DNA of 64,000 bases, from assembly GCA_012032285.1 (NCBI GenBank), contig JAAURJ010000005.1, forward strand, positions 1 through 64,000, given 5' to 3'. Origin of the DNA: Sphingomonadales bacterium. GTDB lineage: Bacteria > Pseudomonadota > Alphaproteobacteria > Sphingomonadales > Sphingomonadaceae. Of this stretch, positions 1-64,000 are shown piece by piece. Every line of letters starts with the position of its first letter. The stretch's first letter is position 1. The position numbers and the translations under genes were made by a program. The notes under the pieces are model-generated. The model saw nothing but the letters and a program-made list of their open reading frames with translations, had not been told where the DNA came from and ran no database searches.

Positions 1-1
1 G

Positions 2-943
2 ACCCGCCATTTCCTGAACCTGTCCGATGCGGGCGGCGATGCGATTGCGGCGATGATAAATGATGCCATCGACCGCAAGGCGCTCGCGTGTGAAGCGGAC
101 GGGACCGCATGGCCAAAGGGCAGGGCGGACGCCGATGCGCCGCTGGCTGGCCGCACGCTCGCCATGATCTTTGAGAAAAACTCCACGCGCACGCGCACGT
201 CGTTTGAAATGGCGATGAAGCAATTGGGCGGGGACAGCATCTTCATGGCGGGGGACCAGATGCAACTGGGCCGCGGTGAAAGCATATCCGACACGGCACG
301 GGTTCTTTCGCGCTATGTCGATGCCATCATGATCCGCACCGATGACCATGCTAAGATTGAGGAAATGGCGCATTATGCCACCGTGCCGGTGATCAATGGC
401 CTGACCGATCTGTCGCACCCATGCCAGATTGTCGCCGATATGTTGACCATGATCGAACATGGCAAGGCGCTGCCGGGGCTGGAATTGGCCTGGCTGGGCG
501 ATGGCAATAATGTGCTGAATTCGATAATCGAAGCGGCGGGCCTGATGAAATTCAATGTCCGCATCGCTGTCCCGGAAGGCTATGATCAGGATATTGCCTT
601 TGTCGATCAGGCCCAAGCGGCCGGCGCAGGCATAACGATCACCCGCGATGCGGCCGAGGCGGTATCGGCGGCAGATATGGTGGTCACCGATACCTGGATC
701 AGCATGGGGCAGGAAAATACCCATAATAAACTTGCCGCGATGATGCCTTATCAGGTGAATGACACGCTAATGGCACGGGCAAAGATGGATGCGAAATTTC
801 TCCATTGTCTGCCTGCGCACCGTGGTGAAGAGGCAACGGACAGCGTGCTCGACGGGGCGCAATCACTGATCTGGGATGAGGCGGAAAACCGGCTTCACGC
901 GCAAAAATCCATCCTGCTATGGTGCTTTGGAATGCTCGCATAA
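2..943 (+). CDS. argF: Ornithine carbamoyltransferase, 5' end outside window
   Basis: Frame open from base 2 ([22 protein letters not shown]...). Motifs [17 protein letters not shown] and [10 protein letters not shown]. Confidence 0.95.
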
Positions 944-1875
944 TGGCGGAGCAATCCGAAACCCTGTCTGATCAGCCTTTGGCTTTTTCGATTCCGGCCC
1001 GCCATGCGCGGGGTCGGATCGTGCGGCTGGATAGGGTTTTGAACGAGATTTTAGCGGCGCATAAATATCCGCCGCTAGTGGAAAAAACATTGGCCGAAGC
1101 GCTGGTGCTGGCGGCGCTTTTGGGTTCGGCAATTAAGGATGATGAAGGGCAGTTAACGCTTCAGGCGCAGACCGAGGAGGGCGCGATCGACCTGTTGGCT
1201 TGCGATTACAAGGATGGGGCACTGCGTGGTTATGTGAAGCATGACCCGGCGAAGCTTGCCATGCTGCCTGCTGATGCGACGCTGTTCGGTTTGTTCGGTA
1301 AAGGCTATCTGGCGATCACTTTTGACCGCAAAGTGCCGGCAGAACAAGGCAGCGGCCGTTATCAGGGTATCGTCCCATTGGAAGGCGATAGCCTGTCGTC
1401 TGCGGCGGAACATTATTTTATTCAATCGGAACAGATACCGACTCTGATCCGTGTGGCTATTGGTCATGTGGATGGGCCGGACGGGCCGCGCTGTATTGCA
1501 GGCGGTATCATGTTGCAACATCTGGCCGATGGCGAAGAAGGGCGGGAGCGGCTTCATGTCCGACTCGACCATCCCGAATGGGACCATGTCGCGATATTGG
1601 CGGGCAGTATAAAGGCCGAAGAGCTGACCAAAGCGGCGCTGCCTATGGAGGAAATTGTCTGGCGGCTGTTCCATGAAGAGGATCAGGTGCGGATCAGCAC
1701 CGCAAGCGCGATATATAAGGGATGCCGCTGCGACCCTGCGCATATCCGCGATGTCATTGCCCGCTTTGCCGCCGACGAACGAGCCGATATGGCGGAGGAT
1801 GACGGCAATATCACGGTGAATTGCGAATTTTGCTCGCGCCAATTCCCGATCAGCCTAGTCAGTTTTGATAATTAA
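943..1875 (+). CDS. hslO: Hsp33 redox-regulated chaperone
   Basis: Start overlaps the argF stop (TAATG). C-terminal cysteine motif CRCDPAHI...NCEFCSRQF. Confidence 0.9.
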   Translation: MAEQSETLSDQPLAFSIPARHARGRIVRLDRVLNEILAAHKYPPLVEKTLAEALVLAALLGSAIKDDEGQLTLQAQTEEGAIDLLACDYKDGALRGYVKHDPAKLAMLPADATLFGLFGKGYLAITFDRKVPAEQGSGRYQGIVPLEGDSLSSAAEHYFIQSEQIPTLIRVAIGHVDGPDGPRCIAGGIMLQHLADGEEGRERLHVRLDHPEWDHVAILAGSIKAEELTKAALPMEEIVWRLFHEEDQVRISTASAIYKGCRCDPAHIRDVIARFAADERADMAEDDGNITVNCEFCSRQFPISLVSFDN

Positions 1876-2041
1876 GCGGTTTGTCGATTCGTCGAAAATA
1901 GCTGGGCGAACGGTATTTCATCGTTCATATACCACAATTAGTCGCAATAATTGTCACAATCTCGCCCAAAATGGCCGATATAAGAAGGACAATAAAAGAC
2001 GGGTCGCCGCTTAAAAAAATTTGGAAGTGGCATGGGATTTT

Positions 2042-2458
2042 ATGAAAAAAGCAGCAAAATTTCTGATCTTGGTCCTATCGGTATCGGGTTTTGGAGCCGG
2101 TGCCGCTCTTGCACTGGCGCAAGGGGAGGCAGCCAATTTGCTCTCCTCTTTGGAACCTGGCTTGTGGCAGTTTAAGGCGGTTGGCGGCGGTGCGCCCGGA
2201 ACACCAGTACGGCAGCTTTGTGTTAAGAATACTGGTAAATTGGTGCAGATTCAGCACGGTGTGCGGCCGTGCGACCATTATGTAGTGCGCGGCAATGCGG
2301 CGACGTTGACGGTTAGCTATAGCTGCAAGGGTGCAGGGCAGGGACTGACCTCTATTCGTAAGGAATCATCGCGGCTGATTCATATCGATTCGCAAGGGAT
2401 TTCGGGCAATGGCCCCTTTTCCTTCACCGTCGAGGGGCGGCGCACCGGACCGTGCTGA
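2042..2458 (+). CDS. Exported DUF3617-like protein
   Basis: Signal peptide, LEPGLWQFK motif, terminal Cys; family assignment from memory. Confidence 0.55.
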   Translation: MKKAAKFLILVLSVSGFGAGAALALAQGEAANLLSSLEPGLWQFKAVGGGAPGTPVRQLCVKNTGKLVQIQHGVRPCDHYVVRGNAATLTVSYSCKGAGQGLTSIRKESSRLIHIDSQGISGNGPFSFTVEGRRTGPC

Positions 2459-2573
2459 TCGCAATTCAAAAACCGCTTAACGCATAATTAACTATATCGG
2501 GGTAAACAAAGATCAGTCTTTGTGAACTCCTTCATTTAGGCTTTCCTCCCTTTGGGCCGAAACGCCCTAAACT

Positions 2574-2610
2574 GGGCCGCCCGTCACCGACGAGCGGCCC
2601 GTTTGTTATT
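2574..2610. terminator. Rho-independent-type hairpin
   Basis: GGGCCGC (2574-2580) pairs with GCGGCCC (2594-2600), then GTTTGTTATT. Confidence 0.55.
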
Positions 2611-2617
2611 CGGACTA

Positions 2618-5523
2618 TTAAAAACCCAGCTTTATACCCAACCGGTAAATCCGGCCCAGCGGGTTGCCGACAACGGATTATAACCCAATGGAACGCGGGC
2701 TTCGGATGCTTGCTCATCGGTGAAATTTTCGATCCCGAACTGCAATTGTGCATCCACCGCCTGAATGGGCAGGTCATAGGCGGCTTGGAAATCATGCTGG
2801 ATATAGCTTTCAATTTCCCGCCCAAAATTGGTCGAGCCAAAATTGGTGGTGGCGCATGGTGCTGGAAGCGCAGGGCATCGTTCGTCGCGGACACCATCAA
2901 TATATTTAACGCCGTAACGCAGGTTCAGCCCGGCAATATTGAAATTGGCATAAGCATTGCCGCGCCAAGGCGATATGGTGCCGGGCAACCTGTCGAGATT
3001 GGCAAGGCCGACCGCATCAAAGCCGGGGCGAAGCAGCGCTCCGTTCAGCATGAAATCGCCGACCTTATAGGTCAGGATATGGCTGGCACTCGCACCAAGG
3101 CTTAGCTTGCCATTGCCAATGTCGGTTTTGAAGCTGATGTCAAAATCAAGACCGGTGGTCTTTGTTTTGGGACCGTTCACCCACTGCGTAAAGATGCGCG
3201 AGATGTTGAGGCCGGTTGTTGTCCCCTGCACACAGGCACCGCCGTCAAAAGTGATCAGCGAGGCAAAAGGGTTGGAACAATTGGCAAGCCCGCCCGCCAC
3301 CGGCACGACATTGCTGGCAATTGCCTGCGCATCGGTGGTGGTGATTTCTTCTTTGAAATCAAAGCTCCAATAATCGGCGGAGAAGGTGAAGCCGCCAAAG
3401 GTCACAATCGCGCCTACATTGTAGGTAAAGGCGGTTTCCGGCCCCAAATCGTTCGGGTTACCGGCAATATCAACCGCCTTAAAGTTGTCAGATGCAGCGC
3501 TAATCGCCGCCAGCGTTGTCACCGCATTATTGGAAACCTGGCTGGCGAGTGGCGCTCGGAATGTTGTGCCCACCGATCCGCGCAGGACAAGGAAGTCGGT
3601 TGGTTCCCAGCGAAGCGAAGCTTTGGGATTGAAAGTGGATCCGATCGACCCGCCATAGCTTTCAAACCGGGCGGCGGCGGACGCTTCCAATCTTTCCGTT
3701 ATCGGCACATTCACTTCGGCAAAAGTGGCCCAGACATCCTGTTGCAGGGCTTCGGGCCGCGATCCGCCAAGGAAAATGAACGAACCGGCCCCTTCCAACG
3801 GTCCGCCAATACAGCTTTGGTCGCCCAAAATGACGCAAGGGTTAATATCCAAATTGGATTCCGTACGCAGCGGCCGCGACAGCGTATCAGTTTTACGATA
3901 TTGTGCACCCGCCGCCCAGCCAACCGGCCCGCCGCCCAGATCAAGGCCAAATTCGCCCGAAAAGACAAGGTCGGCAACAAAGCTTTCTTCGGTTTCTTCA
4001 ACACCGTTGGTGACTTGCAGATATTCCACCAATGCGACGGAATTTTCATTGCCCGGCACATAAAAAGGATTGGTCAGGCCCAGCGCCGGATTGCCGGCAC
4101 CCGCATTGGAAAAAGGGTTGAACCACAAACATCCGCCCGCGCCCGGCGTTCCGGTGGCGGGATCACAATCGGGTCCGCCAAGGCCGTTCAACGCATTTTG
4201 AAGTCGGCTGCCGACAATGCCGGGCGAGCTGCGGCGCCGTTCATAATTGGCCCATGTCAGGTATAGTTGGCCGCGCAGCGTATCGGAAAAATCCTTCTCA
4301 AACCCGCCCGACAGGCGGTAAGCCCTATTATTTGCGGTCTGCCGTCCCGATCCGCGTTCGTCGCGCGGGTTGCCCAAATTGCCGAACGGCCGCCATAAAA
4401 ATATGCCTATGGGCGCGGTCGGCGGTGTTATGCCCAACTGGTTGGCAAAAACAATTGCACCGGGGTTACTGGGCGATACGGTAAAGCCGCCGCCCAGCCG
4501 TGCCCCGCCCGGCCCTTGCAGCGGGGGATAGCCCGGCGATGTGCCGATGCTGTTCATATCGGTTTGCACATAGGTCGCTTCCCCATGGAATTTCAGGCTG
4601 TCGGAAAGCTGCACATCGCCTTGCAAATAGGCTTGATAAATATCGGTTTCTTCGATCAGATTGTCAAAGGGTATGAAGCTGAACCGGCACACGCCGCCAT
4701 CCTGTGTTCCGCCGGTTTGATTACAACCGAAATCGGGGCGTGCGCCAACGCCGGGGATGATGAACAGGCCCGGCGTGCCCAGCGCGGACCAAGCCGACGG
4801 GTTAACCGCATAGGGTTGGAACCCGTAATCACGCTCGGTTGTGGGTAATTCGGACCGGTGCTGCCACCCGAAACCAGCCATGATATTGGCATCACCAAAT
4901 TGGCCGCCCGCAAGGATGGATGCGGTATAATTGCCGTCCGATCCCTTTATGATTTCATAATCGCCCTTTGCCTCAACACCTTCGAAACCCGATTTGGTGA
5001 CGAAATTGGCAACCCCGGCAATCGCGTCCGATCCATAGGTTGCCGCCGCGCCATCCTTCAAAATTTCCACCCGGTCGAGTGCAAAGAGCGGGATCGCGTT
5101 GGTGTCGCCAAATCCGCCGCCTACTGCGCCGGGGGCCGTCAATGTCCGTCTGCCGTTAAACAGCACCAGCGTCCGTGTCGGGCCAAGTCCGCGCAGGTTG
5201 ATCGACCCAAATCCTTGATTGGCCTGCGCATTGGTCGAAAACTGGTTACTATCGCCCAGCACGCTGCCCACTTGCGGCAGGTCTTTGATGAATTCGAGCG
5301 GAGAAGATACGCCGGCGCTGTCCAAATCTTCGGACCGGAAAGTATCTACGGGCTGTGCCGCATCTTCTGGCGTGCCGCGGATGAAGGATCCGGTCACGAC
5401 AATAATTTTCTCCTCAGGAGCATTGTCTTCCGCATCCTGGGCAAAGGCCAAATTTGGGGTTAAAATCAAGCCGAGGGCCAATGCACCCATGGCGCAATTA
5501 TTGCGTAAAATAGTATTTTTCAC
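2618..5523 (-). CDS. TonB-dependent receptor (C-terminal frameshift near 2653-2666)
   Basis: Plug domain (LRGLGPTRTLVLFNGRR), signal peptide, beta-barrel. One added base restores C-terminus GRIYRLGIKLGF. GTG start with GGAGG upstream. Confidence 0.9.
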
Positions 5524-5692
5524 AGCACTTCCTCCCAATTTGTCCGGTTATTTTCACCGAACGTTACGGTCCCGGATTGTTTCCGGAATTCTAAAATTTG
5601 ATCGCATTTTGCTATTGTTTATGACGGTTAGTCAAGGGCAGCCCAAAATAAGCTATCCGCAAACCCATGGCTTTGACTGCTTTTACAGTGTG

Positions 5693-6877
5693 TTAAAAGG
5701 CCGAAATCCCTGTCACCGCCCGGCCCAAAATCAAGGCATGGACATCATGTGTGCCTTCATAAGTGTTCACCGTTTCCAGATTGGCGGCGTGGCGGATCAC
5801 CTGATATTCTTCGCTAATGCCATTGCCGCCATGCATATCGCGGGCGGTTCTGGCTATGTCGAGCGCCCTGCCGACATTATTGCGTTTGATGATGGAGATC
5901 ATATCGGGCGCGAACCGCCCTTCCTCCATCAACCGGCCCACGCGTAAAGATGCTTGCAGACCAAGCGCGATGTCGGTCATCATATCGGCGAGCTTTTTCT
6001 GGTAAAGCTGTGTTGCGGCGATCGGACGGCCGAATTGATGCCGGTCCAATCCATATTGCCGCGCGGCGTGTAAGCAAAATTCCGCCGCGCCCATCGCGCC
6101 CCAGCTGATCCCATAACGCGCCCGGTTCAGGCATCCAAATGGCCCCTTCAGTCCCTGCACATCGGGCAATAGCGCATCCTCGCCGACTTCAACCCCGTCC
6201 ATTACGATCATGCCGGTGGTCGATGCCCGCAGCGACAATTTGCCTTCAATTTTGGGAGCAGAAAGGCCCTTCATGCCTTTTTCAAGAATAAAGCCGCGAA
6301 TCCCGCCGCCATGCGCTTCGCTTTTGGCCCAGACAACAAAGACATCGGCAAAGGGGGCGTTGGAAATCCATGTCTTGCTACCGCTGATCACATAGCCGCC
6401 ATCCACTTGTCTCGCCGTGGTTTTCATGCCCGCAGGATCGCTGCCCGCATCGGGTTCGGTCAGGCCAAAGCAGCCAATGAGCGTGCCCGCCGCAAGACCG
6501 GGCAGATATTTGCGCCGTTGTTCCTCGCTGCCATAAGCATAGATGGGATACATGACGAGTGAGCTTTGCACAGACGCCATGGATCGGTATCCGGAATCCA
6601 CCCGCTCAATCTCCCGCGCGATCAGGCCATATGCGACATAGCCTGCCCCCGCACCGCCATATTGTGCGGGCACGGTCGCGCCGAGCAGCCCGGCCTGTCC
6701 CATCATCGGGAACAGTTCCGGCGCACAGGTTTCCTCGCGGTAGGCAGCGATAACGCGGGGTTGCAATTCGCTTTGTGCAAATCCATGCGCAGCGTCGCGG
6801 ATCATCCGCTCCTCTTCGGTTAGCTGATCCTCAAGGTAAAATGGGTCCGCCCAGTCAAAGGAAGTCATGCCCGCCAT
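5693..6877 (-). CDS. Acyl-CoA dehydrogenase, glutaryl-CoA dehydrogenase type
   Basis: [58 protein letters not shown]. Confidence 0.88.
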
Positions 6878-6982
6878 CAGAGTCGCTCCTGCCTCGTTAA
6901 ACACGAAAACCGGTTAGGCTTTTCCGCTGATGCGGGCAAGCCCAACCGGTTACATTTGCATCATTGCTGTTTGCGGCGCGGG

Positions 6983-7884
6983 TTAACCCAGCGCTTGCAG
7001 CGCCTTCATCACCGCCATCGATTGTTCGGCGCCCGATTGCGGTACAGTTTCGCCATTGCGGTCGATAATTTTGTCAAAGGCCGCGGCGACGCCTTCGGGA
7101 TTACGCTGATCTTCGGGCAGAGCGATGCCCGGTGTCATGGTAACATAAGCTGCGTGATATGCGCCTGCACCCGCGCCGATGATCATATTGGTCGGCGCAT
7201 CTTCACTGACAAGATATAGGGCAGCCGGAGCCACATTTTCGGGAGTGAATTTGTCGAACAATTCAGCCGGGAAAATATCTTCGGTCATTCGCGTTCCGGC
7301 AACCGGCGCAATAGTGTTGCATTTGATATTATATTTCGCACCTTCCAAATAGAGCGTTTTGGTAAGACCGGCCAGCCCCAGCTTTGCTGCGCCATAATTG
7401 GCTTGGCCGAAATTGCCATATAATCCGGTTGACGAGGCGGTCATCAATATGCGGCCATAAGCCTGTTCGCGCATGATGTCCCAAACCGCTTTGGTGCAAT
7501 TGGCTGATCCGTTCAAATGGACATCGACGACCAGTTTGAAATCTTCCGGCTCCATTTTGGCAAAGCTTTTGTCGCGCAAATGCCGGCATTGTTGATCAGG
7601 ATATGGACGCCGCCCCATTCTTCCTTTGTCTTTGCGACCATTTCCACCATCTGTTGATATTCGGTGACGCTGCCGCCATTGGACATGGCGGTTCCGCCCT
7701 CGGCCCTGATTTCTTCAACGACTTTCAGCGCGGCATCGCTATGGCCGGTGCCATCACGGGCGCCGCCCAGATCGTTGACAACAACTTTCGCTCCGCGCCG
7801 GGCAAGTTCCAACGCATATGCGCGGCCCAGCCCGCCGCCTGCGCCCGTTACAATGGCGACTTTGTCCGTAAAACTAATGGTCAT
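6983..7884 (-). CDS. Short-chain dehydrogenase/reductase (frameshift near 7578)
   Basis: [16 protein letters not shown] and YGAAKLGL motifs are split over two frames; one added T gives [19 protein letters not shown]. Confidence 0.85.
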
Positions 7885-8011
7885 GGGAGATCTCCTGCGA
7901 TTATGATATGGGCCATTATGGCCATCTGACATTATGATTTGATTCATGACATGAGCTTTACGTTTACGCAAGCGTAAAGCGCCGGGTGGCGCAGGCTATT
8001 TCAAAATTATG

Positions 8012-8040
8012 CTGTCACAAAACCGAAATCTTATGGTCAT
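8012..8040 (+). promoter_or_regulatory. Candidate PhoB site upstream of the porin
   Basis: CTGTCAC at 8012 and TGGTCAT at 8034, 22 nt apart. Weak match. Confidence 0.3.
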
Positions 8041-8105
8041 TATCGAGTCACAGAAATGCTTTCTAGGCGTCATCATTATTCAACCATTAAGCGGGAAGCT
8101 AAATA

Positions 8106-9421
8106 ATGAAGTTTCGCAAATCACTTTTAATCTGCTCGGCGCTGGTCGCCTTTCCTCATGCTGCGCAGGCCCAGGACAGCAACAGCGAGTTAGAGGCGCT
8201 ACGCGCCGAAGTCGCCGCGCTCAAAGAACAATTGGCGGCGGTTGCGGCCAAGGTCGATGATGCTGCCAAGGCGAAGGACAAAAAAAGTACGGCGCCCGAA
8301 GTCAAATGGAAGGGTGCGCCAGAATTGGAAGGCGAGGGCGGATGGAGCTTCAAACCGCGCGGCCGTTTGCTTTTTGATGCCGCCAATGTGTCGGCACCGT
8401 CTGCGATCAATGATCGGGGACTTGGTTTTTCCAACGAGCTGCGCCGTGCCCGTTTGGGAGTGCAAGGAACCATTCCAGGTGGTTTTGGCTATAAATTCGA
8501 AGCCGATATTGCCAGCGGGGAGGCGGAAATCACTGACGCGCTTTTCGATTATAGCCATAAAGGCCTGACCGTTACCGTGGGTCAGCATAATAATTTCCAA
8601 TCATTGGAAGAATTGTCGAGTAGCAACGACACCAGCTTTATGGAACGTTCGGCCTTTACCGATGCCTTTGGTTTTGAACGGCGGGTCGGGGTATCGGTGC
8701 AATATGGCGCCGGCAATATTCTGGCGCAGGGCGGTGTGTTCACCGACAATATCGGCGACCTTAGCAGTGATGAAAATAACAGTATCGGTGTTGATGGCCG
8801 GTTATTGTTCATGCCGAAACTGGGCAATGCGCAGCTGCATTTCGGCGGCAGTGTGCATTTGCGGGAATTGAATGATTCGGCCGTGACTGTGCGCTATCGC
8901 CAGCGCCCCCTAGTCCACAGCACCGATACGCGTTTCATTGATACCGGCAATATCAGCGCCACGTCGGAAACCAGCTACGGCCTTGAAGCTGCCCTGATTT
9001 CTGGACGTTTCCACGCCGCCGCCGAAGGCCATTGGTTGAATGTTGCCCGCACAGGGGTCAATATTGCCGATGCCAATTTCTTTGGCGGATCATTAGAAGG
9101 CGGTGTGTTCCTGACCAATGATACACGCAGTTATAAGGGCGGTATTTTCAGATCAATTAAAGTCAAAAATCCTGTCGGAAAGGGCGGTTTTGGTGCGTTG
9201 CAATTCAACGTTCGTTATGACTATCTCGACCTGAATGATGGCCCGATTGTGGGCGGAAAGCAAAATGGCTATCAGGCGTCCTTAATCTGGACACCCATTG
9301 ATTATGTGCGTTTCATGATCAACTATGCCAAAATGGACTATAGCGATGCTGTCATTGCCGCTGGCACAGACCGTGATTATTCGGTGGATGTGGTCGCGCC
9401 CGGGCGCAGCTTACTTTTTGA
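8106..9421 (+). CDS. Phosphate-selective porin O/P family protein (C-terminal frameshift near 9393)
   Basis: Coiled-coil N-terminus and porin repeats. One added G gives SVDVVGARAQLTF with TGA at 9419-9421; as given, the ORF runs through the terminator. Confidence 0.82.
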
Positions 9422-9443
9422 TAACCCGACATATATCAACCAC

Positions 9444-9475
9444 AAAAAAGGCCGGGGGATTACCCGGCCTTTTTT
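9444..9475 (+). terminator. Rho-independent terminator
   Basis: AAAAAAGGCCGGG-GGATTA-CCCGGCCTTTTTT. Confidence 0.92.
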
Positions 9476-9551
9476 GCTGCTGCCTGCAAAATTATTTGCA
9501 AAAAATACACGGCTCTTCTGATCCTGCACAATGCGGGATGGCGGTTAACCG

Positions 9552-10253
9552 TCAGGCGCTGTCCTGATCGAGTGAATAGCCAGCGGAACGGACGGTGCGG
9601 ATAATGTCGCGTTTATTGTCCGATCCTTCATTCATCGCCTTGCGCAGGCGGCGGATATGGACATCGACAGTGCGTATCTCAATATCGCTGTCATGTCCCC
9701 ATACCGCATCCAGCAGGCGTTCGCGTGAAAAGACGTGGCTGGGATATTCCAGAAAATGCTTAAGCAATCGATATTCGGTCGGGCCGAGCGCGACGGTTTT
9801 GCCGGCGCGTTTTACCTTATGCGCGACCGTATCCATTTCGACATCGGCAAAGCGCAACGTTTCTCCCGCCAATGCCGGACGAACCCGGCGCAGCACGGCA
9901 TTGGCGCGGGCCACAAGTTCACGCGGGGAAAAAGGTTTGGTCACATAATCATCCGCACCGATTTCAAGCCCGCGGATCCGGTCATCTTCTTCGCCCCGCG
10001 CGGTCAGCATGATGATCGGCACATTGGCGGTGGTATCCGCTTTGCGCAGTTGACGGCATACCTCAATCCCGGACAGATTTTCGATCATCCAGTCGAGCAA
10101 GACAATATCGGGTGTGCGTTCACGTGCAAGCAGCAGCGCCTCTTCCCCGTCGCTGGTTTGCCGGACATCAAATCCTTCCCGTTCAAAATGCCATTGGACC
10201 AGCTCGGCGAGCGCTGCGTCATCTTCCACCAGCAATAATTGGGCATTGGGCAT
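9552..10253 (-). CDS. phoB: Phosphate regulon response regulator
   Basis: Receiver domain (LLVEDDAAL, LLDWM, KPFSPREL) plus winged helix; beside phoU-pst. Confidence 0.93.
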   Translation of the reverse strand: MPNAQLLLVEDDAALAELVQWHFEREGFDVRQTSDGEEALLLARERTPDIVLLDWMIENLSGIEVCRQLRKADTTANVPIIMLTARGEEDDRIRGLEIGADDYVTKPFSPRELVARANAVLRRVRPALAGETLRFADVEMDTVAHKVKRAGKTVALGPTEYRLLKHFLEYPSHVFSRERLLDAVWGHDSDIEIRTVDVHIRRLRKAMNEGSDNKRDIIRTVRSAGYSLDQDSA

Positions 10254-10267
10254 TTTTTTTGATCCTA

Positions 10268-10939
10268 TCAGGCGTCGGGCAAGTTTTCGCCGGTTTCGGT
10301 GAAGAAAATCATCTGCGCACAATTGGTGCTGTGATCGCCAATACGCTCCAGATTTTTGGAAATGAACAAGAGATGCGCAATCTCCGTTGCCGATTGCGGA
10401 TTTTTGGCCACAAAGCCGATAAAATCGACAAAGAGATCCTTATACAGTTGATCCACGGCATTGTCGCGCACAGTAACGGCGCGGGCCAAATCGACATCGC
10501 GCTTGGCATAGGCCTCCATCGCGCTACGCACCATTTCGGCAGCAATCTCGCCCATCATATGCAGCTGTTTGTTGCTATCCAGAAAATCTTTGCTTTCCAA
10601 TTCGCCGACCCGTTTGGCAATATTTTTGGCATAATCGCCAATGCGTTCAATCACCGCTGATAATTTCAGCGCAGCAACCAGCTCGCGCAGGTCATCGGCC
10701 AATGGCGCCCGAAGCGCGATGGTTTGCACCACCAGCTTTTCTACTTCAGTTTCCAACCGGTCGATAATTTTGTCATCACTATGCGTTGATTTTGCTAGGT
10801 CGCGGTCATTTTCGATCAACGCCTTCATCGAATGGGTTACGGCTGTTTCAGCGCGGGCTCCCATTTCCGCGATAATCGTGCGGATCTTGTCCATATCCTC
10901 GTCAAATGCTTTGGCGGTATGCGGAGTGCCTGTGTTCAT
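10268..10939 (-). CDS. phoU: Phosphate transport system regulatory protein
   Basis: ERIGDYAKNIAKR and LERIGDHSTNCAQ repeats. Confidence 0.93.
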   Translation of the reverse strand: MNTGTPHTAKAFDEDMDKIRTIIAEMGARAETAVTHSMKALIENDRDLAKSTHSDDKIIDRLETEVEKLVVQTIALRAPLADDLRELVAALKLSAVIERIGDYAKNIAKRVGELESKDFLDSNKQLHMMGEIAAEMVRSAMEAYAKRDVDLARAVTVRDNAVDQLYKDLFVDFIGFVAKNPQSATEIAHLLFISKNLERIGDHSTNCAQMIFFTETGENLPDA

Positions 10940-10950
10940 TATCTTATCCT

Positions 10951-11733
10951 TTAACCGTAACGACCGGTGATATAATCTTTGGTGCGGTCCGCCTTTGGAT
11001 TGGTGAAGATATCCGATGTCTGTCCAAATTCGACCAGTTCGCCCAGATGGAAAAATGCCGTGCGCTGAGACACGCGGGCGGCTTGTTGCATATTATGGGT
11101 CACGATGATGATAGCATATTTGCCGCGCAAATCATGAATTAATTCCTCAATTCGTGCGGTGGCAATTGGGTCAAGCGCAGAACAGGGTTCATCCATCAGG
11201 ATCACTTCAGGGTCGACGGCAATCGCGCGGGCGATGCACAGACGTTGTTGCTGACCGCCTGAAAGCGCGGTGCCGCTGCTCGACAGCCGGTCTTTGACTT
11301 CGCTCCATAAACCGGCGCGGGTCAGAGAGCTTTCGACAACATGATCCAGTTCCGCTTTGCCTTTGGCCAATCCGTGGATGCGCGGGCCATAGGCGACATT
11401 GTCATAAATGGATTTGGGGAAAGGATTGGGTTTTTGAAACACCATGCCGACACGGGCGCGCAGTTGCACCACGTCCATTTTTGGATCATATATATCCTGC
11501 CCGTCCAGCTCAATCCGCCCTTCGACACGCGCACCCACTATGGTGTCGTTCATCCGGTTGAGCGAACGCAAAAAAGTGGATTTTCCGCAACCCGATGGTC
11601 CGATAAACGCGGTGACATTATCCATATCGACATCGATCGATACATTTTTGATCGCTTGGGTATCGCCATAATAAACATCGACATTGCGCGTCGAAATTTT
11701 GGGAACTTGCGTTTCTTTTGCTGCCTCGGCCAA
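10951..11733 (-). CDS. pstB: Phosphate ABC transporter ATP-binding protein
   Basis: [33 protein letters not shown]. Confidence 0.96.
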
Positions 11734-11761
11734 ACCGAAACTCCTTTTTTATAAACGGCCT

Positions 11762-13048
11762 TTACCAACGGGTTTCAAATTTATTCCGCAGGTAAATGGC
11801 AAGGGCGTTCATGCCCAACAGGAAAATCAACAATATGATAATCGCCGCGCTAGTTTTTTCAACAAAGCCGCGATTAACCTCATCCGACCAAAGGAAAATC
11901 TGCACCGGAAGCGCGGTTGCCGCATCGGTAAATCCGCCAGGCGGGGAAGAGATAAAGGCGACCATGCCAATCATCAACAACGGCGCGGTTTCACCAAGCG
12001 CCCTTGCCATGCCGATAATCGTGCCGGTTAATATGCCCGGTAAGGCAAGCGGCAGGACATGGTGGAACACCACCTGAACCGGCGATGCACCAATGCCCAT
12101 GGCGGCCTCTCGAATGGAGGGCGGCACCGATTTAATGGCATTGCGCCCGGCGATCACGATCACTGGCATCGTCATTAACGCCAGCGTCAATCCCCCGACT
12201 AAGGAGGATGAGCGAGGCATACCAAACCATGTCAAAAAGACCACGAGTCCCAAAAGCCCGAATATGATTGATGGAACCGCAGCCAGATTGTTGATCGACA
12301 CCTCAATCAAATCAGTGAATTTATTTTTCGGCGCATATTCTTCGAGATAAAGCGCCGCCAGAACGCCCACAGGAAACGCCATGGACAGGGTAACAATCAG
12401 GGTCAGCAGCGATCCTTTCAACGCCCCCCATATGCCAACATCGGCGGGATCGGTGGCATCGGAAGCGGACAGGAAATTCCAGTTAAAGCTGCTCTTTATA
12501 TTCCCGTCTTTGGCAAGTCTTGCCACCGCTTTTTCCATCTCCGCGCTGCCCTTGCCCTTATAGGCAATATCAACAGGCGAAGCGGCGGGCAGCCAGATTT
12601 TGCTTTTCTGCGTGATCATGTCGGGATTGTCGAGCAATTGGTTGCGCAATGTAACCGAAGCATTGGCCGACAGATAACTCATTGCATCATTGCCATAATC
12701 GCGCATGGCGGCCATATTGACTATTCCGGGCAAATCCATTGATTGTAATGTTGCATTGGCATTGGGACCGCGCAGCGAATCCGCATTTGCCCCGGCGCTA
12801 AGCGCAGGCAAATCAACATTCAGTGCGATTTGTGTCTGGCGAAATCCGTCAAATCCTTTGCCGACCATGGTGAACAGCAAAAAGGCGAGGAACAGCACCG
12901 ACAGTCCGATGGCGAAATAGCCCATGAACTTAAACCGCTTTTCAGCGGAATAGCGTTTGGCAATACGTCGCTGCATGGCGTCGCTTTGCCAATTGGTTGG
13001 CGCGGGATTATTAGCAGCAGAATTGTCAGGGGCGGATGGATTAGTCAT
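11762..13048 (-). CDS. pstA: Phosphate ABC transporter permease
   Basis: Multi-TM permease, YLEEYAPKNK, within pst operon. Confidence 0.93.
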   Translation of the reverse strand: MTNPSAPDNSAANNPAPTNWQSDAMQRRIAKRYSAEKRFKFMGYFAIGLSVLFLAFLLFTMVGKGFDGFRQTQIALNVDLPALSAGANADSLRGPNANATLQSMDLPGIVNMAAMRDYGNDAMSYLSANASVTLRNQLLDNPDMITQKSKIWLPAASPVDIAYKGKGSAEMEKAVARLAKDGNIKSSFNWNFLSASDATDPADVGIWGALKGSLLTLIVTLSMAFPVGVLAALYLEEYAPKNKFTDLIEVSINNLAAVPSIIFGLLGLVVFLTWFGMPRSSSLVGGLTLALMTMPVIVIAGRNAIKSVPPSIREAAMGIGASPVQVVFHHVLPLALPGILTGTIIGMARALGETAPLLMIGMVAFISSPPGGFTDAATALPVQIFLWSDEVNRGFVEKTSAAIIILLIFLLGMNALAIYLRNKFETRW

Positions 13049-14429
13049 AGGCTTCCCGATATTTTTTCACAACGCGCAGGGCGATGATATTGAGCAGGAA
13101 TGTAATCAAAAATAGCGTCAGGCCGAGTGCAAAGGCAGCCAGAACCTGCGGGCCGTTAAAATTGATGTCGCCTGTCAACAACGCCTTGATCTGCACTGTG
13201 ATCGTTGAAATACTGGCAAAAGGATTGGCGGTCAGGTTCGCGGTATAGCCGGCCGCCATCACCACGATCATGGTTTCACCAATCGCTCGGCTTACCGCCA
13301 GCAATATGCCGCCCACCACACCCGGCAAAGCTGCGGGGAGCAGGACTTTTTTGATAGTTTCGCTTTTTGTCGCACCCATAGCGAGCGATCCGTCGCGCAT
13401 CGCGCTCGGCACGGCGGCAATGCTGTCATCGGCCATGGAGGAGATGAGCGGGATGATCATGATGCCCATCACCAAGCCGGCCGCAAGGGCATTGTCCGAT
13501 GCGGCGTTGCTAAAGCCAATCATAACCGCGAAATCGCGCACCGCAGGCGCAACGGTAAGCGCGGCAAAATAGCCATAGACGACGGTTGGCACCCCGGCGA
13601 GTATCTCCAGCACAGGTTTCATCCAACTGCGCAGTTTCGGGCTGGCATATTGGGTCAGGAAAATCGCGCTCATCAAGCCCAAAGGAATGGCAACGACCAT
13701 GGCGATAACCGCTCCCACAAAAATTGTGCCCCAAAAGAGTGGGATGGCCCCATAGCCATTGTCATAACCTTCGCCGATGGTTGCGCGCGGGCTCCAACTG
13801 GTGCCGAACAGGAATTCAATTGGGGATACCATCTGGAAAAAACGCACGGTTTCGAAAATCAGCGAGGCGAAAATACCGATAGTGGTAATAGTTGCGATTA
13901 AGGAGGCGACTAATAATGCCGCCATGACGAGCCGCTCCACCTTGGTCCTGGCGCGTAAATCGGGCTTTAACCGGCTATAGGCAAAAAGAGCACCGACCGA
14001 AAATAGCGCCAATGTGACCGCAAATCCGATCCAACGAAAATGGGCCAGTGCCTCTTTATAGGCTGGAACCAGAGCTTCGGATTGGGGTTGGAATGCGCTT
14101 TGCTGAAGGCCCTGTGCAATGGCGCGGGCTTCGGATAATATTGCCGCCCGGCCAAAATCACCTTCAGGAAGCGAGGCCGCAGCGGGAGAGGCCAAAACCA
14201 TATTGGTCACAAGCCCGGGCGAAACAAAATCCCATATAACCAGAAAAGCGACCGCCGGAATAACCGCCCATAGGGCAAGATACCATCCATGATAGGAAGG
14301 CAGGCTGTTGACATAGCCGCGCTGCTTGCTCGCACCGTCGCGGACAAACATGGCGGCACGGGTTCGCCCGGTTATCCATGCGATCAGGCCAAGGCCTAGA
14401 ATCAGGAACAATAAAGCAGTGCCAGCCAT
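13041..14429 (-). CDS. pstC: Phosphate ABC transporter permease
   Basis: FLTQYASPKLR, EILAGVPTVVYGYFA; overlaps pstA. Confidence 0.93.
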   Translation of the reverse strand: MAGTALLFLILGLGLIAWITGRTRAAMFVRDGASKQRGYVNSLPSYHGWYLALWAVIPAVAFLVIWDFVSPGLVTNMVLASPAAASLPEGDFGRAAILSEARAIAQGLQQSAFQPQSEALVPAYKEALAHFRWIGFAVTLALFSVGALFAYSRLKPDLRARTKVERLVMAALLVASLIATITTIGIFASLIFETVRFFQMVSPIEFLFGTSWSPRATIGEGYDNGYGAIPLFWGTIFVGAVIAMVVAIPLGLMSAIFLTQYASPKLRSWMKPVLEILAGVPTVVYGYFAALTVAPAVRDFAVMIGFSNAASDNALAAGLVMGIMIIPLISSMADDSIAAVPSAMRDGSLAMGATKSETIKKVLLPAALPGVVGGILLAVSRAIGETMIVVMAAGYTANLTANPFASISTITVQIKALLTGDINFNGPQVLAAFALGLTLFLITFLLNIIALRVVKKYREAYD

Positions 14430-14468
14430 GATGTTCCAAATACCCCTATATTAACCGAAGGAACCCCA

Positions 14469-14515
14469 AAAAAAGGGGCACGGAAGTGATTCTTTGCCCG
14501 AATCTTTCCGTGCCC
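14469..14515 (-). terminator. Hairpin between pstS and pstC (terminator/attenuator)
   Basis: GGGCACGGAA / TTCCGTGCCC 10-bp inverted repeat (14476-14485, 14506-14515), U-tract on the minus strand. Confidence 0.75.
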
Positions 14516-14539
14516 ATAGACGCGATGATTGTTGCAATT

Positions 14540-15589
14540 TTATTTCAATTGCGACCCATCAATAGGGGTCAGATTGGTTGCCGCATCGGATGCAGCCTTG
14601 CGAACATCATCGGGGGCCGCAATCAGGCCCAGTTTCGCAAGATAGCTGCCCTTGACACCAGCCGAAACAAATTCAGCCAAAAATTCCTTAATGCCGGGAA
14701 TTTTATCGACATGGGCTTTTTTAACATAGATGAACAAAGGACGGGCGCCAGGATAGCTGCCGCTGGCAATGGCGTCATAGCTTGGCGATACACCGTCAAT
14801 CGCAATACCGCGCACGGTAGCGGCATTTTCTTCCATATAGCTATAGCCGAACACGCCCAGCATATTGGGGTTAGCAGCCAGTTTCTGAACGATCATATTG
14901 TCATTTTCGCCTTGCTCTTTATAGGCACCATCGGTGCGCACATCATAGCATACGGCTTCATATTTATCCTTGTCGCTGTCTTTTAGCGCTTTGGTCGCGG
15001 CATCGGTTTTGCAGCCCGCTTCCAAAATCAGTTCGGCAAAGGCGTCGCGGGTGCCAGAGGTTTTCGGCGGGCCATAAACCGCAATCGGCAAATTGGGCAG
15101 AGACGGGTTCACGTCGGACCAGTTTTTGGCGGTGTTGGGTTTACCAAATGGATTGGCGGCCACGGCTTTATACACATCAACAACGGTCAGCTTCATGCTT
15201 GGTCCTTTGACCGATTCGGCAATCGCAATACCGTCAATACCAACCTGGATTTCGACAATGTCGGTTACGCCATTTTTCTGGCAGGTTTCAAATTCGCTTT
15301 TCTTCATGCGGCGCGATGCGTTGGCGATGTCTGGGGTTTGCGCCCCTACGCCTGCACAGAAAGCTTCGATACCACCGCCGGTGCCTGTTGATTCTACAAC
15401 CGGATTTTTGCGCGAAGTATCGGCTTTTTGAAAAGCTTCGGCTACGGCCTTGGAAAAAGGAAATACAGTGGATGAACCAACGATGCGGATTTCCTGACGG
15501 GCACCGCCCGCGCCGCCGGAGCTGGCTTGGTCATTACAGGCGGCAAGCGCCAGAGTGCTGATGGCAATAAGCGATAATTTTTTGAACAT
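14540..15589 (-). CDS. pstS: Phosphate-binding protein
   Basis: Lipoprotein signal (LALAAC), IVGSSTVFPF, ESTGTGGGIEAFCAG. Confidence 0.94.
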   Translation of the reverse strand: MFKKLSLIAISTLALAACNDQASSGGAGGARQEIRIVGSSTVFPFSKAVAEAFQKADTSRKNPVVESTGTGGGIEAFCAGVGAQTPDIANASRRMKKSEFETCQKNGVTDIVEIQVGIDGIAIAESVKGPSMKLTVVDVYKAVAANPFGKPNTAKNWSDVNPSLPNLPIAVYGPPKTSGTRDAFAELILEAGCKTDAATKALKDSDKDKYEAVCYDVRTDGAYKEQGENDNMIVQKLAANPNMLGVFGYSYMEENAATVRGIAIDGVSPSYDAIASGSYPGARPLFIYVKKAHVDKIPGIKEFLAEFVSAGVKGSYLAKLGLIAAPDDVRKAASDAATNLTPIDGSQLK

Positions 15590-15707
15590 TGAATTTTATC
15601 CCCATAATATTTGATACGAAGCGTGCCGGGAAGGACAATCTATGCTTCGTTGGGGACGCCATTAGGAGGGTTAGATGGCGTGAATGTGACTCTATTATTT
15701 CAAATAA

Positions 15708-15736
15708 ATGACAAGCTGGCGGAATAGGCATGACAG
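15708..15736 (-). promoter_or_regulatory. Candidate PhoB site upstream of pstS
   Basis: Two TGTCAT hexamers on the minus strand exactly 22 nt apart. Confidence 0.4.
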
Positions 15737-15755
15737 CATAGGAATGCTTGCTCGG

Positions 15756-16990
15756 TCAACCCTGCGCCGCGATAGGCAATAATATACGGATATGGGTGCC
15801 TTTGCCTTGCTCGCTTTTAATTTCCAAATGCCCCCTATGACCATCGACAATATGTTTGACGAGCGACAGGCCCAGTCCGGTGCCGCCCACGGCGCGGCTG
15901 CGACCCGAATCGACACGGTAAAACCGCTCGGTCAATCGCGGCAGATGTTCAGGGGCAATCCCTTCCCCCTGATCCGCGACCGACAGGGCCAGCATCGACC
16001 CGGATTTCGAAGGTTCCAACGAAACGGCGATAGGCGTCCCTGGTGCACCATATTTCATCGCATTGGCGACAATATTGCTAACCAATTGTTTCAGCCGCCC
16101 TTCATCGCCCATCACCGTCGGCAGCCCCGCCGCAATGTTCAGCACAATATCATGCCCGCGCGGATCCTCTCCGTTTATCAAAGGTTCAACGGTTTCGTTG
16201 ATAATTTTCCCCATGTGCAGCCGGTGCGCGGGCAGATGATATTTTTCCGCTTCAATACGGGAAAGCGACATCAGGTCACGGATCAGCGCCTGCATTCTGC
16301 TGGCTTCGTCCTCCATGATCTTCAAAAACCGCCGCCGCGTCCTTTTTTCAGCGCCAGCCTCCGTCTCGGTTAATGTTTCAATAAAGCCTTTGATTGCGGC
16401 GAGAGGGGTCAATAATTCATGGCTGGCATTGGCGACAAAATCGACCCGCATTTTTTCCGCCGCCTGTGCGCCTGTTTTGTCGGATAAATGAACCAGTTTT
16501 TCTACCTCGCCCAAGGGCGATATCCGCATTTCCCAGATTTGGTCACGAAGGCCAATGCCAATCAGACGAATGGGCCGCCCGTCATGCTGCGCATCGGGAT
16601 CGGTTAAGCGTTCAATGGCCCCTGCATGGCGAAATGCGAGTTGTACCGATTTGCCAATAATCTCTGTCCCCAACAGCTGAAAGGCGGATTTATTGGCGTG
16701 GGTGACCCTGGCATTGCCGACAATAAGCATGGCGTCCGCGCTCGCGTCCAACAATGTCTGAAATTGTTCGTGCATACTGATATTCGCTGGCTCTTGTTGC
16801 TCATTGCGCCTGCGTTCTTCGGCCTCTTTTCGGTCATCATAGTCGGTGCCGATAAACAAGGCGATAACGGCCGCCACGAACATGATCATCATCGTTCGAA
16901 CTGGCCATTATCAAGGCTCGCCAAAAAAGCACCGGTCAGGATGATTAGCACCGCAAATAGCGTTTTTACCGAAATTAACGTCCTTAACAT
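15756..16990 (-). CDS. phoR: Phosphate regulon sensor kinase (possible N-terminal frameshift near 16892-16905)
   Basis: PAS, VANASHELLTPLAAIKGFIETL H-box, GTGLGLSLVKHIV. First TM segment (MLRTLISVKTLFAVLIILTGAFLASLDNG) lies upstream in another frame. Confidence 0.88.
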
Positions 16991-17130
16991 GGTTAACCGC
17001 TCCAAAGCCTTTCATTAGGCTTTTGTCTATATATGTCCCACATATAGACGGGATAGAACAAGGCAAGAGCAGCCTATGGCTTTTACGCCATTTTATGATA
17101 GGCGCAGTATAGCAAAAGTGACAGGATGGC

Positions 17131-17568
17131 ATGATAATGACCGATATACCGCAGGACAGCCCCGACCGTCAGGATATGGCAGACGAAAAAGGCGCATTTG
17201 ATCCGCGGCTCACCCGCCGCCGTGCCTTGATGCTGGGCACTGTCGGTGCGGCGGCGGTTGTATCGGTGCGTCCTGCGCTTGCCCAGGCGGCGGGTTCGGT
17301 GCTCAATTGCGAAATTCCGGTTCCAGGCCCGCATGGAACAGGACAAAATATTGCCGCCGATGGCCGTCTGGTGACACCGGACACGCCGGGTTCCTTTGCC
17401 CCTACGGGACGAAAATTCACAGGCGAAGAGGTAAAGGCGGCGCTGCGTGGGCGCAGCCTGCCCGGCACTGGTTATGAAGAAAGCCGTGCCTATGTGAACT
17501 ATATCCGCCGCCTGCAACATGGGCAGAGCGGATTTACCTGCTATGCCTCACTACAAATGCCGCGTTGA
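17131..17568 (+). CDS. Small Tat-signal protein at the head of the HPr-rel cassette
   Basis: LTRRRALMLGTVGAAAVVSVRPALAQ Tat signal; short mature region with Cys near both ends (VLNCEIPVP ... GFTCYASLQMPR). Confidence 0.75.
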   Translation: MIMTDIPQDSPDRQDMADEKGAFDPRLTRRRALMLGTVGAAAVVSVRPALAQAAGSVLNCEIPVPGPHGTGQNIAADGRLVTPDTPGSFAPTGRKFTGEEVKAALRGRSLPGTGYEESRAYVNYIRRLQHGQSGFTCYASLQMPR

Positions 17569-17620
17569 GGCCAATTTACAGCAACATTGATTCTTAACGC
17601 GTTTTTGATAGGCGGGAGAT

Positions 17621-17926
17621 ATGACCGGCCTATTGCCATTTGAAACCAGATATCGCGCTGAAAAAGCGGCGGATATAATCATCCGTCCTTTGGATGTGAT
17701 GACTTTGGTATATCACCGGCGCAGCGGGATCACGCATATTGTGGCGCAGCCCGTGCCAGAGATATTACTGGCGATGGCAGGCAAGGTCATGAATGCTGCC
17801 GAATTGGCGGCAAAACTGGCGCAGGAATATGACATGGACGACAATGCGGATGTGCACGCGGTGCTGTCCGAAAGGTTGGAGGAACTGGCATCGCTTGGTC
17901 TGGTGGAGCCTGTCCATGCGCCATGA
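17621..17926 (+). CDS. PqqD-like peptide chaperone, HPr-rel-A type
   Basis: About 100-aa wHTH PqqD-like fold (MNAAELAAKLAQEYDMDDNADVHAVLSERLEELASLGLV); overlaps the kinase gene by 11 nt. Confidence 0.7.
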   Translation: MTGLLPFETRYRAEKAADIIIRPLDVMTLVYHRRSGITHIVAQPVPEILLAMAGKVMNAAELAAKLAQEYDMDDNADVHAVLSERLEELASLGLVEPVHAP

Positions 17927-18773
17927 ATTTCGCGTCCGCGTTGGCCCCGCCGCTTTTCGTATAGGCAGCGACTGGGCAGCGCCTGTCCGGCAGATGCGCG
18001 ATCTTTATGCCGATTATCCTATTGCCGACTTTACCGATTTCACCGTCCGGTTGGAGGCGGTCAGCCCGCTGCGCCGTTTCATCCGCCCGTCGGTGGCGAT
18101 CAACGGCGATTATATGCTTCCCGATGCTGCGCCGCTGCCCTTGGATCAGGGCCTGCTCGCGGCGGAGATGGGGATGAATTTGCAAATGGCGCTGGGATGG
18201 CGGCGGCAATTGATCCTGCACGCAAGCGCAGCAGAACGCGGCGGAAAAGCAATGATCATGACGGGCGCATCGGGATCGGGCAAATCAACGCTGTCGGCGA
18301 TGCTGGGACAGGCTGGCTGGCGATTTATGGGCGATGAATTTGCTCTGATTGATCCTGTCACCGGCGACGCGGTGCCTTATCCGCGTATGATCAGCCTGAA
18401 AAACCAAGCCATAGCCGCGATGCGCAGCGCTGCGCCCGATGCGCGTTTCGGCCCGTTAATGCATGACACGCCCAAAGGCGACATCCGCCATATGGTTCCA
18501 CCGGAAGAAGCGATTTCCCGAATGGACGAACGTGCAAAGCCGGCTTTGTTGCTGTTCCCTCGCTTTGGCTATGCCCCGGCGGTGCGCGAAATGGGGGCGG
18601 GAGAAGTGTTTATGCGCCTTACACAGGCGTCCACCAATTATGTTGCGCTGGGCGAGGCTGGCTTTACCGTGCTCACCCGCTTTGTGGAGCAGGTTCCTGC
18701 CCGCGCCATTGATTATCAAAGCGGCGAGGAAGCGATAGCGCTCGCCGAGCAGCTTTGGGCGGAGCTGGCATGA
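17916..18773 (+). CDS. HprK-related kinase A
   Basis: Walker A GASGSGKST, FMGDEFALID, HPr-kinase-like order without the N-terminal HprK domain. Confidence 0.78.
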   Translation: MRHEFRVRVGPAAFRIGSDWAAPVRQMRDLYADYPIADFTDFTVRLEAVSPLRRFIRPSVAINGDYMLPDAAPLPLDQGLLAAEMGMNLQMALGWRRQLILHASAAERGGKAMIMTGASGSGKSTLSAMLGQAGWRFMGDEFALIDPVTGDAVPYPRMISLKNQAIAAMRSAAPDARFGPLMHDTPKGDIRHMVPPEEAISRMDERAKPALLLFPRFGYAPAVREMGAGEVFMRLTQASTNYVALGEAGFTVLTRFVEQVPARAIDYQSGEEAIALAEQLWAELA

Positions 18774-19798
18774 GGGATGCGATGCCGCTTGTCACCGCGC
18801 TGCGCGATCCAGCCAGCGTGCGGGCGCTGGACGGCCACGGCTGGAGCGCCCTTATCAGCATCGCCCGCGCCGAGCAGCTTTTGGGTACGCTCGCCTATCA
18901 ACTTACAGACGCGGACCTGCCCCCCTATGCGGCAGCGGCGATGGCCGATGCGCGAATAAATACAGAATATCAACAACGCAGCGCCCTGTGGGAGGCCGAT
19001 TGCGCCCGCCGTGCGCTAAGCACCTATCCGGGGCGGGTGGCGCTGATGAAGGGGACCGCTTATGTTGCGGCGGGCTTAATCGCCGGGCAAGGGCGGCATA
19101 TTGGTGATCTTGACATCATGGTTGCTGCTGCGGAGCTGCCAGAGGTTGAGGGCCTGTTGACCGGAAAAGGTGGGTGGGAGTGGGTGAAGGAAGATGCCTA
19201 TGACGACGCCTATTACCGCGATCATATGCATGAGTTGCCGCCGCTGATCCACAAAGAGCGCGACCGGATGATCGATGTTCATCACACGATTTTGCCGATG
19301 ACGGCAAAGCCGCGGCCCGATGCGGCGGCGATGCTGGCCGATAGCGTTGCTGCCGACGGTATGGACGGAAATATGCGCATCTTTTCTCCCGAGGACATGG
19401 TCTGCCACTGTGCCGCGCATTTGATCGCTGATGGCGATTTGACCGGTGGCCTGCGCAATTTATGGGACTATCATTGTTTGACACGGGAATTTGCGGGAAA
19501 AAACGGGAAATTTTGGGAAAATCTGGAAATCCGGGCAAAGCGGCATCAATTATTACCCGCGGTGCAGAGGGCGGCGCGGCTTTCGGCGGCGTTGTTCGGC
19601 AGCGATATTCCGCAAAGCTGGGATAGATGGAACCGTCAGGACAAGCATTATATCCGCCGCATTATTGCCCGCGACGAATGGGGGCGGGGTACGCAAAAAT
19701 TCACCCGCTTCCTTTTCTATATCCGGTCCCACTGGCTGCGTATGCCCCCATTGATGCTGGCGCGGCATTTATGGATCAAGTGGCGCAAGGGGCATTGA
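18770..19798 (+). CDS. Nucleotidyltransferase-fold protein (NTP_transf_5-like)
   Basis: RHIGDLDIMV catalytic-type motif; ATGA overlap with the kinase gene. Confidence 0.72.
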   Translation: MRDAMPLVTALRDPASVRALDGHGWSALISIARAEQLLGTLAYQLTDADLPPYAAAAMADARINTEYQQRSALWEADCARRALSTYPGRVALMKGTAYVAAGLIAGQGRHIGDLDIMVAAAELPEVEGLLTGKGGWEWVKEDAYDDAYYRDHMHELPPLIHKERDRMIDVHHTILPMTAKPRPDAAAMLADSVAADGMDGNMRIFSPEDMVCHCAAHLIADGDLTGGLRNLWDYHCLTREFAGKNGKFWENLEIRAKRHQLLPAVQRAARLSAALFGSDIPQSWDRWNRQDKHYIRRIIARDEWGRGTQKFTRFLFYIRSHWLRMPPLMLARHLWIKWRKGH

Positions 19799-19827
19799 CG
19801 GATGCCCGCGCCGCGCCTATTCGCACA

Positions 19828-20018
19828 GCCGATGTCCGGTCCTGTGTAACAACGGGATAATAGGGAAGCCGGTGGGAGCATATAGCTTGAATCCGGGACT
19901 GTCCTCGCAACTGTGATCGGCGAGCGATGGCTTCATATTGCCACTGGAGCAATCCGGGAAGGCGAGGCCAAAGCATTGACCCGAAAGTCAGGAGACCTGC
20001 CGGCGCATCGTCGTTATC
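19828..20018 (+). ncRNA. Cobalamin riboswitch
   Basis: GGGAAGCCGGTG ... ATCCGGGACTGTCCTCGCAACTGTG ... AGTCAGGAGACCTGCC B12-box elements, just upstream of btuB. Confidence 0.92.
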
Positions 20019-20116
20019 CACGCGGTCGAGGGGTGCCGAGCGGAGGGGATTATGGCCCATGCCATAGCTTCTGTGACGACAGAATATGTCGTTAAACACA
20101 GGAGCAAGACTTTATA

Positions 20117-22044
20117 ATGGTAAAGATTATTTTGAAATGCAGCGCGGCCATCGCGGCGCTGGGATGTGCGCCGTCCAGCCTTTGGGCGCAAGATACAGAT
20201 GAAGGCTGCAATGCCAGCGAAGATTGCATAATCATTGCCGATCAAAAAAGGACCGATATTGTCGTCACGGCAACCGGCAGTTTCAGCTTGCCGGAAAATT
20301 CCGGTCAGACCATCAGCCTTCTTGATGACGGGATAATCGAGCAGCGGCAATCGGCGAGCGCTTCCGACCTGATCGACAGCCTACCGGGCGTTACGGTATC
20401 GCGCAATGGCGGTATCGGCAAAACCACCGCGCTGCGTATTCGCGGGGCAGAAGGGGACCAAACGCTGACGCTGATTGACGGGGTGCGGGCGAATGATCCG
20501 TCTTCGCCCGGCGGCGGGTTTGACTTTGGCAATTTGCTGATCGGCAATATCCAGCGCATCGAAGTGCTGCGCGGTCCCAATAGCGTCCATGGGGCAGTCA
20601 GGCGATTGGCGGTGTCGTCAATATCATTACCTCCGATATTACCCGTGAAGTGCGCACCCGCGCCGAATATGGCCGCCATGACCGCGTCACACTGGCCGGG
20701 CAAGGCGGAATAGACAGCGGCGGTTTTTCGGCCTCTCTGGGCGGGGGCTATTTTTCTGAAGACGGAATTTCTGCTTTTAAGGACGGTGGCGAGGCGGATG
20801 GATACCGGCAATATGCGGCCAATGGCAAAATCGGTTTGGACCTGCCCGGCGATGTTAAAATCGACCTGCGCGGCTATTATGCGCATAGCCGCACCGAACT
20901 GGATGGCTTCCCTCCGCCGTTTTTCAGCTTTGCCGATACAGGCGATTTTTCCACCGCACAGGAAATTTTCGGTTATGCGGGGGTGAAATTTCCTTTGTTC
21001 GGCTGGGTGTTGAAAAACCGTTTGGCCCTGACGGTCAGCGATATTAACCGCGACAATTATAGTGCAGCGGGGCAGGCCGAACCCGATTTCCTTGCCCGCG
21101 GACGAACCGAACGGGCCGAATATGTCGGCGATGCCGATTTGGGTCAGGGTTTGCGCAGCGTGTTCGGGCTGGACCATGAACGCTCGCGCTTTAATGATGG
21201 CTTCACCTTTGCCAAAACCCATGTTTCGAGCGGCTTTGCGCAGATCATCTGGGATATGGCCCCCCGCCTGACGCTTACCGGCGGCGCCCGTTTTGATCAG
21301 CACCGCGATTATGGCAGTCAAATGACCTTTAGCGCCAATGCGGCATGGCGGGCAAGTGCGGGAACCATATTCCGTTTATCCTATGGCGAAGGGTTTAAGG
21401 CCCCAACCTTGTTCCAATTAAACGGTAGCTTTGGCAATGCCAGATTAAAACCCGAACAGTCGCGCAGTTATGAGATCAGCGCCGAACAGGATTTGATCGG
21501 TGGCCGCCTGAAATTTGGTGTTGCCGGATTTTTGCGCGATAGCCGGGATCAGATCGACTTCATCTCCTGCTTTGGTGAGGCGACAGGCATTTGCACGGAT
21601 CGTCCCTTTGGCACCTATGACAATATCGACCGCAGCCGGTCACAGGGTTTGGAATTCAGCTTTATAGTCAATCCGGCGGAAAATTTCACATTTGATGCCA
21701 ATTACAGCCTGATCGATAGCAAGGACCGCAATAGCGGCCTTGCCTTGCTGCGCCGACCCAAACATGATGCGAATATCAACGCCGTTTGGCGGCCTGAAAA
21801 GCGGTTTAGCCTTGGTGCGTCACTGCAAATGACGGGCGATAGTTTTGATACCGATTTTCAAACATTCACTCGGACAAGGCTGGACGGCTATGTGCTGCTT
21901 GGCTTTCGGGCATCGTTTGACCTGACCCGTGATATTTCGCTTTATGGCCGTATTGATAATCTGGGCGATGAAAATTATGAAACGGTTAGCGGCTATGGCA
22001 ATTACCGCCGCACCGGTCATATCGGCATCAGGGCAAATTTTTGA
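20117..22044 (+). CDS. btuB: Vitamin B12 TonB-dependent receptor (frameshift near 20587)
   Basis: TonB box DIVVTATG, RIEVLRGPNSV; one added C gives PWGSQAIGGVVNIIT. Downstream of the riboswitch. Confidence 0.9.
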
Positions 22045-22862
22045 TGCGGTTTTGCTGGCCTTTGCTTCTGGCGCTCGCCGGTTGCAGCGGACAGAATGCT
22101 ATCGTTCCCGGCGGTATTGTGTCAAATAACCCGTGTATCGACGCGGTGCTGTCGGAAATTGCCGCGCCGGGTCAGCTATCGGCGGTCAGCGTCTATAGCC
22201 ATGATCCGGCCAGCGCATCTGCGCCAATTGCTTGGGCACGCCGCTATCCCCCAATCGGAACCAGCGCGGAAGAGATTATCGCCGCCCGGCCCCGTTTGCT
22301 GCTAACCGGCAATTTGGCGAGCGGCGGCACCAACGCTGCGCTGGCCAAAGCGGGGATAGTGCAGAAATCCTATGGTGTTCCGGCAAGCGTCGCTGCAAAT
22401 CTGGTTCAGATACGGGATATGGCAAAGGCGATCGGACGCGAAGAAGCAGGCGAAAAATTAAACGCGAAAATTGAAACAGCGTTAGGGCCGGATGAGGGGG
22501 CAGGCCGTGCCCGGCGCGGAACCGCGATTATATGGCAAACCGGCGGTTTTGTAGCGGGCAAGGGGACGTTGCAAGATGAACTGTTGGCGCGGGCAGGTTT
22601 TACCAACGCGGCAGAAGTTTATGGCCTGGATCAATGGAGCCAGTTGCCGCTCGAAACATTGGTGCGTAATCCGCCTGATATAATCTTCATGCCAATGGCG
22701 GGGCAGGGTAAAGGCCAAGGTGAAAGCCAGCGCGAAATTGCGTTGCGGCAAAAATTGCTGCGTTATTTTCCGAAAACAAAAATTGCTTCCTTTCCCGACC
22801 GCCTGCTTTTTTGCGGCGGGCCGACTATTATAGAGGCGATGGAGGTGATGCGTTCGGTATGA
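22044..22862 (+). CDS. btuF: Cobalamin ABC transporter substrate-binding protein
   Basis: Lipoprotein signal, IGTSAEEIIAARPRLLL; overlaps btuB stop. Confidence 0.8.
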   Translation: MRFCWPLLLALAGCSGQNAIVPGGIVSNNPCIDAVLSEIAAPGQLSAVSVYSHDPASASAPIAWARRYPPIGTSAEEIIAARPRLLLTGNLASGGTNAALAKAGIVQKSYGVPASVAANLVQIRDMAKAIGREEAGEKLNAKIETALGPDEGAGRARRGTAIIWQTGGFVAGKGTLQDELLARAGFTNAAEVYGLDQWSQLPLETLVRNPPDIIFMPMAGQGKGQGESQREIALRQKLLRYFPKTKIASFPDRLLFCGGPTIIEAMEVMRSV

Positions 22863-23832
22863 AAAAATGGTTCCTCATCATCTGTTCCTTATGGCTTTCC
22901 TATTTTCGCTCTCGGCGGGGAAGATATGGATAGGCCCTGCGCATTGGTTTGCGGCGGGCGCCAATGGCTGGATCATGGCCGAACTGCGCCTGCCGCGTGC
23001 GATATTGGGTGCCGGCATAGGTGCGGCTCTTGGGCTATCGGGCGCGGTGTTGCAGGGTTATCTGCGCAACCCCTTGGCCGACCCAACCGTTGTTGGCGTG
23101 TCGTCCAGCGCGGCCTTTGGCGGGGTAGTCGCTATTTTTCTGGGGCTGGCGGTATGGCCATATGGGATTTTTACCTGCGCGATGCTGGGCGCTGCTGCCG
23201 CTGTGCTGTTGCTTGCCATGCTTGCTGGGCGCGGGACCGGGCCGCTGGGATTCATCCTTGGCGGAATGGTGCTATCTACGCTCGCGGGATCACTTACCGC
23301 TTTTTTGATCAGCATACAGGCAAACCCCTATGAAACAAGCGAGATCATCAGCTGGTTAATGGGCGCGATTACCGACCGGACAATGGATGATGTCTGGCGC
23401 GCCTTGCCATTCATTCTGGCGGGCGGGATGCTGTTGCTGCAATCAGGACGTATGCTGGATGCGCTGACGCTGGGTGAGGCTGGTGCTCGCAGCATCGGTG
23501 CGGATTTGAACCGGCTGCGCTGGCTGGTCATTGGCGGCGTAGGATTATGTGTCGGCGCGGCAGTGGCGGTTTCAGGCGTGGTTGGTTTTGTCGGCCTGAT
23601 CGTGCCGCATTTGATGCGCAGCTGGATCGGTGAGCGCCCCTCCGCGATCCTGATCCCAAGCGCAATTGGCGGGGCGATATTAACGCTCTTCGCCGATGGC
23701 CTTGTCCGTCTTGCGCCGGGCGCAGGGGAAATACGGTTGGGAATCGTCATGGCGATTTTGGGCACACCTTTTTTCCTTGCCATATTGTTTCGACAGCGCA
23801 GCGGCAGGAAGGGAGCCTTTGGGGATGCTTGA
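22859..23832 (+). CDS. btuC: Cobalamin ABC transporter permease (frameshift near 22886)
   Basis: FecCD features LRLPRAILGAGIGAALGLSGAVLQGYLRNPLADP, GFVGLIVPHLMR. ATGA-coupled start MKKWFLIICS joins SLSAGKIWIGP if one base is added. Confidence 0.85.
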
Positions 23833-24583
23833 GGCAAAGGATATTAGTGTAAAAGTCGGCGCAGAACAGCTTTTGGACGGCGTCTCGGCGGAATTTGCGC
23901 CAGGCAGGCTAAGCGTGATTTTAGGCCCCAATGGCGCGGGCAAATCAACACTGCTCGCGTGCCTGTCGGGTCTTCGAAAGGCAGATGGCGGGTCGGCCAT
24001 TTGGGACGGGGCGGACATCGCCGCGATGAACGCAAAGCTGCGGGCGCGGTCTATTGGCCTGCTCCCGCAAAGCGCGGCGGTGCATTGGGACATATATGCC
24101 CGCGATCTGGTTGCGCTTGGCCGCTATCCCTATCACGGGATCAGCAACAAGGATCAGGATGAAAGTCATATTGAAGCGGCAATGGCCGCGACCGATTGCA
24201 CCCATTTTGCCGGGCGGCATATGCGCAGCCTGTCGGGCGGCGAGCGGGCAAGGGTTTTGCTGGCGCGGGTGCTGGCGGGACAGCCGCAATGGTTGCTGGC
24301 GGACGAACCGTTGGCGGGGCTGGACCCGCGTTACCAGATGCAGATTTTGGACCATATGCGAAAACTTGCGAATGAAGGTGTCGGCGTTGTCACGGTGCTG
24401 CACGACCTAAATCAGGCAGCACGGATTGCGGACCATGTTCTACTGCTCAACAAAGGGCGGGTTTTTGCAAGCGGGTTGCCAAGGGATGTTTTGACAAAAA
24501 CCAATTTGAAGGCGGTCTATGATATTGACTGCGCAATTTTTGATGACAAAGACGGCCAGATGGCGATCATAATGCAAGGGTGA
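23825..24583 (+). CDS. btuD: Cobalamin ABC transporter ATP-binding protein
   Basis: GPNGAGKSTLLA, LSGGERARVLLARVL, LADEPLAGLD. Confidence 0.87.
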   Translation: MLEAKDISVKVGAEQLLDGVSAEFAPGRLSVILGPNGAGKSTLLACLSGLRKADGGSAIWDGADIAAMNAKLRARSIGLLPQSAAVHWDIYARDLVALGRYPYHGISNKDQDESHIEAAMAATDCTHFAGRHMRSLSGGERARVLLARVLAGQPQWLLADEPLAGLDPRYQMQILDHMRKLANEGVGVVTVLHDLNQAARIADHVLLLNKGRVFASGLPRDVLTKTNLKAVYDIDCAIFDDKDGQMAIIMQG

Positions 24584-24686
24584 TGGGCCTATTGGGCAAG
24601 ATAATTGCCGGGCAAATATGATTGTGCCGCAATGCTTGCAATCCGCCATATTCCAGCGCATTTCTGTCCTTAAGGAGGAACAGACT

Positions 24687-26180
24687 ATGCGGCAAATCGA
24701 GCATTTCATTGTGGGCGGTGCAGATGGTGTATCGCGCCATAGCGAGGTATATGATCCCAATAATGGCGTGGTTCAGGCGCAGGTTGCCTTGGGCGATGCG
24801 GCTTTACTTGACCGGGCGGTGGATGCTGCGCTGGCTGCGCAAGGGGCATGGGCCGCCACCAATCCGCAGCGCCGCGCCCGCGTCATGTTCCGATTTAAGG
24901 AACTGGTTGAAGCGCATATGGATGAGCTTGCCCATCTGCTATCGAGCGAACATGGCAAGGTTATTGCCGACAGCAAAGGCGATCTGCAACGCGGGCTGGA
25001 GGTTATCGAATTTTGTTGCGGCATTCCCCATGTGTTAAAGGGCGAATATACCGGCGGGGCTGGCCCTGGCATAGACGTCTATTCGATGCGGCAGCCGCTG
25101 GGTATTGGCGCCGGGATTACGCCGTTCAACTTTCCGGCTATGATCCCGATGTGGATGTTTGGTCCGGCCATTGCGGCGGGCAATGCCTTTATCCTGAAAC
25201 CATCCGAACGCGATCCGTCTGTTCCTGTACAGCTATGCGAACTGATGCAGGAGGCGGGCCTGCCGGAGGGCATATTGCAATGCGTGCATGGCGATAAGGA
25301 AATGGTTGATGCGATCCTGGACCATCCGGCGATCAGCGGGGTCAGCTTTGTCGGTTCATCGGATATCGCGCATTATGTGTATAGCCGCGGAGTTGCGGCG
25401 GGAAAGCGGGTGCAAGCGATGGGCGGCGCGAAAAACCATGCGATTGTGATGCCCGATGCCGATCTGGACCAAGTGGTCAATGATCTGTCAGGTGCGGCCT
25501 TTGGCAGTGCGGGCGAACGCTGTATGGCGCTGCCCGTGGTGGTGCCGGTCGGCGCGGATACCGCCAACCGGATTCGTGAAAGGCTGATCCCTGCGATAGC
25601 CAGCTTGCGCGTTGGCCTTTCCACCGATGAAGAGGCGCATTATGGCCCGGTGGTCAACGCCGCGCATAAGGCGCGGGTCGAAGGCTGGATCCAAAAGGGC
25701 GTGGATGAAGGCGCGGAGCTGGTTGTTGATGGCCGTGGCTTCAGCTTGCAGGGGCATGAGCAAGGCTTTTTCATCGGGCCGTCGCTGTTTGACCATGTTA
25801 CGCCAAATATGGAAAGCTACAGGGAAGAGATTTTTGGGCCTGTCCTGCAAATGGTGCGTGCGGAGAGTTTTGAAGAAGCCTTGGCGCTGCCCAGCAAGCA
25901 TCAATATGGCAATGGCGTAGCGATCTTCACAAGGAACGGCCATGCCGCGCGTGAATTTGCCGCCCGGGTGAATGTCGGCATGGTCGGCATCAATGTGCCT
26001 ATCCCGGTTCCGGTGGCCTATCACAGTTTTGGCGGGTGGAAACGATCGGCCTTTGGCGACACTAATCAACATGGTATGGAGGGCGTCAAATTCTGGACCA
26101 AGGTGAAAACAATCACCGCTCGCTGGCCCGATGGCAGCGCCGATGGCGGCAATGCTTTTGTTATACCAACTATGGGGTGA
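24687..26180 (+). CDS. mmsA: CoA-acylating methylmalonate-semialdehyde dehydrogenase
   Basis: ITPFNFPAMIPMWMF, FVGSSDIAHYVY, GSAGERCMALPV. Confidence 0.93.
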   Translation: MRQIEHFIVGGADGVSRHSEVYDPNNGVVQAQVALGDAALLDRAVDAALAAQGAWAATNPQRRARVMFRFKELVEAHMDELAHLLSSEHGKVIADSKGDLQRGLEVIEFCCGIPHVLKGEYTGGAGPGIDVYSMRQPLGIGAGITPFNFPAMIPMWMFGPAIAAGNAFILKPSERDPSVPVQLCELMQEAGLPEGILQCVHGDKEMVDAILDHPAISGVSFVGSSDIAHYVYSRGVAAGKRVQAMGGAKNHAIVMPDADLDQVVNDLSGAAFGSAGERCMALPVVVPVGADTANRIRERLIPAIASLRVGLSTDEEAHYGPVVNAAHKARVEGWIQKGVDEGAELVVDGRGFSLQGHEQGFFIGPSLFDHVTPNMESYREEIFGPVLQMVRAESFEEALALPSKHQYGNGVAIFTRNGHAAREFAARVNVGMVGINVPIPVPVAYHSFGGWKRSAFGDTNQHGMEGVKFWTKVKTITARWPDGSADGGNAFVIPTMG

Positions 26181-26298
26181 TGGTTTCCGCGGCGCAGGCA
26201 GGCAAGCCGTCCCATTTTGAAAAATGCTGCCTCTGGTCAAAAGGGTTAATATGTGAATAATCATTTGATTGCTTGCAAAGGCAAAGGAGTGATTCCGG

Positions 26299-27318
26299 GT
26301 GAGGCATATTGCCGCAAAAATATCGCGAATGGCGTGGACCGACATTATCGCTTTTGACATTGCCACCCTTTTGGCGCTGGCGCTGTTTGTGCTGTTCATA
26401 TGGCAACAGGGGCCAAAGGCGAGCGCGGCCGAAAAGCATGAAAGCGCCGCCGCGATCAATGTAAAGCGCATTGCGATCAGCTTTGATGATGCCCCGCGCG
26501 GACCGGGCGCATTTCTGGATGGTGATAAACGCCCCGCTATGTTGATCGCTGCGCTGAAAAAAGGTGGCGTGACACAGGCCGCTTTTTTCGTCAATCCGGG
26601 CCGGGTGAGCGCAGCAGCAGCGGAGCAGGGGCAACTGGTTAATTATGCGGCGCATGGCCATGTGCTGGCGAACCACACCGCCACTCATAAGCCGCTCTCA
26701 CAGGTATCGGCGCAGGCGTTTCTGGCCGATATTGATGCCGCCGAAAAATGGTTGAAACCGTTGCCTGGATACCGGCCTTGGTTCCGTTTCCCGCGCCTTG
26801 ATGAAGGACGCCGTGATAAGGTGAAACGCGATGCGGTCCGGGACGGGTTAAAAAAGCGCGGCCTTCGTAATGGCTATGTCACCGCCGATGGGTGGGATTG
26901 GTATTTGGAGGCGCAGACGATAAGGGCGAAAAAGGCTGGGCGCAAAATCGACATGGCGGCGCTGCGCAAACTTTATATCGAAACCCATTTGGAATCGGCG
27001 AATTTTTCGGACCGTCTGGCAAGGCGTTTGCTCGGCCGCCGTCCGGTGCAGATGCTGCTTTTGCATGAAACCGATTTGGCGGCGCTTTACATTGACGATT
27101 TGGCGGCGGCGCTGCGCCGGGATGGCTGGGAAATTGTAACAGCCGATTCTGTTTATAACGATCCCATGGCGCAAATATCCCCCGATCCTGATTTCGCCGA
27201 TGGAACATTGCTAGAAATGTTGGCGTGGGAGAAACAATTATCGGGCGGACGGTGGTTTCCGCGCAACAATATTGAAACCGCCAATAAGCTGTTTGCCAGC
27301 CGCGTTTTGCTTGACTAA
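26299..27318 (+). CDS. Polysaccharide deacetylase family protein, copy 1
   Basis: ISFDDAP, NHTATH, RPWFRFPRLDEG motifs; N-terminal TM anchor. Confidence 0.85.
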   Translation: MRHIAAKISRMAWTDIIAFDIATLLALALFVLFIWQQGPKASAAEKHESAAAINVKRIAISFDDAPRGPGAFLDGDKRPAMLIAALKKGGVTQAAFFVNPGRVSAAAAEQGQLVNYAAHGHVLANHTATHKPLSQVSAQAFLADIDAAEKWLKPLPGYRPWFRFPRLDEGRRDKVKRDAVRDGLKKRGLRNGYVTADGWDWYLEAQTIRAKKAGRKIDMAALRKLYIETHLESANFSDRLARRLLGRRPVQMLLLHETDLAALYIDDLAAALRRDGWEIVTADSVYNDPMAQISPDPDFADGTLLEMLAWEKQLSGGRWFPRNNIETANKLFASRVLLD

Positions 27319-27348
27319 CCTGCCGACAGGTTTTGGGAGGAACATTTA

Positions 27349-28302
27349 ATGCGGTTATCAGGCTTTGGCCTATTTGGCGCTTTGTTGTTTTTGCTTTGTA
27401 CTGCGCCCGGTGTTGCGGCACAGGGCGAAAAACGTGTCGCGCTTAGCTTTGATGATGTCCCACGCGGTGCAGGCGCGTTTATGACGCCGGATGAACGCAC
27501 CGAAAAAATCATCGCGGCACTTTCGAATCAAAACGCAGCGCAAGCGGTGTTTTTCATAAACCCCTGCAAATTGGACGAGCCGCCGGGGCAGGGCGGAGAG
27601 GCACGGATTGCCGCTTATGTCGCAGCGGGCCATGTGATTGCCAATCATAGCTGTAGCCACCCCAAGCTTAGCAACACAGATGCCGAAATCTATCTGGCCG
27701 ACATTGACAAGGCGGAGGATTGGCTAAAGCGGCGCGATGGTTATCGGCCTTGGTTCCGTTTTCCCTATCTGGATGAGGGCGGCGCGGATAAGGTTAAACG
27801 CGATACGCTGCGCAGCGGGCTTGCACAGCGCGGCCTTATTAATGGCTATGTGACCGCCGATGGGTCCGACTGGAATCTGGAACAGCTTACTTTAGACGCC
27901 AAAACAGCGGGTAAGGACATGGATATGAAGGCACTGCGCAAGCTGTATGTCAGCAGCCAGATGAGTGCACTCGATTATCATGACGAACTGGCGCGGATAA
28001 CATTGGGCCGATCACCTGCGCATATGCTGTTGCTGCATGAAACCGATCTGGCGGCTCTGTTTATCGGCGATCTGGTTGATGAAATGCGGCGCCGCGGCTG
28101 GACCATCATTTCCGCCGACGAGGCCTTTGCCGATCCAATCCATAATGCGATGCCCGACGTGCCTTTTTCCGCCGGAACGCTCACCGGATCAATGGCATGG
28201 GAAAAAAATATCCCCCCGCCCCTATCGCCGATTTGGATTGGAACGGATTTGCAAAATCATATTTTCGAAAAACAGGTGGTAAAAGATGTGGAGGTAAAAT
28301 GA
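27349..28302 (+). CDS. Polysaccharide deacetylase family protein, copy 2
   Basis: LSFDDVP, NHSCSH, RPWFRFPYLDEG; signal peptide; paralog of preceding gene. Confidence 0.86.
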   Translation: MRLSGFGLFGALLFLLCTAPGVAAQGEKRVALSFDDVPRGAGAFMTPDERTEKIIAALSNQNAAQAVFFINPCKLDEPPGQGGEARIAAYVAAGHVIANHSCSHPKLSNTDAEIYLADIDKAEDWLKRRDGYRPWFRFPYLDEGGADKVKRDTLRSGLAQRGLINGYVTADGSDWNLEQLTLDAKTAGKDMDMKALRKLYVSSQMSALDYHDELARITLGRSPAHMLLLHETDLAALFIGDLVDEMRRRGWTIISADEAFADPIHNAMPDVPFSAGTLTGSMAWEKNIPPPLSPIWIGTDLQNHIFEKQVVKDVEVK

Positions 28303-29443
28303 GCAACCAATTTGCCCTGACCGATGATCAAATGGCCATACAGGAAATGGCGCAGCGATTTACCGCCAACCATATCACGCCCTTTGCCGCCGAATGGGAT
28401 GCACAAAAGCATTTCCCAATTGATGTTATCAAACGCAGTGCAGAGCTCGGCTTTGGTGGTATTTATGTGGGCGAGGGTTCGGGCGGTATCGGCCTTGGCC
28501 GGTTGGAGGCGGCGATCATCATGGAGGCGATGGCTTATGGCTGCCCGGCTACTTCCGCCTATATCTCCATCCACAATATGGCCGCATGGATGATCGACAG
28601 TTTTGCTTCGGACGATTTGAAAAGTCGCTATTTGCCAAGTCTGATTTCCATGGAAAAATTGCCAGCTACTGCCTGACCGAACCGGGCAGCGGCAGCGACG
28701 CGGCGGCGCTGAAAACCACGGCAAGGCTGGACGGCGACCATTATGTGGTGAACGGCAGCAAGCAGTTTATTTCGGGTGCAGGCGTCAATGATGTTTATGT
28801 CTGTATGGTCCGCACGGGCGATGATGGCGCACGGGGGATTAGCTGCCTTGTGGTCGACAAGGATATGACGGGCCTTAGCTTTGGCGCACCGGAGAAGAAG
28901 CTTGGCTGGAATGCGTCCCCCACAGCGCAGGTGCATTTCGACAATGTCCGCGTGCCGGTGGCCAACCGTGTCGGCAGCGAGGGTGAGGGCTTTCGCTTTG
29001 CCATGGCGGGGCTGGACGGCGGGCGGCTGAATATCGGCGCGTGCAGCCTTGGCGGGGCGCAGCGATGTTTGGACGAGGCAATCGCTTATACCAAGGAGCG
29101 GCAACAATTTGGCCAAGCGGTGGCCGATTTCCAGAACACACAGTTCATGCTCGCCGATATGGCCACCGATTTGGAGGCTGCACGGGCGCTGCTTTATATG
29201 GCGGCGTGCAAGGTGACCGAGGGTGCGCCTGATAAGTCTCGTTTTTCTGCAATGGCCAAAAGGCTGGCGACTGATAATGGCAGCGAAATTGTGAATAAGG
29301 CGCTGCAGCTATTTGGCGGCTATGGTTATTTGCAAGATTATCCGATCGAACGTTTCTGGCGCGACCTGCGCGTGCATTCGATATTGGAGGGCACCAATCA
29401 AGTGATGCGGATGATCGTGGGGCGGGACTTGCTGAGGCAATGA
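28299..29443 (+). CDS. Acyl-CoA dehydrogenase, isobutyryl-CoA dehydrogenase-like (frameshift at A-run 28654-28658)
   Basis: One added A gives SMEKIASYCLTEPGSGSDAAALKT. GGYGYLQDYPIERFWRDLRVHSILEGTNQVMR. Confidence 0.9.
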
Positions 29444-30489
29444 TGATGAACGAAGATGTAATCCTCCAAAAACATGGCTGCATCGGCCATATCAGCCTCA
29501 ACCGACCGTCTGCGATCCATGCGCTTAACCTGCCCATGTGTCAGGCGATGATTGCCGCTTTAGAAGGCTGGGCCGCAGATGACGCGGTTGAAGCGGTGAT
29601 TATCGACCATAGCAGCGGACGGGGTTTTTGTGCGGGCGGTGACATCCGTATGCTTGCGACAAGCGGCGCAAAGGACGGCAAAAAGGCACGCCGGTTTTTT
29701 CGCACTGAATATCAGCTCAACCATTTGATGCATGAATATACAAAGCCGATTATCGCTTTCATGGACGGCATCACCATGGGCGGCGGCGTGGGCATATCAT
29801 TGCCGTCACGGTTTCGCGTTGCGACCGAAAACACCCGCTTTGCTATGCCCGAAACGGGGATAGGGTTGTTTCCCGATGTCGGCGGGGGCTGGTATCTGCC
29901 GCGGCTTGAGGGCCGTGTCGGACAATATCTGGCGCTAACCGGGGCGCGGCTGGATGGTGCGGAATGCTTCGCATTAGGGCTTGCGACTCATTATCTGCCC
30001 CCTGAAAATCTGGAGAAAGCAAAGGAGCGAATAGCAAAGGCTCCGGGCCGCATTTCCGGTATATTAGGTGACCTTTCGATCACAGCATCTGTAGCCAAAA
30101 TCACCGAGCATATCGACAAGATCAATCGCCATTTTGCAAGCGATAGTTATGAAGATATTCTGGCGTCATTGGAGGGCGACGAGAGCGATTGGGCGGCGAA
30201 GGAACGCGATACGCTGGGCACGAAATCACCGCAAACCTGCAAAGTGGCGCTGCGCCAATTAAAAGAAGGCGCTGCGATGCCCGATTTTGCGGCCGAGATG
30301 AAACAGGAATATGCCATAGGCGCCCATGTGGTGCAAAGGCATGATTTTATCGAAGGCGTCCGTGCCCTGATTGTCGACAAGGATAATGCTCCGCGTTGGA
30401 ACCCCGCCACTCCGGAGGAGGTGACCGATGCGATGCTGGACGAAATATTCGCGCCTTTGTCAAAGAAAGAAGAATGGAAACCCCTATGA
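29440..30489 (+). CDS. Enoyl-CoA hydratase/isomerase family, 3-hydroxyisobutyryl-CoA hydrolase-like
   Basis: [36 protein letters not shown]. Confidence 0.9.
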
Positions 30490-31268
30490 CTTACGAGACC
30501 ATATTGAGCGAAACCAAAGGCGCGGTGACGATTATCACGCTGAACCGGCCGCAAGCGCTGAATGCGCTATCGGGCGCGGTTTTGGAGGAGTTGATTAGCG
30601 CCTTTGCCGTTTTCGAGGCTGATGATAGCCAGCTTTGCGCGGTCCTGACCGGCAGCGGAGAGAAAGCCTTTGCCGCAGGCGCAGATATAAAGGAAATGGC
30701 GGACAAACCTGCCGCTGATTTTTACAATCAGGATTTCTTCTCCCGCTGGACCAGCCATCTTGTCAAGGCGACCCGTAAGCCATGGATTGCCGCGGTCAAT
30801 GGCTTTGCGCTGGGCGGCGGATGCGAACTCGCGATGATGGCAGACTTTATCATCGCGTCGGATAATGCCAAATTTGGCCAGCCCGAAATCAAGCTGGGTG
30901 TCGCGCCGGGCATGGGCGGATCACAGCGGCTGACCCGCGCGATTGGCAAGGCGAAGGCGATGGAAATGTGCCTTACGGGGCGGATGATGGATGCAACCGA
31001 GGCCGAGCGGAGCGGCCTAGTGGCGCGGGTGGTGCCGTTCGGTGAATTGATGGACGAGGCGCTGAAGACTGCTGAAACCATTGCATCTATGCCGCCAATG
31101 GCCGCAAAAGTGAATAAAGAAATGGTCAACGCCGCCTATGAAATGACGCTGGATCAAGGCTTGCTCCACGAACGCCGCCTGTTCCAGATATTGACCGCGA
31201 GTGAGGACAAGGCCGAAGGCATGGCCGCCTTCATCGAAAAACGCGAGGGCAAATGGAAGGGGCGATAA
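30486..31268 (+). CDS. Enoyl-CoA hydratase
   Basis: [38 protein letters not shown]-coupled. Confidence 0.93.
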
Positions 31269-31269
31269 C

Positions 31270-32142
31270 ATGAAAATCGCCTTTATCGGCCTTGGCAATA
31301 TGGGCGGCGGGATGGCCGCCAATCTGGTGAAAGCCGGTTATGCGGTGCAGGCTTTTGACCTTTCGGAAGATGCGTGCGCCAAAGCATCAGAAAATGGATG
31401 CGCCATCTTTACCGATGCGAAGGCAGCAGTTGCGGACGTCGATGCTGTCGTTACAATGCTCCCCAATGGCAAAATTGCCGAAAGCGTATTTTCCGGCGAA
31501 ATAATTGGCTTAGCTCCGGCAAGGGCTCTGTTGCTTGATTGTTCAACCATTGATGTCGATACGGCGATCCGGATGGAAAATACAGCCCGCGCCTCCGGAT
31601 ATGATATGGTGGATGCGCCGGTTTCAGGGGGTATCGCAGCAGCAAATGCGGGCATATTGACCTTCATGGTCGGCGGCAGCAAGGCTGCTTTCAAACGTGC
31701 AGAGCCTATCCTGTCCGCGATGGGCAAGACAGTAATCCATGCCGGACAATCGGGCGCGGGGCAGGCGGCAAAAATATGCAACAATATGCTGCTTGGTGCG
31801 TCGATGATTGCAACGTGCGAGACGTTCAAACTGGCGGAAAAGCTGGGACTGGACTTGCAAACCTTTTATAACATAGCGTCCCAGGCATCGGGGCAGAATT
31901 GGTCGATGACAAGCTATTGCCCGGTTCCCGGTATTGGCCCGCACAGCCCAGCGGATAATGACTATAAGGGCGGCTTTGCCAGCGCCTTGATGCTGAAGGA
32001 TTTGCGTCTTGCTTTGCAGGCGGCGGCCTCTACCGGGGCTGATGTGCCAATGGGGAAACGGGCGGAGGAGCTATATGCTGCTTTTGTTGAAGGCGGGCAG
32101 GATGGCGTTGATTTTTCCGCCATTATTCGTTCGCTGGGTTAA
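31270..32142 (+). CDS. mmsB: 3-hydroxyisobutyrate dehydrogenase
   Basis: FIGLGNMGGGMAANL, DAPVSGGIAAANAGILTFMVGG. Confidence 0.94.
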   Translation: MKIAFIGLGNMGGGMAANLVKAGYAVQAFDLSEDACAKASENGCAIFTDAKAAVADVDAVVTMLPNGKIAESVFSGEIIGLAPARALLLDCSTIDVDTAIRMENTARASGYDMVDAPVSGGIAAANAGILTFMVGGSKAAFKRAEPILSAMGKTVIHAGQSGAGQAAKICNNMLLGASMIATCETFKLAEKLGLDLQTFYNIASQASGQNWSMTSYCPVPGIGPHSPADNDYKGGFASALMLKDLRLALQAAASTGADVPMGKRAEELYAAFVEGGQDGVDFSAIIRSLG

Positions 32143-32162
32143 ACCCGAACGGGTGTAAAGCC

Positions 32163-32555
32163 TTAGGCTTTTGGTTTAGCTTTCTCTATTTGTTGAAACT
32201 TCCCAAGGCCGCAGGCTTCACCTTGTTCGATGCGTCCGCCAAAATTTTGCAGGACGCGAATGATATCGACATTGCAAAGCTGCCCAGTCGTTACGCGATA
32301 AGAAAAGGCTTCTTCAAAACGCAGCCCCGAACACCCTTGCGGCATGGTGTTGCGATAGATTTTGCCATTGGTCATTTTGAAATCAATGCTGTTTTCATCG
32401 ACGACATGGGTGGACCGGATTTGCCGGATATTGAGGCAGTTTTTGGGCTCGCCAAGCGCGCGGATTTCCGCATCGCCGGTTTTACTCGCCGCCGCCGCTG
32501 CCATCCCGCCGCCCGCCAATGCGGCGGTTAGGATCAGGTAAGTTGTTTTTTTCAT
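32163..32555 (-). CDS. Small exported protein of unknown function
   Basis: Signal peptide and Cys-containing mature domain. Confidence 0.6.
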   Translation of the reverse strand: MKKTTYLILTAALAGGGMAAAAASKTGDAEIRALGEPKNCLNIRQIRSTHVVDENSIDFKMTNGKIYRNTMPQGCSGLRFEEAFSYRVTTGQLCNVDIIRVLQNFGGRIEQGEACGLGKFQQIEKAKPKA

Positions 32556-32601
32556 AGGCGCTCTCCTTTTCCGTTGCTTGGATTATTTAGCCCGCTTTGG
32601 C

Positions 32602-33294
32602 TTAACCTTGGCTGACTTTTGCGCGGCCACCTTTAACGCCTTTGCCGCCGCGCTGCCCGGTTCGGGGGGTTTTGGGTTTATAGCGGCAAAGGTCGGCCAC
32701 CGGGCAACGCCAGCATTCGGGCGACCGCGCCTTGCAGATATAGCGGCCATGAAGGATCAGCCAATGATGGGCACCAACGCGAAAAGGGTGCGGTGTGCGC
32801 CTGTCGAGCGCCTTTTCAACGGCATCGACATTTTTACCGGGCGCAAGTCCGGTGCGATTCCCGACGCGGAAAATATGGGTGTCCACCGCAAAAGTTTCCG
32901 CCCCAAAAGCACAGTTCATTACGACATTGGCGGTTTTGCGGCCAACACCGGGCAGGGTGGTCAGCGTGTCGCGGTCGGCGGGCACTCGCCCGTCAAAGTC
33001 GCGTACCAATATTTCGGACAGGGCGATGACATTTTTCGCCTTGTTATTGAACAGTCCAATCGTCTTGATATGCTGTTTCAACCCGTCCAAGCCGAGCGCG
33101 ACCATCTGCGCCGGCGTTTTTACCTGTTTGAACAAGGCTCTGGTCGCCTTATTCACACCGACATCGGTGGATTGTGCGCTACAGGTTACCGCGACAAGTA
33201 ACTGGAACACATTGCCATATTCCAGCTCCGTTTCCGGCGCGGGGTTCTCCTCGGCAAGGCGGCGGTAAAATTCAAAGATATTGTCTTTTTTCAT
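32602..33294 (-). CDS. nth: Endonuclease III
   Basis: LPGVGRKTANVVMNCAFG HhH motif and C-terminal C-x6-C-x2-C-x5-C cluster. Confidence 0.94.
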   Translation of the reverse strand: MKKDNIFEFYRRLAEENPAPETELEYGNVFQLLVAVTCSAQSTDVGVNKATRALFKQVKTPAQMVALGLDGLKQHIKTIGLFNNKAKNVIALSEILVRDFDGRVPADRDTLTTLPGVGRKTANVVMNCAFGAETFAVDTHIFRVGNRTGLAPGKNVDAVEKALDRRTPHPFRVGAHHWLILHGRYICKARSPECWRCPVADLCRYKPKTPRTGQRGGKGVKGGRAKVSQG

Positions 33295-33374
33295 GTCCGC
33301 TGTTCATGCCGTTTATACTGACAAAATGCTATCACGAAGAGAATGAATTTGAGATTTTGAGCGACCAAAATATT

Positions 33375-33414
33375 TCTGGCCGCTGTCCTGAAACAAATCA
33401 GAATGGCGGCCAGA
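33375..33414. terminator. Hairpin downstream of the lysine/alanine-rich protein gene
   Basis: TCTGGCCGC / GCGGCCAGA perfect 9-bp inverted repeat with inner CTGA/TCAG. Confidence 0.5.
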
Positions 33415-33469
33415 GGGCTTTAGAACATGAATTTTATTCAGGGTGTTTGAATTGAAAAGAGGTCGCTGC

Positions 33470-33890
33470 TTAGCCTGCTTTTTTCTTCGCCGCATTGGCT
33501 TTGCGTGTGGCTGCGGCTTTTTTGGCGGCGGCGGAACGTTTTTCCTCGTCGGCTTTTGTGGATGCCCGTTTTTTAAGTGTAACCGTAGCGGCGACAGCCG
33601 CCGCTGCCGCAATTGCAACACCGCCTACGATAGCGACGCTTTTACCCGGATTTTCTTTTACCGCCTTCGCGGCTTTATCAGCGATTTTCTTACTATTTTC
33701 GGCAGCAGCCTCGGCAAGTTCGGACGCCCGTGCCTTGCCTTGGTCATAGCCCGATTTCATTTTTTCGCTAACGCTGTCCGACATTTCACTGCCCTTGTCC
33801 TTCACTTTTTCGGCTAGGCTTTTGATCGCGACGACAACACCATGCTCTTCGTTATTATCTTCGGCTACTGCTTCATTATTTTTTTGACAT
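33470..33890 (-). CDS. Small membrane-anchored Lys/Ala-rich protein (frameshift in A-run at 33879-33885)
   Basis: TM segment SVAIVGGVAIAAAAAVAATVTL, basic tail. Better start ATG at 33890 with AAAGGA upstream, out of frame by the 7-A run. Confidence 0.6.
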
Positions 33891-33931
33891 TTTAATCCTT
33901 TCAGAAATTAAATTTTGATAGTTTCAAGGCT

Positions 33932-34461
33932 TTATTCAGACGCAAACTGGCTACGTTGCTCAGCATCGGCCATCAAGGAACGTCCTTGATCAATATCCGC
34001 TTGTGCTTTGGCTACTTCGGATTGCGCGGATGTTTGTTTTTTTGCGCTTTTTCCAAATCGGCACGACCATCTAATCGGCGATCATCATGCTTCGCCCATA
34101 AGCCAGCGACTTTATCGACTTGCCTGGCCCAGCGGGCGGCTTCTTGCGCATCGGCGAAATAAGGTGTTGCAGATGTCAGCTGTAGAAATTCAGCTTTCGC
34201 ATTTTCGCCAATTGCGCGGCCATTGTCCCTTTTGGACTGTGCATTGATAACATCCCTGCTTGCATCAGCCAATGATTTTTCTGCTTTTGCCCTGTTAGCG
34301 AGGCCTTTTCGTTCCAGCTTGCTGCCTTTATCCCATTGTTTTTGCAATTTCCCACTCACAATAGCGGCAGGAGCGATACCAGATTGCTGCGCAAATAATG
34401 TATTCGGTGCTGCGATTGCAAGCGAGGCTGCGGCAATGGTAAGGATTATTTTGTTTTTCAT
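33932..34461 (-). CDS. Exported protein of unknown function (frameshift in A-run at 34037-34043)
   Basis: Signal peptide MKNKIILTIAAASLAIAAPNTLFAQ; one added A extends it to ...AQKKQTSAQSEVAKAQADIDQGRSLMADAEQRSQFASE. Confidence 0.6.
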
Positions 34462-34556
34462 GTTAAGCTCCATCAATATTTTTATTTGCATAGTCTATTT
34501 TCAAATTTCGGTAAAACGGGATTGTAAGAATTTTAAATTCGGTATATCCAAATTAA

Positions 34557-35420
34557 ATGGATATTATGAGCTTTCAGACATTTCTTGCCGCAGCAGAAAC
34601 CGGAAGCTTTGCCAGCGCCGCACTTTCGGTGAATGCCAGCGCTTCGACCGTCACTGAGCGGATTAAACAACTGGAACATAGCACCGGAGTGCAATTATTT
34701 GATCGCGATAGAAGGGGGTGTAGGTTAACGGCGGCGGGACTGAAATTCCGTGATGCAGCGCGTCAGATTGTGCGTGCCTGGCAATTGGGCCTGCATGATG
34801 TTTCCTTGCCAGAACAATTCACCCGCACTGTTCATTTCGGCGGACAATATGCATTATGGGCTGATTATTTATTGTCTTGGCTGTCTGCGGCACGCCATGA
34901 TTTTGAAGATATCGCATTTTCAGTCACTTCTGGAGCTTCGCAGCGTTTGAACAGGGATCTTGCAGAGGGGCGACTTGATATTGCAGTCATGTATAACCCC
35001 GTCTTTCGCCGTGACGTGGCAGCGGAAATGCTATTTCGTGATCCGTTAATCCTTGTTGGCCCAAAAAAGGACAAGGATTGGCGCAGCCACTATGTCCATA
35101 TTGACTGGGGGCCTGCATTAAGCACAGAAATAGCGATCAACCATAATCTTCGTCCTGTTACCGGTTTGAATTTGGATTTGGGTGTGTTGTCCAAAGAATG
35201 GCTTGTTTTGAACAATATGTATGGCTTCATTCCCAAAAGCCTTGCTGTCGCTGATCTGGTGGCGGGACGGTTACAACATATAGATGAAGTTGGTGAACTT
35301 GAAAATGCGGCCTACATATGTTGGCGCCGCGGAATTGACAGTATAATCGAAGAAGATGTTATCGACCACTTAAAGGCCAGAATTACCAAACAATCCCTGT
35401 CCTTGACCTGCGAAGTTTGA
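34557..35420 (+). CDS. LysR-family transcriptional regulator
   Basis: N-terminal wHTH FLAAAETGSFASAALSVNASASTVTERIKQLEHSTGVQLFDRDRR. Confidence 0.9.
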   Translation: MDIMSFQTFLAAAETGSFASAALSVNASASTVTERIKQLEHSTGVQLFDRDRRGCRLTAAGLKFRDAARQIVRAWQLGLHDVSLPEQFTRTVHFGGQYALWADYLLSWLSAARHDFEDIAFSVTSGASQRLNRDLAEGRLDIAVMYNPVFRRDVAAEMLFRDPLILVGPKKDKDWRSHYVHIDWGPALSTEIAINHNLRPVTGLNLDLGVLSKEWLVLNNMYGFIPKSLAVADLVAGRLQHIDEVGELENAAYICWRRGIDSIIEEDVIDHLKARITKQSLSLTCEV

Positions 35421-35433
35421 CCTTAGTGCGCTG

Positions 35434-36162
35434 CTAAAGCCCCAATACACCCTTCATATCATAGCGTCCCTTTTCCTGCTTTGCCAGCCAGAGCGCCGCT
35501 TTTACCGCGCCATGGGCGAATATGCGGCGGTCCTGAGCGTGATGGGACAGGGTGATGGTTTCGCCGTCGGAAGCGAACAATATATCATGGTCGCCTGCGA
35601 TACTGCCGCCGCGGACCGCGCTAAAGCCTATTGCGCCTTTGGCCCGTGCGCCGGTTATGCCGTCACGGCCCCGCTCACTATGGCCTGCAAGGTCGATATT
35701 GCGGCCCTTTGCAGCCGCTTGTCCCAATAATAGCGCGGTGCCCGACGGGGCGTCAACCTTATGCCGGTGGTGCGCCTCTATAATTTCAATATCCCATTCA
35801 TCGGACAGCCTTCGCGCGGCCTCCTCCACCAAAAAGGCGAGCATATTGACGCCAAGCGATGTGTTTCCGGTTTGCAGCACGGCAATGTCAGCCGCGGCAT
35901 CATCAATCAACCAATGGTGCCGTTCCTCCAACCCTGTGGTGCCAATAACAATCGGCCGACCATGCACGGCGGCGGCGACAAGATTGCCCTCCAGAGCAGC
36001 CGGAGAGCTGAAATCAATCAGCACGCCGGATATGGCGGCCAAAGCGGACACATCGCCGCCTTGATCCACGCCGCCAGCGATTTCGGTTCCGGCCTCCTGT
36101 GCGGCGGTTGCTATTGCCTGTCCCATGCGGCCCTTGCTGCCGATTATCCCTATTTTTAACAT
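35434..36162 (-). CDS. dapB: 4-hydroxy-tetrahydrodipicolinate reductase
   Basis: GSKGRMGQAIA, EAHHRHKVDAPSGTAL. Confidence 0.95.
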   Translation of the reverse strand: MLKIGIIGSKGRMGQAIATAAQEAGTEIAGGVDQGGDVSALAAISGVLIDFSSPAALEGNLVAAAVHGRPIVIGTTGLEERHHWLIDDAAADIAVLQTGNTSLGVNMLAFLVEEAARRLSDEWDIEIIEAHHRHKVDAPSGTALLLGQAAAKGRNIDLAGHSERGRDGITGARAKGAIGFSAVRGGSIAGDHDILFASDGETITLSHHAQDRRIFAHGAVKAALWLAKQEKGRYDMKGVLGL

Positions 36163-36192
36163 AGCTTGTCCTGATCCTTACTTTTGTGCTTC

Positions 36193-36918
36193 ATGGCGGA
36201 CATGACACTGATACGCAATATTGTAATCCTAACCGGCGCAGGGATCAGCGCGGAAAGTGGTATTGATACTTTCCGGTCCGAAGGCGGGCTTTGGGAGCGG
36301 CACCGGATAGAGGATGTCGCCACACCCGAAGCCTTTATCCGCAACCCTGATCTGGTGCTGCGTTTCTATGATATGCGCCGAGAGGCGATCCAGAAAGCCG
36401 TGCCTAATGCTGCGCACCATGCGCTGGGCCGGTTGGAACGCGAATGGCATGGCGCCGGGCGCGGGCGGGTGACATTGGTAACGCAGAATGTAGATGATCT
36501 GCATGAACGCGGCGGATCGGGCAACCTGATCCATATGCATGGCACACATCTAACCGCATGGTGCTTGGCCTGTAATGGTCGGCCCGAATGGCGCGGGGCT
36601 TTGATCGACCGGCCCGCCTGTCCGATATGCGATAGCAAGGGCAGCCTGCGGCCCGATGTCGTTTGGTTTGGCGAAATGCCCTACCGGCTGGACGAAATTG
36701 ACGCAGCGTTGCGTGCGGCCGACCTGTTCGTCAGTATCGGCACATCGGGTGCGGTTTATCCTGCGGGCGGCTATGTCCGCCGGGCGAGGGCAGAGGGGAT
36801 CCGCACATTGGAACTGAACTTAGAACCGAGCAAGGGCAGCGATTGGTTTGACGAGGTCCGCTACGGTCCCGCGACCGAAATTGTGACGGCATGGGTGGAG
36901 GAGATGTTGGGATTGTAA
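36193..36918 (+). CDS. cobB: Sir2-family NAD-dependent protein deacylase
   Basis: LTGAGISAESGIDTFR, TQNVDDLHERGG, two Cys pairs, RPDVVWFGE. Confidence 0.93.
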   Translation: MADMTLIRNIVILTGAGISAESGIDTFRSEGGLWERHRIEDVATPEAFIRNPDLVLRFYDMRREAIQKAVPNAAHHALGRLEREWHGAGRGRVTLVTQNVDDLHERGGSGNLIHMHGTHLTAWCLACNGRPEWRGALIDRPACPICDSKGSLRPDVVWFGEMPYRLDEIDAALRAADLFVSIGTSGAVYPAGGYVRRARAEGIRTLELNLEPSKGSDWFDEVRYGPATEIVTAWVEEMLGL

Positions 36919-36930
36919 GATTATCTGCGT

Positions 36931-37695
36931 TTAACCGCAACTCCTGCATTCTGGATCTTTGGGCAGTGTAATCGTCCGCATCGCCGGTTTTAACCCGTCA
37001 AAAATATGCAGCTTGCTGCCTTTTTCCCCCATAGGCGCCTCGCCAAAGCCGGTGAGGGTGCGGATGGCTTCCATCGCGGCAAAGCTGCCCATCATGCCGC
37101 ACATCGCGCCCAGCACGCCCTGTGTAGCGCAATCGTCGCAGTCGTCGGGATCATGCGCATCGCCCACGAAACAGCGATAGCAGGGCGCATCTTCTTGCCA
37201 TCCGGTGAAGGTCGCAATTTGCCCATGGAACTGCCCGATTGCGGCGCTCACCAACGGGATGCGTTCGGCAAGGCATAGGTCATTGACGATCAGACGGGTG
37301 GCGAAATTGTCGCTGCCGTCGATTACCACATCAACACCGCTCAGCAGGGTCGAAGATGTATCTTGATCAATTTTCTGCATGACGGGGCGGAAGTCTATAT
37401 CGGGGTTGATTGCCATTGCGGCGCGAGAGGCGGCCTTCACTTTGGCTGTGCCAATATCAGCATCGATGTAGAGGATTTGCCGCTGTAAATTCGACAGGCT
37501 GACGCTGTCATGGTCGATCACACTGATTGTGCCTATCCCCGCCGCCGCCAGATATTGGATGGCAGGACAGCCAATCCCGCCCGCCCCGATCAGAAGGACA
37601 TGGCTTTGCAGCAGCTTTGCCTGTCCCGCCCCGCCAATATCGCGCAACACGATATGGCGGGCATAGCGGTCCAATTGTTCATCGGTAAGAATCAC
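36931..37695 (-). CDS. HesA/MoeB/ThiF family adenylyltransferase
   Basis: [32 protein letters not shown]-terminal DPECRSCG. Confidence 0.9.
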
Positions 37696-38171
37696 ACCCC
37701 GGTCGAGCCGAACCCGCCCACCCCGCGCGGCGTGTCATTAAGCTGATCTACCTCCACCAAATGACCATGAATAACCGGGGTCACTACAATTTGCGCAATC
37801 CGGTCGCCGATTTTGACAGCGAAATCCTCCTCGCCCAAATTGGCAAGTATCACTTTTACCTCTCCGCGATAGTCACTGTCCACTGTGCCTGGAGTGTTCA
37901 GCACGCTGATCCCATGTTTCAGCGCTAGGCCGGACCGAGGGCGCACCTGCACCTCAAAACCATATGGAATGGCAAAGGCGAAGCCAGTGGCAATCGCCGC
38001 CCTTCTGCCGGGACGCAGGGTGATATTTTCGGCGGCGCATATGTCCATGCCCGCTGCACCGGCGCTCTCATAGGCAGGTAAAGGCAGATTCGCTCCATTA
38101 TTGAGCCGTTTGACCATAATGGTTACAGGCATAGAGGCGACTACCGCTGTTTCTTCAATTTCCGATGACAT
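37692..38171 (-). CDS. dut: Deoxyuridine 5'-triphosphate nucleotidohydrolase
   Basis: [40 protein letters not shown]. Confidence 0.96.
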
Positions 38172-39396
38172 CGGCCACTTTCTCCATCAATTTGCGTGCC
38201 ACAACTTCCTTATGCGCCTTGGGCCAGCTTTCAATGCCGTCCTTGGTCACGATATGAACGCTGTTTTCCGATCCCCCCATCACATCGCCGGACACATCAT
38301 TGGCGACGATCCAGTCACACCCTTTTTTGGCCAGCTTTGCCGCAGCATGGTCTTTCAAATTCTCTGTCTCGGCAGCAAATCCGATCAGCAAACCGGGGCG
38401 TTTTTCATGCCGTGCAAGCGATGCCAATATGTCGGGGTTTTCGGCAAGCGCAAGCGGCGTTGGTGCATCGTCTTTTTTCTTTATTTTTTGCTCTGCGGTA
38501 TCGGCGGCGCGGTAATCGGCGACGGCGGCAACCATGATCGCGGCGTCGGCGGGCAGCGCCTTTTCCACCTCAATCTGCATTTCGCGGGCGCTTTCCACAT
38601 CCCAGCGGATGACGCCGGGCGGGGTGACAAGATGAACTGGGCCAGCGACCAATATCACTTCTGCGCCCATTTCGGCGGCCGCCTGCGCAATGGCAAAGCC
38701 CTGACGCCCGGAGGAGCGGTTGGCGATATAACGCACCGGATCAATGGCTTCATGCGTTGGCCCGGCGGTGACGATGATTTTCTTGCCATAAAGCGGGCGA
38801 TGTTCGGCTTCGGCAAAATCGGGCTGTGCAGACAGCATCATGGCAGGCGCAGGTTGCCCGAGCATATTTTGGATTTCGGTCAGGATTGCGGCGGGTTCGG
38901 GAAGGCGCCCGGCGCCATATTCGCCGCACGCCATTTCGCCTTCATCTGGTTCCATCACATGGACGGCGTCGCTGCGCAGTTGCTGTACATTACGGCGGGT
39001 CGCGGGATGGTGCCACATACGCACATTCATCGCCGGCACGGTCAGAACGCGCTTGTCAGTGGCGAGCAGCAAGGTGGTGGCAAGGTCATCGGCGATCCCG
39101 GCATTCATTTTGGCCATCAGGTCAGCAGTAGCTGGGCAAACAACCACCAAATCGGCCTCCCGGCTGAGTTGGATATGCCCCATCTCGCTTTCGTCTTTCA
39201 GATCGAACAGTTCGGTAAATACTGGATTTTCACTCAAGGCAGCCAGCGTCATCGGCGTAACAAATTCCTGCCCGCTTTTTGTAATGACGCAGCGAACCGT
39301 CATTCCTTCCTTGCGGATCAAACGAACCAGCTCGCACGATTTATAAGCCGCAATGCCGCCGCCAATGATCAGGAGAATATGCTTTGTTTCATTCAT
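38155..39396 (-). CDS. coaBC: Bifunctional phosphopantothenoylcysteine decarboxylase/synthase
   Basis: [46 protein letters not shown]. Confidence 0.95.
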
Positions 39397-39544
39397 ATCT
39401 GCTCTTTGCCAGCTATTTTTGTAGAATGAAAGCGGCAGAATGGGCCTCACTATGATGGCATTCCCCTCTTGTAATTTTTGAAAGCAATTATACGTCTAAT
39501 GCAGGGTAAGAGCGATTGGGATAACAAGGTTAGGAGACAAAAAC

Positions 39545-40390
39545 ATGAAATATAGCAATTCATTCAAAAATGCTGCTTTACCGGTTATGGCCTTGCTCGC
39601 CCTTGCCGCCTGCAAATAGGCTGAGGCACCCGCAGATGGCGGTGAAAGCAATGCGGTTTCAGCAGAGGGAGAAACGAAGCCGGAAAAAGCCGCCTGGGGA
39701 TATGGCGAGGCTGATGGTCCGGCCAAATGGGGCGATTTGTCACCGGAATATGCAACCTGCAAAACCGGTAAGGAACAATCGCCATTAGACCTGCCACCCA
39801 CCGATAAAGCCAAAACTATCGATGTCGCCACCAATTATGCAGTCAAAAACGGTGCTATCGAAAATGACGGACATGGTATAAAGGCAAGTTTCGAAAAAGG
39901 CTTTACCCTGACATCAGGGGATAAGAGTTATGACCTGCTGCAATTCCATTTCCACACGCCTTCGGAAAATCTGTTTGGCGGTAAAGCATCGCCCGCCGAT
40001 GTCCACTTTGTGCATTCCGATGCCAATGGCAATCTCGCTGTGCTGGGCGTGATGATCAATGAAGGTGCGGCCAGCCCGCAAATGCAGGCAATCTTAGATG
40101 ACCAAAAAACTTTAGAGATCATCTCAGTTGGTGCGGCCAGCCCGCAAATGCAGGCAATCTTAGATAATATTGGTGGTAAGACCGACCTTGATTTGAAAGC
40201 CATGCTGCCTGCATCCATGACTGCATATAATTTTAAAGGCTCGCTGACCACTCCGCCATGCAGCGAAGGGGTGAACTGGCACGTTTTGACCACTCCTGTC
40301 ACTGCGAGCAAGGAGCAGATAGAGGCGCTTAACAAAATCACAGGTAACAATGCGCGTCCGGTGCAACCTTTGAATGAACGCGCGATTTAG
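39545..40390 (+). pseudogene. Alpha-carbonic anhydrase lipoprotein with in-frame amber codon and internal 66-bp duplication
   Basis: Single frame: MKYSNSFKNAALPVMALLALAACK*AEAPADGG...WGYGEADGPAKWGDL...LLQFHFHTPSENLF...LTTPPCSEGVNW. TAG at 39617-39619. Confidence 0.85.
40064..40165 (+). repeat. Direct repeat of 36 nt, 66-nt period, inside the carbonic anhydrase gene
   Basis: GGTGCGGCCAGCCCGCAAATGCAGGCAATCTTAGAT at 40064-40099 and 40130-40165. Confidence 0.97.
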
Positions 40391-40415
40391 GTATTGAAAT
40401 CATAAGCTTTATTAA

Positions 40416-40443
40416 AACGGCCCTGCAAAAATGCGGGGCCGTT
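40416..40443 (+). terminator. Hairpin after the carbonic anhydrase gene
   Basis: AACGGCCC / GGGCCGTT stem; only a weak T-rich tail. Confidence 0.55.
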
Positions 40444-40521
40444 ACTGCTTATTTTGCGAATGCTATCCTGATATGCTAAAGCAAAAAGAAAAGGTCGCAT
40501 AAAATCCGAGCAGGGGGCATT

Positions 40522-41516
40522 ATGCGTGACGTAAAAAATATCTTTTATCTTGTTGCGGCAACCTCTGCGGTGTTGCTTACACAGGGCTGCGCGATCAATC
40601 CGAACTCTTTCCCCGTCATTGTTCCGCCTCCTCCGCCCCTATACAGCAGGTTGATTATCGTAACTGCACCCAATTGGGCAGCTGTCCAAAGGGCTATATT
40701 GGCAATGATCCGGTTCCGGATAGAGCGCAGCCGCGCGCTGCTGCGACGCGGAGAAATATTGTCCGCGGCGCTACTGTGGGATCAGCACAAAGCCCGACCG
40801 TCGGCGGCGCATTGGGACAAGTTTTTCATCCGCATCTAGGCAGCGGCACGGTGCAAGAATCGGTTCAATCCGGCTTGATCCGCTGTGACGCCTTGAACAG
40901 CGACCAGATGGTGCGTGCAGAGGATTGCCGCAAAGCCGAAGATGAACTGGCCCGCGTCCAGACAGGCGACGGGAAGCTTAAACTTGTCAATCCCATGGTG
41001 GTGAACCGCCAATATAGCGTGACTTGGTTCGCCGGGAAAAAGGGCAGCGTGATTACAGATAATGCGGGCGGCGCTGACAATGATGGTTCGCAAATAAAGG
41101 ATACACCCGATGTCCAAATCAACCGTTTCATGTCAGCGAAGCTGGAAGGGGTTGGCTTTGATATAACGCCTTCCGATTATGTGCCGCTTAATGTCGCGCG
41201 TAATTTGGATATTAGGCAAAGCTGGCAAGTCATCCCGCGTTCCGAAGGCAAAAGGGAATTGATATTACGCCTAAAAAATCAGGTTGTGATAGACGGCAAA
41301 CGCATGGACATTGATACACCTGCAAAAGTGTATACCGTCAATGTCAGTCCCGTTCCCATGACGTTGAGCAATTGGCAGGATTTTATCATTAACAATCTGA
41401 AATGGTTGGCATTGCTGCTTGCGACTATAACCGGCGTGGTTGTCGCGTGGAAGAAATTGCGCCGCACGGTCAGCGGGAGTGCAGCTGAACCTGAAGCGAA
41501 TAATTCCGCAGCTTAG
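40522..41516 (+). CDS. Lipoprotein-like envelope protein with C-terminal TM (frameshift near 40645-40650)
   Basis: Lipobox LLTQGC in one frame; adding one base joins YSQVDYRNCTQLGSCPKGYIGNDPVPDR in the second frame; C-terminal TM WLALLLATITGVVVAW. Confidence 0.65.
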
Positions 41517-41561
41517 TTCCTTTTGGTTAAAGCTGTTTTGCGGTCATCAATGCCCCCTCCA

Positions 41562-43049
41562 TCAATGCCCAGTCGTTCCTAAAGAATGGAACGGCTTTTC
41601 ATGTTCGCCATATTTATCAACGAGTGACGCGCTGGCTTCATTCAGGCCAATGATTTCGACCTTTTTGCCTTCTGCCTGCAAACGCTGTGTTATCTTATCG
41701 AGCATTCCTGTCGCGCTTATGTCCCAAAAATGGGCGTCATGCACATCGATGATGACAGTATCGACCGCATCTTCGTTAAACTCCATCGCCTCATACATCA
41801 AATCGGCAGAGGCAAAGAAAATCTGTCCGCCGAAAACATAATGATGGGTGCGGCCATCAATATAATGTTCAAAGATTAAAAGCTGACGCACCTTCCAAGC
41901 GAAAAAAATGCCGGACAAAAGAACACCGGTCAGCACGCCGATGGACAAATCATGCGTTACCACCACCATGATTACAGTGGCCAGCATAACAAGGTTTGAA
42001 GGCCAGGGGTGATGGGTGATTTCGGTAAAGCTCTGCCAGCGAAAGGTGCTGACCGATACAAATATCATCACGGCCACAAGCGCTGGCATCGGGATTTGCG
42101 CAACCCATTTGCCGAGCGCGACGATCAGGATCAACAGCATGACACCCGCCACGAAAGTCGATAGCCTGCGCCGTCCGCCCGATTTGATATTGATAACCGA
42201 TTGCCCGATCATAGCGCATCCGCCCATGCCGCCGATAAATCCGGTGACGAAATTGGCAATGCCTTGGCCATAGGTTTCACGTTTTTTATTGCTGCGTGTT
42301 TCGGTCATGTCATCCACTATGCTTGCCGTCAGCAGGCTTTCGAGCAGGCCCACCGCCGCCATAGCCAGCGAATAGGGGGCTATGATTTGCAAGGTTTCCC
42401 ATGTCACCGGAATTTGAGGGATGTGGAACCAAGGCGGGCTATCGGGCAGGGCGCCGGTATCGCCCACTGTAGTCACGTCCAGTTTGAAGTAAATCGATAC
42501 CGCCGCAATCAGGATAATCGCCACCAACGGCGCGGGCACGGCCTTGGTCACACGCGGCAGGCCGTAAATCATAGCCAGACCGGCGGCGATCATGGCATAG
42601 GTCGTGACAGTCATATTCTCCCCGGTTAGCATCGGTAGCTGCGCCATGAAAATCAATATCGCGAGTGCGTTGACAAAGCCGGTAATCACGCTGCGCGAGA
42701 CAAAACGCATCAGCAGATCAAGCCGAAGCAGCGCGGCGATGCATTGGAAAATACCCATCAAAATTGTCGCCGCAAACAGATATTCGGTGCCATGATCACG
42801 CACCAGCGGCACCACCAAAACGGCAACCGCCGCCGTCGCCGCGCTGATCATACCGGGCCGCCCGCCGATCAGCGAGATGATAACCGCGATCGAGAAGCTG
42901 GCATATAATCCAACACGCGGATCAACCCCTGCGATAATCGAAAAACCGATGGCTTCGGGAATAAGCGCGAGGGCAACAACAAGCCCGGCCAAAAATTCAT
43001 TTTTCGGATTTGACAGCCAGTCACGTTTGAAGCTGCTATGAATTGCCAT
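41562..43049 (-). CDS. SulP-family anion permease with STAS domain
   Basis: NPKNEFLAGLVVALALIPEAIGFS, STAS DVHDAHFWDISATGMLDKI. Confidence 0.9.
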   Translation of the reverse strand: MAIHSSFKRDWLSNPKNEFLAGLVVALALIPEAIGFSIIAGVDPRVGLYASFSIAVIISLIGGRPGMISAATAAVAVLVVPLVRDHGTEYLFAATILMGIFQCIAALLRLDLLMRFVSRSVITGFVNALAILIFMAQLPMLTGENMTVTTYAMIAAGLAMIYGLPRVTKAVPAPLVAIILIAAVSIYFKLDVTTVGDTGALPDSPPWFHIPQIPVTWETLQIIAPYSLAMAAVGLLESLLTASIVDDMTETRSNKKRETYGQGIANFVTGFIGGMGGCAMIGQSVINIKSGGRRRLSTFVAGVMLLILIVALGKWVAQIPMPALVAVMIFVSVSTFRWQSFTEITHHPWPSNLVMLATVIMVVVTHDLSIGVLTGVLLSGIFFAWKVRQLLIFEHYIDGRTHHYVFGGQIFFASADLMYEAMEFNEDAVDTVIIDVHDAHFWDISATGMLDKITQRLQAEGKKVEIIGLNEASASLVDKYGEHEKPFHSLGTTGH

Positions 43050-43137
43050 ATTTATTGCCTTAGAAAGGGAGGGTGCGCGCCAATATTTGTGCGCTGCAAC
43101 ATGATTTACGTCCGCTTTAGACGCTTTGCGCTGGAAA

Positions 43138-43176
43138 TCAACCTAGGTTGACTTTTGTTGCCAGTTTGGTTATATA
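43138..43176 (+). promoter_or_regulatory. Promoter with overlapping perfect 14-bp palindrome
   Basis: TCAACCTAGGTTGA palindrome (43138-43151) overlaps -35 TTGACT (43148-43153); 17-nt spacer; -10 TATATA (43171-43176). Confidence 0.6.
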
Positions 43177-43187
43177 AATTTTATCCA

Positions 43188-43253
43188 GTCCCCGGTTTGC
43201 CGTCTTGAGGCGCTCGAAAGAGCAGATATCAGCTCAAGGCCGCTCCCGGGGAC
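43188..43253 (+). ncRNA. Structured leader or small RNA upstream of the NYN gene
   Basis: GTCCCCGG/CCGGGGAC closing stem, nested GTCTTGAG/CTCAAGGC stem, GCTC-GAAA-GAGC tetraloop hairpin, then AATTTTTT. Confidence 0.5.
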
Positions 43254-43271
43254 AATTTTTTGGAAAATATT

Positions 43272-43985
43272 ATGGCTACTGCAATATTGGTAGATGGAGC
43301 CTTTTTTTTAAGACGGTTCAAACATTGTTTTCCAGACCATAAAAGAGAAGACCCAGTCAGCGTTGCGCATGGATTAATGCTGCTTGTCCATTGGCATATG
43401 GCATTACGCATAGGTCCGTCGCAAATAACACAGCAAATCTCTAATAATGGGCCTCAATTGCTGGAGACGCCAAGCCTATACCGTATATTTTTCTATGATT
43501 GTCCACCACTTACAAAGCGGATGCACAAGCCTATAAGCCAAACTTCTATAGTATTTAGTAAAACCGAAGATGCGATTTTTAGAATCGCATTACATGAGGA
43601 AATTCAAAAACTTCGTAAATTGGCAATTCGCTTGGGCCGTTTAAATGACACTTCCAAATGGCGCTTGAGTGAACAAGCAACTGCACGATTGATTAAAGAT
43701 CCAACATTATTCGTTCCTACAGATGACGATTTTGAAATTGATACGAAACAAAAAGGGGTCGATATGCGACTGGGCTTAGACGTTGCCTCTCTTGCATTCA
43801 AACGCCAAGTTGACCAAATTGTAATCGTAGCTGCTGATGCTGACTTTGTGCCAGCCGCTAAACTAGCAAGGCGCGAAGGTATTGACATTGTTTTGGATAG
43901 AATGAGCGATCACAGAGCAGCCAAAGACCTTATTGAACACGTAGATGGAATAAGAGACTGCTTTTTACCCAAACCCTATGATTGA
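43272..43985 (+). CDS. NYN (PIN-like) domain protein, putative ribonuclease
   Basis: AILVDGAFFLRR, KGVDMRLGLDVASLAFKRQVDQIVIVAADADFVPAAKLARREGIDIVL. Locally AT-rich. Confidence 0.82.
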   Translation: MATAILVDGAFFLRRFKHCFPDHKREDPVSVAHGLMLLVHWHMALRIGPSQITQQISNNGPQLLETPSLYRIFFYDCPPLTKRMHKPISQTSIVFSKTEDAIFRIALHEEIQKLRKLAIRLGRLNDTSKWRLSEQATARLIKDPTLFVPTDDDFEIDTKQKGVDMRLGLDVASLAFKRQVDQIVIVAADADFVPAAKLARREGIDIVLDRMSDHRAAKDLIEHVDGIRDCFLPKPYD

Positions 43986-43991
43986 AAATTG

Positions 43992-45233
43992 ATGATGCAG
44001 ATTCCCGGAAATATTGATCCTGTTGTTACGCCCCGTGTCATTACGCCGCGCAAGGATGGGCGTGTTGATTTGCTGGGCCTTACCCATTTGCAGATTCAAC
44101 AGACGCTGGCGGAATCGCAGATGGATGCAAAGACGGCGAAGCTGCGATCAAAGCAGATATTCCATTGGATATATCACCGCGGCGTTACCGAATTTGCCGA
44201 CATGACCGACATTAAAAAAGAAATGCGCCCCTGGCTGGAGCAGCGCTTTGTAATTGGCCGCCCCCATGTTGTGCAGGAACAAATTTCCGGCGACGGCACG
44301 CGCAAATGGCTCTTGCGCAGCGATGATGATCAGAAATTTGAAATGGTCTTCATCCCCGATGCGGACCGGGGAACGCTCTGCATCAGCTCCCAGGTTGGAT
44401 GCACGCTCAACTGCCGTTTCTGCCACACCGGCACGATGCGGCTGGTGCGCAATTTGACGCCGGGGGAAATAGTGGGTCAGGTAATGCTCGCCCGCGACAG
44501 CCTTGGCGAATGGCCAAGGGGCAATATGGCGGTGCCCGGCGCCGATGAAGAGGATGACGAGATCGGCCATTATAGCGCCGATGGTCGGATGTTGACCAAC
44601 ATTGTGCTGATGGGCATGGGCGAGCCGCTGTATAATTTCGACAATGTCCGTGATGCGATGAAGATCGTTATGCATGGCGATGGCCTTGCCCTGTCGCGGC
44701 GACGGATCACGCTTTCGACTTCGGGCGTGGTGCCGATGATGACACGGGCAGGGGAGGAGATTAACGTCAACCTCGCCGTATCGCTGCACGCGGTGACCAA
44801 GGAAATCCGAGACGAGATTGTGCCGCTGAACCGCAAATATGGTATCGAAGAGCTGCTTCAGGCCTGTGCCGATTATCCCGGTATTTCCAACGCCCGCCGC
44901 CTGACATTTGAATATGTCATGTTAAAGGACAAGAATGACAGCGATGAAGACGCCTATGAATTGATCCGATTGATCCGTAAATATAATCTGCCTGCGAAGG
45001 TTAATCTGATACCCTTTAACCCATGGCCGGGTTCGCCCTATGAATGTTCGTCACCGGAACGGATTAAACGTTTTTCCAGCATTATTTTCGAAGCGGGGAT
45101 TAGCGGCCCTGTCCGAACGCCGCGGGGACGTGATATCATGGCGGCCTGCGGGCAATTGAAATCGTCATCCGAGAAAAAAAGCCGCGCCGAGCTTGACCGG
45201 CTCGCCGAAGAGAAATTGGCGGCGCTGAATTAG
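43992..45233 (+). CDS. rlmN: 23S rRNA (adenine2503-C2)-methyltransferase
   Basis: [11 protein letters not shown] radical SAM motif, [34 protein letters not shown]. Confidence 0.96.
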
Positions 45234-45359
45234 TGATAGGTCACGGTTCAGCCGGTAAAAAAGAATAAGTATTTTCGCTATCTCATCCTTTCTGTGAATG
45301 ATGGGCGACTTTTGGGCAAGTTTGCTATAACAGCTTTATACCGGCCAGTTTTTGTCATG

Positions 45360-45390
45360 AAAAAGGGCGCCGCAACGGGCGCCCTTTTTC
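45360..45390. terminator. Bidirectional terminator between convergent genes
   Basis: AAAAGGGCGCC-GCAAC-GGGCGCCCTTTTT. Confidence 0.9.
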
Positions 45391-45411
45391 CAACTCAGTT
45401 TTTGCGGAGGT

Positions 45412-46539
45412 TTATGCCGCCGGTTTGATATAAACCTCTACGCGGCGGGCGGCGGCATCGTCGCCGGAACCCTGTGTCACCGCTTCGGGTTTGATCAGCT
45501 CGGTCGATGTTTCGGCAATGCCGGCTTTCACCAGATCGGCCTGCACGGCCTGCGCCCGGTTTTTCGATAGCTCGGCATTTTTTGCCGCATCGCCGCGCGG
45601 GTCATTATAGCCTGAAATACCAAGCACAGCGCCCGGATTTTTTGCCAGATAGGCTTTGAACTTTTCGGCGATCGGCGCAAATTGATCCGAAACATCTGTT
45701 TTAGCAGTGTTAAAATAAACCTTCGCCACCGGCCTTCCGTCGCGCAGCTCCAGCGTAGCGCCAGAACCGGTTGGCACCGCAGCCGATCCTTCAGCGGTGA
45801 CGCCTGCAAACACATCGTCAGCCTCTGGTGCTGCCGCCGCGACATTGGCGGCATCTTCCGACGGCACTTCGGCGGGTGCAGTCACTTCGCTAGCCGGAGT
45901 TTCGGATGTGACGGGCACCGCATCCTTGTCCCCACGCAGAAAGAACCACCAGATCAGTCCGAGCAACAACAAAGCGCCGAGCAGCCACCATAGCCAGCTC
46001 AGACCGCCACCGCTGCTATCATCTTCATCATAGCTACGCGCCGCATAAGCGGGTTCAGCCGCTGGTTCTGAAACGGCTGGCGCTGCACTTATGGTCGCCG
46101 CCGGGGTTGCATCATCGGCTGCGGCTGCACCGCCCATGCTGGCAATGCCCAATGCACCTGCACCGGCCGCCGCTGCACCTGCTGCTAAACCCAAGCCGCC
46201 GGAGGAGGCTGTGCTCGCACCGCCGAAAATGCCCAATGCGCCCAAATGCTGGGCGAGCAGATAATAGACGGTGACACGGTTTTTGAATGTTACGTCTTTC
46301 ATCCGTTCGCCAACGGCGGCGATTGCACCATCCAATTCGCTATCTGTATTGGTCAGGCCCAGTTTCTTCTTCAGGTAATTTTCGCGGACCAGGTCCAGTT
46401 CTTTTTGATCTTTATAGGCAACCAATTGCCCATCTCTGCTTTGCAAGGCGATACCGCAATAATTGACAATGGCGTTTATCACGCCATCATCAGCATCGGC
46501 ATCGTAACGTTTTACGTCGATTGCCCAGTCTTGAGCCAT
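45412..46539 (-). CDS. DUF2853-like N-terminus fused through a TM to an OmpA-family domain
   Basis: N-terminal helical domain (DWAIDVKRYDADADDGVINAIVNYCGIAL...VTVYYLLAQHLG), TM WLWWLLGALLLLGLIWWFFL, OmpA GISGYNDPRGDAAKNAELSKNRAQAVQ. Confidence 0.78.
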   Translation of the reverse strand: MAQDWAIDVKRYDADADDGVINAIVNYCGIALQSRDGQLVAYKDQKELDLVRENYLKKKLGLTNTDSELDGAIAAVGERMKDVTFKNRVTVYYLLAQHLGALGIFGGASTASSGGLGLAAGAAAAGAGALGIASMGGAAAADDATPAATISAAPAVSEPAAEPAYAARSYDEDDSSGGGLSWLWWLLGALLLLGLIWWFFLRGDKDAVPVTSETPASEVTAPAEVPSEDAANVAAAAPEADDVFAGVTAEGSAAVPTGSGATLELRDGRPVAKVYFNTAKTDVSDQFAPIAEKFKAYLAKNPGAVLGISGYNDPRGDAAKNAELSKNRAQAVQADLVKAGIAETSTELIKPEAVTQGSGDDAAARRVEVYIKPAA

Positions 46540-46755
46540 AGTCAGTCTCCTTCCCTTTCGGACCGGACTCAGGGGGAGGTCCGGTAATTCCATTATGGCT
46601 CTGCTTCCAGTATAATCAAGACGTTATGACGCCAATCAATCATCTGACTTGAAGCTGTTATGTTTGTGCCATATCAAATGACGTAAAGCTAATCGTCTTC
46701 AAAGGCGCCGGAAATAACCATAAGCATCCGTGTCGGTGCAGAAAGAGGAAAATAT

Positions 46756-48000
46756 ATGGCTTTGCTGGAACGCTTGCTGCACGGACGAATCCAAAATGGA
46801 ACATTAACAATCATCCGCGCCGATGGATCGCAGGCCACATTGGGCGCAGCGGCACCGGGATGGCCGGATATTATCTTAAGGATCAAATCGGCAGGAGCCG
46901 AACGTCGGATATTGACCAACCCGGCGCTGGGTCTTGGCGAAGCGTTAATGGATGGCAGCGTTAGTGTAGATGATGACGATATTATGGGGCTAGTAGCGCT
47001 CGTCCGCGGGAATAATCCTTGGGAGAAAGGCGGAAAGCTGAAACCCGAAACGCCTGTAAAAAATGCGCTGTCCATGGCGCTGCGCCCACTCCAACAGCTC
47101 AATAATCTAACCAATTCACGGTCCAATGTGGCGCATCATTATGATCTGTCGAATGATTTTTACCGTCAATGGCTGGATACGGATATGCAATATAGCTGCG
47201 CCTATTGGGCAGACGGTGTGGCAACATTGGAACAGGCACAATTGGCCAAAAAGGCGCATATCGCCGCCAAGCTGTATTTGCAGCCGGGGCAACGGGTGCT
47301 GGATATTGGATGCGGTTGGGGCGGGATGGCGCTTTATCTAAACCGTGTTGCCGATGTTGATGTTCTGGGCATTACCCTGTCGCAAGAACAGTTGAAACTG
47401 GCGCAGGAACGCGCAAGCGCGGCAGGGGTGTCGGACCGCGTCAAATTTGAGTTGATTGACTATCGCGATCTGGCGAAGCGCGAAGCGCAAGGATTTGACC
47501 GCATTGTGTCTGTCGGTATGTTCGAGCATGTTGGCGTTCCGCAATTTGATATGTTTTTTCGTGCAGTCAGCAATTTGATGCGTGATGAAGGGGTGATGCT
47601 GCTCCATACAATCGGCCGCATGGGTGGCCCCAGCACAACCGATGCTTTCACCCGAAAATATATCTTCCCGGGCGGCTATATCCCCGCACTTTCCGAAACA
47701 CTTGCGGCCAGCGAGAAGGTGAAGCTGATCCATAGTGATATTGAAAATCTACGCATTCATTATGCGAAAACTTTGCGCGAATGGTATAAACGGGTGCAGG
47801 CGGTGCGCAGCGATGTCATCGCGCAATATGACGAAAAATTCTACTCCATGTGGTTATTCTATCTGGCGGGAGCGACGGCTGCCTTTGAAAGCGGGGGGAT
47901 GTGCAATTATCAAATCCAATATATCCGCCACCGTATCAACCTGCCTTTGACCCGGGATTATATGGCGCAGGCGGAAAAGGATTATCTGGCAAAGGGGTGA
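46756..48000 (+). CDS. cfa: Cyclopropane-fatty-acyl-phospholipid synthase family methyltransferase
   Basis: VAHHYDLSNDFYRQWLD, VLDIGCGWGG, SVGMFEHVG. Confidence 0.93.
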   Translation: MALLERLLHGRIQNGTLTIIRADGSQATLGAAAPGWPDIILRIKSAGAERRILTNPALGLGEALMDGSVSVDDDDIMGLVALVRGNNPWEKGGKLKPETPVKNALSMALRPLQQLNNLTNSRSNVAHHYDLSNDFYRQWLDTDMQYSCAYWADGVATLEQAQLAKKAHIAAKLYLQPGQRVLDIGCGWGGMALYLNRVADVDVLGITLSQEQLKLAQERASAAGVSDRVKFELIDYRDLAKREAQGFDRIVSVGMFEHVGVPQFDMFFRAVSNLMRDEGVMLLHTIGRMGGPSTTDAFTRKYIFPGGYIPALSETLAASEKVKLIHSDIENLRIHYAKTLREWYKRVQAVRSDVIAQYDEKFYSMWLFYLAGATAAFESGGMCNYQIQYIRHRINLPLTRDYMAQAEKDYLAKG

Positions 48001-48016
48001 AAAAAGCTTGTTTGGA

Positions 48017-48032
48017 TAGGGGCCTGACCCTA
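48017..48032. repeat. Short dispersed repeat TAGGGGCCTGACCCTA, copy 1
   Basis: Identical 16-mer at 59981-59996; near-matches at 54260 and 56845. Confidence 0.6.
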
Positions 48033-48042
48033 GCACGGGCAA

Positions 48043-49323
48043 TTATATCAATAATCCCACCGAATGGATGATCAAGCCAACCATACCGCCGACCAGAGTG
48101 CCGTTGATGCGGATGAATTGCAGGTCGCTGCCCACGGCATTTTCAACCCGGTCTGTGATGGTGCTGGCGTCCCACCCTTCGATGGTATCGGACACCAGGG
48201 TAACGATATTATCGCCATAATTTTCGGTGGTGCCGACAATGGCGCGGCGGGCGAATCGGTTGATTTGCCGTTTCAGCTTCTCATCCTTTTGCAGCGACCC
48301 GCCCAATTTGGTCAGCGCCTTGCCCAATTGACCCGCCATGGTCGCATCCGGGTTGCGTGCCGCCTTTAACAACCCCTCACGCCCCTGTTGCCACAAGCCG
48401 TCAATCCATATGCCAATTGCGGGGTTATCGAGCAGCTGCAATTTCCATTCATTGATCCGTTTCTGAGTCATTTTGTTATTGATCAGGTCGTCGGCAAATT
48501 GTGCAAGGCCCTCCTCACCCTTTTCGCGCAAGGGGTGATCGGGATCGGCCGCCATTTCGGCGATCAGCTTGTTCAATCCCTTAACTATGGCGTCGGCGAG
48601 CCGAGTATCCAGCCCGGTCCATTTCATAATTCCGCTGGCGCGTTCTTCCACCATGTCGCGGATCACTTGTTCATTGGCTTCCAGCGTTTTGGCGCTCCAC
48701 CCGATTATGCTATCGAGCACCGCCATATGCCGGCGTTCCTTAATCGCGGCCTTTAACATCTGTCCCAATAACGGCGCTATATCTAGTTTTTGAAGTTGTT
48801 GTTTCAGCGCTTTTTTGGCCTCATTGCCCAGCCGTTCGTCATCCAGCGATGACAGCATATCGCCGAGAAGCCGCGATGCGCCTGAACGCATCCGGCCTTC
48901 TCCGCCAGACGGATTGGCCAAAAAACGCCCAGCCGCGCCCGCCACATCCATATGACGCACCCGCTTTGCCACAACTTTGGTGGTCAAAAAATTGCCGCGC
49001 AGGAAATTGGCGAGCGTAACGCCTATCCGGGTTTTATTATTGGGAATGATGGCGGTGTGCGGGATGCGGATTCCCAGCGGATAGCGAAACAGGGCGGTAA
49101 CCGCGAACCAGTCGGCAAGTCCGCCGATCATCCCCGCTTCGGCAAAGGCACGCAAAAATCCCCAATTTTCGTCAACGCGGGTTTCCAGATATTTGGCTCC
49201 GACAAAAATAATCGCCATGACGACCAGCAAGGCAGTTGCGACGATGCGCATTTGCCGCAGCTCCTCCTGACGCTTCAAATAGCGCTGCGCCTCCGGCTTA
49301 CCAAGTTGCGACAGGGACTTCAC
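48043..49323 (-). CDS. DUF445 family membrane protein
   Basis: AFAEAGMIGGLADWFAVTALFRYPLGIRIPHTAIIPNNKTRIG. Confidence 0.9.
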   Translation of the reverse strand: MKSLSQLGKPEAQRYLKRQEELRQMRIVATALLVVMAIIFVGAKYLETRVDENWGFLRAFAEAGMIGGLADWFAVTALFRYPLGIRIPHTAIIPNNKTRIGVTLANFLRGNFLTTKVVAKRVRHMDVAGAAGRFLANPSGGEGRMRSGASRLLGDMLSSLDDERLGNEAKKALKQQLQKLDIAPLLGQMLKAAIKERRHMAVLDSIIGWSAKTLEANEQVIRDMVEERASGIMKWTGLDTRLADAIVKGLNKLIAEMAADPDHPLREKGEEGLAQFADDLINNKMTQKRINEWKLQLLDNPAIGIWIDGLWQQGREGLLKAARNPDATMAGQLGKALTKLGGSLQKDEKLKRQINRFARRAIVGTTENYGDNIVTLVSDTIEGWDASTITDRVENAVGSDLQFIRINGTLVGGMVGLIIHSVGLLI

Positions 49324-49341
49324 AGATGAGAGCTTTAGCCG

Positions 49342-52300
49342 TTATTCGGCCGGTTGCAACCCGCCGCTGTCGGGGGAGGGACCGCTTGGCTGCGGCCTAT
49401 CGGATGCCGGACGGGCAGATTTTTCCTCATCCTCCGGGCGATAGGTTAACAGCGTGCGGCGCAGCCACGGCCCAACGCGGCGTTCAAAACCATCGGCCAG
49501 GCTGAACCCCGCAGGCACGATCAGAAGAGTGAGAACCGTCGAAACAATCAGGCCGCCTATCACCACCGTTCCCATAGGCGCACGCCATGCGCCGTCACCC
49601 GACAGCGAAATCGCCGTTGGCACCATGCCTGCGGTCATCGCCACTGTGGTCATCACAATCGGCTGCGCACGTTTGTGCCCGGCGTCCATGATCGCTTGAA
49701 ACTTTGGAACGCCGCGGGCCATTTCTTCAATTGCAAAGTCGATCAGCAGGATCGAATTTTTGGAGACAATTCCAAGCAGCATTAGTACCCCGATCAGCAC
49801 GGGCATAGATATGGGTTGCCCCACCAGCCAGACAAGGAATATTCCCCCCAAAGGCGCAAGCGCAAGCGAACCCATATTGACAAGCGGGGACATCAGCCTT
49901 TTGTAAAGCAGGATCAACGTGGCAAGCACGAGCAGCACGCCTGCGACCAGTGCGATGATGAAGTTGAAAAACAATTCAGCCTGCCATTCCTCTTCGCCAA
50001 AGGGCGCATTGGATACACCGGTGGGCAGGTTTTTCATGATCGGCAGGTCATAAATGGCGGTATTAGCTTCGCCTTTGATGATATTGGGAGCAAGGTCAGC
50101 ACCCACAAAAATCCGGCGGCTTTGGTTGTAACGCTGGATCGCTGTTGGTCCTGCGCCATAGCTGATGTCGGCAACGCGGCTCAGCGGAACGGTCGCGCCC
50201 GAGGCAGTCGGCACTGGCAGGTTGCGTATGGTTTCAATATTCTCCCGCGAATTTTCATTCAACATGACGCGGATCGGAATTTGCCGGTCGGATAGCGAGA
50301 ATTTTGCGGCATTCTGGTCAATCTCGCCCAAAGTTGCAATCCGGATTGTCTGGCTGAGCGTGGCGGTGGTGATGCCCAATTGCGCCGCAAGATTGGCGTG
50401 GGGACGAATTACAATTTCCGGACGGCTGAGGTCCGCCGCAATGCGCGGGGCAACCACCAATTTGTTCAGTGACTTCATCTGCTCAACCAATTGGGCCGCA
50501 GCTTGTTCAAGCTTATCGGGGTCTGACCCTGTCAGCATCACCGAAATGTCGCGCCCCGTGCCGCCTCCGCCGCTTTGCGAACGGAAAGTGACCCGCGCAT
50601 CGGCGATTTTTTGAAGTTCTGGCGCCAATGCCCGTTCAAACTCGATCGAAGTTTTGTCGCGGTCTTTCTTTAACGACACAAAAACCGTCGAACTGCCCTC
50701 GCGGACGCGGGTAAGTGCGCGTTCCACTTCGGGCTGCGCATACATAAGGTCTGATACTTGGTCGGCAATCTTTTCAGATTGCTCAAGTGTGGTGCCAGGA
50801 ACGGTTTCAATTTCTACCCGGCTATCATCAATATTGATCGTTGGTTGAAACTGCGCCGGTGTGCTGGCGAACAAGAGTGCAGTGACTAAGAAAGAGAAAT
50901 AACCAATAATCAGCATCCATACACGCCGGTCTGAATAACGGGCGGCGAGATATTGATAGGATTGATACATCCGCATACCGAACAGGCGGGATAGCAATCC
51001 AGACAGTTTTAACAGGGCATAGCCTGCGGCAAAGCCGATCACCATGAGCAGGAGAAGCTGAATAAACTCCAGCGGTTTTTCGATCAGATACCATAAGGCC
51101 GCATCCTGATCGGCAATGACTGCGCTTGCGATATCCTTTGGAATTTCAAGCCCGCTGACCATTTGGTGCAGGGAAATGACCAGCCCTGCCGGGACGATGA
51201 GCAACAACAGGCCTAGGATTATCGCGCACAGCGTATAGAGGAAACGGTTGCGGATACCGGGCAATGCGTCCCTTTGAGCCTGCATTTTCGACCGGTCGAG
51301 CGTGCCGCCTAAAATCTTCATATACCGATCCATCATCGGGCCTTCGCCATGTTCGGCATGACCCTTTGATTTGAGGAAGTAAGCTGCCATCATCGGGGTA
51401 ATCATCCGCGCGACGGCAAGGCTCATCAAAACGGCGAGCACGACGGTGATGCCGAAATTCTTAAAAAACTGTCCCGATATGCCGGGCATTAAACCCACGG
51501 GCAGGAACACCGCAACGATACAGAAAGAAGTAGCCACCACCGCAAGGCCGATTTCGTCGGCGGCGTCAATCGACGCCTGATAGGCGCTTTTGCCCATGCG
51601 CATATGCCGCACGATATTTTCAATCTCCACAATGGCATCATCGACCAGAACGCCAGCGACCAGGCCAAGCGCAAGCAGCGAGAGGAAATTGAGATTAAAG
51701 CCCATTAAATCCATGAACCAGAATGTCGGTATGGCCGATAAAGGTATTGCCACTGCGGAGATCATAGTTGCCCGCCAGTCGCGCAAGAACAGGAACACAA
51801 CCACCACCGCAAGCAAGGCGCCCTCGATCATCGCCGCCATAGAGCTTTTATACTGGCCGCGTGTATATTCGACGCTGCTGCCTAAATTGATAAATTCGAC
51901 GCCGGGATTTTCCGTGGATATCTGCTTCATCACCGCTTCTGCTTCGTCATAAACGGCGACATCGGATGCACCGCGCGAGCGGGACATGGCGAAATTGACC
52001 ACTTCGCGGCCCTTGACCTTGCTGATCGAGCTACGTTCACCCACCGAATCCTGCACCGTTGCGATGTCGGACAATTTGATAGAGCGGCCTGCGCCCAGCG
52101 GAATTTCGATCTGCGACAGCGCATAGGCGGTGTCGGCATTGCCCAAAACCCGCACCGATTGGCGCGTCCCGCCCAGCTCCGCCCGCCCGCCTGCTGCGTT
52201 GACATTCACTTGTCGCAAGGCGCCATTAATCTGCGCCGCGGTCACTCCCAAAGCCTGAATTTTTTCCGGCTTCATGATCACACGGATTTCGCGGTCTACA

Positions 52301-52845
52301 CCGCCAAAACGGTCCACCTCAGCCATGCCATCAACGGATAAAAGCCGTTTTGATACAGTATCATCGACAAACCAACTCAGCTGTTCAATGGTCATATCAT
52401 CGGCCTTAACCGCGAAATAGCCAATGGGTTCACCAACAATATCCACCTTTGTGATACGCGGTTCCAATATCCCGTCGGGCAGCGAGCCGCGCACCTGATC
52501 GACAGCATTTTTGACTTCACTCACCGCTTCGGTGACATCAGTGCCGATTTCAAATTCGACAAAAGTGTTGCTGTTGCTCTCGCTGGCGGTGGAGCTGATA
52601 TTTTTGACGCCGTTAATGCTGCGTACGGCGGATTCAACCTGCTGTGTGATCTGGTTCTCAATTTCGGTTGGCGCTGCGCCAGGTTGAGAAATGCTGACAT
52701 TTACGGCAGGAAACTCAACGTCCGGATTGTTGACAATATCCATGCGGGCAAAGCTGAGAATCCCGGCCAAGGTAAGCGCCGCGAACAACACAAGCGGGAC
52801 AACCGGATTGCACGTCGACCAGGCGGAAATATTACGCAGACTCAT
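49342..52845 (-). CDS. RND efflux permease with enlarged central region
   Basis: HAE1-type motifs (LALGLVAGVLVDDAIVEIENIVRHM, SKNSILLIDFAIEE); 1167 aa with extra TM-containing insert. Confidence 0.93.
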   Translation of the reverse strand: MSLRNISAWSTCNPVVPLVLFAALTLAGILSFARMDIVNNPDVEFPAVNVSISQPGAAPTEIENQITQQVESAVRSINGVKNISSTASESNSNTFVEFEIGTDVTEAVSEVKNAVDQVRGSLPDGILEPRITKVDIVGEPIGYFAVKADDMTIEQLSWFVDDTVSKRLLSVDGMAEVDRFGGVDREIRVIMKPEKIQALGVTAAQINGALRQVNVNAAGGRAELGGTRQSVRVLGNADTAYALSQIEIPLGAGRSIKLSDIATVQDSVGERSSISKVKGREVVNFAMSRSRGASDVAVYDEAEAVMKQISTENPGVEFINLGSSVEYTRGQYKSSMAAMIEGALLAVVVVFLFLRDWRATMISAVAIPLSAIPTFWFMDLMGFNLNFLSLLALGLVAGVLVDDAIVEIENIVRHMRMGKSAYQASIDAADEIGLAVVATSFCIVAVFLPVGLMPGISGQFFKNFGITVVLAVLMSLAVARMITPMMAAYFLKSKGHAEHGEGPMMDRYMKILGGTLDRSKMQAQRDALPGIRNRFLYTLCAIILGLLLLIVPAGLVISLHQMVSGLEIPKDIASAVIADQDAALWYLIEKPLEFIQLLLLMVIGFAAGYALLKLSGLLSRLFGMRMYQSYQYLAARYSDRRVWMLIIGYFSFLVTALLFASTPAQFQPTINIDDSRVEIETVPGTTLEQSEKIADQVSDLMYAQPEVERALTRVREGSSTVFVSLKKDRDKTSIEFERALAPELQKIADARVTFRSQSGGGGTGRDISVMLTGSDPDKLEQAAAQLVEQMKSLNKLVVAPRIAADLSRPEIVIRPHANLAAQLGITTATLSQTIRIATLGEIDQNAAKFSLSDRQIPIRVMLNENSRENIETIRNLPVPTASGATVPLSRVADISYGAGPTAIQRYNQSRRIFVGADLAPNIIKGEANTAIYDLPIMKNLPTGVSNAPFGEEEWQAELFFNFIIALVAGVLLVLATLILLYKRLMSPLVNMGSLALAPLGGIFLVWLVGQPISMPVLIGVLMLLGIVSKNSILLIDFAIEEMARGVPKFQAIMDAGHKRAQPIVMTTVAMTAGMVPTAISLSGDGAWRAPMGTVVIGGLIVSTVLTLLIVPAGFSLADGFERRVGPWLRRTLLTYRPEDEEKSARPASDRPQPSGPSPDSGGLQPAE

Positions 52846-52876
52846 AGTTTATTCCCATTTATCGCGGCACATTCCA

Positions 52877-54067
52877 TCAGTTTTTCATCAGCTTTGGAAC
52901 AACAACCTCACCCGGTTGTAGGAACCCTGCGGCGCGCAGCACAACCCGTTCGGTGCCGTTCAAACCCTCGGTAATTGCAATGCCGGATGCGGTGACATCA
53001 CCCAATTTTACCGGGCGCCGCACCGCTTTATTGTCTTTACCGATGATATAGACATAGGCACCGTCACGGTCATTCTGGATCGTTGATTCGGGCAATATAG
53101 GTGCGGTGATCGCACCGGCTTTTATCACCACATTGGCAAAACCACCGGGACGCAGGCTGTTATTAAAGGGCAGGGCGATGCGGGCTATACCCTGCCGGTT
53201 TTGTTCGTTGATAATAGGCGCAATTTGCCATATCCGGCCCGAAAATTCCTGCGTTCCGCCGACAGGCGTAACCGCGGCCTGTTCACCCACCGCCATGGCA
53301 GCAAGATCGGATTCGCCCAATAGCGCCTGTAATTCCATTTCGCCATTTTGCGCGATGCGGAATAATGTGCCGCTGCCGCCGCCAACGGTTTGTCCTGTCT
53401 CGACATTACGTGCCAGAATATAGCCGCCCACCGGGGCCCGAATATCGAGACGCGCATTACGCGCCTTTGCTGCGCCCAATTGGGATATGGCGACATTTAC
53501 CCGCGCCCGCGCACTATCGCGCGTGGCCATGCGGCGGTCCACATCGGCTTTTGAGATAAAACCCCTGTCGACAAGCTTCAAAGCGCGCTGCAACTCATTC
53601 TCCGCCAGTTGCAGGTCAGCCCTGGCCACACCAATCTGCGCTTGCAGCGATGCCGCCTCTTGCGATTGGACAGATCGGTCAATGCTGACCAATATCTGTC
53701 CCTGTTTAACCCAGTCACCAGCATCAGCATAGACGCGCACCACCTGTCCGCCTTCGCCGACCACACCGACAGGCACATCGCGCCGCGCGGCCAAAGTGCC
53801 GGTTGCGTTGATGGCGCGTACGACAGTTGCACTACCCGGGGAGATAACGGTGACGGCTTGGCCGGCATCCTTTTTATCATCGGCGGCGGTTTTGGCGATG
53901 TCGCCCTGTCCCTTGATCACCGCATAGGCGGTGCCAGCGGCAATAATCAAAAGCAGAATAAGTGCGCCCGCAATCATCCAGCTACGCTTTGTGCCGGTTT
54001 CCTGCTCTATGCCGTTTGATATGCTGGTGTCGCTGGTATTGGCGTTCAGACTTGTTTCGTAGTTCAT
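52877..54067 (-). CDS. RND efflux periplasmic adaptor
   Basis: TM anchor, GQILVSIDRSVQSQEAASLQAQI, LDIRAPVGGYILARNVETGQTV. Confidence 0.92.
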   Translation of the reverse strand: MNYETSLNANTSDTSISNGIEQETGTKRSWMIAGALILLLIIAAGTAYAVIKGQGDIAKTAADDKKDAGQAVTVISPGSATVVRAINATGTLAARRDVPVGVVGEGGQVVRVYADAGDWVKQGQILVSIDRSVQSQEAASLQAQIGVARADLQLAENELQRALKLVDRGFISKADVDRRMATRDSARARVNVAISQLGAAKARNARLDIRAPVGGYILARNVETGQTVGGGSGTLFRIAQNGEMELQALLGESDLAAMAVGEQAAVTPVGGTQEFSGRIWQIAPIINEQNRQGIARIALPFNNSLRPGGFANVVIKAGAITAPILPESTIQNDRDGAYVYIIGKDNKAVRRPVKLGDVTASGIAITEGLNGTERVVLRAAGFLQPGEVVVPKLMKN

Positions 54068-54315
54068 TACATTCTCACGCGGGAGTGGGCTTTGATTTTT
54101 GCTGTATTATATGAATATATCACCGTCTGCAAGCGTGCAGGCCAAGATATATATGCAGCAAAGACCTAAACATTAGGATTGCCGGAATTTAGCCGCGCAA
54201 CAATATTGACAGGCGGCATATAATTTCGACCAACGACATGAAAAACAGGGGAATGGCGCAGGTCCTGACCCTAAAGAAAAAAGCCTTATAATGCAGCCAG
54301 AGAAAAAAGCAAAAA

Positions 54316-54340
54316 GGGCCGGTACAAAAGACCCGGCCCT
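54316..54340 (-). terminator. Terminator of the GlsB-like gene
   Basis: Minus strand: GGGCCGG-gtcttttgta-CCGGCCC-TTTTTGCTTTTTT. Confidence 0.85.
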
Positions 54341-54371
54341 TGCCAAAATTAAGCAATTGCAAACCTGTGGT

Positions 54372-54644
54372 TTAACGCACGGTGCCGCGCTTGATCAGGT
54401 TGACTACGCCAAGAAGCACCACCGCACCAATGAACGAAGTTAACAATGTCATCGGGTCAAAGGCGCTATCGCGAAGCCGTCCGCCGCCCAGCAATCCGCC
54501 TAGGAAAAAACGGCCGATGATCGAACCAATGCAGCCGACAATGACATTCATGATGATGCCCATATCGGCATCGCGGTTCATTACCTTGCTGGCGAGCCAG
54601 CCCATTATACCGCCCATGACTAGGGCCAAAATCCAACCAATCAT
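54372..54644 (-). CDS. GlsB/YeaQ/YmgE family stress-response membrane protein
   Basis: GGIMGWLASKVMNRDADMGIIMNVIVGCIGSIIGRFF. Confidence 0.88.
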   Translation of the reverse strand: MIGWILALVMGGIMGWLASKVMNRDADMGIIMNVIVGCIGSIIGRFFLGGLLGGGRLRDSAFDPMTLLTSFIGAVVLLGVVNLIKRGTVR

Positions 54645-54783
54645 ATCTTCTCCTCCTGCTTGCTATATCATCAATACTATACCCGAACTGTATTATGGGA
54701 GTAATACTATCATAGCCGCTTTGGAGCAGCTTGCCAAATCACAATATTTTTTCTGAATAATGCAAGCGACTGTGCATAAAGCA

Positions 54784-54816
54784 AAACCCCCGAAAGCCGA
54801 AGGCCAACGGGGGTTT
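54784..54816 (-). terminator. Terminator downstream of sciP
   Basis: AACCCCCG / CGGGGGTT hairpin then TTTTGCTTT on the minus strand. Confidence 0.8.
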
Positions 54817-54843
54817 GACATGATCACTAACGAAGGTTTTGTG

Positions 54844-55143
54844 TCAGTATTTTTGCTGCCGCTCATAAAGATCGCGGTAATGTTGGATCCGCGTCACACG
54901 AAGGCCCGCCATTCCCGAACGGTCCACGGCACGCTGCCATGAAGCAAATTCTTCCAGCGTCAGATCATACCGTTCGCACGCATCGTTAATGGTCAGCAAC
55001 CCGCCATTAACAGCTGCGACCACTTCCGCTTTACGGCGCACAACCCAGCGGGTGGTCCCTGCGGGCGGAAGGCTATCCAATGTTAAAGCTTCCCCAAGGG
55101 GGCCAATAACCTTTGCCGGGCGGATTTTTTGGTTTTCTATCAT
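54844..55143 (-). CDS. sciP: DUF1153 family, SciP-like CtrA inhibitor
   Basis: RWVVRRKAEVVAAVNGGLLTINDACERYDLTLEEFASWQRAVDRSGMAGLRVTRIQHYR. Confidence 0.85.
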   Translation of the reverse strand: MIENQKIRPAKVIGPLGEALTLDSLPPAGTTRWVVRRKAEVVAAVNGGLLTINDACERYDLTLEEFASWQRAVDRSGMAGLRVTRIQHYRDLYERQQKY

Positions 55144-55591
55144 GTTATCCTCGATTTTATTGCCCCGGTGATTGCCTGTTGTTCAGGCGTGATTTGTTTT
55201 AACGCAGCCGCTTTTCCATTGCCTAAACCGTCTTGGTAAATGCCTTGGTCATAATTGGCCGAATCCTGATATTCCGGAAGATCCTGTGGAAAAATGCGCC
55301 ATATGGCCCTATAGCTGCGTCCTGCGGTTGCAACTTCGCGGCGAAATACCGGATGCGCTGTGTCATTCCGTCGCCAAAGACAGTGGGTCGCGCGATAGAT
55401 TCGCGTGAATTGGCCAGCATTAACAGCGCCGTAGGGCTTGTGCCCTGCCGCGATATCGCCTTTGAGATCAGCGCACGAAAATCTGGCCGCGCAGAAGGCG
55501 TGACTGTAAATTCGTTCAAATGGGGAAAACTCATTTCCATGAGGTCATCCCTACATAGCATCCTTAAATGATGGGTAAAGGAGGTCTTCAC
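55140..55591 (-). CDS. Protein of unknown function, ATGA-coupled to sciP (frameshift near 55311-55321)
   Basis: N-part MSFPHLNEFTVTPSARPDFRALISKAISRQGTSPTALLMLAN...; one added base joins SYRAIWRIFPQDLPEYQDSANYDQGIYQDGLGNGKAAALKQITPEQQAITGAIKSRIT, whose TGA overlaps the sciP ATG. Confidence 0.55.
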
Positions 55592-55693
55592 CCAATATTA
55601 GGTCAGGTTAACGCCGGTTATCATTTTGGAGCCGCTTTTGTTTCATTATGAGAATGGACAACGCAAAACTGGCATTTCCGGTAAATAATCCCT

Positions 55694-56836
55694 ATGGGGC
55701 ATTCCAATATGGACCATAAAAATTATTCAGAAAGCTTCCAATTGGGAGCAAATTTATCCGGCAAGCGAATCGTTGTGGCCATGTCTGGCGGGGTTGATTC
55801 GTCTGTTGTGGCGGCCATGGCGGCCAGCACGGGCGCGGAAACCATCGGCGTAACGCTGCAACTTTATGATCATGGCAGCGCGGTGAAACGGGCCGGGGCC
55901 TGCTGCGCCGGGCAGGATATACGCGACGCCCGCGCGGTCGCGGACAAATTGGGCATTGCCCATTATGTGTTCGACCATGAAAGCCAATTTCGCGAATCTG
56001 TGATCGACCATTTCGCCGATGAATATATGGCGGGACGCACGCCCATCCCGTGCGTGAGGTGCAATATGGGGGTGAAATTTACGGATCTGTTCCGGTTGGC
56101 AAAAGAATTGGGAGCAGACTGTCTTGCCACAGGCCATTATGTCCGCCGGGTCGAAGGGGCGGCGGGCGCAGAGCTGCACCGCGCCTTTGACCCCGCACGC
56201 GACCAAAGCTATTTCCTGTTTGCCACCACACAGGATCAGCTTAACTATCTGCGCTTTCCCTTAGGCGGCCTTCCCAAGCCGCAAGTGCGAGAAATTGCGG
56301 AGCAGCTTGGCCTCATCGTTGCGAACAAACCCGATAGCCAGGATATATGTTTCGTTCCCGACGGCGATTATGCCAGCGTTGTGCGCAAAATTCGCCCCGA
56401 AGCTGATAGCGGCGGGGAGATTGTTCATATAGACGGCCGCGTGCTGGGCGAGCATAAAGGGTTGATCCATTATACCGTTGGTCAGCGAAAGGGGCTGGAA
56501 CTGGGCGGGCAACCGGTGCCTTTATATGTTATCCGGCTTGATGCGGAGAAGCGGCAGGTGATTGTCGGCCCACGGACGGCGCTTGCGGTGAAGGCGGCGC
56601 GGATTGCTGATGGCAATTGGCTGGGCGATGTGCAAGGCCGCCCGCTGCTAGCCAAGGTGCGGTCCATGGCAAAGCCGGTTGCGGCGCATATGGAAGGCGA
56701 ATGGCTGCGCTTCGATATAGCAGAACAGGGCGTTGCGCCGGGGCAAGCAGCGGTGTTTTATGACGGCGACCGCGTGCTGGGCGGCGGATGGATTGAAGAA
56801 ACAGAGGCAGTGGAGATGGATTTGACGATGGCCTAG
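55694..56836 (+). CDS. mnmA: tRNA-specific 2-thiouridylase
   Basis: [44 protein letters not shown]. Confidence 0.96.
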
Positions 56837-56856
56837 GCCATTTATAGGTCCTTACC

Positions 56857-57231
56857 CTAAAGGGCTTTCATCTCTTCGGCATTGAGGTTCAGGCAGCCGA
56901 AACTCCCCCTTTTTTCCGCAACAGATTTGGCCAGAAATGTCACGCTGGCGGTGACGCGCTGTTTTTCGGGATCATCGCTCACCGCGATCATCTCCATGCC
57001 GGGTTCGAAATCCTTTTTGCAATCCTCCAGACTGCGGCCCTCAATATAACGGCAAGAACAGGCGATATGCGCGGCATAGGCGGTGCCGACGGCGGCATTG
57101 CCCTTCAAATCCTTATAGTTATAGGCGGTCCATAGTGCGGCCAATAGCATTATCGCGGCGGCCATATAGGCGGCAATCCTTTTTTTGCTCATTGACGTTT
57201 TTGCAGGTGCTTGTGAAGTTGCAGTTGCCAT
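56857..57231 (-). CDS. Small membrane-anchored protein of unknown function
   Basis: TM near the N-terminus; Cys-rich HIACSCRYIEGRSLEDCKKDFE. Confidence 0.6.
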   Translation of the reverse strand: MATATSQAPAKTSMSKKRIAAYMAAAIMLLAALWTAYNYKDLKGNAAVGTAYAAHIACSCRYIEGRSLEDCKKDFEPGMEMIAVSDDPEKQRVTASVTFLAKSVAEKRGSFGCLNLNAEEMKAL

Positions 57232-57261
57232 AGGGGCCCTATCTGGTGCATCGAGTGAGCC

Positions 57262-58425
57262 ATGCCTACGAAGAAACACACCCTGACTGCAACCGCTTTT
57301 TCGCTTTTATCGGCGGCTCTTTTGTCCTCATGCGGCAATAGCGAGCCGCAGGCAAAGCCGGATAGCGTGCAAAATGGCGCTGATTATGTCGCAAATTATG
57401 CTGGTGACGCCGCTGTCAGTAAGCAGACTTTGGAAAAGGCGCTAGCCCCCTTTTTTGAAGATCCGGCGCTTTCCGAAACCCGCGCGGTGTTGGTTATGCA
57501 TGGCGGCAGGATCGTTGCCGAACGCTATGCGCCTGGATATGGCCCGGACAGTAAGCTGATCAGCTGGTCGATGGCGAAAACCGTGACCGCGACGTTGATG
57601 GGGTTGATGATCGCCGATGGCCGTTTGGCATTGGACGAACCAGCGCCGGTTGCTGAATGGCAACAAACCAATGATCCGCGCAGCAAAATCACCATCCGCC
57701 ATTTATTGTATATGTCATCGGGCCTTGACCATACCGAAGCGGTGGAGCCGGGTAATCCTGAACCCATATATGAAACCGACACGCCGCGAATGTTGTTTCT
57801 TGATGGCCGCGAAAATGTTGCTCGCTACGCCGAAACTCGCCCGATGGAAGCTAAAGCAGGCGAGAAATTCGAATATAGCAGTGCGACGTCGAATATTTTG
57901 GCCGATATTATGACAAGGTCGCTAACCAGCAGCAAAGATCCGGCGGTGCGCCGCGATGCAATGCTGGAATATGCAAAGGGCCGCCTGTTCGATCCGCTAG
58001 GAATGGACAGCATGACCCCTGAATTTGATCGTGCAGGAACCATGCTAGGCGGCAGCATGATGCACGCCACGGCGCGCGATTGGGCAAAGCTGGGTGAATT
58101 TTTGCGCAATAATGGTTCGGTTCAAGGGGCACAGCTTTTGCCGACCAGTTGGACACGATTTATGCGCTCATCCAGTCCGAATGATCCGGCCTATGGCGGG
58201 CATATCTGGTTGAATAAAAAACGCCCGGAGGGGCGCAATCAGGTGCTTTTCCCCGACCGTGCTTCATCCGATGTCTTTGCACTGCTCGGCCATCTGGGAC
58301 AGAATGTCGTGGTGTCGCCGCAGCAAAAGCTGACTATCGTGCGCCTTGGCAAAACCGCAAATGACAAGATGGATCCGGTCAATGACCAGATTGCCCGGGT
58401 GATTAACCTGTTCCCGAAAGGGTGA
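57262..58425 (+). CDS. Beta-lactamase-family serine hydrolase
   Basis: SWSMAKTVTATLMGLMI (SxxK) and YSSATSNILADI; lipoprotein-like signal. Confidence 0.88.
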   Translation: MPTKKHTLTATAFSLLSAALLSSCGNSEPQAKPDSVQNGADYVANYAGDAAVSKQTLEKALAPFFEDPALSETRAVLVMHGGRIVAERYAPGYGPDSKLISWSMAKTVTATLMGLMIADGRLALDEPAPVAEWQQTNDPRSKITIRHLLYMSSGLDHTEAVEPGNPEPIYETDTPRMLFLDGRENVARYAETRPMEAKAGEKFEYSSATSNILADIMTRSLTSSKDPAVRRDAMLEYAKGRLFDPLGMDSMTPEFDRAGTMLGGSMMHATARDWAKLGEFLRNNGSVQGAQLLPTSWTRFMRSSSPNDPAYGGHIWLNKKRPEGRNQVLFPDRASSDVFALLGHLGQNVVVSPQQKLTIVRLGKTANDKMDPVNDQIARVINLFPKG

Positions 58426-58434
58426 CTTTACGGC

Positions 58435-58710
58435 CTAAAGCTTCGCTACCGGGGCATCGTCGCCCAAATCTTCATACCAGGCTTCGACCGGACCTTTAAG
58501 CGTCAGCAGCATCGGACGGCCCCGGCGGTCAAGTGACTTGCCTGCCTGCACCTTGATCCAGCCTTCGGATATACAATATTCCTCCACCGTGGTGCGCAGC
58601 TCACCCTTGAAACGGATACCAATTCCGCGAGCTAAGGCATCGGGATTATAATCATCGCTATGCGGATGGATGGACAGGCGGTCGGGCGGAATATCATGTG
58701 CGTCGGTCAT
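58435..58710 (-). CDS. DUF3297 family protein
   Basis: PPDRLSIHPHSDDYNPDALARGIGIRFKGELRTTVEEYCISEGWIKV. Confidence 0.8.
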   Translation of the reverse strand: MTDAHDIPPDRLSIHPHSDDYNPDALARGIGIRFKGELRTTVEEYCISEGWIKVQAGKSLDRRGRPMLLTLKGPVEAWYEDLGDDAPVAKL

Positions 58711-58775
58711 AAATGCGCCTGTGCCGGAAAGTTTTGATGCTGGCAATAGGTTAAGCGTGGTGGCATGGCGGTTTG

Positions 58776-59983
58776 ATGGTTAGTCATGATTATGATGCGG
58801 TTATATTGGGAGCAGGCGGGGCAGGGTTGATGTGCGCGGCCATCGCCGGACAGCGCGGACGCCGCGTGCTGGTGATTGACCATGCCGATGCGCCTGGCAA
58901 AAAATTCTTATCTCGGGCGGCGGCCGGTGCAATTTCACCAATGTAAATGCATATGGTCCCTATATCGCAGAACGCTATATCTCGGCCAATCCGCATTTTG
59001 CCCGCTCCGCAATGGACCGGTTCACCCCCGCCGATTTTATCGCCATGGTGCAAGCGCATGGCATTGCCTATCATGAAAAAACGCTGGGGCAGCTATTTTG
59101 TGATGGCAGTGCGCGGCAAATTGTCGCGATGCTATTGTCCGAATGTGACAGGGCCGCAGCACAGGGCGGTCACGTCGCTATCGCTCTTTCCTCCCCGATC
59201 AGCAGTGTCAGCCATTCAGATGGCCGCTATCATGTCCGCTATGGCCATGATAAGCAGGCAAATGCGCCATCGCTGGTGATCGCTACCGGCGGGCCAAGCA
59301 TTCCCAAAATGGGGGCAAGTGGTTTTGCCTATGACCTGGCCCGGCAATTCGGGCTGAAGATTGTAGAGCCGCGTCCGGCGCTGGTCCCGCTGACTCTGGG
59401 CGGGGCAGATGTGATGCTGCGCCAGTTATCGGGCGTGTCGGCGGATGTAGAGGTCCGCTGCGGCAAGACTCGATTCCGCGAGGCGGCGCTGCTGACGCAT
59501 AAGGGGTTAAGCGGTCCTGCTATCTTGCAAATTTCGAGTTATTGGCGCCATGGGCAGGAAATAGCCATCGACTTTTTGCCCGATGAAGCGCCCGGTTGGC
59601 TGGGCGCAATGAAGCGCGAAAAACCGCGCGGGAATATAAAGGGTGCGCTGAGCCTCCATCTTTCGGCCCGGCTTGCCGAGATGTTGGCGGAGCAAATAAG
59701 GCTGCTGGGCAATTTGGCCGATCTTCCTGACCGAAAGTTGAACGAAGCTGAAGCCAGCCTTGCGGATTGGCGATTCCTGCCCAATGGCACCGAAGGTTTT
59801 GGCAAGGCAGAGGTGACCGCAGGAGGTATTGCCACCGACGGGCTTTCACAAAAAACGATGGAGGCCCGCGAAATACCGGGCCTGTTCGTAATCGGTGAAG
59901 CGGTGGATGTCACCGGTTGGCTTGGCGGCTATAATTTCCAATGGGCATGGGCCAGCGGCGTTGCCGCCGGGCAAGCAGTTTAG
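58776..59983 (+). CDS. HI0933-like NAD(P)/FAD-dependent oxidoreductase (frameshift in A-run at 58899-58904)
   Basis: N-part YDAVILGAGGAGLMCAAIAGQRGRRVLVIDHADAPGKK; one added A gives ILISGGGRCNFTNVNAYGPYIAERYISANPHF. Confidence 0.9.
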
Positions 59984-59996
59984 GGGCCTGACCCTA
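59981..59996. repeat. Short dispersed repeat TAGGGGCCTGACCCTA, copy 2
   Basis: Identical to 48017-48032; its TAG is the stop codon of the FAD oxidoreductase gene. Confidence 0.6.
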
Positions 59997-60009
59997 GGCC
60001 TATCTCTCT

Positions 60010-61592
60010 CTATTTCAAACTCGCTGTATCAATAAAGACAGGAGCCGACGGGCCAAGCGGTATGTCTGTAGCAACCCAGCCTACTACCAAAGCTATTCCG
60101 GCGGCGAGCATCCATAGCGAATAGGGGATCATCATCGCGGTGAGCGATCCGATGCCGAAATCCTTTACCCAGCGTTGGCAAAAAACAAGGATTAGCGGGA
60201 AATAGACCATCAACGGCGTGATGATATTGGTTGCGCTGTCGCCGACGCGGTAGGCAGCGGTGGTCATTTCGGCGCTTACACCCAATAGCATAAGCATTGG
60301 CACCAGCACTGGCGCGAGCAAGGCCCATTTGGCACTGGCCGAGCCGATAAACAGGTTCATCGCGGCGGTAAACAGCACAACAATCGCCAGCAATAGCGGG
60401 TAAGGCAGGTCAAGCGTGCGCAGCGCATCGGCCCCATGAACCGCGGTGATCAGGCCAAGGTTGGACCAGTTGAACATAGCAACAAAATGCGACACGACAA
60501 AAGCGAGGACAAGGAAATAGGCCATATCGCCCATCGCATCCGACATCATCTTTACCAAATCGCGGTGATTTTTGATATTGCCGACCGCGCGGCCATAGGC
60601 CCAACCGGCAAGCACGAACAGGATGAAGAATGCCGCGACGAGAGAGCGGTAAAACGGCGTAAACTGCGCCTCTGACGCTGCGCTTTCATCAATCAGCGGC
60701 GTGCCGGGTCCAAAGGTCATAAAAAGCCACAGCGCGGTCACCGCCAGCAAGGCGATGCCAGCATGGCGCAGACCGCGGCGTTCGGTTTCGTTGAGTTCAC
60801 CTGCAATATCGGTATCGCCCGATTGGTGCATCGTTCCGGCTGCGTTGTCATAGCTGCCGAGCTGTGGTTCGATCACCCGGTCAGTGACATACCAGATGAC
60901 GGGCAGGAAAATCACTGTCATGCCGATAATGAAATACCAATTTCCGGCGATATTGGCTTGCCAGTCAGGGAAAACCGTATTGGCCGATGCCTGCGTTATC
61001 CCAAAAAGCAGCGCATCCAATTGTCCAGGAAACAGGTTGGCCGAAAAACCGCCCGATACAGCGGCAAAGGCAGCGGCGATCCCGGCAACCGGATGGCGTC
61101 CGGCGGCGGCATAAATAACACCGGCCAATGGGATGAGGACAACATAGGCTGCATCCGCTGCTAAATTGCCCAGCATGGCGACCAGAGCGACAATCGGCGT
61201 CAGCAGATATTTGGGTGCATTGGCAACTCCGGCCCGCATTGCCGTGCCAAAAAGCCCGGTGCGTTCCGCAACGCCCGCGCCCAGCATGACCACCAAAACA
61301 TAACCAAGCGGATGGAAATGGGTAAATGTCGCAGGCATTTCTACCCATAGTTTTGGATATTATCGGGCGATAACAGGCTGGTCGCTGCAATCACGGTTTT
61401 GGCTCCGCTATCGGGGTCCACCTCGGTCGGATGCACCGCGGACCAGCCCAGCATCGCCGCAACCACGGACACAGCAACGATTGCTGCGATCAGATAAAGG
61501 AACAGGAACACCGGATCGGGCAGTTTATTGCCGGTGCGTTCAATCCATCCCAATATCCGTCCTTGCTTGCGGGGCTGTGCCATAGCGGTCAT
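60010..61592 (-). CDS. AbgT-family transporter (frameshift near 61351-61354)
   Basis: One added A gives LLSPDNIQKLWVEMPATFTHFHPLGYVLVVMLGAGVAERTGL; multi-TM. Confidence 0.9.
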
Positions 61593-61680
61593 GCGCGAAA
61601 TATCCTGATCAATTTATGTTGCTTTGTTACAAGCTAACCTAATGATCATTGCCGCTGGGTCAACCGCCTTATATCCAAAG

Positions 61681-63366
61681 CTATTCGCAGCTTGACCGCT
61701 CCGACGCATCGAGATCGAGGCAGCGACCGTCAAACGCGCCATCCTCCACCGGCAAATGGATCAGCGCGGCGAGCGTTGGCGCAATGTCCACCGTGCTAAC
61801 CGATAGCGGCTGTTCAAAACGCGCCATGCCAGTGCGCCAGAACAATATCGGCACGCGCCTGTCATAATCCCAAATACTACCATGTGTGGCGACATAGCCG
61901 CGATTTGTATCGGGTATAGGCGTGATCCGGGGTTTGAGCGCAACATAGAAATCGCCAGAGCGGCCCGCGTGAAATGTCGCGCGAGCGCGTTCGATTAGGC
62001 TCCAGCTTTCGGGCGGGGTGCCCGCTGCTGGAATTTTGGCGGTAAGCAGCTCTGTCCGCGAAAAGGCTGCGGCCACCATCGGATGTGCCCGGTAAGCGGC
62101 GAGCGCTTCGCTCAGCACTTTTGCCTTTGTCTTAGCGTCCAGATCCTTATCGATCCATATATCGCCAATGCCCCGGCTGTTGAGCGGTTGTTTGGCAAGC
62201 TTCAGCTTGGCCGCAATCTGTGCGCCTATGGCTTCTGGTGCAACACTGGCTGTGATGCGCTGTGCTTCGGGTATGGCAAGGCTGCGGAGCCGTTCGGGCA
62301 GGTCATGACCGCCATGGTCCGCGGTCAGCACAACGGCATAGTTGGTGCCTTTCGCGTCCAGCGCCTTGAAAAACAAATCCAGGCTAGTGTCCAGTGCCAG
62401 CAGGTTGATGCACATTTCGCTGCCCGATGTGCCATAGCTGTGACCGATATAATCAGTTGCCGACGCGCCAATGCTAATCAAGTCGGTGGCGGCGCCCTGA
62501 CCCAGTTTCATATCGGCAATCAAATCTGCCGCCAGATTGAAAATCTCCTTGTCAAAACTAGGGGAGGCGCGAAAGGCACGGGCATCGCCAGCGGCCCTTT
62601 GAAAACGCCCTTCGCCAACGCTTTTTCCGTCACCGATAGGTATCGCACGGTTATGCGCAGCGCAAAAGCTAGGCAAATTTTCGGCCGCCGCACCATTGGC
62701 AATGGCGGCGCTCGTCCGTGCGTTGGCGCTGTTCACCGCAGCGGGAACCAAACGGCCCGCATAGCTTGTGAATTTCTTGCCGTCCCACCACCAAAGCTCG
62801 TCAACATCATGCCCGCCCATCATCACGGCTGCGCGGTCTTTCCCGGCGACAGAAACAACACGGGTTGCCCTATTGGCTTTCTTCATCCGCTCACCCAGCG
62901 TCGGGACGAGCAAGTGGACAGCAGAGACGGTGTAATCATCAGAATTGGTTCCAGCTATGCTTTCATCCTCGGCGCAATAGATGGTTTTATCGTCACGCAC
63001 GGTGTTCAAATCGATCCAGTCATTGGCGATAATTCCACTGCGTGCTGGATAAACGCCGGTCATTATCGTCGAATGGCCGGGGCAGGTTTCGGTCGCCGAT
63101 TGCGCCTGATAACCCGATGGAAAAACTGCGCCATGCTGCAATCGTTTCAAACCGCCGGTAAATTCGGACCGATATTCGGCAAACAGGTCGGCGGAAAACT
63201 GGTCCACCGAAATGGCGATGATCAAACGCGGCGGTTCTGCTTCATTTGCCCCTGATGGAGACGGTTTTGCGCCGGTTCCATTGGTATAAACCAAGGTTTG
63301 TGCATAGGCGGGAAGCGGAATTGTAGCGGTGATCAGGGACAGGACGGAAATCGCAGTGCGCAGCAT
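61681..63366 (-). CDS. PafA-like alkaline phosphatase / phosphodiesterase
   Basis: ISVDQFSADLFAEY, SATETCPGHSTIMTGVYPARSGIIANDW, LTADHGG, THGSIWDYDRRVPILFW. Confidence 0.88.
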   Translation of the reverse strand: MLRTAISVLSLITATIPLPAYAQTLVYTNGTGAKPSPSGANEAEPPRLIIAISVDQFSADLFAEYRSEFTGGLKRLQHGAVFPSGYQAQSATETCPGHSTIMTGVYPARSGIIANDWIDLNTVRDDKTIYCAEDESIAGTNSDDYTVSAVHLLVPTLGERMKKANRATRVVSVAGKDRAAVMMGGHDVDELWWWDGKKFTSYAGRLVPAAVNSANARTSAAIANGAAAENLPSFCAAHNRAIPIGDGKSVGEGRFQRAAGDARAFRASPSFDKEIFNLAADLIADMKLGQGAATDLISIGASATDYIGHSYGTSGSEMCINLLALDTSLDLFFKALDAKGTNYAVVLTADHGGHDLPERLRSLAIPEAQRITASVAPEAIGAQIAAKLKLAKQPLNSRGIGDIWIDKDLDAKTKAKVLSEALAAYRAHPMVAAAFSRTELLTAKIPAAGTPPESWSLIERARATFHAGRSGDFYVALKPRITPIPDTNRGYVATHGSIWDYDRRVPILFWRTGMARFEQPLSVSTVDIAPTLAALIHLPVEDGAFDGRCLDLDASERSSCE

Positions 63367-63531
63367 AACTAGCCTCTTGGTTGAAAACAGCCCAAGCATA
63401 GACAAGCCGCCGCAAAATGGCAGCCTCAATTTTGAAGAATTATGTCACAAGATAAACAAAGCAAGCTATAGTCCTGCCCAGCGCTGCACAAGGTGCAGCA
63501 AAGGGCAGGCACACAGTTATAAAGTGATCGT

Positions 63532-64000
63532 TTAAGCCGCTTCTTTTTTCCGGCTCGCTTTTTTGCGTTCATTGGGATCAAGGATCGCTTTGCGTAAACG
63601 GATGGATTTGGGGGTGACTTCGACCATTTCATCATTGTCGATATAGGCAATCGCCTGTTCCAGCGTCATGCGCCATGGCGGCGTCAGGCGGATAGCATCA
63701 TCTTTTCCGGTCGAGCGGAAGTTGGTCAGCTGTTTCGATTTCATTGGATTGACTTCCAAATCCTCTGGTTTTGCGTTCTCGCCGATGATCATGCCTTCGT
63801 ATAATGGTTCGCCCGGGCTGATCATCAATATGCCGCGTTCTTCCAATGGACCCAGCGCATAGGCCACCGCCTCGCCATTGCCGTTGGAGATCAGCACGCC
63901 ATTTTTGCGGCCGCCAATATTGCCCTTATGCGGTCCATATTTTTCGAACAAGCGGTTCATGATACCGGTTCCGCGCGTGTCGGACAGGAATTCACCATGA
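63532..64000 (-). CDS. typA: GTP-binding protein TypA/BipA C-terminus, 5' end outside window
   Basis: GEFLSDTRGTGIMNRLFEKYGPHKGNIGGRKNGVLISN, YEGMIIGENAKPEDLEVNPMKSKQLTNFRS; frame open to window end. Confidence 0.95.
   Translation of the reverse strand, partial: HGEFLSDTRGTGIMNRLFEKYGPHKGNIGGRKNGVLISNGNGEAVAYALGPLEERGILMISPGEPLYEGMIIGENAKPEDLEVNPMKSKQLTNFRSTGKDDAIRLTPPWRMTLEQAIAYIDNDEMVEVTPKSIRLRKAILDPNERKKASRKKEAA

Follow-up and report, generated by a model that had tools for sequence, protein, structure and literature searches.

An HprK-related kinase cassette of Sphingomonadales and its candidate substrate, a small Tat-signal protein

Overview

Four adjacent genes at 17131-19798, all on the forward strand of the window (the whole stretch of 64,000 nucleotides of a Sphingomonadales contig that was analysed here), probably make and modify one dedicated exported protein that serves an exopolysaccharide. 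The observed basis for this reading is the gene content of the cassette, the coupled presence and absence of its genes, including cases in which they are unlinked, an invariant Cys and Ser in the tail of the small protein, intact catalytic residues, and an association with polysaccharide genes. A gene set that databases name by resemblance alone is thereby given one predicted substrate, along with a predicted target residue and a predicted partner system. If the reading is true, phospho-serine tailoring, known from lasso peptides, also acts on secreted proteins, and the polysaccharides of a class common in environmental biofilms gain a protein component.

Gene content of the cassette

The open reading frames of the window place a small Tat-signal protein of 145 amino acids, the candidate dedicated substrate, at 17131..17568, a PqqD-like protein, presumed to be the peptide chaperone for this substrate, at 17621..17926, an HprK-related kinase A at 17916..18773, and a nucleotidyltransferase at 18770..19798. 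The sequence-only reading had described four tightly packed co-oriented genes with two overlaps, and both its coordinates and the overlaps (17916-17926 and 18770-18773) proved exact. The identities that it had assigned to the last three genes were likewise borne out: the PqqD-like protein scored 57.8 bits against PqqD_rel_X (TIGR04353, cut-off 35 bits), the kinase 243.5 bits against HprK_rel_A (TIGR04352, cut-off 200 bits), and the product of the fourth gene 155.4 bits against NTP_transf_5 (PF14907, gathering score 31.2 bits). Since the kinase and the PqqD-like protein pass both curated cut-offs, the cassette belongs to the HPr-rel-A system (TIGR04352/TIGR04353), the grouping named in the sequence-only reading, and these family names carry no substrate or function. 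The absence of a radical SAM gene also held among the identified flanking genes of the window. The same gene arrangement recurs in alpha- and gammaproteobacterial families, and therefore it is not due to chance. Literature searches on 'HPr-rel-A' and 'HprK-related kinase' found no mention of either in the papers searched. What is new beyond the HPr-rel-A families is the candidate for a dedicated Tat substrate, the tail motif and the exopolysaccharide link, part of which the NCBIfam curators may have seen.

Both enzymes have conserved catalytic residues. In the kinase, H102, K123 (in the Walker A motif), D140 and E141 were invariant in an alignment of 41 sequences. Its structure model (pLDDT 96.7) had PEP carboxykinases and HprK as the nearest solved folds, and HprK proteins were its best relatives in a sequence search of solved structures. 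In the nucleotidyltransferase, K94, G95, R109, D113, D115, D169 and H171 were invariant in 32 sequences, with the acidic residues intact; a sequence search of solved structures returned none clearly like this enzyme. Its gene is the sole PF14907 gene found in the genome.

Pairing of the small protein with the enzymes

The distribution of the genes was analysed in 201 genomes of the order, including 116 of the window's own family. Within the own family (n = 116), with the kinase scored as present above the TIGR04352 cut-off and the small protein at E values up to 1e-3, 32 genomes had both, 84 had neither and none was discordant (Fisher p ~3e-29; neither this statistic nor the E values allow for shared ancestry). 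This result favours the confinement to genomes with the other genes that the sequence-only reading had proposed to look for. Each of the searched genomes that have the small protein carries a single copy of it. The own genus is divided in the same manner, with four genomes having both the kinase and the small protein and three having neither, and in those three XrtA and the amidotransferase are absent too. The pairing also extends to genomes in which the genes are unlinked. Five genomes of one genus (g6) keep the PqqD-kinase-nucleotidyltransferase trio together with the Tat gene elsewhere in the genome, and one further genome (G054) has the PqqD and Tat genes in one place and the kinase and nucleotidyltransferase genes in another; the full set of four genes was still there each time. 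It had been proposed earlier that the small protein is a dedicated substrate, and this pairing, kept when the genes are unlinked, together with the invariant Cys and Ser of the tail, lends strong comparative support to that proposal. We consider it very likely that the Tat protein is the substrate of the cassette enzymes.

Conservation and tail motif of the small protein

No family in Pfam or NCBIfam matched the small protein. It has at least 80 relatives with 54-81% identity, the closest of which are found in Sphingorhabdus and other Sphingomonadaceae, and because of these relatives and its twin-arginine signal the first open reading frame is regarded as a real gene. The signal lies in the N-terminal part of the protein, at approximately residues 28-54 (TRRRALMLG...PALAQA). 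A twin-arginine, a hydrophobic stretch and an AxA-type cleavage site can be recognized by eye in TRRRALMLGTVGAAAVVSVRPALAQA, as in Tat substrates, and an export signal is therefore predicted. The pattern is retained in the relatives, with the consensus RR..L..GA..P..(V/I)TL. The structure model of the small protein (pLDDT 62) was too low in confidence for use.

When 43 sequences from the order were aligned, it was found that A51, C60, C137 and S140 are invariant. C60, the first invariant Cys, is located just past the signal (codon 17308..17310, forward strand), and C137 and S140 belong to the C-terminal motif T-C-Y-A-S-L (T136 to L141, 17536..17553, forward strand, with the S140 codon at 17548-17550), which is a candidate modification site. 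Beyond the own family, the gene adjoining PqqD is highly divergent; its ends alone are alignable and its middle is not. Twenty gammaproteobacterial relatives were aligned separately; their tail reads [ST]CW-x-S-[FLI], its Cys and Ser are invariant here too, and three Cys (C71, C93 and C171) were retained. The Cys and Ser of the tail [ST]-C-x-x-S are thus invariant in 63 sequences over the two alignments. Comparison of the profiles of the two groups aligned the signal region alone (probability 96.6, E 6e-10), and therefore the likeness of the tails represents a shared motif and not a shared domain.

Of the 30 top-ranked kinase loci in the order, 25 have [ST]CxxS no more than 45 residues from the end of the upstream protein and three more (L021, L022 and L025) have it further in; at the remaining two the small protein is elsewhere (L003, which is split, and L027, in which it is a few kb away). 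A motif-bearing Tat gene is accordingly present for all 30 of these loci, and for 28 it is directly upstream. Such a tail is rare: it occurred in 22 of 942 likely open reading frames, called by a simple procedure from the raw loci L061-L150, and the 22 include small proteins of this protein family. The conservation of the C-terminal Cys and Ser in the alignments favours a modified site, and the conserved Ser could instead serve folding or recognition. The motif is not universal, because many gammaproteobacterial loci carry instead a second type of twin-arginine-signal protein (type B), which mostly has C-[ST]-x-S-G just past the signal.

Several variations were observed among these proteins. 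The type B proteins have approximately 200 amino acids and mostly also a GYWKN/SPGxW stretch (L131, L133, L134, L139, L143, L145-L147 and L149). At one locus (L073, 9731-11320), the small Tat protein is encoded by a tandem pair of paralogous genes ahead of a single PqqD-kinase-nucleotidyltransferase set, and in one family (f5; L070-L073 and L099) several small Tat proteins have long Asp-rich inserts.

Association with exopolysaccharide genes

In gammaproteobacteria the cassette sits within a PEP-CTERM/XrtA-type exopolysaccharide cluster, in the order stp1-stp2-Tat-PqqD-kinase-nucleotidyltransferase-TIGR03108, where stp1 and stp2 are glycosyltransferases and TIGR03108 is an amidotransferase. 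Neither in the window nor elsewhere in its own family is the cassette linked to the polysaccharide cluster. Of the 91 kinase-positive genomes among the 201 sampled from the order, 86 had XrtA and 85 had the amidotransferase, and the exceptions were mostly fragmented assemblies. The converse fails, with 54 XrtA-positive genomes of the order having no cassette. In the sample of the phylum, XrtA is absent from many kinase-positive gammaproteobacteria, several of which retain the glycosyltransferases and the amidotransferase, and therefore the cassette is tied to the polysaccharide cluster and not to the exosortase. As judged from gene content, the cassette accompanies PEP-CTERM/XrtA-type exopolysaccharide genes as a satellite, and it is probable from this co-occurrence that the small protein has a polysaccharide role. 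The small protein differs from the proteins of the PEP-CTERM/exosortase (XrtA) system in having a Tat signal; its tail, GFTCYASLQMPR, has no helix and does not show the combination of PEP motif, membrane helix and basic tail of a PEP-CTERM protein.

Comparison with lasso peptide tailoring

According to published work (PMC9266682), lasso precursors are phosphorylated on their C-terminal Ser by the kinases PadeK, ThcoK and SyanK, and PsmN attaches hexoses to this phospho-Ser; lasso-peptide kinases are reported there to require His-Lys-Asp-Asp. The tailoring of lasso peptides such as paeninodin and pseudomycoidin resembles the cassette in that it has an HprK-like kinase with a catalytic His-Lys-Asp, a PqqD-family protein, a nucleotidyltransferase and a ribosomal precursor with a conserved Ser near its C-terminus. 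In contrast to a lasso precursor, the candidate substrate here is a Tat-signal protein of 120-270 amino acids in which the target Ser would be 1 to approximately 50 residues from the end. Neither a lasso cyclase of the AsnB type nor a B2 protease was found among the identified neighbours in the window, and the AsnB-type gene beside the gammaproteobacterial cassettes is TIGR03108, which scores below the lasso-cyclase cut-off. The kinases differ as well: the window kinase has H102, K123 and D140 followed by Glu141, so that its fourth residue is not the Asp of the lasso kinases. For the kinases encoded in lasso-like clusters of this order, the best NCBIfam match is TIGR04352, at ~42-45 bits, and they align with the His, Lys and Asp of the window kinase, with Asp opposite Glu141. 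Both the lasso kinase/PsmN precedent and the exopolysaccharide link are points absent from the sequence-only reading.

Two other kinds of gene sets were observed. Lasso-like sphingomonad clusters contain an HprK-like kinase, PqqD and sulfotransferases (L238, L239 and L243). A parallel set (L241, L247 and L248) joins an HprK-like kinase that has a PqqD-like N-terminus and an enzyme of PF14907 to one or two Gly-rich small proteins with Tat signals, whose pattern is RRxFLA.CGKYS.TVPP...LLSTSLSSPAIA.

Proposed mechanism and alternatives

In known pathways, the precursor peptide is bound by a protein of the PqqD family. The facts of the cassette, taken with the lasso precedent of a kinase acting on Ser and PsmN acting on phospho-Ser, led us to a reading in which a phospho-Ser receives a second group; we infer each chemical step, the order of the steps, the PqqD binding and the polysaccharide role. 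The PqqD-like protein would bind the precursor, probably via the Tat signal or leader region, and the HprK-related kinase would then phosphorylate S140 in the [ST]-C-x-x-S tail. On balance, we consider S140 slightly more likely than not to be the modification site. The nucleotidyltransferase-fold enzyme might then put a second group, a nucleotide or a sugar, on the phosphate, which is a more tentative step proposed by analogy with the lasso enzymes. The modified protein would be exported by Tat, and export following modification in the cytoplasm is a reasonable fit. The exported protein would act within the PEP-CTERM/XrtA-type exopolysaccharide or provide the point to which it is attached. A more ambitious version, which we regard as doubtful, would make this a pathway widespread in proteobacteria: a phosphate-linked nucleotide or sugar would be placed on a C-terminal Ser of a secretory protein in the cytoplasm, Tat would export the protein, and the protein would then anchor or prime a PEP-CTERM-type exopolysaccharide; the Tat route would be used because the modification must precede export.

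Alternatively, the tail Cys and not the Ser could be the functional residue, through a disulfide to C60 or an attachment made via its sulphur, with the kinase and the nucleotidyltransferase acting elsewhere on the small protein. C137 is as invariant as S140, C60 is invariant as well, and C71, C93 and C171 are kept in the gammaproteobacterial relatives. However, the Ser at Cys+3 is just as invariant, and the nearest precedent enzymes act on Ser, so that we consider this explanation improbable. We think it similarly improbable that the Tat protein is a mere co-secreted partner and that the two enzymes act on a sugar or another small molecule destined for the polysaccharide. The location of the gammaproteobacterial cassettes inside glycosyltransferase clusters would agree with such a role. 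In contrast, the peptide binding typical of PqqD-family proteins, the strictly one-to-one occurrence of the enzymes and the Tat protein, unlinked cases included, and the precursor-like conservation of the small protein, with fixed ends and a free middle, point to a protein substrate.

It is very improbable that the kinase is a cytosolic regulatory enzyme of the PTS type that acts on HPr or another regulator, with its neighbours being incidental. Its fold is that of the HprK/PEPCK superfamily, and phoR and pst genes adjoin the cassette in this clade. However, the kinase scores far under the cut-offs of the PTS HprK models (12.0 against 33.3 bits for PF07475 and 14.9 against 240 for TIGR00679). 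A separate short HprK gene (PF07475) lies elsewhere in the genome, at C17, which makes it unlikely that the PTS enzyme is the window kinase. Furthermore, the Tat-PqqD-kinase-nucleotidyltransferase set is kept in gammaproteobacteria despite quite different flanks.

Flanking genes and upstream element

The identified flanking genes are those of the phosphate regulon upstream of the cassette and of B12 uptake downstream. The phoR/pst neighbourhood was found in several alphaproteobacterial families. A functional linkage to phoR/pst was considered and rejected; because the gammaproteobacterial cassettes are flanked otherwise, the neighbourhood looks like inherited gene order.

A conserved element, TGTCCC-N6-RGAC (here TGTCCCACATATAGAC, 17034..17049, forward strand), precedes the small-protein gene and is a possible regulator site. 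Its looser form was found in 40 of 79 upstream regions of related small proteins and in none of 79 control windows. Joint control of the cassette and the polysaccharide operon through this element was considered. The genome has seven TGTCCC-N6-RGAC sites, one of which is upstream of the XrtA exopolysaccharide operon; in the relatives examined, the element was not found at the corresponding place before the polysaccharide operon. Just past the end of the cassette starts a cobalamin riboswitch (19820-20019). It is followed by a gene for a BtuB-like vitamin B12 receptor (20117-22044), which is divided between two frames that overlap (20117-20713 and 20650-22044), as a frameshift would produce.

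Follow-up and report, generated by a model that had tools for sequence, protein, structure and literature searches.

Why should a ribonuclease-type gene in a sphingomonad genome be preceded by a promoter, a strongly folded RNA and a terminator, and what would such an RNA do to the enzyme encoded just after it? These questions are raised by a locus in the window, i.e., the whole stretch of 64,000 nucleotides analysed here. The initial annotation had proposed either a small RNA or an autoregulatory leader, tied in some way to the NYN ribonuclease gene that follows.

The locus and its nuclease

The sequence elements on which this proposal relied (promoter, P1, P2, P3, six-T run and NYN start) were all found in place on the forward strand. 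The promoter of the RNA, recognised from the sequence and from promoter scores over 79 loci, is of the sigma-70 type (43148..43176), with a -35 box TTGACT (43148-43153), a 17-nt spacer and a -10 box TATATA (43171-43176). The structured small RNA that follows, with predicted ends at 43183 and 43261, comprises a 5' AUCC, the helices P1, P2 and P3 and an intrinsic terminator with six U residues; its delineation is based on the covariance model R3, covariation and minimum free energy (MFE). P1, the terminator stem, pairs GTCCCCGG (43188-43195) with CCGGGGAC (43246-43253) and encloses the two other helices, both recognised from sequence, fold and covariation: P2, in which GTCTTGAG (43202-43209) pairs with CTCAAGGC (43233-43240), and P3, a GCTC-GAAA-GAGC hairpin (43212-43223). 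The hairpin 43188-43253 has an MFE of -35.9 kcal/mol (z -4.75), and none of 200 shuffled sequences folded as well. With an 8-bp GC-rich P1 and a T6 tract (43256-43261) starting 2 nt after the stem, it has the features of an intrinsic terminator, and a U-rich tail follows P1 in nearly all relatives; a simple terminator scanner, which permits short loops only, overlooked it.

The ATG of the NYN gene, at 43272, lies 18 nt past this stem. The gene (43272..43985) encodes a 237-aa NYN-domain ribonuclease (P0001), a putative toxin, and the next gene downstream is rlmN (43989..45233). The G+C content of the NYN gene is about 41%, against 50-60% in the flanking genes (window 43200-44000). PF01936 was the only Pfam family above cut-off (35.6 bits vs 24.2), and the protein matched PHROG 5783 (E 8e-73), a group of unknown function. 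Six aspartates (D8, D76, D164, D170, D189, and D191) are invariant among 42 homologues. The predicted structure (pLDDT 91.4) had a single significant PDB match, 2QIP (VPA0982); we found neither a solved structure nor a published function for the PHROG 5783 subfamily. Ribonuclease activity is predicted from membership of the NYN family.

The promoter had also been described as controlled by a 14-bp palindrome. The perfect palindrome does exist at 43138-43151, but its role as an operator found no support: the window contains four perfect 14-bp palindromes against 7.7 expected, and this one is missing from L002, the homologue from the same genus, and from other sphingomonads. The statement that the RNA belongs to no recognised riboswitch family held: searches of Rfam 15 gave no match at these hairpins, whether in the window and 12 phage and plasmid loci (gathering score) or in 11 relatives (E <= 1), which speaks against a known riboswitch or small RNA. 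Elsewhere in the window, we observed a cobalamin riboswitch (19820-20019, forward strand, 114 bits) and a carbonic-anhydrase-like ORF (39737-40390, forward strand) with an internal near-duplicate segment, ASPQMQAILD occurring twice.

A family of terminator-ended hairpins

We compared the regions upstream of 80 NYN proteins obtained by a genome-wide protein search. Nearly all were preceded by a hairpin of 50-70 nt with a GC-rich closing stem and a U tract, usually located 6-63 nt 5' of the start codon. In the alignment of the non-sphingomonad RNAs, an internal loop 5'-CAGUAM / 5'-CGARCC was nearly invariant and the terminal loop contained AUC. RNAalifold predicted 10 pairs for this alignment, with compensatory changes in nine. 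Among 62 sequences, all 10 modelled pairs varied on both sides, with 92.9% of cells paired. The covariation score of this alignment was 0.479 vs 0.171 after shuffling, with 0 of 500 shuffles reaching the observed value, and it collapsed in slid registers; the alignment had been fitted to the structure, but the effect of both controls was nonetheless large. Related hairpins covary across phyla and the hairpin is not a product of chance. The stable structured RNA of the initial annotation is supported by its folding energy and this strong covariation in relatives, and the stem, far from being confined to one genome, occurs in many.

The sphingomonad RNAs form a distinct subtype with a longer P2, the additional P3 hairpin and, in most cases, loss of the AGUA loop; two G-C pairs replace this loop in the window RNA. 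In the sphingomonad alignment (A4), 5 of 20 pairs varied on both sides and 99.3% of cells were paired, and compensatory changes were present in P1 and P2 of L002. The covariance model R3, built from sphingomonads, scored 104 bits at 43183-43263, the window being part of its training set. R3 also matched five other loci, L036 (47 bits), L055, L032, L107, and L084, all of them matched by R1 or R2 as well, and the RNAs of the sphingomonads L017 and L024 combine sphingomonad stems with the AGUA/GAR loop. The sphingomonad subtype can thus be joined to the main family, R1 itself not matching the RNA of the window. A third subtype, with the loop CAAUUGUUA or a close variant, was found in enteric phages and their relatives. 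In the protein tree, the nucleases associated with the sphingomonad and enteric subtypes formed one clade each.

The transcription signals are also shared. Over 79 loci, promoter scores averaged 11.3; shuffled sequences averaged 8.3 (sd 1.6), and displaced positions gave 6.8-8.6. In 52 of the 79, a distance of 11-12 nt separated the end of the -10 box from P1. Given this fixed distance, transcription is expected to begin at the conserved AUCC and, judging from these signals, to finish in the RNA's intrinsic terminator, ahead of the nuclease gene. A terminator-like hairpin preceded the gene in 91% of the 79 loci scored in the viral set (80 NYN loci), compared with 7% of 470 control genes. A terminator hairpin that has a dedicated promoter is expected to yield a free small RNA of about 75 nt, together with some read-through into the NYN gene.

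The RNA is located directly upstream of one NYN subfamily, PHROG 5783, and the pair is present in Pseudomonadota, Acidobacteriota, Planctomycetota, Lentisphaerota, Bacillota prophages and conjugative plasmids. Model R2 detected the RNA upstream of the gene in most of the 80 viral loci, and a reciprocal search by RNA sequence pattern alone retrieved nine viral loci, eight of them with NYN immediately next. Within the sphingomonad family, RNA and nuclease occurred in the same four of 101 genomes (2.4e-7 under random placement). In a wider set of 398 genomes from the phylum, 15 had the RNA, 21 the NYN gene and nine both (Fisher p 2e-9, uncorrected for relatedness); this genome-scale RNA search has low sensitivity, and when the loci were inspected directly, the share with RNA rose to 13 of 15 in the close NYN subfamily. 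The tie between RNA and NYN gene suggested at the outset extends to most chromosomal, prophage and plasmid members.

The surroundings of the pair are variable. Temperate phages and conjugative plasmids are among the carriers of the nuclease. In lambdoid phages its gene occupies the interval from repressor to N, the position of rexAB in lambda; in phage Javan85 it is beside the integrase; in a Thermus plasmid it is flanked by a helicase and an N6 methylase, and in a Campylobacter plasmid it follows an SNF2 protein. On these two plasmids (L095 and L096) the NYN gene adjoins large helicase/methylase-type genes, and the RNA of the Campylobacter copy is degenerate or absent. In Moraxella phage Mcat4, isrK and C4 antisense RNA matches lie just after the NYN gene (L097:4792-4979). 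Among 120 neighbouring proteins, no family had more than three members and a few were defence genes. No conserved gene partner other than the RNA was found outside sphingomonads and Dyella. In sphingomonads, rlmN was directly downstream in 20 of 20 loci from genome contigs and in L110, L112, and L240; it was not found at this position in L002 and L241. The RNA-NYN-rlmN order is fixed in this group, and not elsewhere, yet few members of the family have the module. The window copy is a chromosomal module before rlmN with a derived RNA subtype.

From sequence, then, the locus is a dedicated promoter, a conserved terminator-ended RNA and an NYN gene with intact predicted catalytic acids, and the RNA-NYN pair appears as a unit that has stayed linked in different phyla, in prophages and on plasmids, although the surrounding genes are unrelated.

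Possible roles of the RNA

We favour, with a probability of roughly 0.6, a type III-like toxin-antitoxin module in which the RNA would be the antidote and the NYN nuclease the toxin, the binding, toxicity and neutralisation being those expected from this type of arrangement. Most transcription would halt at the terminator and produce an excess of free RNA (about 75 nt in the window), while a minority of transcripts would read through and allow the nuclease to be made. The RNA would bind the nuclease and keep it inactive. If host transcription were disturbed, e.g., because a phage infects the cell or the element is lost, RNA levels would fall, and the freed nuclease could cut cellular RNA and stop growth. 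The module is often on mobile elements, and its role is probably phage defence or maintenance of the element.

Loci in which the nuclease is broken bear on this reading. The RNA persists beside an NYN remnant directly after it in G062, beside a pseudogene with five stops in G440 (one of the four sphingomonad-family genomes above), where it is still recognisable, and in an E. coli O157:H7 strain, in which IS1203 interrupts the prophage NYN gene and leaves the RNA intact (L146). More generally, NYN DNA was detected in 274 of 5,426 E. coli genomes and the RNA in all 274; the full gene was present in 73 of these carriers and most of the others kept the 5' part only, which in L146, the one examined, is due to the IS insertion. 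The E. coli copies are near-identical and therefore count as few independent events.

Other observations fit less well. Six genomes of the phylum carry the RNA without an NYN match; apart from G062, these are orphans. A few orphan RNAs do not fit the module, including a second good copy (48.7 bits) at L186:3442-3503, which lies downstream of the NYN gene and immediately precedes an integrase-like ORF. The RNA is missing from more distant NYN relatives, which also counts against the module, as does the scarcity of known defence genes among the neighbours. The fixed site before rlmN in sphingomonads looks more like that of a domesticated gene than that of a mobile toxin. The main difficulty comes from ten loci of Dyella and relatives, where the nuclease occupies a fixed locus without the RNA. 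In its place stands a ATAAGGATTYCCTATG start region with strong conservation, and a search there for another conserved RNA ending in a terminator yielded only a weak hairpin lacking a U tract. The Dyella NYN is catalytically intact, so that the RNA is not strictly required. This nuclease branches beside that of the RNA-bearing L036, and the absence of the RNA therefore looks like a secondary loss. Two RNA copies were observed in other settings: a strong orphan (67 bits), from one of the six genomes above, between hsdM-like and hsdS-like ORFs in L129 (G184), where the NYN gene is absent, and the second copy in G157 (L133), which precedes an ORF similar to a DUF2281-type antitoxin.

The alternative that survives best, although we consider it rather unlikely, is a cis-acting autoregulatory leader, in which the hairpin would be an attenuator in the NYN mRNA, bound or cleaved by NYN to set its own level, with no trans-acting RNA. 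In its favour, wherever both occur the RNA immediately precedes the gene in cis, and NYN expression needs read-through. Base pairing between the 5' AUCC and the Shine-Dalgarno region is possible in the window RNA and in a single sphingomonad clade, but was rejected as a general mechanism (p 0.075). That the promoter is placed precisely where the RNA begins, and a terminator where it ends, argues for a stable free RNA rather than a leader, as do the orphan RNAs that persist without an intact NYN gene, and the nearest precedent, RCd22, binds directly in trans as well as in cis (PMC12373285). Of the two possibilities initially raised for the RNA, the small RNA is thus expected and autoregulation could occur, but an RNA-antitoxin module agrees better with the distribution and architecture of the pair. 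If the hairpin were a leader only, it would still be a widespread, unrecorded RNA element.

A more specific version of the antitoxin reading, which we regard as improbable, is that the RNA is a substrate mimic. The PIN toxin VapC20 cleaves the sarcin-ricin loop of 23S rRNA. The strands 5'-CAGUAM / 5'-CGARCC of the main subtype are typical of the AGUA/GAA bulged-G motif (sarcin-ricin loop / loop E), a likeness judged by eye only and for a motif absent from the subtype of the window. The AGUA/GAR loop would then copy the bulged-G module of 23S rRNA, the NYN toxin would cleave that loop and the RNA would act as a decoy. If so, it would represent a new class of RNA-antitoxin module across several phyla and their phages.

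Two last possibilities seem very unlikely. A riboswitch-like sensor, in which a small molecule or some other factor recognised by the conserved internal and terminal loops would control termination and so trigger NYN expression, could explain the conserved unpaired nucleotides (AGUA/GAR, AUCC) within a terminator stem, but essentially one kind of gene accompanies the RNA in many hosts and phages, an unsystematic look revealed no competing antiterminator, and the sphingomonad subtype keeps the arrangement though its AGUA loop is lost. An active ribonucleoprotein, with the RNA as scaffold or specificity factor of the nuclease instead of inhibitor, would agree with the close and lasting association between this RNA and a single nuclease and with RNA subtypes that track nuclease clades, but not with the lack of a hypervariable guide-like segment in the alignments, the orphan RNAs beside broken nucleases, which suit an antidote better, or the Dyella nuclease, which has intact catalytic residues and no RNA.

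Comparison with known systems

In the open literature, with few subscription papers covered, we found nothing on NYN proteins with a structured RNA, an RNA antitoxin, prophages or defence. The RNA family is absent from Rfam, and the RNA-NYN pair has the appearance of a so far undescribed toxin and its RNA antidote. If this is correct, the NYN fold would join the RNA-controlled nucleases, PHROG 5783 and the NYN genes at the rexAB position of lambdoid prophages would gain a function, and these loci would be compact candidates for phage-defence tests.

The protein resembles the NYN/LabA-like nucleases (PF01936; VPA0982, PDB 2QIP) in its NYN fold and catalytic acids. In gene order, the locus resembles the type III systems ToxIN, CptIN, and TenpIN, in which an RNA gene, a terminator and an endoribonuclease gene follow each other on plasmids, in prophages and on chromosomes. 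However, the ToxN fold differs from the NYN fold, and ToxI is a tandem-repeat pseudoknot RNA, whereas the RNA in the window and the alignments is single-copy and forms one nested hairpin. We looked for both the ToxN fold and a repeat RNA; as they are absent, we call the locus type III-like and do not place it in the ToxIN family. ToxIN acts in phage defence (PMC5772629). The AvcID system, in which the enzyme is a deaminase and not an NYN nuclease, shows that an RNA antitoxin can also hold back an enzyme with no relation to ToxN (PMC10511110).

The closest likeness is with AbiF/RCd22 of a Clostridioides difficile prophage, where a SigA promoter drives a short RNA ending in an intrinsic terminator, with read-through into a toxic nuclease, and where RCd22 neutralises AbiF by direct binding in cis and in trans (PMC12373285). 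Both systems consist of a promoter, a terminator-ended small RNA and a ribonuclease-type gene, and both are found in prophages. They differ in the toxin, which is a HEPN protein (Abi_2) in AbiF and an NYN protein here, and in that binding was demonstrated for AbiF/RCd22 and is inferred here. The RNAs also differ: the abiF RNA motif (Rfam RF03085) of that system was matched neither in the window and the 12 phage and plasmid loci (gathering score) nor in the 11 relatives (E <= 1). It is this same anatomy, with another nuclease fold and another RNA, that leads us to favour an RNA-antitoxin module over a leader, a sensor or an active ribonucleoprotein.
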